Positions 1 through 28,399 of a stretch of 28,399 nucleotides of DNA are shown piece by piece. A program made the translations under genes and the position numbers. The stretch is taken from positions 1 through 28,399 of the IMG/VR virus record IMGVR_UViG_3300032677_000130. One strand, 5' to 3'. The notes beneath the pieces are model-generated. The model ran no database searches, was not told the DNA's origin, and saw only the letters and a program-made list of their open reading frames with translations. Each line of letters opens with the position of its first letter. Within the stretch, counting starts at the first letter, position 1. This DNA comes from a virus.

Positions 1-228
1 ATGAAATGGCTCATTGCTATTCCGTGCTTCATATTGAGCGGGACGTTAGAAGTGGCTGCTTTGTTCGGGATGTACTCACTCTGGTTTGAGCCTTGTCCTC
101 CTACTCACGGTGAAGGCCCGGTGTTCTACATGGCAATTACGGTGATGCTTGGAGGACTTCTCTTAGCCTTGATTTTTGGAGCACCGCTACTAGCTATCGT
201 AGGGATCAAGATTGTGGAGGAGTGCTAA
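1..228 (+). CDS. small membrane protein (possibly partial at 5' end)
   Basis: Encodes 75 residues with two hydrophobic segments, about residues 3-28 and 42-70, separated by a short polar stretch containing EPCPPTHGEGP. It is probably an inner-membrane protein; no family was recognised. The ATG is the first base of the window, so the true start could lie upstream. Its stop overlaps the next start (TAATG), placing it in a translationally coupled run with the next small gene and the helicase. The role is unknown. Confidence 0.6.
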   Translation: MKWLIAIPCFILSGTLEVAALFGMYSLWFEPCPPTHGEGPVFYMAITVMLGGLLLALIFGAPLLAIVGIKIVEEC

Positions 229-392
229 TGACCCCCGACGAACAATCCCTGAAGGACAAACTTGTAGCCTTGATGACGGCCTTCCGCGAGGAGTGTTTGA
301 AGCCGGAGGCCAACCCGTACATTCTTTTGCGGAGATTGGAGATTGAGGTGGAGAACGTGCGCCATGAGTTGATCGTAGCGGGGAAGAAATGA
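228..392 (+). CDS. small hypothetical protein
   Basis: Encodes 54 residues, MTPDEQSLKDK onward, predicted to be mostly helical and charged, with no recognised motif. It is supported by position: its ATG overlaps the upstream stop (TAATG) and its stop overlaps the helicase start (ATGA at 389-392). GGAGG (216-220) lies about 7 bases before the start. The role is unknown; cotranscription suggests early or replication-region expression. Confidence 0.6.
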   Translation: MTPDEQSLKDKLVALMTAFREECLKPEANPYILLRRLEIEVENVRHELIVAGKK

Positions 393-1741
393 CCGATGGA
401 TACGGGAAATCCCTCGATTCAGGACTTCCGGCCTCACCCGAAGCAGAGCGCAGTATTCTTGGGGCAATCTTACTGGACAACAACCTCTGCGACGAAGCGT
501 TTGCGGCCTTAAAAACCGATCACTTCTTCTTGGACGCGCATCGCAGAATCTATACCCGCATGGCCGACTTGACGGAAACCAATCGGCCTGTGGACATTGT
601 GACTATCACTGAGGAACTTCTTAAGCATAAGGAACTGAAAGCCATCGGCGGAGCCGGGTACTTGGCTTCTTTGACGGATGGGGTTCCCAGAAGGAGTTCC
701 CTGAGTCATTACATCGACATCGTAGTGGAAAAGGCGACGTTGCGGAACATGATACACGCCGCCAACGGGATCATCGCAGAAGCTCTGGATTCGGATGCCA
801 AGGCTGACGAAGTAGTATCGAATGCCGAAGCCGCCATTTTGAATGTAGCGGCGGAAGATGAGGGGGAGGCAGTAAAGATTGGAGATGTTTGTGCTGACGT
901 AGAGCGTAGAGTGGCTTGGGGGATATCTGCGAAGAGTGAACGAACGGCTCTGGAATTAACGTGGGGTATTCCAGCACTGGATACTTGGACAAAGGGACTC
1001 TATAGCGGGGAACTCACGGTTTTGGGAGCTGAATCTTCTGGCGGAAAGACGGCTCTTGCCGTACAGGTGACTTTGGCAAATGCGAGGGAACAGACCCCGG
1101 TGGCGTGGTTTTCCATCGAGATGCCCAAGGACAAGCTCACACAGAGGTTCTATCCCCAGATGAGCGAGATTATTACGTCCTTTCACATGCGCGACCCCCG
1201 CAGCATGAACGACAAGGTTCATATTCCAGAGATCATGCGGATGTCGGCGGAACTCCAGACTTTGCCGATATGGATAGACGAGACTTCTTCTATTTCTATC
1301 AAGAAACTGGTGGCACGGATTCGCATGATGCGGCGCAAATTCGGCATCCGTCTTTTCATTTGTGACTACCTCCAGCTAATAGAACCAAGCCGACAGAATC
1401 AGAATGACGGCGGCATTAAGGAAGTGATTTTCGCCCTCCGCGATTTGGTGAAGGTCGAACCCATCCACATTCTGCTACTCTCGCAGTACAGTAAGGCGGA
1501 TAATTTTGGCAAGAAAAAGAGACGCTCGAAAAGCGATTTGTACGGTGGATCAGTCATTCACCACGCCGCACAGAACGTGGTTTTGTTGAGTGTGGAAGAC
1601 CCCGAAGGGAAAGAGGACGGGTACTATCTGGACGTTGAACTCAGAGTGGACAAGCAGCGCGACGGAAAGAAGGGCACGGTTCACTGCATGTTTGATCCGC
1701 ATCACCTCTTGTTCTTCAACCAGCAGCAGTCACTCAGGTAA
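389..1741 (+). CDS. dnaB: replicative DNA helicase, DnaB family
   Basis: A 450-residue protein of normal DnaB length. The N-terminal primase-interacting domain (about residues 14-130) has the family pattern PEAERSILGAILLDN and ends in a YIDIVVEKATLR-like segment. The RecA-like domain has Walker A at 213-221 (GAESSGGKT), Walker B at 323-330 (FICDYLQL) and the conserved KQRDG-KKGTV region at 422-431. DnaB hexamers unwind the replication fork using ATP, so this phage probably directs its own replication. Insertion of an extra Ser/Gly-type Walker loop relative to the common PSMGKT form is a minor difference. It is coupled to the preceding small gene by a 4-base overlap. No loader or primase gene was recognised nearby. 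Confidence 0.95.
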   Translation: MTDGYGKSLDSGLPASPEAERSILGAILLDNNLCDEAFAALKTDHFFLDAHRRIYTRMADLTETNRPVDIVTITEELLKHKELKAIGGAGYLASLTDGVPRRSSLSHYIDIVVEKATLRNMIHAANGIIAEALDSDAKADEVVSNAEAAILNVAAEDEGEAVKIGDVCADVERRVAWGISAKSERTALELTWGIPALDTWTKGLYSGELTVLGAESSGGKTALAVQVTLANAREQTPVAWFSIEMPKDKLTQRFYPQMSEIITSFHMRDPRSMNDKVHIPEIMRMSAELQTLPIWIDETSSISIKKLVARIRMMRRKFGIRLFICDYLQLIEPSRQNQNDGGIKEVIFALRDLVKVEPIHILLLSQYSKADNFGKKKRRSKSDLYGGSVIHHAAQNVVLLSVEDPEGKEDGYYLDVELRVDKQRDGKKGTVHCMFDPHHLLFFNQQQSLR

Positions 1742-1810
1742 AAAGTATTCAAAATAGCCTACAACAGAACCAAACTTGCTAACATCACAAACTATCGGAG
1801 GTACGAAGTT

Positions 1811-2608
1811 ATGACCGCAACATCATTGCACGAACTGCCAAGTGAGGATGAATCGAAACAGATTGCAGAAGATCGCAAGGCTGATGCCAAGAAACGCTAC
1901 CAGAAAATAAAGAAATCAGGAGAGCAGGAAGCCACTTCTTCTATGTCGATTGGCTGGAATGTCTGCTACATGCGAGTACATGGGCTTTGGGGGATGCTTG
2001 GATTCTCCTCAGAAGAAGAAGCCCGTCTTGCTTCTCCGGTTTGCCGCACGACATGGTACACCAACGCTCGCCTCGCAGAAGCCTTTCCCGGCATTGACGA
2101 AGAGCAGTTCACGAGTATGAAACTGACCAACGCGCAAGCCTTGGCGAATCTTCCTGAATCGAAGCGATTGAGTCGTGAGTGGATAAGGGAGGCCGGAAGC
2201 GATTCCATCGAGAAGTTTGCCGAGAAGTGCGATATAGCCCTGAACGGTAAATCCACGGCTTCGGACGGCAAAGAGCGGGGCACGGTTTTGAAGATGCCTA
2301 TGCCGATGAGTTCCAAAACCGTGATTGAGGCTGGATTGAAGGAGTACGCCGAGAAGGTCGGCATCGAGGAGGGCAACACCGGGAAAGCCTTGGAACTGAT
2401 GATCGCTGAGAGAACTGGTCAGACGGGCTTGATCCAAGCAGTCGCCACCACGGCGCGGCGGCTGAAAGAGGCCAAAGCATTGCAGGACTCTGGCCTGAGC
2501 GTGGAGGAAACGCTGGTAAAGGTGTACGAGTTAATTGACGAGGCCATACTTGAACTCGCCAGCAGCCTTGCAGCCGTGCAGAACCTTGATTCTGAAACTG
2601 TTCAGTAA
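1811..2608 (+). CDS. hypothetical helix-rich protein ending in VQNLDSETVQ
   Basis: Encodes 265 residues, highly charged and mainly helical, with an acidic/basic N-terminus, a central segment around KLTNAQALANLPESKRLSRE (about residues 103-122) and a C-terminal helical region. CGGAGG at 1796-1801 gives a good ribosome binding site 9 bases from the ATG. No family was recognised; a role next to DnaB in DNA metabolism is only positional. The last ten codons (2576-2605) spell VQNLDSETVQ. Nearly the same peptide, VQNLDSDTVQ plus stop, is spelled just after the downstream HNH gene at 3361-3393 but with different third codon bases almost throughout. Confidence 0.75.
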   Translation: MTATSLHELPSEDESKQIAEDRKADAKKRYQKIKKSGEQEATSSMSIGWNVCYMRVHGLWGMLGFSSEEEARLASPVCRTTWYTNARLAEAFPGIDEEQFTSMKLTNAQALANLPESKRLSREWIREAGSDSIEKFAEKCDIALNGKSTASDGKERGTVLKMPMPMSSKTVIEAGLKEYAEKVGIEEGNTGKALELMIAERTGQTGLIQAVATTARRLKEAKALQDSGLSVEETLVKVYELIDEAILELASSLAAVQNLDSETVQ

Positions 2609-2625
2609 TTAGTAAGTGGTGTAAA

Positions 2626-2693
2626 ATGTAGAGGTCAGGTGTAGCAAGCACCGGCAAAGCCTATCGTGAAAGGACACGACATGACCTCTACAT
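2626..2693 (+). promoter_or_regulatory. 12-bp inverted repeat enclosing the HNH gene start; -10-like box overlaps left arm
   Basis: ATGTAGAGGTCA at 2626-2637 is the exact reverse complement of TGACCTCTACAT at 2682-2693. In a read-through transcript the right arm would pair the HNH start codon and first codons, with the ribosome binding site in the loop. TAAAAT at 2622-2627, a possible -10 box with only a weak -35 (TGTTCA 2599-2604), overlaps the left arm. A transcript begun there would lack most of that arm and so not fold. The dyad is seen directly; the regulation is inferred by analogy with phage T4 homing endonuclease I-TevI. Confidence 0.55.
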
Positions 2694-3358
2694 CACCTAT
2701 CGTACCACCATGCTCCTGCGGAAAACCTGATTGTAAAATCCCATTTGGATTGTGCCACTGTGGTTGCGGAAGAAAAACAAGCATTTCTACAGAGAATAGA
2801 CCTCGGTATGGAATTAAGAGGGGAGACCCCCAAAGGTTTATAGTCGGACATCATAAATATTTGCGGATAATTCGAGAAGAAGAAGAGCCGTTCGAGGTTG
2901 ATGGGGTATTATGCCGACACATCCCCGTAAGTGGTGGATACAAAGCCATTGTTGATGCTGCCGATTACGAGTGGCTGATGCAGTGGAGGTGGAATTCCTT
3001 AGCATCTAAAAATAGAACGGTTTACGTGCAAAGAAATCTTCCGAGGGAAGATAAGACTCGTGGAACCATTTCGATGCATCGTCAGATCGCCGCAACCCCA
3101 GAAAAGCCACAGGTCGATCACATAAACCACAACGGTCTTGATAATCGCAGGAAGAATTTAAGGCCATGTACCGTTTTGGAAAATGCGAGAAACAGCAGCG
3201 TCAGAAAATGTAATAAATTTGGCATAAAAGGAATTGTTTACGCCAACGGAACATATGGATTTACGCTGCACTGCCGAGGGTTTAAGACCGTAGAAGAAGC
3301 AGCAGAGGCCAGATGGAAAATAATTCAAGAACTCCATGGCGAGTTTGCTTCTCAATAG
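2681..3358 (+). CDS. HNH homing-type endonuclease
   Basis: Encodes 225 residues from ATG 2681, chosen because AAAGGA (2669-2674) sits 6 bases upstream; a GTG at 2666 in frame is less likely. A Cys-rich N-terminus (CSCGKPDC, CHCGCG, residues 11-30) may bind zinc. The HNH core is at about 130-170, with VDHINHNGLDNRRKNLR at 145-161: D146-H147, H150, N155 and N159 fit the family. The C-terminal part (GIKGIVYANGTYGFTLHC, 181-198) resembles AP2-type DNA-binding modules of homing endonucleases. Such enzymes nick or cut a related genome to spread their own gene. It lies directly after the 1811 gene and appears independently regulated by the inverted repeat around its start. Confidence 0.9.
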   Translation: MTSTSPIVPPCSCGKPDCKIPFGLCHCGCGRKTSISTENRPRYGIKRGDPQRFIVGHHKYLRIIREEEEPFEVDGVLCRHIPVSGGYKAIVDAADYEWLMQWRWNSLASKNRTVYVQRNLPREDKTRGTISMHRQIAATPEKPQVDHINHNGLDNRRKNLRPCTVLENARNSSVRKCNKFGIKGIVYANGTYGFTLHCRGFKTVEEAAEARWKIIQELHGEFASQ

Positions 3359-3360
3359 CT

Positions 3361-3375
3361 GTCCAAAATTTGGAC
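3361..3375 (+). repeat. dispersed palindrome copy 1 (GTCCAAAATTTGGAC)
   Basis: Perfect 7+1+7 palindrome starting 3 bases after the HNH stop codon. This copy is 78 bases from the next start, not close to a ribosome binding site. In frame with 3361 it spells VQNLD, then continues as SDTVQ and a stop. Confidence 0.85.
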
Positions 3376-3393
3376 TCGGACACCGTGCAGTAA
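3361..3393 (+). other. orphan C-terminal tail VQNLDSDTVQ-stop
   Basis: Read from 3361, the eleven codons give VQNLDSDTVQ and TAA, 9 of 10 residues identical to the true C-terminus of the gene at 1811-2608. The codons differ from that gene at nine of ten positions, mostly in the third base. It has no start codon or ribosome binding site of its own apart from an implausible overlap with the HNH gene. It may be the displaced original end of the 1811 gene left after insertion of the HNH cassette, or a by-product of the palindrome that makes up its first 15 bases. Confidence 0.35.
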
Positions 3394-3424
3394 AAGCGCC
3401 TCACAAACTCCTTTGTTGTGGCGA

Positions 3425-3470
3425 GAAGGGCCGTTTCTTCCTATCCTTAGAGAATGAGACGGCCTTTTCT
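3425..3470 (+). terminator. terminator-like hairpin overlapping the tail-fibre start codon
   Basis: GGCCGTTTC (3429-3437) pairs with GAGACGGCC (3456-3464) through nine pairs including one U-G, around an 18-base loop, followed by TTTTCT. Purines before the stem can also pair with the U tract. It resembles an intrinsic terminator for the upstream genes, yet the ATG of the tail-fibre gene is at 3454-3456 inside the descending arm. It may therefore be a terminator, a start-site switch, or both. Confidence 0.5.
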
Positions 3471-6400
3471 CTGCGTGCTCGCCCTACTCTGCTGCTTGAC
3501 TTCTCTCGCCTTGGCGGCGAACCCACCTGTGGCCGCAATCTCAGGTATTGCTCTCAACCAATTCGGCCAACCTCTAGCCTACGCGCAGATGCGGATTTGC
3601 TCAGTCACCTCCACGGGAACCCCCTGTACCCCTCCATCCACCGTCTATCAGGACTACGCTCTGACCATCCCGATAGGAAGCCCCGCCACAGACCAATACG
3701 GGAACTATCTTTTCTACGCTCCGGCCTTGGATTATCCCAACCTTTATGAAATCCAAATCTCAGCAGGGCAAGGACTCTATTGGACTTACGTGCAGAACGG
3801 GCCAAGCAGTGGGAGTGGCGGGGGTGGCTCGGCCACGCCCGGACTGCCGCAGTATTCCGTGCAGACCAACTACCCGACCAGCACATTCCACGGCGCGGGC
3901 GACTTGCTCGACCTGACTCCGATTCTCGGGCCGCTTACCTCCACCGGCGACGGCCTGGACTTTGAGTTTACCGACGCTGGCACCTACAGCAACGGCGGCG
4001 CGTTCATTTTTGCCGCCACGGAAACCGCTGCCAGTGGGGCGGACTGCCCTGCCTGCTTCATAGTCAACACCTCGGACACCTACGGCACCAGCGCAGACGT
4101 TCCCGGAGGCGGAGATATCGCGTTCAACGCCTATTCCAAAGGATCGGGCGACGGTCCGGGAGCGTCGGGTGGTTCGCTGGTACTCACGGCCAATAGCCCG
4201 TTTGCGGGAAGCGAAACCGAAGGCCCCGGTGCCCCCGGCACGGTATTCCTCCAATCCAACACCGATGCCCAGGCGGATGGGCTAAACTTCGCCTCCACCA
4301 TCATCGGGGCGGAAACCTACGACGCTTTGGCTGGGAGTGGCGCGGACTTGGCAAACATCCTGATCCGCACCTGCTACGTGGGCAACCCGGTGGCGTATCA
4401 GTCCTGCGACGTGAACGTGGTGGCCAACGGAACGTCTGCCTCGCCGGGCGCGACGCAGGTGGGCAACGTCAACCTCTCCGCCAGCTCCAGCGGCAATAGC
4501 AGCTCCGGACAGATCAACCTCAGCACCAACCCCACGGCCGGGCCGGTGGACGGCACCGAGGGCACCATCAACCTGCAAGGCGCTGCTGTCAACATCTTCC
4601 CCACCGTAGCGCCTTATGGTAGTTATGCCAGCTTTAACTTGCGAGCGGTGGGCAGTGCGGCAGCAGCACAAATCATAGGGGTTGTGGACATATCGCAAAA
4701 TCCTGCATACCCCCCGCCGGATGACGTGGAAATTGTCTCTTCATATGGTGAACCGACCATTCTATCGCTGGGGGAAATCAACATTGCAGCGGATTTAGCT
4801 TCTCAGCCCCCCTCTGGAGGAGCAGCCGACCTCACTGTGACACCTCATTCCACCGAGCCCGCCGCCAAGTTTAACGGTCCAGTCATTGTCACCCCACTCG
4901 GCAGCAGCACCTCGCCTGTTTGCCCGAACGGGACAGGGGGAGCCCTTACTATAACGGGATGCTTAACAGGGCCGATTACCTCCATTGAAGCCAACGGCAC
5001 CCCGATTACCCCGTCTGCCGGAGCCGTGAATCTGGCAGCAGGCACCAACGTCACCTTGACCACGGTAGGCAATACCACCACGATTACATCCTCGGCCACC
5101 GCCGCCACCGCGTTTTCAGCTCTGACCACGGCGACCAATACTTCAGCGGCTATGACGGTTGGATCGGGAGCTAGTTTAGGGACGAGCGGAACGGGCACCA
5201 TTACGGCTACGGGGATGCCTGCTTCGGGCCTGACTGGAACGGCACTCCCTTCGGGAATTGTGAGTTCATCTCTAACCAGTGCAGCAGGCGGTTCGTTTGG
5301 CACCGCCGCCTATGTCACGGCTCCGGCCAACACGACATCCATCGCGCACCAGTTCTTTACTGCCTACAACTCTGGAACGGGCGCGTTCTCTGTGGCACAG
5401 CCAGCCTTTACTGACATTTCCGGTACGCCGTCTACGACTCAGGTTCCCTTTCAGAGTTTGACCACGACAGGAACCACCGGGGCCGCAACTCTTTCAAGCG
5501 GAATTCTAAATGTCCCGAACTACACCTACACCTTACCCACGGCGACCAACTCTGTTTTGGGCGGAGTGAAACCGGATGGCACCTCGATTCTGAATTCTTC
5601 CGGCGTGATTTCCGTAACCCCAACCTCCGTTGGTCTAGGGAATGTGACGAATTTTACCCAAACCAAGGCCGCAATCATGCCCAACACCTCTCCCACGTCA
5701 GGGCAGATTCCAGTAGGCAACTCAGGCGGCACGGCTTACGCTCCGGTAACTGTTAGCGGAGACGCTACGCTGGCTTCTACGGGGGCTTTGACGGTCAACT
5801 CTAGTGGTGGAGTAGCCTTTGGTACAGGAGCGTTTTCCGCAGCCCCAACGATCACTGCAATTCAGAACGCCACGGTAGCGGTGACACCCTCCGCAGGAGC
5901 GATCAACTTTGCTCCTGGCGCGAACATGACGCTCACCACCACAGGCAATACAATCACTCTCGCAGCCTCATCCACGGCAGCCACGGCGTTCTCGGCGTTG
6001 ACAGGCTCAACCAATACCTCCGCAGCAATGGTGGTAGGCTCAGGAGCCTCTCTTGCGGTTTCGGGGACGGGTACGATTGCCGCAACTACGGCGACGACGG
6101 CAACCAACTTTACGGGCTCGCTGGCCGGGGATGTTACGGGCACGCAGTCGGCAACCAGTGTAGGAAAGATCAACGGCGGTTCAATTCCGGCTTCGGCTCC
6201 GGTAGTGGGTACGAATGGCGCAGGTCAGATCGTGGCAGGGCCGTCCAGCCTTCCGCCTAACGGCTCGGCAGGCGGAGACTTGAGTGGAAGCTATCCGAAT
6301 CCGACCGTGGCGAAGGTGAACGGGTTGGCGGTGCCGACTTCGCAGACCGTGGTGGGAACAAATGGTTCAGGGCAGTTCATTGCAGGACCATCGAGTCTGC

Positions 6401-6957
6401 CTCCGAATGGCGCAGCCGGGGGAGATTTAAGTGGCTCGTATCCCAACCCCACGGTAGCCAAGATCAACGGCGGGACGGTTCCCACATCGGCTCCGCTGCT
6501 GGCAACCAATAGTTCTGCTGCGCCAGTAGCCGTAACGATTACAGGGCTCATCAAGGGCAATGGATCGAGTGCGGTGACCGCTGCGGTAGCCGGGACGGAC
6601 TATCTGACCCCTACGGGCTCAGGAGCCTCTCTGACGGGCATTACATCCTCACAGGTAGGAGCGATACAAAAGGTAGCTAGCGGCACGATTGCTTTACCGA
6701 CCTCATCCATTGCCACAGGAACGTGCGCGACGGCCACAGCGACGGCCACAGGGGCGCTGACTACGGACGTATTGAATATCAGCCCCAACGCCGACATTAC
6801 AGGCGTAACAGGCTACGCACCAACGGGCCAGATTGTGCAGATTTACCCGCCGTGGCTGACCGCAGGACAGGTAAACGTTAAAGTCTGCAACCCTAGCGCC
6901 AACAGCTCTGCCATCACGCCGGGGGCCGTCACTCTGGTTTGGAATGTAGGTAGGTAA
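3454..6957 (+). CDS. tail-fibre-like repeat protein with N-terminal signal peptide
   Basis: Encodes 1167 residues. Residues 1-22 form a typical Sec signal peptide (MRRPFLCVLALL start, LALA-A cleavage region). A small beta-type domain follows (about 27-115, ISGIALNQFGQPLAYA) and then a Gly/Ser linker (SSGSGGGG). The long Ala/Thr/Ser/Gly-rich body carries two 66-residue duplicated segments and tandem 49-residue GGDLSGSYPNPT repeats, as in phage tail fibres; the C-terminus (VNVKVCNPSANSSAITPGAVTLVW) resembles fibre tip domains. The likely role is host binding. A signal peptide is odd for a virion protein, so a surface or secreted adhesin is the alternative. An in-frame TAG at 3448 fixes the start at or after 3454, and no clear Shine-Dalgarno precedes it. 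Confidence 0.75.
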   Translation: MRRPFLCVLALLCCLTSLALAANPPVAAISGIALNQFGQPLAYAQMRICSVTSTGTPCTPPSTVYQDYALTIPIGSPATDQYGNYLFYAPALDYPNLYEIQISAGQGLYWTYVQNGPSSGSGGGGSATPGLPQYSVQTNYPTSTFHGAGDLLDLTPILGPLTSTGDGLDFEFTDAGTYSNGGAFIFAATETAASGADCPACFIVNTSDTYGTSADVPGGGDIAFNAYSKGSGDGPGASGGSLVLTANSPFAGSETEGPGAPGTVFLQSNTDAQADGLNFASTIIGAETYDALAGSGADLANILIRTCYVGNPVAYQSCDVNVVANGTSASPGATQVGNVNLSASSSGNSSSGQINLSTNPTAGPVDGTEGTINLQGAAVNIFPTVAPYGSYASFNLRAVGSAAAAQIIGVVDISQNPAYPPPDDVEIVSSYGEPTILSLGEINIAADLASQPPSGGAADLTVTPHSTEPAAKFNGPVIVTPLGSSTSPVCPNGTGGALTITGCLTGPITSIEANGTPITPSAGAVNLAAGTNVTLTTVGNTTTITSSATAATAFSALTTATNTSAAMTVGSGASLGTSGTGTITATGMPASGLTGTALPSGIVSSSLTSAAGGSFGTAAYVTAPANTTSIAHQFFTAYNSGTGAFSVAQPAFTDISGTPSTTQVPFQSLTTTGTTGAATLSSGILNVPNYTYTLPTATNSVLGGVKPDGTSILNSSGVISVTPTSVGLGNVTNFTQTKAAIMPNTSPTSGQIPVGNSGGTAYAPVTVSGDATLASTGALTVNSSGGVAFGTGAFSAAPTITAIQNATVAVTPSAGAINFAPGANMTLTTTGNTITLAASSTAATAFSALTGSTNTSAAMVVGSGASLAVSGTGTIAATTATTATNFTGSLAGDVTGTQSATSVGKINGGSIPASAPVVGTNGAGQIVAGPSSLPPNGSAGGDLSGSYPNPTVAKVNGLAVPTSQTVVGTNGSGQFIAGPSSLPPNGAAGGDLSGSYPNPTVAKINGGTVPTSAPLLATNSSAAPVAVTITGLIKGNGSSAVTAAVAGTDYLTPTGSGASLTGITSSQVGAIQKVASGTIALPTSSIATGTCATATATATGALTTDVLNISPNADITGVTGYAPTGQIVQIYPPWLTAGQVNVKVCNPSANSSAITPGAVTLVWNVGR
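5011..5208 (+). repeat. tail-fibre internal repeat A, copy 1
   Basis: A 66-codon segment (SAGAVNLAAGTNVTLTT through SGTGTITA) whose protein closely matches the segment at 5887-6085. Both contain TAATAFSALT, NTSAAM and VGSGASL. The duplication lies inside the fibre body. Confidence 0.75.
5887..6085 (+). repeat. tail-fibre internal repeat A, copy 2
   Basis: The second copy (SAGAINFAPGANMTLTT through SGTGTIAA) of the segment at 5011-5208. The peptides are clearly alike while many codons differ, so the duplication is not recent. Confidence 0.75.
6160..6453 (+). repeat. two tandem 147-bp repeats (49 residues each) in tail fibre
   Basis: Units begin at 6160 and 6307, and a degenerate third begins at 6454, with an exact 147-base period. 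Each unit reads V(G/A)K(I/V)NG...VP.S...VGTNG.GQ..AGPSSLPPNG.AGGDLSGSYPNPT. This is a common fibre-shaft repeat that can vary in copy number by recombination. Confidence 0.85.
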
Positions 6958-6966
6958 GTCTCTGGA

Positions 6967-6981
6967 GTCCAAATTTTGGAC
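6967..6981 (+). repeat. dispersed palindrome copy 2 (GTCCAAATTTTGGAC)
   Basis: Perfect 7+1+7 palindrome flanked by A and T. It lies between the tail-fibre stop and the start at 6996, immediately before the GGAGGAAC ribosome binding site. Confidence 0.9.
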
Positions 6982-6995
6982 TGGAGGAACAAAGC

Positions 6996-7295
6996 ATGAA
7001 GCCGACGTGGATACTTGTAGTGCTGACGATGACGACGATGAGTTTCGCGCAGAACCCCAAGACCGACTGTACCGACAAAGGCGGTTTGGCGCAGATGGGG
7101 CCGAAAGGGGAATACTGGGGCTGTACTTGGGAACAGAACGCTCCCGGTGGACACTCAATCATTCCCAAGGATTGCAAGAAAGTGGTGGACAAGGACGGCG
7201 TAACGGTTTTGACCTGCGGAAAAGTTGCTGATAACCCTCCGCAATCCGAACCCGATCAGCACGAATCGCAAGCAAAACCGCAAAGTCAGATTTAA
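6996..7295 (+). CDS. small secreted protein
   Basis: Encodes 99 residues. Residues 1-18 are a Sec signal peptide (MKPTWILVVLTMTTMSFA, cleavage before QNPK). The mature part has four cysteines that could pair in the periplasm, a GGLAQMGPKGEYWGCTW segment and a Pro/Gln-rich polar tail. GGAGGAAC precedes the ATG and a palindrome copy lies just upstream of it. No family was recognised. Its place before the lysis genes is compatible with an envelope role, but that is not evidence of function. Confidence 0.7.
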   Translation: MKPTWILVVLTMTTMSFAQNPKTDCTDKGGLAQMGPKGEYWGCTWEQNAPGGHSIIPKDCKKVVDKDGVTVLTCGKVADNPPQSEPDQHESQAKPQSQI

Positions 7296-7308
7296 GAAAG
7301 GGAAAATA

Positions 7309-7626
7309 ATGGGTCCAGCAGGAGAGCATCGCAGGTTGGAAGATGACCAGCATTTTGTAGATCGAGACGTTGCTCTCTGGCGCACGATTGCGTGTAGTGC
7401 CATGACAGCCGTGGTGATGCTTGTAGGTTCATGGGCCACGCACTCGGTTACGCAAGATCAATTGAATACTGCCCTTGCCAACGAGGACAAGGTATTCTCG
7501 GAACGATTTGACAATGTGAGGGTTACCTTGACCGATATTCAGAACGACCAGAAACACATCATGGAAATGATGGACGACATGAAAGTGGGCGGAGAAACTC
7601 GTCCTAAGCGGGTAGACTTACGGTGA
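7309..7626 (+). CDS. single-span membrane protein with helical cytoplasmic or periplasmic tail
   Basis: Encodes 105 residues from ATG 7309, preferred over the in-frame ATG at 7225 because that one lies inside the previous gene and AAAGGGA is well placed before 7309. One transmembrane helix spans about residues 24-46 (WRTIACSAMTAVVMLVGSW). The following charged helix (about 50-92) may form a coiled coil. The arrangement resembles accessory lysis or holin-like proteins next to endolysins, but no conserved motif proves this. Confidence 0.65.
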   Translation: MGPAGEHRRLEDDQHFVDRDVALWRTIACSAMTAVVMLVGSWATHSVTQDQLNTALANEDKVFSERFDNVRVTLTDIQNDQKHIMEMMDDMKVGGETRPKRVDLR

Positions 7627-7634
7627 GGCGCAAA

Positions 7635-7786
7635 ATGTGTGAACTCTGCGAACACGACAAGACGGAACCGGGGTAACTCTTTGCAAGCCATGTATAGAGA
7701 TGATCGAGCGAGTACGGGCAGCGCAAGACCGGATCACTTTTCAAGCGGTTCAGCAGGCTTTGAAGGCGTTAGCCAAGGGAGCATAA
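7635..7786 (+). pseudogene. frame-interrupted zinc-ribbon protein
   Basis: From ATG 7635 the frame reads MCELCEHDKTEPG and stops at TAA 7674. One frame back, from the GGGG run at 7670-7673, the reading continues VTLCKPCIEMIERVRAAQ to a TAA at 7784-7786. Joined, the two parts make a 50-residue protein with paired CxxC motifs (CELC and CKPC), which neither part has alone. A -1 slip on GGGG, or one extra G, would join them. This is either a sequencing or real deletion in a homopolymer, or programmed frameshifting. The following gene has good spacing after the second part. Confidence 0.55.
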
Positions 7787-7791
7787 GGTCG

Positions 7792-7995
7792 ATGACGGTT
7801 ACGACCCTGCATACCACAATTAGTTCCTTGCGTTCTTTAGCCAACATGCAGTATGTTCTTGCGTGGCTGGAGTTGAACAAGCATCTTCCCGGCGACACCA
7901 AGGTCGATGTTACCCCTACCTCTGTCATCATTACCGAACATTCAAAGTCAGCCAGTTTTACTCAAGTGTGTGATCCGTTCAAGGAGGATTTCTAG
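7792..7995 (+). CDS. small hypothetical protein
   Basis: Encodes 67 residues from ATG 7792, chosen because AAGGGAG at 7775-7781 and AAGG near 7785 precede it; the same frame is open further upstream, but that region is better explained by the frame-interrupted zinc ribbon. The sequence has an N-terminal helix (LRSLANMQYVLAWLELNKHL) and a short beta stretch (DVTPTSVIIT). Its function is unknown. Confidence 0.55.
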   Translation: MTVTTLHTTISSLRSLANMQYVLAWLELNKHLPGDTKVDVTPTSVIITEHSKSASFTQVCDPFKEDF

Positions 7996-7998
7996 GCG

Positions 7999-8220
7999 AT
8001 GACTTACGTTTACCAAGGAGACGGAACCTATCTTTGTGCAGGCGATGGCGTAACCCAGCACCACAATTTAGAGACATTGAAAGCCTGTCCCTGTTGTTTT
8101 CCGATGTGTGAAGAAGAGAACTGCCGTGACTGTCAGGAGTTTGAGGGCGGAATGTGTCGCGGCCATCACAAGGTTCACGAGACGCACTGCTGCACCCTAT
8201 TTCGACGGAGGGCGGCATGA
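7999..8220 (+). CDS. cysteine/histidine-rich small protein
   Basis: Encodes 73 residues with eleven cysteines and several histidines (CPCCFPMCEEENCRDC, then CRGHHKVHETHCC), strongly suggesting metal binding or a small zinc-finger fold. AAGGAGG at 7981-7987 is the likely ribosome binding site. Its stop overlaps the endolysin start (ATGA at 8217-8220), so the two are cotranslated. No named family was recognised. Confidence 0.6.
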   Translation: MTYVYQGDGTYLCAGDGVTQHHNLETLKACPCCFPMCEEENCRDCQEFEGGMCRGHHKVHETHCCTLFRRRAA

Positions 8221-8630
8221 CCGATCTAGAAGCCTTAGCGTTATGTGTTTGGAAAGAAGCGCGGGGCGAAGGCGAGAACGGTATGAGAGCGGTTGCTCAC
8301 GTCATCATGAACCGCGTAGGCAAGCCGGGGTTCGGCAATACCATCCAAGCCGTGATCTTCGACAGGAACCAGTTCACGAGTATGAGCGTACCTTCTGATC
8401 CAGAGTATGATTTGGAGCCGCAGAACGGCGACCCGCAGTACGAGTATTGTGAAACGCTGGCGCAGAACATCGGCACCGATCCAGACTTGACCAACGGGGC
8501 TCTGTATTACGCGAATCTGAAAAACGTTACGAGCGGTTGGTTTGAGCGAGTCATCTCAGGCCCAAACGGAGAGGGAACCCCAGAACACCCTTTATTGGCG
8601 ACCGTGGGGGAACAGAGTTTCTTCGCGTAG
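8217..8630 (+). CDS. cell-wall hydrolase, SleB/Hydrolase_2-like endolysin
   Basis: Encodes 137 residues from ATG 8217, which overlaps the upstream stop; an earlier in-frame start would lie inside that gene. The N-terminal pattern ALCVWKEARGEGENGM-AVAHVIMNRV (residues 7-34) is the signature of SleB-type lytic transglycosylases, with E14 the expected catalytic acid. DRNQF at 49-53 also fits the family. It would cleave peptidoglycan at the end of infection. The holin gene follows 58 bases later, making a lysis cassette. No signal peptide is evident, so it would depend on the holin to reach the wall. Confidence 0.88.
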   Translation: MTDLEALALCVWKEARGEGENGMRAVAHVIMNRVGKPGFGNTIQAVIFDRNQFTSMSVPSDPEYDLEPQNGDPQYEYCETLAQNIGTDPDLTNGALYYANLKNVTSGWFERVISGPNGEGTPEHPLLATVGEQSFFA

Positions 8631-8688
8631 ATTGGCCGGATGGGAACGATGAAGCAGTGAATGAAATCTACAAGAAAGCGAGAGGATT

Positions 8689-8895
8689 ATGAACCCTACA
8701 CTAAAAGCATGGCTCCACGGTCTAGCAGCAGCCGCGATGGGCGCGATTGGTTCGGCAGTTCCTTTGGTGATTGTCGATCCAGCAAACTTCAACTTCACAG
8801 GTGGCGGATTGATTCAGCTTGCTAAGGTGTGCGGAGCATCGGCACTGTTGGCGGCGGCTTTGTATTTGAAGCAGAGCCCACTCCCCAACGACTAA
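8689..8895 (+). CDS. holin-like membrane protein
   Basis: Encodes 68 residues with two hydrophobic helices, about 9-28 and 39-60, linked by DPANFNFTGGG, and ends in LYLKQSPLPND. This layout (two helices, NFNF link, KQSPLP end) is typical of small holins found next to phage endolysins. It would form membrane lesions that release the endolysin. AGAGGA is placed before the ATG. A terminator follows at 8910-8941. Confidence 0.8.
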   Translation: MNPTLKAWLHGLAAAAMGAIGSAVPLVIVDPANFNFTGGGLIQLAKVCGASALLAAALYLKQSPLPND

Positions 8896-8909
8896 CCCGC
8901 AAATGGAAA

Positions 8910-8941
8910 GCGCCGATGCTGGAACATCGACGCCTGCTTTT
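8910..8941 (+). terminator. intrinsic terminator after lysis genes
   Basis: GCG-C-CGATG (8910-8918) pairs with CATCG-A-CGC (8925-8933) around a six-base loop, followed by CTGCTTTTCTG. The stem has one internal mismatch and the T run is short, so strength is moderate. A new promoter follows at 9021, which supports a transcription-unit boundary here. Confidence 0.55.
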
Positions 8942-9020
8942 CTGTCCCTGTTCTCACAGAAGCATTATCCTGCGTACATTCTGCCATAACTCGTTTGAAA
9001 TCAGGAAAAAACTAGGCCAC

Positions 9021-9049
9021 TTGACCTCAACAGTCGGTGGCCGTACTAT
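9021..9049 (+). promoter_or_regulatory. sigma70-like promoter for the 9077 gene
   Basis: TTGACC (9021-9026) and TACTAT (9044-9049) are separated by 17 bases. The -10 box matches the consensus at four of six positions. A strong Shine-Dalgarno (AAAGGAGG, 9062-9069) and ATG 9077 follow. Confidence 0.55.
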
Positions 9050-9076
9050 TCTGCCAGCATCAAAGGAGGTTTCGAT

Positions 9077-9397
9077 ATGCGCGACGGGGTAGATATTGAA
9101 TTGGTTCAGAAGTTCCACTTGTTTCTGATGGGGGGGGAAGCGCCTGACGGTTTTATCCTACCCAAGAGGCCACGAAAGATGACAGCGGAGCAGTCGTCGG
9201 CGGTGATCTATCTGCTGCAAGAGTACCTGCATGTCATTCCAGAGACTTACGAAATGTGCGACAACTGCGGATGGTTTTTCGACTCCGAATCGGAGGGTCA
9301 TATCCCAGAAGAAGCCGGAAAAATGTACTGCTCAAGTTGTGACTATCTCTGCAAGTGCAAAGACTGCAAGGCGGAACGAAAAGAAAGCCGGAAGTGA
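9077..9397 (+). CDS. hypothetical phage protein with C-terminal zinc ribbon
   Basis: Encodes 106 residues. The N-terminal half (DIELVQKFHLFLMGGEAPDG, then LPKRPRKMTAEQSSAVIYLLQ) resembles a recurrent phage hypothetical family. The C-terminal half carries CDNCGWFF and CSSCDYLCKCKDC (from about residue 56), a likely zinc ribbon. It has a very good ribosome binding site and its own promoter. A run of eight Gs at 9129-9136 within the gene is a likely place for sequence or replication slippage, but the frame is intact here. Confidence 0.75.
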   Translation: MRDGVDIELVQKFHLFLMGGEAPDGFILPKRPRKMTAEQSSAVIYLLQEYLHVIPETYEMCDNCGWFFDSESEGHIPEEAGKMYCSSCDYLCKCKDCKAERKESRK

Positions 9398-9443
9398 TTC
9401 GAGAATTTGCCAACATCACGGCTTTGTAGTAGAGTGCAGTTGA

Positions 9444-9458
9444 GTCCAAATTTTGGAC
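9444..9458 (+). repeat. dispersed palindrome copy 3 (GTCCAAATTTTGGAC)
   Basis: Perfect 7+1+7 palindrome with flanking A and T, 13 bases before ATG 9472 and directly before its AGGAGAA ribosome binding site. GCCAACATCA lies upstream, as it also does before copy 5. Confidence 0.9.
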
Positions 9459-9471
9459 TAGGAGAACGGGG

Positions 9472-9867
9472 ATGGAGACAGAAACAAAAGTGCAGCACAC
9501 AGCAGGGCCGTGGAACTTCCATGAGCATTACCACCCATTCGATGACACAATCAGCGTTGTTAATTCGGAGGATGGATTCCATTACAAGACGATCACGATT
9601 GCCAAAGGAGCGATGCGACTGGCAGAGGTCATCTGGGACGATGCGAAGTCGGGCGGGTATCCTCTGGTTGAAACCGTTGAGGAAATGAAGGCCAATGCGT
9701 GCCTGATATTGGTATCTCCTGAGTTGCTGGAGGTGCTGCAAACCATCGTCGCCAACGCGACATTAGCCCCCGATCCGCGAATGAACAACTCCACGGATTG
9801 CTATCTTGTGCCGCTGGACGACATCGAAACAGCCCGCGCCGTGGTCGAAAAAGCTACAAAGCGGTAG
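9472..9867 (+). CDS. phage hypothetical protein, 'METET...GPW...PELLE' family, paralogue 1
   Basis: Encodes 131 residues: METETKVQHTAGPW at the start, a central variable part, EANACLILVSPELLEVLQ-like helix (here ANACLILVSPELLEVLQ) and ARAVVEKATKR at the end. This layout is common in phage and prophage proteins of unknown function. The gene at 11615 is a paralogue with the same start and end. Both have a palindrome copy just before the ribosome binding site, so the unit appears duplicated together with its control region. Confidence 0.8.
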   Translation: METETKVQHTAGPWNFHEHYHPFDDTISVVNSEDGFHYKTITIAKGAMRLAEVIWDDAKSGGYPLVETVEEMKANACLILVSPELLEVLQTIVANATLAPDPRMNNSTDCYLVPLDDIETARAVVEKATKR

Positions 9868-9910
9868 GGTTTACTGGTTTAGAATTGAATTTCAAGGAGA
9901 TTTGTCCACC

Positions 9911-10603
9911 ATGACAGCACATAACGGCCCACGCCTCAGTAAACGCATGAGAGAGCAGTTAAATCAGCAGGATACGAAACAGGTTGCAGGAGAGCCAGAA
10001 TCGGAAGTGTCCGCCACGGAAGGACAAGAAACAGCCTCAAGTGAGCCCTTAGAGGGGGTTTTGGACCCCTCAGAACAGGCCGAAAGGGGTAGTAACCTAG
10101 ACCCTGAAACAGTCCAAATTTTGGACTCCGAAGAGGGGCTTCGTTGCAGAGAAGAAATCGAAAAAGAAGAGGATTTTGAGCCGACAGCCGAGGATAAGGC
10201 AGCGTACAGCGAAGCCATCAACGGGTCGGTCGATCTGGCGAAGATACTGCAAGCGTCAGCGGAGCAGGAAACCGGAGCATCGCCGGGAAGCATCGAGGCT
10301 ATATTGGGAAACCCCGGAGCATTGCGGAACATCGGTAAGTCGTTGAATCTGGTGGATCAATCCATCGAGACGGCGCGGAAGGTTGCGGAGACGTTGAAGC
10401 CGGGACAGTCGCTTCGGTTTGACGCTGCTGGCAATCGTCAACAACCGGACGGAACCCTAGTCGTAGCTCTGACGATTTCAGAGGAATACATTGCGGGAGT
10501 CGAGGAAGCCGCAAGAACCGATGGGCGCACGGTGGATCAATGGTGTACGGAGCGGTTTACGGAATATTTGGAGGCGTATTACACGCAACCGAAAGGCCGC
10601 TAG
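9911..10603 (+). CDS. hypothetical protein with possible C-terminal ribbon-helix-helix domain
   Basis: Encodes 230 residues from ATG 9911, preferred because CAAGGAGA (9893-9900) precedes it; an open frame upstream overlaps another gene. The first 95 residues are acidic and probably disordered. Residues 183-224 (VVALTI strand, then helices SEEYIAGVEEAARTDG and TVDQWCTERFTEYLEAYY) fit a ribbon-helix-helix DNA-binding fold, as in Arc or CopG, but similarity is by pattern only. Palindrome copy 4 lies inside the gene and encodes VQILDS. If it binds DNA, palindromic sites would suit it. Confidence 0.65.
   Translation: MTAHNGPRLSKRMREQLNQQDTKQVAGEPESEVSATEGQETASSEPLEGVLDPSEQAERGSNLDPETVQILDSEEGLRCREEIEKEEDFEPTAEDKAAYSEAINGSVDLAKILQASAEQETGASPGSIEAILGNPGALRNIGKSLNLVDQSIETARKVAETLKPGQSLRFDAAGNRQQPDGTLVVALTISEEYIAGVEEAARTDGRTVDQWCTERFTEYLEAYYTQPKGR
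10112..10126 (+). repeat. dispersed palindrome copy 4, inside a coding region
   Basis: Perfect GTCCAAATTTTGGAC read in frame as VQILD in the 9911 gene. The preceding 18 bases resemble the 3' end of the 1811 gene (AACCT.GA..CTGAAAC.GT.CA). Confidence 0.9.
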
Positions 10604-10900
10604 ATGATCTTCCTTCGGGTGGTAAGGCAAGCGGTTTGTGTAATTTGCGAGCAGTCGTGGATTCTCGAACCGCTTGAAAAACCGCCCGAGAAGTGCATCC
10701 ATTGCGGCAGTGAAAGTTGGGAATTTGGGCCGGATTCTGAGACAGTGCGACGGATACGCAAGGGGCTGGTTAAGCCGAAGAGTCTGAATCCCGGCGCAAC
10801 ATCGCGGAAGCGCCAGCAACACGGGAAAAATCAATACCGTCAGTTCAAGCCTCGCCCGCAAGATGTTGTTGAAAATGCAGGACCGGAGAGCGATACTTAA
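10604..10900 (+). CDS. small zinc-ribbon protein
   Basis: Encodes 98 residues; ATG directly follows the upstream TAG, indicating coupling. The N-terminal ribbon is CVICEQSW...PPEKCIHCGSESW (about residues 12-42), with two CxxC pairs. The basic C-terminal half (KSLNPGATSRKRQQHGKNQYRQF region) could bind nucleic acid. The ribbon layout is similar to those in the 11233 and 14911 genes. The specific role is unknown. Confidence 0.65.
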   Translation: MIFLRVVRQAVCVICEQSWILEPLEKPPEKCIHCGSESWEFGPDSETVRRIRKGLVKPKSLNPGATSRKRQQHGKNQYRQFKPRPQDVVENAGPESDT

Positions 10901-10903
10901 GCC

Positions 10904-11233
10904 ATGGCACTTCCAGAGGTCGGTACGCTCTATCAGAATCCGGCGATTCCAACCCAAATCTGGTCGCAACCCGGAGGCCCGAACACAACAGTCTATCCCC
11001 AGGCTAAAGACTCGGCTCCAGGACAGTTTGAGACTCCGCTTACTCCGAGCGGTCAGTACATTCCAGGCTGTGGACACGCGCAGAACGCTTTACGGGTTTG
11101 GGAAGAGTACGACCCTGAGAGCGGAGAACAGGCCGCGATCATCTGCTGTGGAGTCTGCACCTTCGTTATCGAGATAATCATACCTTACTCCTTATATCTC
11201 AACTACTTACAAAATCCGATAGTCATTGCCTGA
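10904..11233 (+). CDS. hypothetical phage protein
   Basis: Encodes 109 residues, starting MALPEVGTLYQNPAIP. The middle (GCGHAQNALRVWEEYDPESGEQAAIICCGVC) has clustered cysteines, perhaps metal binding, and the end (FVIEIIIPYSLYLNYLQNP) is hydrophobic. No clear ribosome binding site, although translation may re-start after the adjacent upstream stop at 10898-10900. The stop overlaps the next start (TGATG). Confidence 0.55.
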   Translation: MALPEVGTLYQNPAIPTQIWSQPGGPNTTVYPQAKDSAPGQFETPLTPSGQYIPGCGHAQNALRVWEEYDPESGEQAAIICCGVCTFVIEIIIPYSLYLNYLQNPIVIA

Positions 11234-11517
11234 TGGAAGTCACTCTCTACAGGTGTGCTCGCTGTGGGCTGCGATGGGTTCCCGAAGGCGACGAGATACC
11301 GGGAAAGTGCGTTCGCTGCTGGTTCAGAGCGATGATCCCCACTGAGGTAACGGTCATGGGCCGGGACGTGAGAGTGCGAGTGATTCGAGAGTACGGTCTG
11401 GAAACCGGGCTGCTTGATCCGAAGGTACGGCGAGGGCTGGAGCGGCTGGACTTGGGGATTTGTGAGCACGGCTGGATCACTCCGCATCTCTGTCCTTCTT
11501 GCAACCAAGCGGCCTAA
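11233..11517 (+). CDS. zinc-ribbon protein
   Basis: Encodes 94 residues. CARCGLRWVPEGDEIPGKCVRC (residues 8-29) forms a rubredoxin- or ribbon-like metal site and CEHGWITPHLCPSC at the end supplies a second Cys/His set. ATG overlaps the upstream stop. The pattern CxxC...P..C..C resembles the ribbons at 10604 and 14911, suggesting a small local family. The function is unknown. Confidence 0.65.
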   Translation: MEVTLYRCARCGLRWVPEGDEIPGKCVRCWFRAMIPTEVTVMGRDVRVRVIREYGLETGLLDPKVRRGLERLDLGICEHGWITPHLCPSCNQAA

Positions 11518-11535
11518 AAAGACAATCTGCGGTGC

Positions 11536-11564
11536 TTGACTTCTGCTGCAACCAGTTAGATAAT
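11536..11564 (+). promoter_or_regulatory. sigma70-like promoter for the 11615 gene
   Basis: TTGACT (11536-11541) and GATAAT (11559-11564) with exactly 17 bases between them. Transcription would start near 11571, placing palindrome copy 5 at roughly +12 to +26 and in the 5' leader. This is the best promoter match near a palindrome copy. Confidence 0.7.
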
Positions 11565-11582
11565 TCAGCCAACATCAAGCGA

Positions 11583-11596
11583 GTCCAATTTTGGAC
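11583..11596 (+). repeat. dispersed palindrome copy 5 (14-base form GTCCAATTTTGGAC)
   Basis: The same arms, GTCCAA and TTGGAC, with one base fewer in the centre. It is 18 bases before ATG 11615, just downstream of the TTGACT/GATAAT promoter and before the GGAGGAACGGGG ribosome binding site. Confidence 0.85.
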
Positions 11597-11614
11597 TGAC
11601 GGAGGAACGGGGAA

Positions 11615-12016
11615 ATGGAAACTGAAACGAAAGCACTGTACACGCCGGGTCCGTGGGTTTACCTCACTGGATATGGAGAATATTTCCCGCAAGTGAGAAT
11701 TGGCCCTAAGCACCCAATCTGCTATAACGTCGGGAAGATAACAATCAACGAAGGCTGCTCTCCTGACAGCCTATCCGAGTTCCATAGGACAGGCAACACC
11801 GACAAATTGATCGGCACGACGCTTGAGACAGCAGAGGCCAATGCCCGCCTGATTGCCGCCGCACCGGAACTGCTGGAGGCTCTGAAAGCCTTCGGAGTTC
11901 CGATGGCTACGCGCGATGAATTTTGCTTTGACGATTGTGCCGTCCACGAGTTACGGGAGCATTCGCCCAATTGCGCCGCTGCCCGCGCTGCTGTCACCAA
12001 GGCGGAAGGCCGCTAG
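11615..12016 (+). CDS. phage hypothetical protein, 'METET...GPW...PELLE' family, paralogue 2
   Basis: Encodes 133 residues: METETKALYTPGPW, then a variable centre, EANARLIAAAPELLEALK (about residues 74-91) and AARAAVTKAEGR at the end. The last helices are the hallmark of this common phage family of unknown function. Start, end, ribosome binding site (GGAGGAACGGGG) and upstream palindrome are shared with the gene at 9472, while the centres differ. It has its own promoter at 11536. Confidence 0.82.
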   Translation: METETKALYTPGPWVYLTGYGEYFPQVRIGPKHPICYNVGKITINEGCSPDSLSEFHRTGNTDKLIGTTLETAEANARLIAAAPELLEALKAFGVPMATRDEFCFDDCAVHELREHSPNCAAARAAVTKAEGR

Positions 12017-12021
12017 AGGCC

Positions 12022-12102
12022 ATGAAGCTAGGGCTATTGCTCAGATGGGCGGTTCGTGTGATAGTGATCTTGCTCCTGTTGTGGGGTCTGCACCGGAGCT
12101 AA
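12022..12102 (+). CDS. 26-residue membrane peptide
   Basis: ATG 12022 opens a short frame reading MKLGLLLRWAVRVIVILLLL plus WGLHRS and a stop at 12100-12102. It is almost entirely one hydrophobic helix with basic residues at its N-terminus, as in small phage membrane peptides. GGAAGG lies about 12 bases upstream, a weak binding site. The size makes chance possible, but it fills the gap between neighbouring genes exactly. Confidence 0.4.
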   Translation: MKLGLLLRWAVRVIVILLLLWGLHRS

Positions 12103-12116
12103 ACGGGGAAAGAGAG

Positions 12117-12299
12117 ATGAAACTAGACTGCACCTTACCCGAAGCCAATCTTCACGGTCACGGCACGATGAAAGCCGCCCCGCAGGAGAGGACGTTAGAG
12201 AACTGGTGCAGTCTTTGCAAACGCTGGATGAAGCCGAAAGAGGGAGGGTTAGATGAAATTCATCGTGACATTGGACGAAACCCCGAAAACCGGGGATGA
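12117..12299 (+). CDS. small hypothetical protein with CxxC
   Basis: Encodes 60 residues from ATG 12117 with GGGGAAAGAGAG upstream. The first 45 residues look real (LENWCSLCKRWMKPKEGG, a CxxC near residue 31); the last 16 overlap the next gene in another frame. A 47-base overlap is long for this window, so the end of the protein may be altered by a sequence error. The function is unknown. Confidence 0.5.
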   Translation: MKLDCTLPEANLHGHGTMKAAPQERTLENWCSLCKRWMKPKEGGLDEIHRDIGRNPENRG

Positions 12300-12678
12300 C
12301 CTTGTGAACCTACTCAGTCGTGCGGTGGAGTCGGTTCGCTATAACATCGGACCGGAACCTTTGCGGTTTACCACAGGCCCGATCTACGGCGGGCCGGATG
12401 AGGAACCCGCGAAGGGCGAGCGGGTTGGAACGTGGGAAATCAAGGACAAGCCGCGAGAAGTAACCAGCGTTGCCGAGTATCCCTTGCCAGAGGGCGCGAA
12501 GTGTATTCATTGCGAGTTGCCAGTGCGACGGAATTCCTACGGCAACATCGAGCACATGGATGGCTATTTCCAGTGCGGTTTTCTGGAAGGCAGGCGCTAC
12601 GGGCCGTTCGCAGAAATAGTCAGGCCGAAAGAACCTGCTGCAACTTCGGGCTCTAGCGCGGCATCGGAAACCGTGTAA
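12253..12678 (+). CDS. hypothetical protein with C-terminal Cys-rich motif
   Basis: Encodes 141 residues; AGAGGGAGGG provides a strong ribosome binding site before ATG 12253. The first part (MKFIVTLDETPKTGDDLVNLLSRAV) resembles a small alpha/beta module, and the C-terminal part has CIHCELPVRR...GYFQC, a possible zinc site. The end is Ala/Ser-rich. It is not recognised as a named family. Confidence 0.65.
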   Translation: MKFIVTLDETPKTGDDLVNLLSRAVESVRYNIGPEPLRFTTGPIYGGPDEEPAKGERVGTWEIKDKPREVTSVAEYPLPEGAKCIHCELPVRRNSYGNIEHMDGYFQCGFLEGRRYGPFAEIVRPKEPAATSGSSAASETV

Positions 12679-12689
12679 GGATTGAACTC

Positions 12690-12949
12690 GTGATTGCAAC
12701 CAAGCACAATTCGACTGCTGTCAGAGATGCGGCAAGGTGAAACCATTTGTACTTGCCACGGCCTTTGATGGAGCTGGCGGCTTCCGGTTTTTGTGCTCTG
12801 CTTGTGATCGCATCGAGAAGGACTTGCACCAGCTTAGGCTTTTCGCCACTCCGCAGGAGGCAGTAGCGGCTTGGCAGGAGCCAGAAGAGGAAACCGATTC
12901 GGACTTGGACGAGATTTCTAAGCCGAGCCCGCAAATGAGTTTGTTTTGA
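12690..12949 (+). pseudogene. frame-interrupted zinc-ribbon protein
   Basis: GTG 12690 has a good binding site (TAAGGA, 12676-12681) but its frame ends at TGA 12738. One frame back, the reading NQAQFDCCQRCGKVKPFVL through CSACDRIEKDL to a stop at 12947-12949 has two CxxC pairs, but no start codon before its first pair; the first in-frame start (GTG 12737) would discard CQRC. Adding one base, or a -1 slip, between 12690 and 12735 makes one complete zinc-ribbon protein of about 86 residues. A sequence deletion, mutation or frameshifting could explain it. Confidence 0.5.
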
Positions 12950-12962
12950 GGAGGATGGAGCG

Positions 12963-13187
12963 ATGAAAGACCCTTTGACGAGGAAAGAAAAAGCAGCGTT
13001 GCTTAAGAACTTCCGTGAAGAGTGGGAGAAGAAGTACACGGAAATTCTCAAGTCTGGTTCGATGCCGGAATCTGCACCGCACGATCATTGCGCCGCGAAG
13101 TTCGCGTTAATCCTTGCGGCTGAGAGATTTGGGCCGGTTTCTTCCGAAGGCAAGAAAGACCTCAAGAACGTGCGCTGCTTCGTATAA
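12963..13187 (+). CDS. small hypothetical protein
   Basis: Encodes 74 residues, with GAGGAGGATGGAGCG before the ATG. It is charged and helical (KEKAALLKNFREEWEKKYTEIL) and then has HDHCAAKFALILAAERFG. No motif was recognised. Palindrome copy 6 follows three bases after its stop region. Confidence 0.65.
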   Translation: MKDPLTRKEKAALLKNFREEWEKKYTEILKSGSMPESAPHDHCAAKFALILAAERFGPVSSEGKKDLKNVRCFV

Positions 13188-13190
13188 CCA

Positions 13191-13204
13191 GTCCAATTTT
13201 GGAC
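13191..13204 (+). repeat. dispersed palindrome copy 6 (14-base form GTCCAATTTTGGAC)
   Basis: The short form, as copy 5, located in the 39-base gap between the 12963 and 13227 genes and 22 bases before the latter start. Confidence 0.85.
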
Positions 13205-13226
13205 TCCAGAGACAAAGGATAAGCCG

Positions 13227-13442
13227 ATGAAACGAAAACGAGCTAAGTTCAACTATCCGAAAGAGTTTACGACACTGCCAGAGTACACCGCGCACGCAGG
13301 GCAAGTCGTTGAAGTGATTCGGCCATTGGGTCTTTCCGATGGTTTTGATGGTTGCGAGGGCGTGGAACCAATGTTTCTTATCAAGGCCGATGATGGCTTA
13401 GTGATGCACGCTTTTGAATCCGAGTTGGAGGAGGTCGCGTGA
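13227..13442 (+). CDS. small hypothetical protein
   Basis: Encodes 71 residues. The order of short strands (VEVIRPLGLSDG, EPMFLIKADDGLVMHAFESEL) suggests a small beta-barrel or SH3-like fold, by pattern only. It follows palindrome copy 6 and overlaps the next gene by GTGA at 13439-13442. Its function is unknown. Confidence 0.65.
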   Translation: MKRKRAKFNYPKEFTTLPEYTAHAGQVVEVIRPLGLSDGFDGCEGVEPMFLIKADDGLVMHAFESELEEVA

Positions 13443-13657
13443 AACGAAAGAGGACGATCACCGAGAAACTGAGTCCGATTCTGGCCGGGATGGAGACGGA
13501 GACGTTAGCGCGAGTACAGGCCGAGGCCGAAGCCCGCGCAGCGGAAATGTCTGCTAAGTTGTTGGAACCAATGGGTAACGTCAACGGTAAGGCGGGCAAG
13601 ATGGAGCGGGAATTTCCCCTGTTTTTGGGGACTGGACAGAATCCCTGCTTGTGGTAA
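13439..13657 (+). CDS. small hypothetical protein, GTG start
   Basis: Encodes 72 residues, starting at GTG 13439 that overlaps the previous stop; GGAGG (13428-13432) lies upstream. The first 50 residues are a long charged helix (LARVQAEAEARAAEMSAKLLEP). The last 20 residues are less regular. Both this and the previous protein begin MKRKR, which may be coincidence. No function was recognised. Confidence 0.6.
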   Translation: MKRKRTITEKLSPILAGMETETLARVQAEAEARAAEMSAKLLEPMGNVNGKAGKMEREFPLFLGTGQNPCLW

Positions 13658-13677
13658 CTTGGGTTTCGGAGGGAAAC

Positions 13678-13941
13678 ATGAACACAGAATTCAAGGTGAA
13701 CACAAGCTACATCACTCCGAAGCGGTCGGCGCTGGAGATCATTGAGGCGGCAAGGCCGAAGAATCCCGGCAAGCGGTTTGCAGTCAGCGGCGATGGATGC
13801 TGTATTGGAGTCTGGAGCGACACGTTAAACCGTTACGTTTGTGTGGCTTCCGTGGCAATCAACGGGGAATGGTATCAACTGGACTTTGAGCCGGGGATTC
13901 GCGGAGTGACCATCGACTATTCGTGGTGCGGAGTGAACTGA
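13678..13941 (+). CDS. hypothetical protein
   Basis: Encodes 87 residues from ATG 13678 with GGAGGG (13668-13673) upstream. The text ALEIIEAARPKNPGKRFAV then a beta-rich end (CCIGVWSDTLNRYVCVASV and GEWYQLDFEPG) suggests a small alpha-beta protein. No family was recognised. Confidence 0.65.
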   Translation: MNTEFKVNTSYITPKRSALEIIEAARPKNPGKRFAVSGDGCCIGVWSDTLNRYVCVASVAINGEWYQLDFEPGIRGVTIDYSWCGVN

Positions 13942-14016
13942 AAACCGTAAGCCTCGCAGAGTCATGTATTTACAAACGCAGCTCATAGCGTTAGATGGGC
14001 GGAGAGAGGGAAGAGT

Positions 14017-14325
14017 ATGGAATTATTTGAGGCAATGCGCGACATCGAGAGGAAGTATCCCGCTATTGCTGGAAGTCTGGACTTGAGAACCTCAATGGAT
14101 TCGGAAGTCGAGGAGATTGAGAAAAGTCTTGGCGGGAGGAATAAGTACAGTCGGGCGGTTGAGATGGCGCACGAGCGCATCCTTGGATGGCTGGAGACGG
14201 CAGAAGAATACCATGTCGAGTTGACATTTGAGAGCCTCGCTCACTTCGCCGGATCGCATCGGAAGGCTTGTGTGTGGGCCGTTCTCATTGGTAAGGCCAT
14301 GAAAACACAGGCAAACGCCGCCTGA
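14017..14325 (+). CDS. hypothetical helical protein
   Basis: Encodes 102 residues with GGAGAGAGGG upstream of ATG 14017. It is predicted all-helical, with an acidic N-terminal half (MELFEAMRDIERKYPAIAG) and an AHFAGSHRKACVWAVLIGKAMK C-terminal helix. No recognised motif; the function is unknown. Confidence 0.65.
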   Translation: MELFEAMRDIERKYPAIAGSLDLRTSMDSEVEEIEKSLGGRNKYSRAVEMAHERILGWLETAEEYHVELTFESLAHFAGSHRKACVWAVLIGKAMKTQANAA

Positions 14326-14400
14326 AAACCGCGAGGTGTTGCTTTTGATCTTCCCGAAGGGGAAGTTAAGCAGGTTAGACAGAGGTTCAAGGAGGAACAA

Positions 14401-14622
14401 GTGATAGTGAAGCGTAGAACCTTCGAGGCGAAGAAGCACCCAGTAGGTAGCGACGAGAGAGCACGTCTGAACTTGGACAACCTCACTAGCGAATACTATC
14501 CTTCGCATCGTTACTGTTTGCGGCAGGACGATGGTTCATGGACAGCCTACACCTATCCAGACAAAGCATCGGCAGAATGGAACTGCCAGCGGTACACGCA
14601 AGCACAACTTAAACGAGCCTGA
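14401..14622 (+). CDS. hypothetical small protein, GTG start
   Basis: Encodes 73 residues from GTG 14401, which has AGGAGG 5 bases upstream; GTG 14407 in the same frame is nearly as well placed. The centre (YYPSHRYCLRQDDGSWTAYT) looks like two beta strands and the end like a helix. It is not a recognised family. An intrinsic terminator closes the unit 26 bases after the stop. Confidence 0.65.
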   Translation: MIVKRRTFEAKKHPVGSDERARLNLDNLTSEYYPSHRYCLRQDDGSWTAYTYPDKASAEWNCQRYTQAQLKRA

Positions 14623-14647
14623 AATCAACACGTTACGACTCCTCTTC

Positions 14648-14673
14648 GGCTCACCTTATGGTGGGCCATTTTT
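14648..14673 (+). terminator. intrinsic terminator
   Basis: GGCTCACC (14648-14655) pairs with GGTGGGCC (14660-14667) through eight pairs including one U-G, with a TTAT loop, followed by ATTTTTAT. It ends the gene run from about 12.9 to 14.6 kb. Confidence 0.8.
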
Positions 14674-14872
14674 ATGCCCACACACCCATTCCGAGCACAG
14701 CAAGACAGCGCCCATTCCCGCGTTGTAAGCACAACACGCCTAACTCCCATAGTTGCAGCGCGTTACAAGATCAACCGGAAAACAGGCAGGAACACAGTCC
14801 TTTCTGGCACTCATCGCGGGCTCCTCTATACCTGCGCGAAAGTACGCCGATTGGTACGATGTACCAGAAATA
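14674..14872 (+). other. gene-poor spacer with an inverted repeat
   Basis: About 200 bases between the terminator and the next gene. Short open frames exist but have no ribosome binding site and read unlike the neighbours (rich in Arg, Thr, His). The only structure seen is the TGGTAC-GAT-GTACCA inverted repeat at 14852-14866. No tRNA-like fold was found. Confidence 0.5.
14852..14866 (+). promoter_or_regulatory. 6-3-6 inverted repeat (TGGTAC-GAT-GTACCA), possible operator
   Basis: A perfect dyad in the spacer upstream of the 14911 gene and just before two direct repeats. It is a plausible regulator site by position, but a 6-base dyad can occur by chance. Confidence 0.35.
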
Positions 14873-14910
14873 AGCGTGTATAGTAAACACGGAGCGTGTA
14901 TAGTAAGCAC
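14873..14910 (+). repeat. two 18-bp direct repeats with 20-bp period abutting a start codon
   Basis: AGCGTGTATAGTAAACAC (14873-14890) and AGCGTGTATAGTAAGCAC (14893-14910) differ at one base and are separated by two bases. The second ends right at ATG 14911. The period, about two helical turns, suits cooperative regulator binding, and each unit contains a TATAGT -10-like box. They are probably the control region of the 14911 gene. Confidence 0.6.
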
Positions 14911-15213
14911 ATGAGAAAGAGTTTGGATTGTTGGGTGTGCGAGGTGTGCGGTTGGGCATGGTTGGCGACTGGGATTGATCCGCCGAGTCATTGTTCATCG
15001 AATAAATGCAGGTCGAGAAAGTGGAACGGTGGGCAGAGCGCGAAGCCGGAAGTGAAGCAGAGCGCGAGTCCGATTGTGGAGAGTCCGAGAGTGCGCGAGG
15101 AGAAACCGATTGTGAAGGTGGAAGTGAAACCAGAACCAACGGTTTTGCCGGATCGTTGCTTGCATCGGATGTATTCAGTATGCGACGAGTGCAAGAAGCG
15201 CGGCACTTGGTAG
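14911..15213 (+). CDS. zinc-ribbon protein with basic linker
   Basis: Encodes about 100 residues from ATG 14911; an in-frame GTG at 14896 would add five. Neither has a well-spaced Shine-Dalgarno (GGAG at 14891), so leaderless or atypical initiation is possible. Cys motif CWVCEVCGWAWLATGIDPPS-HCSSNKC forms one metal site, and CLHRMYSVCDEC at the end a second. The middle is a Lys/Pro/Val/Glu-rich linker (KPIVKVEVKPEPTV). It resembles the small ribbons at 10604 and 11233. Confidence 0.65.
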   Translation: MRKSLDCWVCEVCGWAWLATGIDPPSHCSSNKCRSRKWNGGQSAKPEVKQSASPIVESPRVREEKPIVKVEVKPEPTVLPDRCLHRMYSVCDECKKRGTW

Positions 15214-15278
15214 CGGGGTCTTGCGGCCTGGGGCGAGCGGCGTTAAGGTTTGGACAGATTGAAACGGAGGGTTTCAAG

Positions 15279-15512
15279 ATGGAAAAGCAAGAAGTATTAC
15301 AGGTGTTGTGTGAATTGGCTTCGCGGGTTGGCGGGCAGGTGTTTCACCATTCACAGGCCCATGATTGCTTCTGCACTGAAAAGCCAATACCTAGCGGCTT
15401 TGAGAACGTTGCAGATGCGTTCCAGTTTGAGTTTAGTCCTTTAGTTCTGGAGTTCATCGTGTCGGCAGTAGACGCGAAGATTGCCGAAGCGAAGCAGGTA
15501 GTAGAGTTTTAG
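15279..15512 (+). CDS. small hypothetical protein
   Basis: Encodes 77 residues with ACGGAGGG before ATG 15279. It reads MEKQEVLQVLCELASRVGGQ then a His/Cys-containing centre and a helical end (LVLEFIVSAVDAKIAEAKQVVEF). No family was recognised. Confidence 0.6.
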   Translation: MEKQEVLQVLCELASRVGGQVFHHSQAHDCFCTEKPIPSGFENVADAFQFEFSPLVLEFIVSAVDAKIAEAKQVVEF

Positions 15513-15547
15513 ATCAAGCCCGCAAGGGCAGAAACGGGGAAAACACA

Positions 15548-15970
15548 ATGGCAACCGACACAGTTACCATCGAGCAGTTCATCAAAGAAAACCGCATCCG
15601 TATGACGGCGGAAAGAACCGATAGCAATCCGGCCATGCCGGACTCTAACAATATGGATCATTGGAAATGCGTTCTGATCCGGCGCGAGAACACCCGGACG
15701 CGGCGCATGACCGTTTACTTCTCAATGGGATTCGGTCACAACGGCAAGGCACCCAAAGCTGCTGACGTGCTGGATTGCATCGCCTCAGATGCGGCTTCGG
15801 TTGATGGCAGGGATTTTGAGGAATGGGCCTCTGATATGGGATATGACACGGACAGCCGGACAGCGGAGCGTACCTATAAGGCGTGCGAGCATCAAGCGAA
15901 GCGGTTGAGGAACTGGCTGTATCTCTCCGCCCCTTATCAGCAACTTTTGTACGACTGCGAACGGCTTTAA
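15548..15970 (+). CDS. conserved phage hypothetical protein
   Basis: Encodes 140 residues: IEQFIKENRIRMTAERTDSN, then NMDHWKCVLIRRENTRTRRMTVYFSMGFGHNGKAP, ADVLDCIASDAASV and FEEWASDMGYDTDSR. These blocks recur in phage and prophage proteins of unknown function, so the gene is recognised as conserved but no activity can be given. CGGGGAA lies upstream of the ATG. Confidence 0.8.
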   Translation: MATDTVTIEQFIKENRIRMTAERTDSNPAMPDSNNMDHWKCVLIRRENTRTRRMTVYFSMGFGHNGKAPKAADVLDCIASDAASVDGRDFEEWASDMGYDTDSRTAERTYKACEHQAKRLRNWLYLSAPYQQLLYDCERL

Positions 15971-15983
15971 GGTGCAACGCGGA

Positions 15984-15999
15984 GTGTCAATTTAGACAC
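15984..15999 (+). promoter_or_regulatory. GTGTC-N6-GACAC inverted repeat, possible operator
   Basis: GTGTC AATTTA GACAC is a 5-base dyad in the gap before the 16073 gene. TAGACA in its right half could serve as a -35 box with a poor downstream -10. Weak evidence. Confidence 0.3.
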
Positions 16000-16072
16000 A
16001 CGCTTAAAAGTGGTAGTACTGCAACATTCAACCGCCCGCCGTGAGCGCATCACGGCAGAAAGGCTTACCGCA

Positions 16073-16456
16073 ATGAACCCCTTTGAAAGACAAGCGAATG
16101 TCATAGCAAAACAGATGGCCGAATGGGACGGAATTGAACGCCGCAACGCTTCGGCCTTTACCGAATCCTACCGCAAACAGTTTCCTGAGCGGCGAGGCGC
16201 AACCGTGATTTGCTCGCAGTGTGGTACTCACCAGTCCGGCCCTAAGACGATCCCGGCAGGAGCGGTGATTCTCTGGAAGGTTTGCCCGGACTGCCAGAGC
16301 AGCGCAGCCGCCCGCCTGACCGACACCGAAAACCGCAACGCCTACGGCTACCCAGAGCCGGAACGTTATCCTATCGGGCTGGCTCTCTTGATTGCTGGCG
16401 GTATGTCGGCCTGCTTCTGGACTGTGCTGTATCTCATCATCAGCGGTGGACAGTGA
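16073..16456 (+). CDS. zinc-ribbon protein with C-terminal membrane helix
   Basis: Encodes 127 residues from ATG 16073, chosen for AGAAAGG 8 bases upstream; an upstream open frame lacks a site. CSQCGTHQSGPKT...CPDCQ (about residues 45-75) forms a ribbon. Residues about 102-125 (GLALLIAGGMSACFWTVLYLII) are one transmembrane span. It would sit in the inner membrane with the ribbon probably in the cytoplasm. Stop overlaps the next start (GTGA). Confidence 0.65.
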   Translation: MNPFERQANVIAKQMAEWDGIERRNASAFTESYRKQFPERRGATVICSQCGTHQSGPKTIPAGAVILWKVCPDCQSSAAARLTDTENRNAYGYPEPERYPIGLALLIAGGMSACFWTVLYLIISGGQ

Positions 16457-16557
16457 ATGCCTTTGTCGTACTGTTCGCCTTCGGAGCCTTCGGCTTAGTG
16501 GTGGAGGTCGTAGGCTGTGCGGTGAGTGTGATAGTCCGTTGGATTACGGGAAGGTGA
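16453..16557 (+). CDS. 34-residue membrane peptide, GTG start
   Basis: GTG 16453 overlaps the upstream stop (GTGA) and opens MNAFVVLFAFGAFGLVVEVV followed by GCAVSVIVRWITGR. It is one hydrophobic helix with a basic end. Tight overlap and the next gene starting six bases after its stop support it being translated. Its role is unknown. Confidence 0.5.
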   Translation: MNAFVVLFAFGAFGLVVEVVGCAVSVIVRWITGR

Positions 16558-16562
16558 GAACG

Positions 16563-16703
16563 ATGGAGAACGGAGAGAGGGTCTGCACGCCAGAGCAAGC
16601 CGGGGAACTGCTGGAGGGTCTTAAAACCGTGTGGCAGGAGTTGAGCAAGGCGGAGCGGTGGGAAGTGCGGAGAGTCTGGAACAAGCTGGACAAACCGGAG
16701 TAG
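16563..16703 (+). CDS. small hypothetical protein
   Basis: Encodes 46 residues, MENGERVCTPEQAGELLEGL then KTVWQELSKAERWEVRRVWN and KLDKPE, a charged helical protein. GGGAAGGTGAGAACG precedes the ATG. It ends the unit, followed by palindrome copy 7 and a strong terminator. No function was recognised. Confidence 0.6.
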   Translation: MENGERVCTPEQAGELLEGLKTVWQELSKAERWEVRRVWNKLDKPE

Positions 16704-16704
16704 A

Positions 16705-16719
16705 GTCCAAAATTCGGAC
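16705..16719 (+). repeat. dispersed palindrome copy 7 (variant GTCCAAAATTCGGAC)
   Basis: It differs from the perfect palindrome by one base (C for T at position 11). It starts one base after the stop of the 16563 gene and precedes the terminator by four bases. Copy 10 has the same variant. Confidence 0.8.
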
Positions 16720-16723
16720 GCTT

Positions 16724-16750
16724 GGCCCTGGCCGTAAGCCGGGGCCTTTT
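16724..16750 (+). terminator. strong intrinsic terminator
   Basis: GGCCCTGGC (16724-16732) pairs with GCCGGGGCC (16738-16746), nine pairs including one U-G, around CGTAA, followed by TTTT. Confidence 0.85.
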
Positions 16751-16794
16751 CATGCTTGAGAATGTGGGCTATTGTGGCAGTGGAGGGTAAGAAC

Positions 16795-17352
16795 ATGGAA
16801 AAGGAAGTTAAGCCGGAAGTGGTTTTGTATTGGGATGGCAGAGGAGTTGAGCGGTCCCGCGACATAGGAACCATTGCACTGGGCTTCGTGGAGGTTCGCA
16901 CCGAGGAGGCAGGATTTGAGGAGGTGCGGAACCCACAGTCTGACGACTACAGCGGCAGCCCATACGCTGACCTGCAACTGCACGCGCAATGGAACATGGA
17001 TCGGGGAGAGACTTACGCGGACAACTGCACCTATGCCCATGACTGCTATTACTCGAACCTGTACAACGTGAAGCTCCGCCGATCCGAGCGCATGGTAAAG
17101 ATGCTTAAGAAGATCGCTCAGGTAACGGAGAAGTTCCCCGTTCACCCGGCAACCTTCGGGCAATACGTGGTCATGCTGTGCGCTGGTCTGGGAGTCAAGC
17201 GCCTCTGTATTACCGAGAACAGCAGAGGATGGCACAACGAGAACAGCCACACCTTCGCGCCCATCACCGAGGCACAGCGTAAGATTGACTCAGCCATTGC
17301 CGACAGCTACCCAAAACCGCGAGTCCAAGAAGCGGAGAGAGAGACAGCCTAG
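16795..17352 (+). CDS. hypothetical phage protein
   Basis: Encodes 185 residues from ATG 16795 with GGAGGG (16782-16787) upstream; ATG 16762 in frame is possible but overlaps this site. Blocks include VVLYWDGRGVERSRDIGTIA, then YTHD-like NCTYAHDCYYSNLYNVKLRR, HPATFGQYVVMLCAGLGVKR. It resembles a phage hypothetical seen in other genomes but no domain was recognised. A strong terminator follows 26 bases after the stop, so it closes a transcription unit. Confidence 0.7.
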   Translation: MEKEVKPEVVLYWDGRGVERSRDIGTIALGFVEVRTEEAGFEEVRNPQSDDYSGSPYADLQLHAQWNMDRGETYADNCTYAHDCYYSNLYNVKLRRSERMVKMLKKIAQVTEKFPVHPATFGQYVVMLCAGLGVKRLCITENSRGWHNENSHTFAPITEAQRKIDSAIADSYPKPRVQEAERETA

Positions 17353-17378
17353 CAGGGGAAGGAAAGGAAGGAATCAGC

Positions 17379-17403
17379 GCCCGGTCATTTGACCGGGCTT
17401 TTT
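17379..17403 (+). terminator. strong intrinsic terminator
   Basis: GCCCGGTC-ATTT-GACCGGGC (with flanking A-T closing pair) forms an eight- to nine-pair perfect stem followed by TTTTT. It is the clearest terminator in the window. Confidence 0.92.
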
Positions 17404-17846
17404 CTTGCTCGTAGGAGGCGATCTAAGCCCCTGCTAGGAACTCGGTGATACTAGGGTACCTTGGGAAACGTCCTACACACGGCACCCGCTAGGACTCACA
17501 GAGCACGGCATCCCACGCAGCAGCCGCACCCGGCACGAGCACATACATAAGACAGGCACCGCAGCCGCTTCCGATCCTTCGCGCCTCCTCCCCTCCCCAG
17601 CTCACCACGCCACAGCAGCAGCCCCGCTCCGCCTCCCACGCCAGCGCCCGCCTCCGCCGTCGCCACGCGCACGCCAGCAGCAGCCACGCCCACACCGCCG
17701 CCTTCCCCCGGCTCAGATCAAAGGGTCGGGGGTGCCGCCGCGACGAAAGACCTATCCTGACCAACGTAAAAGTTGTTCTGTAAAAATCCCGATGTTGGCT
17801 TTTATTTTTCCCCTGATTTTATTTTCCAGAATTTTGCAAGGGGAAA
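17404..17846 (+). other. 443-bp gene-poor region with C-rich, purine/pyrimidine-skewed island
   Basis: No convincing gene was found. Bases about 17505-17745 are extremely C-rich and G- and T-poor on this strand, with repeated CAGCAGC and CGCC words (17516-17524, 17612-17621, 17663-17672). Frames through it read Pro/Ala/Arg-rich or lack starts. The edges are AT-rich, and GCTAGGA recurs at 17433 and 17489. It may be a replication origin, structured RNA, foreign insert or recombination scar. Confidence 0.5.
17761..17809 (+). terminator. possible terminator downstream of the C-rich island
   Basis: CCAACGT (17761-17767) can pair with ATGTTGG (17792-17798) with one G-U pair around a 24-base loop, followed by CTTTTATTTTT. 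The stem is short and the loop long, so it is uncertain. Its presence would fit an untranslated transcript made from the island. Confidence 0.35.
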
Positions 17847-17875
17847 TTGACTATTGAACATTTTCATGTGATTAT
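17847..17875 (+). promoter_or_regulatory. sigma70-like promoter for the 17915 gene
   Basis: TTGACT (17847-17852) and GATTAT (17870-17875) with 17 bases between; TGT immediately before the -10 gives an extended -10 TG. The -10 matches at four of six positions. It sits in an AT-rich leader that starts the next run of genes. Confidence 0.6.
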
Positions 17876-17914
17876 GTTCGCAGATTTCAGAGAAGGAAAT
17901 TCGGAGGATTCTAA

Positions 17915-18262
17915 GTGGCGATTTACACAATAAAATTCAAGCGGGATGAATGTTATAAAGATGTACCCGAGATTCACGTCGATGCTGATTTCGTGGATTT
18001 GGATCACCGGCTGATTCGGTTTTGTCAGTACACCGGAGTTAAGGATTCACGGGGTCAAGTGACCCATAGAACTGTTCGGTTCATTGCGCCTGAATTGGTG
18101 GCCGACATCAAGATGAGAAATGCATGGCGCATAGAGTCGTTGATGGACGATACCGTGTTTGAGAAACCCCTAAAACCCAAACGCACGGTTTTGGGGAAGA
18201 AAAAGTCAAAGGGGAAGATGCGGTGGGAAGGCAACGACTTGCGGCAACGGATTCAGGAGTAA
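17915..18262 (+). CDS. hypothetical protein, GTG start
   Basis: Encodes 115 residues from GTG 17915, with CGGAGG 8 bases upstream. The first part is beta-rich (MAIYTIKFKRDECYKDVPEI then VDLDHRLIRFCQYTGVKD) and the end is basic (KPKRTVLGKKKSKGKMRWEG). First gene after an AT-rich promoter region, followed closely by the ACP-like gene. No family was recognised. Confidence 0.65.
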   Translation: MAIYTIKFKRDECYKDVPEIHVDADFVDLDHRLIRFCQYTGVKDSRGQVTHRTVRFIAPELVADIKMRNAWRIESLMDDTVFEKPLKPKRTVLGKKKSKGKMRWEGNDLRQRIQE

Positions 18263-18273
18263 CGGAGGACGAT

Positions 18274-18525
18274 ATGGCGAAATTGAAAGAGGAGATTCTG
18301 GTTGAGGTGCAGGCGATTTTTGAGGAGTGTACCGGGGTTGAGTGGGGAGAGGTTAAGCCTGCGGATGACTTGAGGGAAGATGTTGGGATGGATGAGTTGG
18401 AGTTTGAGGAGTTGAGTGTGGAGATTGATGACAGGTTGGGGGTTGAGTTGGAGGAGGGATGGTACTCTGAAGTGAAGACGATGGGGCAGTTGATGGAGTA
18501 TCTGGAAAAGAACCTTGCGGCTTAG
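18274..18525 (+). CDS. acyl-carrier-protein-like protein lacking the attachment serine
   Basis: Encodes 83 residues with ACGGAGGA before ATG 18274. The pattern DDLREDVGMDELEFEELSVEIDD-LGVEL is that of acyl carrier proteins: helix I, a DL..D-G loop, then helix II, and length is normal. But at the usual D-S-L phosphopantetheine site the sequence is D40-E41-L42, so the serine is replaced by glutamate. Such a protein cannot carry an acyl chain in the normal way; it may be structural, bind a host enzyme, or be a convergent four-helix protein. Calling it ACP-like rests on pattern only. Confidence 0.6.
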   Translation: MAKLKEEILVEVQAIFEECTGVEWGEVKPADDLREDVGMDELEFEELSVEIDDRLGVELEEGWYSEVKTMGQLMEYLEKNLAA

Positions 18526-18545
18526 AATTTGAATTTTTGTTGTGC

Positions 18546-18560
18546 GTCCAAAATTTGGAC
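18546..18560 (+). repeat. dispersed palindrome copy 8 (GTCCAAAATTTGGAC)
   Basis: Perfect 7+1+7 palindrome between the ACP-like gene and the Tat-type gene, 40 bases before the start at 18601. Confidence 0.9.
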
Positions 18561-18600
18561 TGAGTAGTTTCACGGTTTAGAGTAACAACAGGGAGAGACA

Positions 18601-19143
18601 ATGGATCGCAGAGAGTTTGGCAAGAAAGCAGCAAAGACAGCACTGGTTGCCGGAGTGGTGACTTTGAGTGGTGGTGAGTTGTTGATGACCACCGGATGCT
18701 CGCAGGATGAACTGGCGGGCTTGGCTTCTACTTTGGGAATCGCGGCTTCGGGATTGGCTGCGGCGTTGGGTCAGACTACTTTGGCAGCCGACATCACCAA
18801 GTATTCGCAGCAGGTCTCGGCGGCGATTGCGGCTTGGACCACGAACTCAACTACGCAGGACATTACCGAGGCGATCACGCTTCTGCAAACGGCTTTGAGT
18901 GAGATTCCGGCTACGGTTCCGTATGTTGGGTTGATCGACATTGCATTGTCGGCCATTCAGGGAATCATCACTTGGGTAAGCAGCAAGTCTGCGGCGTTGG
19001 CTGCGGCGTTGAAATCGGTTCCGAAAACCGTGAGGGTTCTGACGTACACGGGAAAGACACCGAAGGATGCTCGGACGTTCAAGAGCATCTGGAACGCTCA
19101 GGCGGCGAAGGACTCTCGCACTGTGCCGTTGGAGATCAAGTAA
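18601..19143 (+). CDS. exported protein with twin-arginine and lipobox-like signal
   Basis: Encodes 180 residues. RREFGKK (residues 3-9) is a twin-arginine motif, followed by a hydrophobic segment (14-30) and TTGC ending at C33, a possible lipobox. The mature part is Ala/Thr-rich and helical (AGLASTLGIAASGLAAALGQ and following). It suggests a Tat-exported lipoprotein; the Tat system is normally used by hosts for folded proteins. Finding this in a phage region is unusual. The downstream gene starts right after its stop. The role is unknown. Confidence 0.65.
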   Translation: MDRREFGKKAAKTALVAGVVTLSGGELLMTTGCSQDELAGLASTLGIAASGLAAALGQTTLAADITKYSQQVSAAIAAWTTNSTTQDITEAITLLQTALSEIPATVPYVGLIDIALSAIQGIITWVSSKSAALAAALKSVPKTVRVLTYTGKTPKDARTFKSIWNAQAAKDSRTVPLEIK

Positions 19144-19911
19144 ATGGGATTCGCACTCGGTTGCAATCACAAGCCCTTGCGGTTTTCGACGCCCGCCTTT
19201 GGTGACTTCTTGCCCAAGGCGACGGAGTGGCCGGAAGTTAAACCGTGGGGATGGGAGTTTGCTCTTGATCCGGCACAACTCAACATTCTCGGTAACGATC
19301 AGTACGGGGATTGCGTGGAAGCGGCGGCAATGCACTTCGCGCAGAACGAGACAGCCAATACTGGCGATCCTCTGACTCCCACCACCGAGCAGACACTCGC
19401 GCTCTACACCGCTGTCACCGGATTCAATCCTTCCGACCCATCCACCGACCAAGGCACCGATCCTGAGACTCTGCTGGCTTACTGGAAATCAACGGGTATC
19501 CCGATCAACGATGCCAGTGGCAAAGAGGTCATGCACACCATTACGGGATGGGCCTCGCTGGACATCACCTCATGGGCTCAACTTCGGTATGCGGCATACA
19601 CTTTTGGCGGGTTGTTCCTTGCCATCAACTGCCCTCAATCGGCGGAGGACAATACCAACAACTGGAATGTGATTCCAGGCTCTCCCATCGTGGGCGGTCA
19701 CGGCATCAACATGACCGGACAGGGAGCCTTGGGATGCAAGATTGATTCTTGGGGCTTAGTGATTCCAGCAACTCAGGCGTTCATGAGGAACTATCTGGTC
19801 AGCGCCTTTGCGGTCGTGACACCGTTCTGGCTCAACAAACAATCGAAATCGCCTTCGGGCCTTGACCTTGACGGGTTGCTGGCCGCGATGAAGGCGTGTG
19901 GAGGAGAATGA
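19144..19911 (+). CDS. papain-like cysteine peptidase candidate
   Basis: Encodes 255 residues, starting directly after the previous stop. GNDQYGDCVEAAAMHF places C57 at the start of a helix as in papain-fold enzymes, GGHGI gives H186 before a strand, and IDSWG (200-204) resembles the NSWG block with Asp in place of Asn. The domain length is compatible. No signal peptide is evident, although the neighbours are exported. It may cleave a phage or host protein or be an inactive structural relative. The family call is by motif only. Confidence 0.5.
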   Translation: MGFALGCNHKPLRFSTPAFGDFLPKATEWPEVKPWGWEFALDPAQLNILGNDQYGDCVEAAAMHFAQNETANTGDPLTPTTEQTLALYTAVTGFNPSDPSTDQGTDPETLLAYWKSTGIPINDASGKEVMHTITGWASLDITSWAQLRYAAYTFGGLFLAINCPQSAEDNTNNWNVIPGSPIVGGHGINMTGQGALGCKIDSWGLVIPATQAFMRNYLVSAFAVVTPFWLNKQSKSPSGLDLDGLLAAMKACGGE

Positions 19912-20342
19912 TGAAGTATCTCGGAAAGACTCTCTTGTTGGCGTCCATGCTGATGTTTATGAGCGCCTTTGCTTGCCCACAGAACGGCCCTACAACCCCT
20001 TCGGTGGTGCTCTCGATTACGGCGGGAACTCCGGTTTCGGGAGCCACGGTGACGGGCTACTGGATTTACCGCTCAATCACCCCGGTTTGCGGGGCAGTCG
20101 CCATCAACTCGTCAGCGGTTACGACAACCAGCTACACGGATACCACGGTGGTTCCGGGGACGACCTACTACTACTGCGCCACAGCAGCGGCAGGAGCGAC
20201 GAATAGCCCGTACTCCAACATGGTGACGGCAATCGTTCCTCCGGCTCCCAACGCTCCGGCTTTGGGGACGCCTACGGAAGTTGGTACTCTGGATGCTCCG
20301 AAGTCGTCTCCCCGGTTGACTGCAAGGGTGGACTGGAACTAA
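19911..20342 (+). CDS. secreted fibronectin type III-like protein
   Basis: Encodes 143 residues from ATG 19911 (ATG 19908 is also in frame; GGAGGAGA at 19900-19907 favours 19911). Residues 1-22 form a signal peptide with a small cysteine (FACPQ) near the cleavage region, perhaps a lipoprotein. Residues 28-108 read like a fibronectin III fold (ATVTGYWIYRS, TTTSYTDTTVVPGTTYYYCA). The tail is Pro/Ala-rich. Extracellular binding is suggested; the partner is unknown. Its stop is followed by palindrome copy 9. Confidence 0.6.
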   Translation: MKYLGKTLLLASMLMFMSAFACPQNGPTTPSVVLSITAGTPVSGATVTGYWIYRSITPVCGAVAINSSAVTTTSYTDTTVVPGTTYYYCATAAAGATNSPYSNMVTAIVPPAPNAPALGTPTEVGTLDAPKSSPRLTARVDWN

Positions 20343-20347
20343 CCAAA

Positions 20348-20362
20348 GTCCAAATTTTGGAC
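20348..20362 (+). repeat. dispersed palindrome copy 9 (GTCCAAATTTTGGAC)
   Basis: Perfect 7+1+7 palindrome 10 bases before ATG 20373, and directly before its GGAGAGAAG binding site. Confidence 0.9.
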
Positions 20363-20372
20363 TGGAGAGAAG

Positions 20373-20816
20373 ATGAAATACGTTCTGTCAGTTTTGCTGT
20401 TGTGTTCGTTGGCCGTGGCTCAGGTTACTACCGTTGGGTCGGGAACTCTTACAATTCCCACTTGCGGAACTACGTCTTGCGTAACATCAACACCCGCTAC
20501 GGACGATTTCACAGCGGAGAAGTTGACCGACTGCGAAGTTTCGTCTTTAGAGAAAGCCAGATCAGCCTTTACCAAGGCCAAGCAGGAACTTGACGGATTG
20601 GAACAGCAGATCAAGATTGCACATGGGGACTCTGGACAGCCGTATGGTTTGTACAACTGTATGAGCTACACCGCGACAACCGTAGAACTTCGCGGTAAGT
20701 GGGCGCTTATTACAAAGACTCCTAATCAGAGTTGTGTCACGCTAACCGGAAGTGGTGGGTCGGGTTGGATCACAGCTTCACCTATGTTTACGCTTCCCAA
20801 CATCACAACAAAGTAA
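20373..20816 (+). CDS. secreted hypothetical protein
   Basis: Encodes 147 residues. Residues 1-16 are a Sec signal peptide (MKYVLSVLLLCSLAVA then QVTT). The first mature part is Thr/Ser/Gly-rich with cysteines (CGTTSC); a helix (KLTDCEVSSLEKARSAFTKA) follows and the end is beta-type. Preceded by palindrome copy 9. No family was recognised. It is one of a cluster of exported proteins between 18.6 and 20.8 kb. Confidence 0.65.
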   Translation: MKYVLSVLLLCSLAVAQVTTVGSGTLTIPTCGTTSCVTSTPATDDFTAEKLTDCEVSSLEKARSAFTKAKQELDGLEQQIKIAHGDSGQPYGLYNCMSYTATTVELRGKWALITKTPNQSCVTLTGSGGSGWITASPMFTLPNITTK

Positions 20817-20828
20817 AGGAGGGGTACG

Positions 20829-21076
20829 ATGTGGGCAATCGCCATTGAAGACAAGGCCAACAAAAAGATTCAGTTGGTGACCGCAGATACCGGAGAGATC
20901 GCCAACGACGATCCGGTATCTGCGGCGACGTTCACATCGTACCCATCATCGAAGATGGAGAGTACATCATGTTCGGCTGTCACGAGTTCAAACGGAATTG
21001 CTACTGCCAGCCGGAAGTGAAGATCGAGATGGATGAGCGGCCCATGGTGATTCACAAAGACAGGAAGCCAAATTGA
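20829..21076 (+). pseudogene. frame-interrupted conserved phage protein
   Basis: AAAGGAGGGG precedes ATG 20829, whose frame reads MWAIAIEDKANKKIQLVTAD sensibly up to about 20920, then becomes low-quality and stops at 21018-21020. One frame back from about 20924 reads GDVHIVPIIEDGEYIMFGCH and CYCQPEV to a stop at 21074-21076, with the HIVP...CxCxP pattern known from phage hypotheticals. That part has no start codon before an internal ATG at 20969. A missing base or a -1 shift near 20905-20925 would join them into an 82-residue protein. Alternatively there are two separate genes. Confidence 0.5.
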
Positions 21077-21360
21077 GCAACGAAAACGAAGCGCCGGATT
21101 TTCTGTCGTTCGTGTTGGAGTATCTCTCGCAGAAGCCGGGAGCGAAGGTCATGATCTTGATTGAAACCAGCGTTGGCGGTTTTGAGACGCTGCAAAATGA
21201 TCCCTCATTTGTGTGGGGCTTCGGAATGATAAAGATGGCCGAAAACGTCATCAAGTCACGGCTTGAAGAAGTCCGCAACACCGATGCCGAACGGGTGATG
21301 CGAGAGAAAACCGAACGCCAAGCCAACGGCCTTGACGTTCCCAAAGGGAAGTCAAATTGA
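21073..21360 (+). CDS. hypothetical protein, TTG start
   Basis: Encodes 95 residues from TTG 21073, which overlaps the previous stop (TTGA); AGGAAG lies about 6 bases upstream. It is helical: LSFVLEYLSQKPGAKVMILI, then NVIKSRLEEVRNTDAERVMR. No motif was recognised. Its own stop overlaps the next TTG start in the same way. Confidence 0.6.
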   Translation: MSNENEAPDFLSFVLEYLSQKPGAKVMILIETSVGGFETLQNDPSFVWGFGMIKMAENVIKSRLEEVRNTDAERVMREKTERQANGLDVPKGKSN

Positions 21361-21533
21361 AACTCACGATAGGCAATGGAACTCCGATTGAAGCGGAAAA
21401 AGGGGAACTCGCGGTGGAGCATGGCTGCGTGATTCTGAAGAACGAAATGGGCAGGCTGATTATCGCCTACTGTCTGCACCACGGAGAAACCGTTCGAATG
21501 GTCAGCAAGGGAGCCTACGAAGTCAATGTCTAA
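21357..21533 (+). CDS. small hypothetical protein, TTG start
   Basis: Encodes 58 residues: MKLTIGNGTPIEAEKGELAV then EHGCVILKNEMGRLIIAYCL and HHGETVRMVSKGAYEVNV. Beta strand content is high. TTG 21357 overlaps the upstream stop; AAAGGGAAG precedes it, and the stop overlaps the next ATG by eight bases. Short but well supported by the overlaps. Confidence 0.6.
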   Translation: MKLTIGNGTPIEAEKGELAVEHGCVILKNEMGRLIIAYCLHHGETVRMVSKGAYEVNV

Positions 21534-22008
21534 ACCAGAAATCATCGTAATTGACCGTCGCGGCCAGAACCATGGGACCGTGGAAATTGAGGCTCCCAAA
21601 CCGCAGGAGTCAGAAGAAGTTCAAAAGGGGAAGCGGACTTGGGAAGACGTGAAGTTTGTGATCGCCATTACTCAGGGTCCAGATGGATCAATTGCCGCTG
21701 TGATCGGAAGGGCCATGGGATTACGGGGAGACGGAAACGTATTCATAGCCGATTGGTGGTTTGGTCCTGAATATCCCCGGTCATTTGATTGGACGAAGGT
21801 GGCACAGCAACGATTGAATACCTTTCTCGGTTGCGATTGTAAAACCGGATATCAATGCCACACCCACCAAATTGCCATCCAAAATTGGCAAAAAGACGAC
21901 TCTCTGCGAATCGAAAATATCCGCAGCCGACCAATGTCAAAGGTGATCGAAATTTGGATGAGGGCGGAGCAAGCTCGGCAGAAAACCGGAATTGTGGTGC
22001 CAAGGTAG
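21526..22008 (+). CDS. hypothetical protein
   Basis: Encodes 160 residues: MSKPEIIVIDRRGQNHGTVE, then TWEDVKFVIAITQGPDGSIA, WWFGPEYPRSFDWTKVAQQRL and a Cys/His cluster (GCDCKTGYQCHTHQIAIQNW). The Cys/His cluster may bind metal. Alpha-beta type; no named domain was recognised. Overlaps the previous stop by eight bases. Confidence 0.65.
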   Translation: MSKPEIIVIDRRGQNHGTVEIEAPKPQESEEVQKGKRTWEDVKFVIAITQGPDGSIAAVIGRAMGLRGDGNVFIADWWFGPEYPRSFDWTKVAQQRLNTFLGCDCKTGYQCHTHQIAIQNWQKDDSLRIENIRSRPMSKVIEIWMRAEQARQKTGIVVPR

Positions 22009-22014
22009 ATACCC

Positions 22015-22584
22015 ATGAACGATCCTCGCGGCTTACTGGTCTACGGTCCTACCCTGATAAACGTCCAATCCCAAGATGTTCTCATCGAGGACTATGACGG
22101 CTTGCCCAATCTGGCCGACTATCTCTGTGAGAAGATGCGCGAGCACAACGGGATTGGAATTGCCTCACCGCAGGTGGGAGTGTTCAAGAACTTCATCGTG
22201 GTAGCAACCGAGAAGCAAGGTATTCTGGAGATGGTCAACCCGGAAATCTTACAGATGTGGGGTCACGAGTTGGAAGGCTTTGAAGCCTGCCTCTCGATTC
22301 CCCCTTGCGGAAACGGGTGTCCGGTAGCAAGGCTTCAGCAAGTCAAGGTGGAGTTCGGTACAGCCGAGCAGCCCAACAGCCGCAGGGTAGAAGAGTTCTC
22401 AGGGATGGATGCCATCGTAATTCAGCATGAGATGGATCATCTGACGGGAACGTTTTTTTTGGACCGGGTATCGCAGGGCCGCAAGAAGGACGTGTTGATG
22501 TTGTTGAACAGGTGGAAGATGAATAAGGAAATTTCCCAGACATGCAAGGAGAAACAGAATGCAACGCACTGTACCAGAACATAG
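22015..22584 (+). CDS. def: peptide deformylase
   Basis: Encodes 189 residues with the three family motifs: GIGIASPQVG at 46-55 (motif I), EACLS at 90-94 (motif II, with Cys ligand C92) and HEMDH at 138-142 (motif III, H138, E139, H142). These form the metal site that removes formyl groups from new proteins. The length is normal for a short phage deformylase plus a 20-residue tail. Variants: S for A in motif I and A for G in motif II. Phage deformylases are known in several marine phages. It overlaps the next gene by 26 bases. Confidence 0.9.
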   Translation: MNDPRGLLVYGPTLINVQSQDVLIEDYDGLPNLADYLCEKMREHNGIGIASPQVGVFKNFIVVATEKQGILEMVNPEILQMWGHELEGFEACLSIPPCGNGCPVARLQQVKVEFGTAEQPNSRRVEEFSGMDAIVIQHEMDHLTGTFFLDRVSQGRKKDVLMLLNRWKMNKEISQTCKEKQNATHCTRT

Positions 22585-22792
22585 CCCTTTGCTGGCTCCC
22601 GATTGTGTATGTCACACTTGCGGCTCAATTTTGAAGCCGAAACCGATTATCAGCCGTAGGGGAGTAGAGGAGATTCAGTACGCTTGCTACAACAAGAAAA
22701 CCGGGTGCTCTTACGTCACACGGTCTAACAACTACCTGACTGCGGAGTGTGTAGCTTCGCGGCCTCCAGTGGAGGAGGCGATAACGAAATGA
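22559..22792 (+). CDS. zinc-ribbon protein
   Basis: Encodes 77 residues; CAAGGAGA precedes ATG 22559. CHTCGSILKPKPI...YACYNKKTGC forms a likely four-Cys metal site (residues about 18-50). Start overlaps the deformylase end by 26 bases; stop overlaps the next start (ATGA 22789). No function was recognised. Confidence 0.65.
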   Translation: MQRTVPEHSPLLAPDCVCHTCGSILKPKPIISRRGVEEIQYACYNKKTGCSYVTRSNNYLTAECVASRPPVEEAITK

Positions 22793-23277
22793 ACTCTCCT
22801 TGGATGGCCGATGTGGTGATGGGGACGATGCTCGTCTCCATCTTGGGATATGTGGCAATTACCAGAACCATCGCGGCTTGGCGCAGGGGTTGGATTACCT
22901 TTCAGTTATTCTCCGGCGACGTGCGGAAGGCGACTCTCTCACTGCATTCTATGATTCTTCTGCTTCAGAGGATCGAACAGGAGTTGATCTTCATGCGGAA
23001 CATGACGCAGGCGGCAGTCCAAAATTCGGACTCCCAAGTTGCTCAACCGCAGCCCCCGTTAGGCCGTGCAGGACAGATGCCTCCTCCGTTTCCTACTCCG
23101 CAGTGGCCGCAGACTCCCGTACCCGATGCCACGCTCGATGACACGGATCGCGGACTTCTGGAGCAGAGCGAAGCGGATTTGAGGGACGCTCAGATTCGGG
23201 AAGAACTCACGGCTAGAGGGATTGATGTGCAGCAATACGATGCGGGAGAACTTCCGGCAGTGGTGGAAGAGGCGTAG
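22789..23277 (+). CDS. N-terminally anchored membrane protein
   Basis: Encodes 162 residues from ATG 22789 (GGAGGAGG upstream). One transmembrane helix spans about residues 7-28 (DVVMGTMLVSILGYVAITRTI). A helical region follows (about 44-78), then palindrome copy 10 encodes VQNSDS and a Pro/Gln-rich flexible part (LGRAGQMPPPFPTPQWPQ), then an acidic helix. The next gene (terminase small subunit candidate) begins immediately after its stop. No family was recognised; the layout is like phage spanin or holin-linked proteins only superficially. Confidence 0.6.
   Translation: MNSPWMADVVMGTMLVSILGYVAITRTIAAWRRGWITFQLFSGDVRKATLSLHSMILLLQRIEQELIFMRNMTQAAVQNSDSQVAQPQPPLGRAGQMPPPFPTPQWPQTPVPDATLDDTDRGLLEQSEADLRDAQIREELTARGIDVQQYDAGELPAVVEEA
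23017..23031 (+). repeat. dispersed palindrome copy 10, inside a coding region
   Basis: Variant GTCCAAAATTCGGAC, identical to copy 7, read in frame as VQNSD within the 22789 gene. The context AAVQNSDSQVAQ resembles AAVQNLDSETVQ at the end of the 1811 gene. Confidence 0.85.
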
Positions 23278-23913
23278 ATGCCCAAGAAGAAGACCCAACG
23301 CGCCATCGTGCGCCAGAACATCATGGAAGACCCCCGGCACCTGATGCGGTGGCTGAAGTCGCAATCCATCGGAGGCTCACCGGAGGAAGCGGCCAAAGCC
23401 GTCGCTAAGGCTGAAGGGGTAACGATCCAGACCGCCAAGCAGTCGATTCAGCAGGTGGAAGCCTATCGAGCGACCTTTGACAAAGACCGCTTCGACTTGG
23501 CTACGCGGAAGTATTTGATGAGCATGATGCAGAAGTCGGAAGAGTATCTGGGCGACTTGATGGGAGCGACGGAATTAGTGACGGTTCCCAATAAGAAAAC
23601 CGGACAGACCGAAGTGGTTGAGATGCCAGATAAGACCACTCGACTGGAAGCGCAGCGGGTGTTCAAAGACATCATTGTTGGTATGCAGCCGAAGACCCCG
23701 CAGGTAGAAGTCAACGTCGCTCAGACCAACCAAACGGCCCAGATCAGCAGTTCGGAAACAAACGAGGAACGGATGAGACGTTTGCGGAAGCAGGCAGAAG
23801 AGTTCAATACCCTGCCTCCGGTAGTCGCGGCGGTTCCTAAGTATCTGGATGCCGGAGAAGAATCGGAAGACGAAGAAGATGACGACGGGGAAGAAACGGA
23901 CACTGAATACTAA
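23278..23913 (+). CDS. terS: probable terminase small subunit
   Basis: Encodes 211 residues directly upstream of the large terminase, with a TAATG overlap at 23911-23915. The N-terminal part contains a helix-turn-helix-like stretch (SPEEAAKAVAKAEGVTIQTAKQSI, about residues 34-57), the middle is helical and the C-terminal 25 residues are very acidic (EESEDEEDDDGEETD). Small terminases bind packaging sites through an N-terminal HTH and assemble as rings; this matches in size, position and layout. No diagnostic residue confirms it, so the call is by context. Confidence 0.65.
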   Translation: MPKKKTQRAIVRQNIMEDPRHLMRWLKSQSIGGSPEEAAKAVAKAEGVTIQTAKQSIQQVEAYRATFDKDRFDLATRKYLMSMMQKSEEYLGDLMGATELVTVPNKKTGQTEVVEMPDKTTRLEAQRVFKDIIVGMQPKTPQVEVNVAQTNQTAQISSSETNEERMRRLRKQAEEFNTLPPVVAAVPKYLDAGEESEDEEDDDGEETDTEY

Positions 23914-26066
23914 TGGCGTCGATTGTTCGGGCGAACCCATATCTTGAAGAGATCATCACCATCCTCGACCTTCACTTGGAGAAGTATCGGGGTAATGTCG
24001 ATGAGGCACGGGATCACCTAAGCGCAGATGACAATGCGTGGATCGACAACGAGGTTCTCCATTGTATGAGAGAGCCACGTTACTTCATCTCTAACTTCTA
24101 CGCGAATCGGATGGAGGACGGCGGATTTAAGGGGCTCTACCCACTCTTCGACTCGCAGGAAATTCTTCACGACGAATACCGTAAACTGGAAAAGGAATAT
24201 GGCAAGGTACGGGCTCTGGTTCTCAAGGCTCGTCAGATGGGTTCCACGACTTACAACTGCGCCGAGTTCTTTCATAAGACGATTTTTGCCGAGCACATGA
24301 ACTCCATCATCGTGGGGCAGGACGAAGACCAGACCCAGTTCATTATGGGAATGTACGAATCGGCTCTGGATTTCATCCCTTGGTGGATGCGGCCTCGAAT
24401 CAAGATCAAACAGACCGGCAAGCAGATCAACTTTGACGAAAAGGACGATGTGCTTCGGCAGACCCGTCCTGGCTTGAAGACGTGGATATACGCCGATAAT
24501 GCCAATAAGCCAAGCGGTGTGGGACGTGGACGAACCTTCGGTCGCGCACTCCTGAGCGAACTTGCATTTTGGCAGAACGGTTCGCAGCTTTCAAAGTCTC
24601 TGTTTCCTACCATGAATACCACGGACGGCTTCTACATCATGGAGAGCACGGCCAACGGAAGAAACGATTTCTGGCATAATTTGTATCGCAGGGCCGAAGC
24701 CGGAAAGATTGACTGGCACCCCATCTTCATCCCGTTCTACCGCAGAGACAAGACCTACTCGCTGCCGATTCGCAAGGGGCAAGGATTTGTTCTGACCCAA
24801 GAAGAGAACGAGATGCGGATTCGTATTCAGGAGAAGGATGGAGTTTTCATCAAGGATGAAACCTTCAACTGGATGAGGAACAAGAAAGAAGAGTTCGTCG
24901 CTACCGATGGCGATGACATGATGTTTTCGCAAGAATACACAAGCACTCCGGAGGAGAGCTTTCAGTCATCGGCAGTGACGGCCTTCCCTCGCGGAATCAT
25001 CAACCGCTACTCGAAACTGACCGTCAATCCGAAATGGATTGGAGAGATTGCCTACGACTTTGCCAAGGGCGCTCCAGTGCTTCACATGAAGGACGTTGCC
25101 CCCAACGAAGAAGTCCTATACCCCGAGCGGGAAAACCGATTCCATGTCTGGGAAAAGCCGATCCGGGGAGAGCATTATTGCGTCGGAGTGGACGTGGCAC
25201 TAGGTAACGATGGCGGCGACTACTCGGTGTGTCAGGTAGTGAAACTGAGTCAGGGACACCAACTCGATGAGCAGGTAGCGGTGTGGCATGGCTACATCGA
25301 CCCTTCCGGCTTGGCCGAGATTGTCTTTGCAGTTTGCTGGTTCTACAACGAAGCTCTGGCGGCAGTAGAAGTCAACTCCATGGGCATGGTCACCAACACG
25401 GACTTGGTGAGGAAGTTGGAGTACGAAAACATCTACCGCTTCAAGCGCATGGACAGACTGAAGCACTTCATGACGGACATCATCGGTTGGTGGACGGATT
25501 ACAAGTCCAAGCGGGCTCTGATGGCGAAGATGTCAAAGGCGTTGATCGACAACCAGATTGTTATTCGTGACCGATTCACCATGGATGAGTTCAACGATTT
25601 CACTGAGGACGGAGCCGAAGGAGACGGCGCTCATGATGACTATGTAATTAGTTTAATGATCGCCTACTACTGTGGACACGAAGGGGAAGAGTCGCAGCGC
25701 CAGCAGGATAAGTCAAAAGCACCACCTGCGAATTCCAATCTGTTCAAGGTAAAAGACCGTTGGGGCACGATCATCGCGCAGACTACTTCCATGAACGAAG
25801 CGCAACGCACAGCCAAGGCCCATCCTGGTTCTACCATTGAGAGGACGGCAGGGGCGACGGCCAACATTCAGTTGGGCGGCAAGACGTTCAAAATTCCTGC
25901 TGACCGTCAGAACACCGACTGCGCGGTTTACGAAACCAACCGTTCAGCCGCGAAGATGATGGACGAAGGATTTGAGGCGGAGGAGTTGACGCCGGAGGCA
26001 ATCCAAGAATTTGAAAGACAGCAAGACGAGTTGGAAGATGATCCTGAAAGTTGGAAGTGGGTGTAA
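23913..26066 (+). CDS. terL: terminase large subunit
   Basis: Encodes 717 residues. The ATPase half has Walker A KARQMGST at 105-112, a LLSELAFW acidic motif at 213-220 in the Walker B region, and MESTANG at 243-249 as the coupling motif. The nuclease half has CVGVDVALG with D427, AVEVNSMG with E486 and DGAHDDYVISL with D575/D576. It drives ATP-dependent DNA packaging and cuts concatemers. Overlaps the preceding gene start-to-stop. About 120 residues follow the nuclease core (from residue 595), longer than many relatives. Confidence 0.95.
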   Translation: MASIVRANPYLEEIITILDLHLEKYRGNVDEARDHLSADDNAWIDNEVLHCMREPRYFISNFYANRMEDGGFKGLYPLFDSQEILHDEYRKLEKEYGKVRALVLKARQMGSTTYNCAEFFHKTIFAEHMNSIIVGQDEDQTQFIMGMYESALDFIPWWMRPRIKIKQTGKQINFDEKDDVLRQTRPGLKTWIYADNANKPSGVGRGRTFGRALLSELAFWQNGSQLSKSLFPTMNTTDGFYIMESTANGRNDFWHNLYRRAEAGKIDWHPIFIPFYRRDKTYSLPIRKGQGFVLTQEENEMRIRIQEKDGVFIKDETFNWMRNKKEEFVATDGDDMMFSQEYTSTPEESFQSSAVTAFPRGIINRYSKLTVNPKWIGEIAYDFAKGAPVLHMKDVAPNEEVLYPERENRFHVWEKPIRGEHYCVGVDVALGNDGGDYSVCQVVKLSQGHQLDEQVAVWHGYIDPSGLAEIVFAVCWFYNEALAAVEVNSMGMVTNTDLVRKLEYENIYRFKRMDRLKHFMTDIIGWWTDYKSKRALMAKMSKALIDNQIVIRDRFTMDEFNDFTEDGAEGDGAHDDYVISLMIAYYCGHEGEESQRQQDKSKAPPANSNLFKVKDRWGTIIAQTTSMNEAQRTAKAHPGSTIERTAGATANIQLGGKTFKIPADRQNTDCAVYETNRSAAKMMDEGFEAEELTPEAIQEFERQQDELEDDPESWKWV

Positions 26067-26444
26067 ATGAACCGTCAACTGAAGCGGAAGTTCAACGAGT
26101 ACAACAAGAAGTATTTCGGCGGGAAGTTGCCTGCGGATACCGTGGTGGACTGGCACTATGCACTCAAAGACAACGCCATGGGCCGCTGTCACGTTCATGG
26201 CGTTACGGCTTGCAACCAGATTCCCAAGGATTACGGGAATGGGAAGTGCAACGAGAAGCACCTGATTCTCATCAACACCGACCTCTACAACAACGTGTTC
26301 GTCTCGCTGATGACCTTACTGCACGAGATGGTTCACCTTGAAGGCGCAGTCGGAAACCGCAAGCAAGCGGAAAGTCACGGCAAAGAATTTACCGCCCGTA
26401 TGAGAAAATTAGCGACTCAAGGGGCTTTCGACAAGTTGTGGTAA
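26067..26444 (+). CDS. SprT-like zinc metallopeptidase
   Basis: Encodes 125 residues, starting right after the terminase stop. LNKKYFGGKLP-type N-terminus (here YNKKYFGGKLP, 12-22) and HEMVH at 86-90 followed by H104 in ESHGKEF match SprT-like proteases (eukaryotic Spartan relatives), with E87 catalytic. Phage versions are known but their targets are not; a role in removing proteins bound to DNA is inference from Spartan. Palindrome copy 11 follows. Overlaps no neighbour. Confidence 0.8.
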   Translation: MNRQLKRKFNEYNKKYFGGKLPADTVVDWHYALKDNAMGRCHVHGVTACNQIPKDYGNGKCNEKHLILINTDLYNNVFVSLMTLLHEMVHLEGAVGNRKQAESHGKEFTARMRKLATQGAFDKLW

Positions 26445-26447
26445 TAA

Positions 26448-26462
26448 GTCCAAATTTTGGAC
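26448..26462 (+). repeat. dispersed palindrome copy 11 (GTCCAAATTTTGGAC)
   Basis: Perfect 7+1+7 palindrome between the SprT-like gene and the 26477 gene, 14 bases before ATG 26477 and before the GGAGGGAAG binding site. Confidence 0.9.
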
Positions 26463-26476
26463 TCGGAGGGAAGTAG

Positions 26477-26701
26477 ATGCTGCAAGTGATGCCCAAGCGT
26501 GACCACGAAGACACGGCGCAAGAGTGCTTACAAAAGGCACTAAAGATGGCACCGGATATGAGGAAGGTTCTAGTTCTCTACGAACTCGAATCGGACGAAG
26601 TAGCTGGCTCCCTAGACAACGGGATGACCCTTGCAGAGTCGATTTACCTGATCGAAGTTTTTAAGCATTGGATGTTGAAGAACATCACAGGAGGGAAGTA
26701 A
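26477..26701 (+). CDS. small hypothetical protein
   Basis: Encodes 74 residues, helical: HEDTAQECLQKALKMAPDMR then KVLVLYELESDEVAGSLDNG. The KVLVLYE and MTLAESIYLIEVFKHW segments recall small phage hypotheticals. A palindrome copy and GGAGGG site lie upstream. Its stop overlaps the next ATG (TAATG at 26699-26703). Confidence 0.65.
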   Translation: MLQVMPKRDHEDTAQECLQKALKMAPDMRKVLVLYELESDEVAGSLDNGMTLAESIYLIEVFKHWMLKNITGGK

Positions 26702-27324
26702 TGCCACAAATCAGATCAGGCTACTCGTGCCCGCTTTGCAAGCGTCAAACCGGAGACACTAACGAAGTCGTAGCGGATTCAGGCCGTCTGCGGTGCTCTA
26801 AAGTCGATGCCCACCAATTTCCCGACATGTCCGACTTCATGGATATGCGGCCTACGTTGGACTTCAAGCAGGAGCAGCCACGGCCCCAAGCCCAGCCCGG
26901 TCATGTTCCCCTAACCGTGAGGGTTCCGCTTTCGGTCAAGAACGCCATTGACTCCAAGTACGGAGACAAGGCTGATGGAATCGTAGCCGGAATTCTTTTG
27001 ATGATGGCCGAAGGCGAGTGTCTAGTTGTCAGGGACACGGACTTGGCTCGCATCGCCACGGTTTTGCCTGAGAAACCGAAAGATTCGTCTCACCTATTTG
27101 GCATGATGATGGCCCTGAAGTTTGAGTTGGACGAGGCCAAACAGTCAGCAGAACTCGCGGCCAAAGAGGTCAAGGCTTACGAGGGGATGAGTCCGGGGAT
27201 GGTAATGGTGAATCTTGGAGATCAGTATGCTGCCGCTCAACATCGCGCCTCGGCTGACGAACTCCCACTGAAGGTAGCCTGCGAAAAATGGCTGCGTAAC
27301 GGCCTGGAAAACAACTGGTTCTAG
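26701..27324 (+). CDS. hypothetical protein with N-terminal zinc knuckle
   Basis: Encodes 207 residues. CPLCKRQTGDTNEVV...LRCS (residues 10-33) may bind zinc. LTVRVPLSVKNAIDSKYGDK (about 75-96) resembles a strand-helix element of a ribbon-helix-helix-like or AAA-independent DNA-binding domain, weakly. Helical C-terminal half (DEAKQSAELAAKEVKAY). Function unknown. GGAGGG precedes the ATG, which overlaps the previous stop. Confidence 0.6.
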   Translation: MPQIRSGYSCPLCKRQTGDTNEVVADSGRLRCSKVDAHQFPDMSDFMDMRPTLDFKQEQPRPQAQPGHVPLTVRVPLSVKNAIDSKYGDKADGIVAGILLMMAEGECLVVRDTDLARIATVLPEKPKDSSHLFGMMMALKFELDEAKQSAELAAKEVKAYEGMSPGMVMVNLGDQYAAAQHRASADELPLKVACEKWLRNGLENNWF

Positions 27325-27333
27325 GAGAGAACA

Positions 27334-27795
27334 ATGATTGAGATTCAGAAAAGCAAAACCGCCGACACACGCTCCTGTGACTTTACGAAGGTCACGAGAG
27401 ATACCCTTTTAGAAAGCAGTAAGCAGCATATCAACGACATAGGCAAGGGGATTAGCTTCCTTCAGGAGATGCTCCACGTTGCCGCCATTAATCACGACTT
27501 CGATAAGATTACCGACATTGACGGTTTTCATCGGGACTTTGTGACTGGATTCAAGCAGACGGAGTGGTGGGACAAACACCGCAAGGTTAACCGTCATCAC
27601 CTGTTAAACGAGGACGGAGTGCCTTCCGATGTGAACCTCATCGACGTATTGGACATGATTGTGGATTGCGTTATGGCCGGGATGGGACGAACGGGAGAGG
27701 TATATCCTCTCAACATCAAACCTGAAGTTCTAATGGATGCTTTCCAGAACACGGTTGAATTGTTGAAATCTCAGGTTGTCGTTAGGGAGGAATAA
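27334..27795 (+). CDS. phage protein with HD-like histidine/aspartate motifs
   Basis: Encodes 153 residues with AGGAGAGAAC before ATG 27334. INHDFDKI (H54-D55, D57), WDKHRKVNRHHL (H82, H88, H89) and VNLIDVLDMIVDCV (D104, D107, D111) are spaced as in small HD-type, metal-binding phage proteins of the DUF5662 kind. HD proteins are often nucleotide phosphohydrolases, but the substrate is unknown. The stop overlaps the next start (TAATG). The family call is by pattern. Confidence 0.6.
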   Translation: MIEIQKSKTADTRSCDFTKVTRDTLLESSKQHINDIGKGISFLQEMLHVAAINHDFDKITDIDGFHRDFVTGFKQTEWWDKHRKVNRHHLLNEDGVPSDVNLIDVLDMIVDCVMAGMGRTGEVYPLNIKPEVLMDAFQNTVELLKSQVVVREE

Positions 27796-27974
27796 TGCTG
27801 ACGAAGGATGAAGTGTCGGATTTGAAATCATTCGTGGAGCGAGTAGTAGAATGCGAAAAATCACTGCTCGTATCCCAGAACGCTTTGACTCAGGCTCGGA
27901 ACAATCTGTCCCAAACTCTTTGGAAGTTTGAGCACGAGAAGAACACTGAAGATCAGAAAACTCAATCGGACTAA
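27795..27974 (+). CDS. small coiled-coil protein
   Basis: Encodes 59 residues, MLTKDEVSDLKSFVERVVEC then EKSLLVSQNALTQARNNLSQ and TLWKFEHEKNTEDQKTQSD, a continuous amphipathic helix. ATG overlaps the previous stop and GGGAGG precedes it. Probably a coiled coil; no function was recognised. Confidence 0.6.
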   Translation: MLTKDEVSDLKSFVERVVECEKSLLVSQNALTQARNNLSQTLWKFEHEKNTEDQKTQSD

Positions 27975-28020
27975 CGCTTTGGCATGGAAAATCTGAAACA
28001 CTGAAAGTACACTTGGCTAC

Positions 28021-28399
28021 ATGGCCCTAGTCGAACAGCCCGAACTCCTGCCCCATGCCCGCAACTCCAGCGGCGACAATCCGGCTTTCCGATTCACACA
28101 AGATTATTACAGCAGATTGTCGAGTTGGTGCGACAGTGCCTTCGATGAGGCAGTCCAAGGACAGGCCGACGTACCCGAACTGAAGGAGATTCAGAACTCA
28201 CTCGACTATCTGGCTGGTCTTCAGTGGAAGGAGAATATGCCTTCCTATCGAGCCAAGCCGGTATCGAATGAGACACTCTCGATGTTCTGGGAAACCGTTG
28301 GGTTGCTTACCGACGTAAAGCCCATGTTCAAGATTACCGACCTTGGGGGAGAGGGAGAATACTCCAAGGTCGAATCCATCCTCAACAAACTGGCAAAGG
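28021..28399 (+). CDS. probable portal protein, N-terminal part (truncated by the window end)
   Basis: Encodes the first 126 residues; the frame is open at the window end. FRFTQDYYSRLSSWCDSAFD, then EIQNSLDYLAGLQWKENMPS and NETLSMFWETVGLLTDVKPM fit the start of podovirus/siphovirus portal proteins. Portals form the twelve-fold ring through which terminase pumps DNA, and this gene lies downstream of the terminase with only small genes between. No clear Shine-Dalgarno precedes ATG 28021. The call is from context and partial sequence. Confidence 0.6.
   Translation, partial: MALVEQPELLPHARNSSGDNPAFRFTQDYYSRLSSWCDSAFDEAVQGQADVPELKEIQNSLDYLAGLQWKENMPSYRAKPVSNETLSMFWETVGLLTDVKPMFKITDLGGEGEYSKVESILNKLAK

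Follow-up and report, generated by a model that had tools for sequence, protein, structure and literature searches.

In the window, that is, the whole 28,399-nt stretch of metagenomic viral DNA analysed here, the extreme 3' end of one phage gene appears to have been entered by a selfish gene for a DNA-cutting enzyme (IMG/VR record IMGVR_UViG_3300032677_000130). In the preferred reading, to which we assign a probability of about 0.7, an HNH homing cassette was placed at the 3' end of the gene starting at position 1811, the peptide tail in front of the HNH gene being the donor's and the tail behind it the native one. Such an event would account for a short duplicated, differently spelled peptide that flanks the HNH gene. 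The features concerned are as follows.

1811..2608, + strand: invaded gene, 265 aa, matching no known family and immediately following a DnaB-like helicase; other soil phages encode relatives at 41–46% identity
2573..2608, + strand: AVQNLDSETVQ-stop, the tail in use; it contains no palindrome and is interpreted as donor-derived by analogy with the relatives L109/L035
2609..2680, + strand: HNH leader, with a folded element at 2627-2692
2681..3358, + strand: HNH endonuclease gene, 225 aa, with an HNH_3 domain; GTG at 2666 is a possible alternative start
3358..3393, + strand: putative stranded native tail, AVQNLDSDTVQ-stop, its first base shared with the HNH stop codon
3361..3375, no strand assigned: palindrome GTCCAAAATTTGGAC in the stranded tail, at a distance of 79 nt from the next gene; the corresponding place in relatives also holds a copy
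3454..6957, + strand: next gene, 1167 aa, repetitive; its N-terminal part is conserved in relatives, downstream of the 1811 homologue

The front tail closes the open reading frame 1811-2608, and the rear tail lies behind the HNH gene. The sequence-only reading had described the repeat as VQNLDSETVQ and VQNLDSDTVQ on the two sides of the HNH gene; it was recovered at 2576-2608 and 3361-3393 and found to run one residue further leftward, to an alanine written GCC at 2573 and GCT at 3358. Ten of the eleven residues and the stop codon are identical, the sole residue change being E to D, whereas the 36 nucleotides show 11 differences. Third codon positions account for ten of these, and the remaining one is a synonymous first-position change in a leucine codon. 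So many third-position differences would arise under random placement with P = 2.7e-6, in agreement with the protein-level conservation proposed from the letters. When the last 30 residues and stop of the 1811 gene were compared with the 450 nt downstream, the best ungapped match scored 50, whereas shuffling gave 20.3 ± 3.0 (p ~2e-6). Since the differences are codon-periodic and the match lies far beyond chance, both copies evolved while coding for protein in this frame. In the same kind of test the window scored 49 and 24 other HNH loci 12–37, none of them carrying a comparable tail duplication, and the notion that this HNH family duplicates tails as a rule was rejected. As a separate observation, L057 (~340-1010) has a distant HNH gene preceded by an ORF from which a 22-nt AT-rich stretch (ACAAAATCAAATATTATAAAAA) reappears, with one difference, ~30-40 nt behind that HNH gene; this may reflect either chance or another duplicated gene end.

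The assignment of the front tail to a donor draws on an occupied and an empty allele in relatives. In L109 (and in L108, 99.97% the same), a different HNH gene lies directly behind the 1811 homologue; its protein is 30% identical to that of the window over 116 aa. Compared with L035, a near-twin that lacks the HNH gene, L109 is 100% identical from the gene's aligned start to nt 4167 and only ~62% identical over the aligned remainder of the 1811 homologue. Behind this diverged part stand a leader and the HNH gene, the native sequence returns at the last codons (GAGGCaGCATGA), and identity is 99.6% over the following 3.4 kb. The cassette thus came into L109 along with a replacement of the final two thirds of the gene, and the combination of a diverged C-terminal part, an HNH gene and native resumption is the mark of flanking-DNA conversion with an inserted endonuclease gene. 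The native remnant in L109 comprises ~4 codons and partly doubles as the Shine-Dalgarno sequence of the next gene. A match of the rear copy to an uninvaded gene end is short in L109/L035 (~4 codons), and the uninvaded relatives of the window are all distant.

HNH presence and absence were observed at two junctions. At the 1811 junction, L108/L109 are occupied and L035/L036 empty, while at the junction between the terminase and the next gene the window and L026 are empty and L018 holds an HNH gene. In L025, the gap from the terminase end (~1715, reverse strand) to the next gene (~1660) reads ELFAQYARQEA, resembling the C-terminus of the L018 HNH protein at the same junction, and is likely a deletion scar of an HNH cassette. 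A short tail remnant considered behind the L018 HNH gene was dropped, as this scar suggests that it is the HNH gene's own end.

Applied to the window, the pre-event 1811 gene would have ended in AVQNLDSDTVQ-stop, with the palindrome in frame inside the tail, where the HNH enzyme presumably cuts. A free-standing homing cassette, composed of a structured leader and the endonuclease gene, would have arrived by break repair from a relative with nearly the same 1811 tail in different codons. The copied stretch would have brought the donor tail and stop to the 1811 gene, followed by the HNH gene, and repair would have rejoined recipient DNA immediately before the recipient's own tail. The protein ending and the palindrome of the next gene would thereby be kept, the native tail persisting as an untranslated leftover. 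The earlier proposal that the cassette carried a replacement tail and left the old one behind is thus upheld as far as the tails are related, the cassette lies between them and L109/L035 provide an analogue; the window's own event is inferred, because its HNH-less relatives are just 41–46% identical and have other tails. Those uninterrupted homologues, to which the same reading had looked for the native ending, stop in QASQRQSEAA (L035, L036, L037) or NKENEVVEEVPG (L038), like neither window tail. This outcome is awkward for the sequence-only reading, which had named such a mismatch as refuting it. Similarity in the family alignment fades over the final twelve or so residues, indicating that tails vary, and these homologues are too distant, and the tail too fast-changing, to be decisive.

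Within the 1811 protein, residues 81-215 of the window are nearest L038 (57%, vs 43% for L109), and residues 216-255 are nearest the HNH-bearing L109 (53%, vs 30% for L038). Discordant sites stand at 12:30 vs 11:4 (Fisher p = 0.005 in the L038 comparison, on small numbers), with weaker values against L035 (0.10) and L037 (0.06). Conversion of flanking DNA along with the cassette is therefore only suggested for the window. Several points count against the preferred reading. In a tail that otherwise changes fast, one would not quite expect residues to stay almost identical once synonymous sites are saturated, and an uninterrupted close relative of the window's 1811 gene was not found in the collections searched. 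The shortness of the native remnant in L109, the lack of a comparable duplication at the other HNH loci and the small numbers of the mosaic comparison also weigh against it. The relatives, which encode the 1811 homologue behind DnaB, were reached via a palindrome scan. Scanning viral_contigs with the 1811 protein or the helicase as single queries brought up no relatives, nor did a profile scan of genome_contigs; no match was obtained in the phages collection by blastn of window 1-8000 or tblastn of the 1811 protein, and 396 genomes of the Terriglobus phylum gave just two weak partial matches.

An alternative, which we regard as unlikely, is that the insertion itself duplicated the tail and that selection later changed the codons of the front copy where it stood, whether to escape the HNH enzyme, to remove a palindrome from before the HNH gene or to reduce direct-repeat recombination. 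It draws on the lack of a palindrome in the front copy and on the fact that all nine same-residue codons differ between the tails (P = 0.014 under independent codon choice), slightly more than synonymous saturation. Recoding would, however, require ten mutations at silent sites alone in the front copy, with the untranslated rear copy, unconstrained outside the palindrome, left unchanged. A donor needs no special selection, as its saturated synonymous divergence explains the silent differences without selection against cutting, and donor replacement does happen in L109/L035. Silent differences brought in by a donor may nevertheless also shield the site from the enzyme, as the sequence-only reading had suggested.

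The first half of the rear tail is one of 11 dispersed palindrome copies (GTCCAAATTTTGGAC) in the window, nine with up to 1 mismatch and two one base shorter, located at 3361, 6967, 9444, 10112, 11583, 13191, 16705, 18546, 20348, 23017 and 26448. Pattern matches number 18 on both strands, against 0.8 expected, and the copies lie mostly in gaps, a short distance ahead of a Shine-Dalgarno sequence with its start codon. The same palindrome, or an outer-base variant, occurs in other soil phages at 1–16 copies per record, the reversed control giving none. Written as (A)GTCCAAATTTTGGAC(T), it has an outer base that differs in relatives (e.g. CTCC in G011, ATCC in G002). The palindrome also precedes the homologue of the 3454 gene in L037 (CTCCAAAATTTGGAC) and, partially, in L035/L036. 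With repeated sites at gene starts in the window genome and its relatives, a feature of operator sets, the element is probably an operator or leader element and a putative control site of the next gene. In genome_contigs, 30 single hits were spread over many phyla and look like chance. A second palindrome-like sequence (TCTAGAATCTAGA) adjoins the common one in L027 (~11650-11690) and L008 (~830-870). Copies inside genes (window 10112 and 23017; L027 13516; L038 2348) read VQ(N/I)(L/S)D, a frame probably favoured for being harmless in flexible protein parts.

In the tail frame the palindrome reads VQNLD, so that half of the rear peptide is fixed by it, and the sequence-only reading had also considered the palindrome as the source of both tails. 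Independent origins from palindromes read in this frame, with subsequent decay of the front one, would suit the frequent occurrence of in-gene copies in the same frame, yet we consider them very improbable. The front tail is without the palindrome, agreeing with it at 9 of 15 positions; its departures there are all silent; and the match outruns the palindrome on both sides (A before; S, E/D, T, V, Q and stop after), with P = 6e-9 when the palindrome is taken as given. On these grounds the palindrome is not supported as the source of both tails.

The HNH gene is identified by PF13392 (E 1.4e-6, above the cut-off) and phrog_99 (E 1.7e-24). In its leader, the opening codons of the HNH gene take part in the closing stem and the Shine-Dalgarno sequence lies in a hairpin loop, an arrangement common to these HNH genes, in which the 5' part pairs with the first codons and the loop of an inner hairpin holds the Shine-Dalgarno sequence. 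In 8 of the 10 HNH loci read, the leader begins no more than ~20 nt behind the upstream stop. Across five sequences, the 18 pairs of the fold are 89.9% kept and eight are changed on both sides; covariation is 0.45, compared with 0.197 ± 0.046 in shuffles (0/500) and at most 0.18 when slid. A model of the leader retrieved further ones, including L042, L004/L115, L007/L058 and L120, and most ORFs behind them have the cysteine-rich N-terminal motif of the HNH proteins; the same model found nothing in three Acidobacteria genomes. The covarying branched form was seen ahead of HNH genes in the window (2627-2692), L018, L042, L044, L060, L106, L004, L007, L115 and L120, with start codons within or adjoining its closing stem, and L043 and L109 show a simpler version. 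A search of 2400-3600 against Rfam up to E = 1 returned no family, group I and group II introns included. HNH cassettes are thus linked to a folded leader RNA that is absent from Rfam and possibly represents an undescribed RNA family.

The same search bears on a reading that we hold to be highly improbable, in which an intron, or some other element that is spliced out or bypassed, harbours the HNH gene and the rear tail still serves as 3' exon in a spliced product. The position and coding signature of the rear copy would fit, but the interval holds no match to an intron RNA core, a stop already ends the front tail, and the rear copy and the HNH gene stand in different reading frames, with no obvious frameshift site by eye; the intron reading was rejected. 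Equally hard to credit is a C-terminal motif functionally kept in two genes, the second lost except for its tail, which the strong conservation of residues over silent change would favour, since a degenerate scan of viral_contigs for the tail peptide came back empty and the 1811 relatives lack this tail.

Beyond the preferred reading of the window, it may be that HNH cassettes with a folded leader specialise in gene–gene junctions, where a silently rewritten upstream end would keep the protein whole and make the occupied allele uncuttable, the native end being left to carry the control signal of the next gene. This generalisation is put forward tentatively and is, in our estimate, doubtful.

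Several known systems offer points of comparison. Repeats in phiC31 and SPbeta are dispersed phage operators. Mycobacteriophage stoperators occur throughout the phage genome as numerous sites of nearly the same sequence, for the most part in the gaps that precede genes (PMC9283540). The window palindrome resembles them in number, near-identity and placement; unlike the asymmetric stoperator, it is a near-perfect palindrome.

In T4-like phages, the free-standing mob (HNH) and seg (GIY-YIG) endonucleases lie between genes and spread by break repair with flank conversion, and RNA hairpins cover the start signals of some of them (PMC2988022). The cassettes described here share the position between genes, the flank conversion and an RNA fold at the start signals. 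The window differs in its branched leader, with the Shine-Dalgarno sequence in a loop, from the hairpins presented there, and in the stranded duplicate of the host gene's end, of which the cited passages describe no T4-like counterpart.

A further parallel is found in fungal mitochondria, where mobile endonuclease ORFs with C-terminal replacement occur in Allomyces atp6 and in Glomus atp6, atp9, cox2 and nad3 (PMC3630166). These ORFs bring a foreign gene end and leave the native end behind, with differences that are mainly silent; the Glomus atp6 copies share 63.5% DNA and 91% protein identity (PMC3630166), close to the 69% and 91% of the window tails over 36 nt. Common to both are a C-terminal duplication around an endonuclease ORF, mainly silent differences and, in the preferred reading of the window, an inserted copy in use beside a stranded native one. 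The fungal enzymes are of the LAGLIDADG or GIY-YIG type, whereas the window has an HNH enzyme in a phage, a much shorter duplicate (11 codons) and a palindrome in the stranded tail. The occupied and empty phage alleles illustrate how a selfish endonuclease can enter a gene end with the gene and its neighbour's control signal unbroken, and would extend to phages a trick known from fungal mitochondria.
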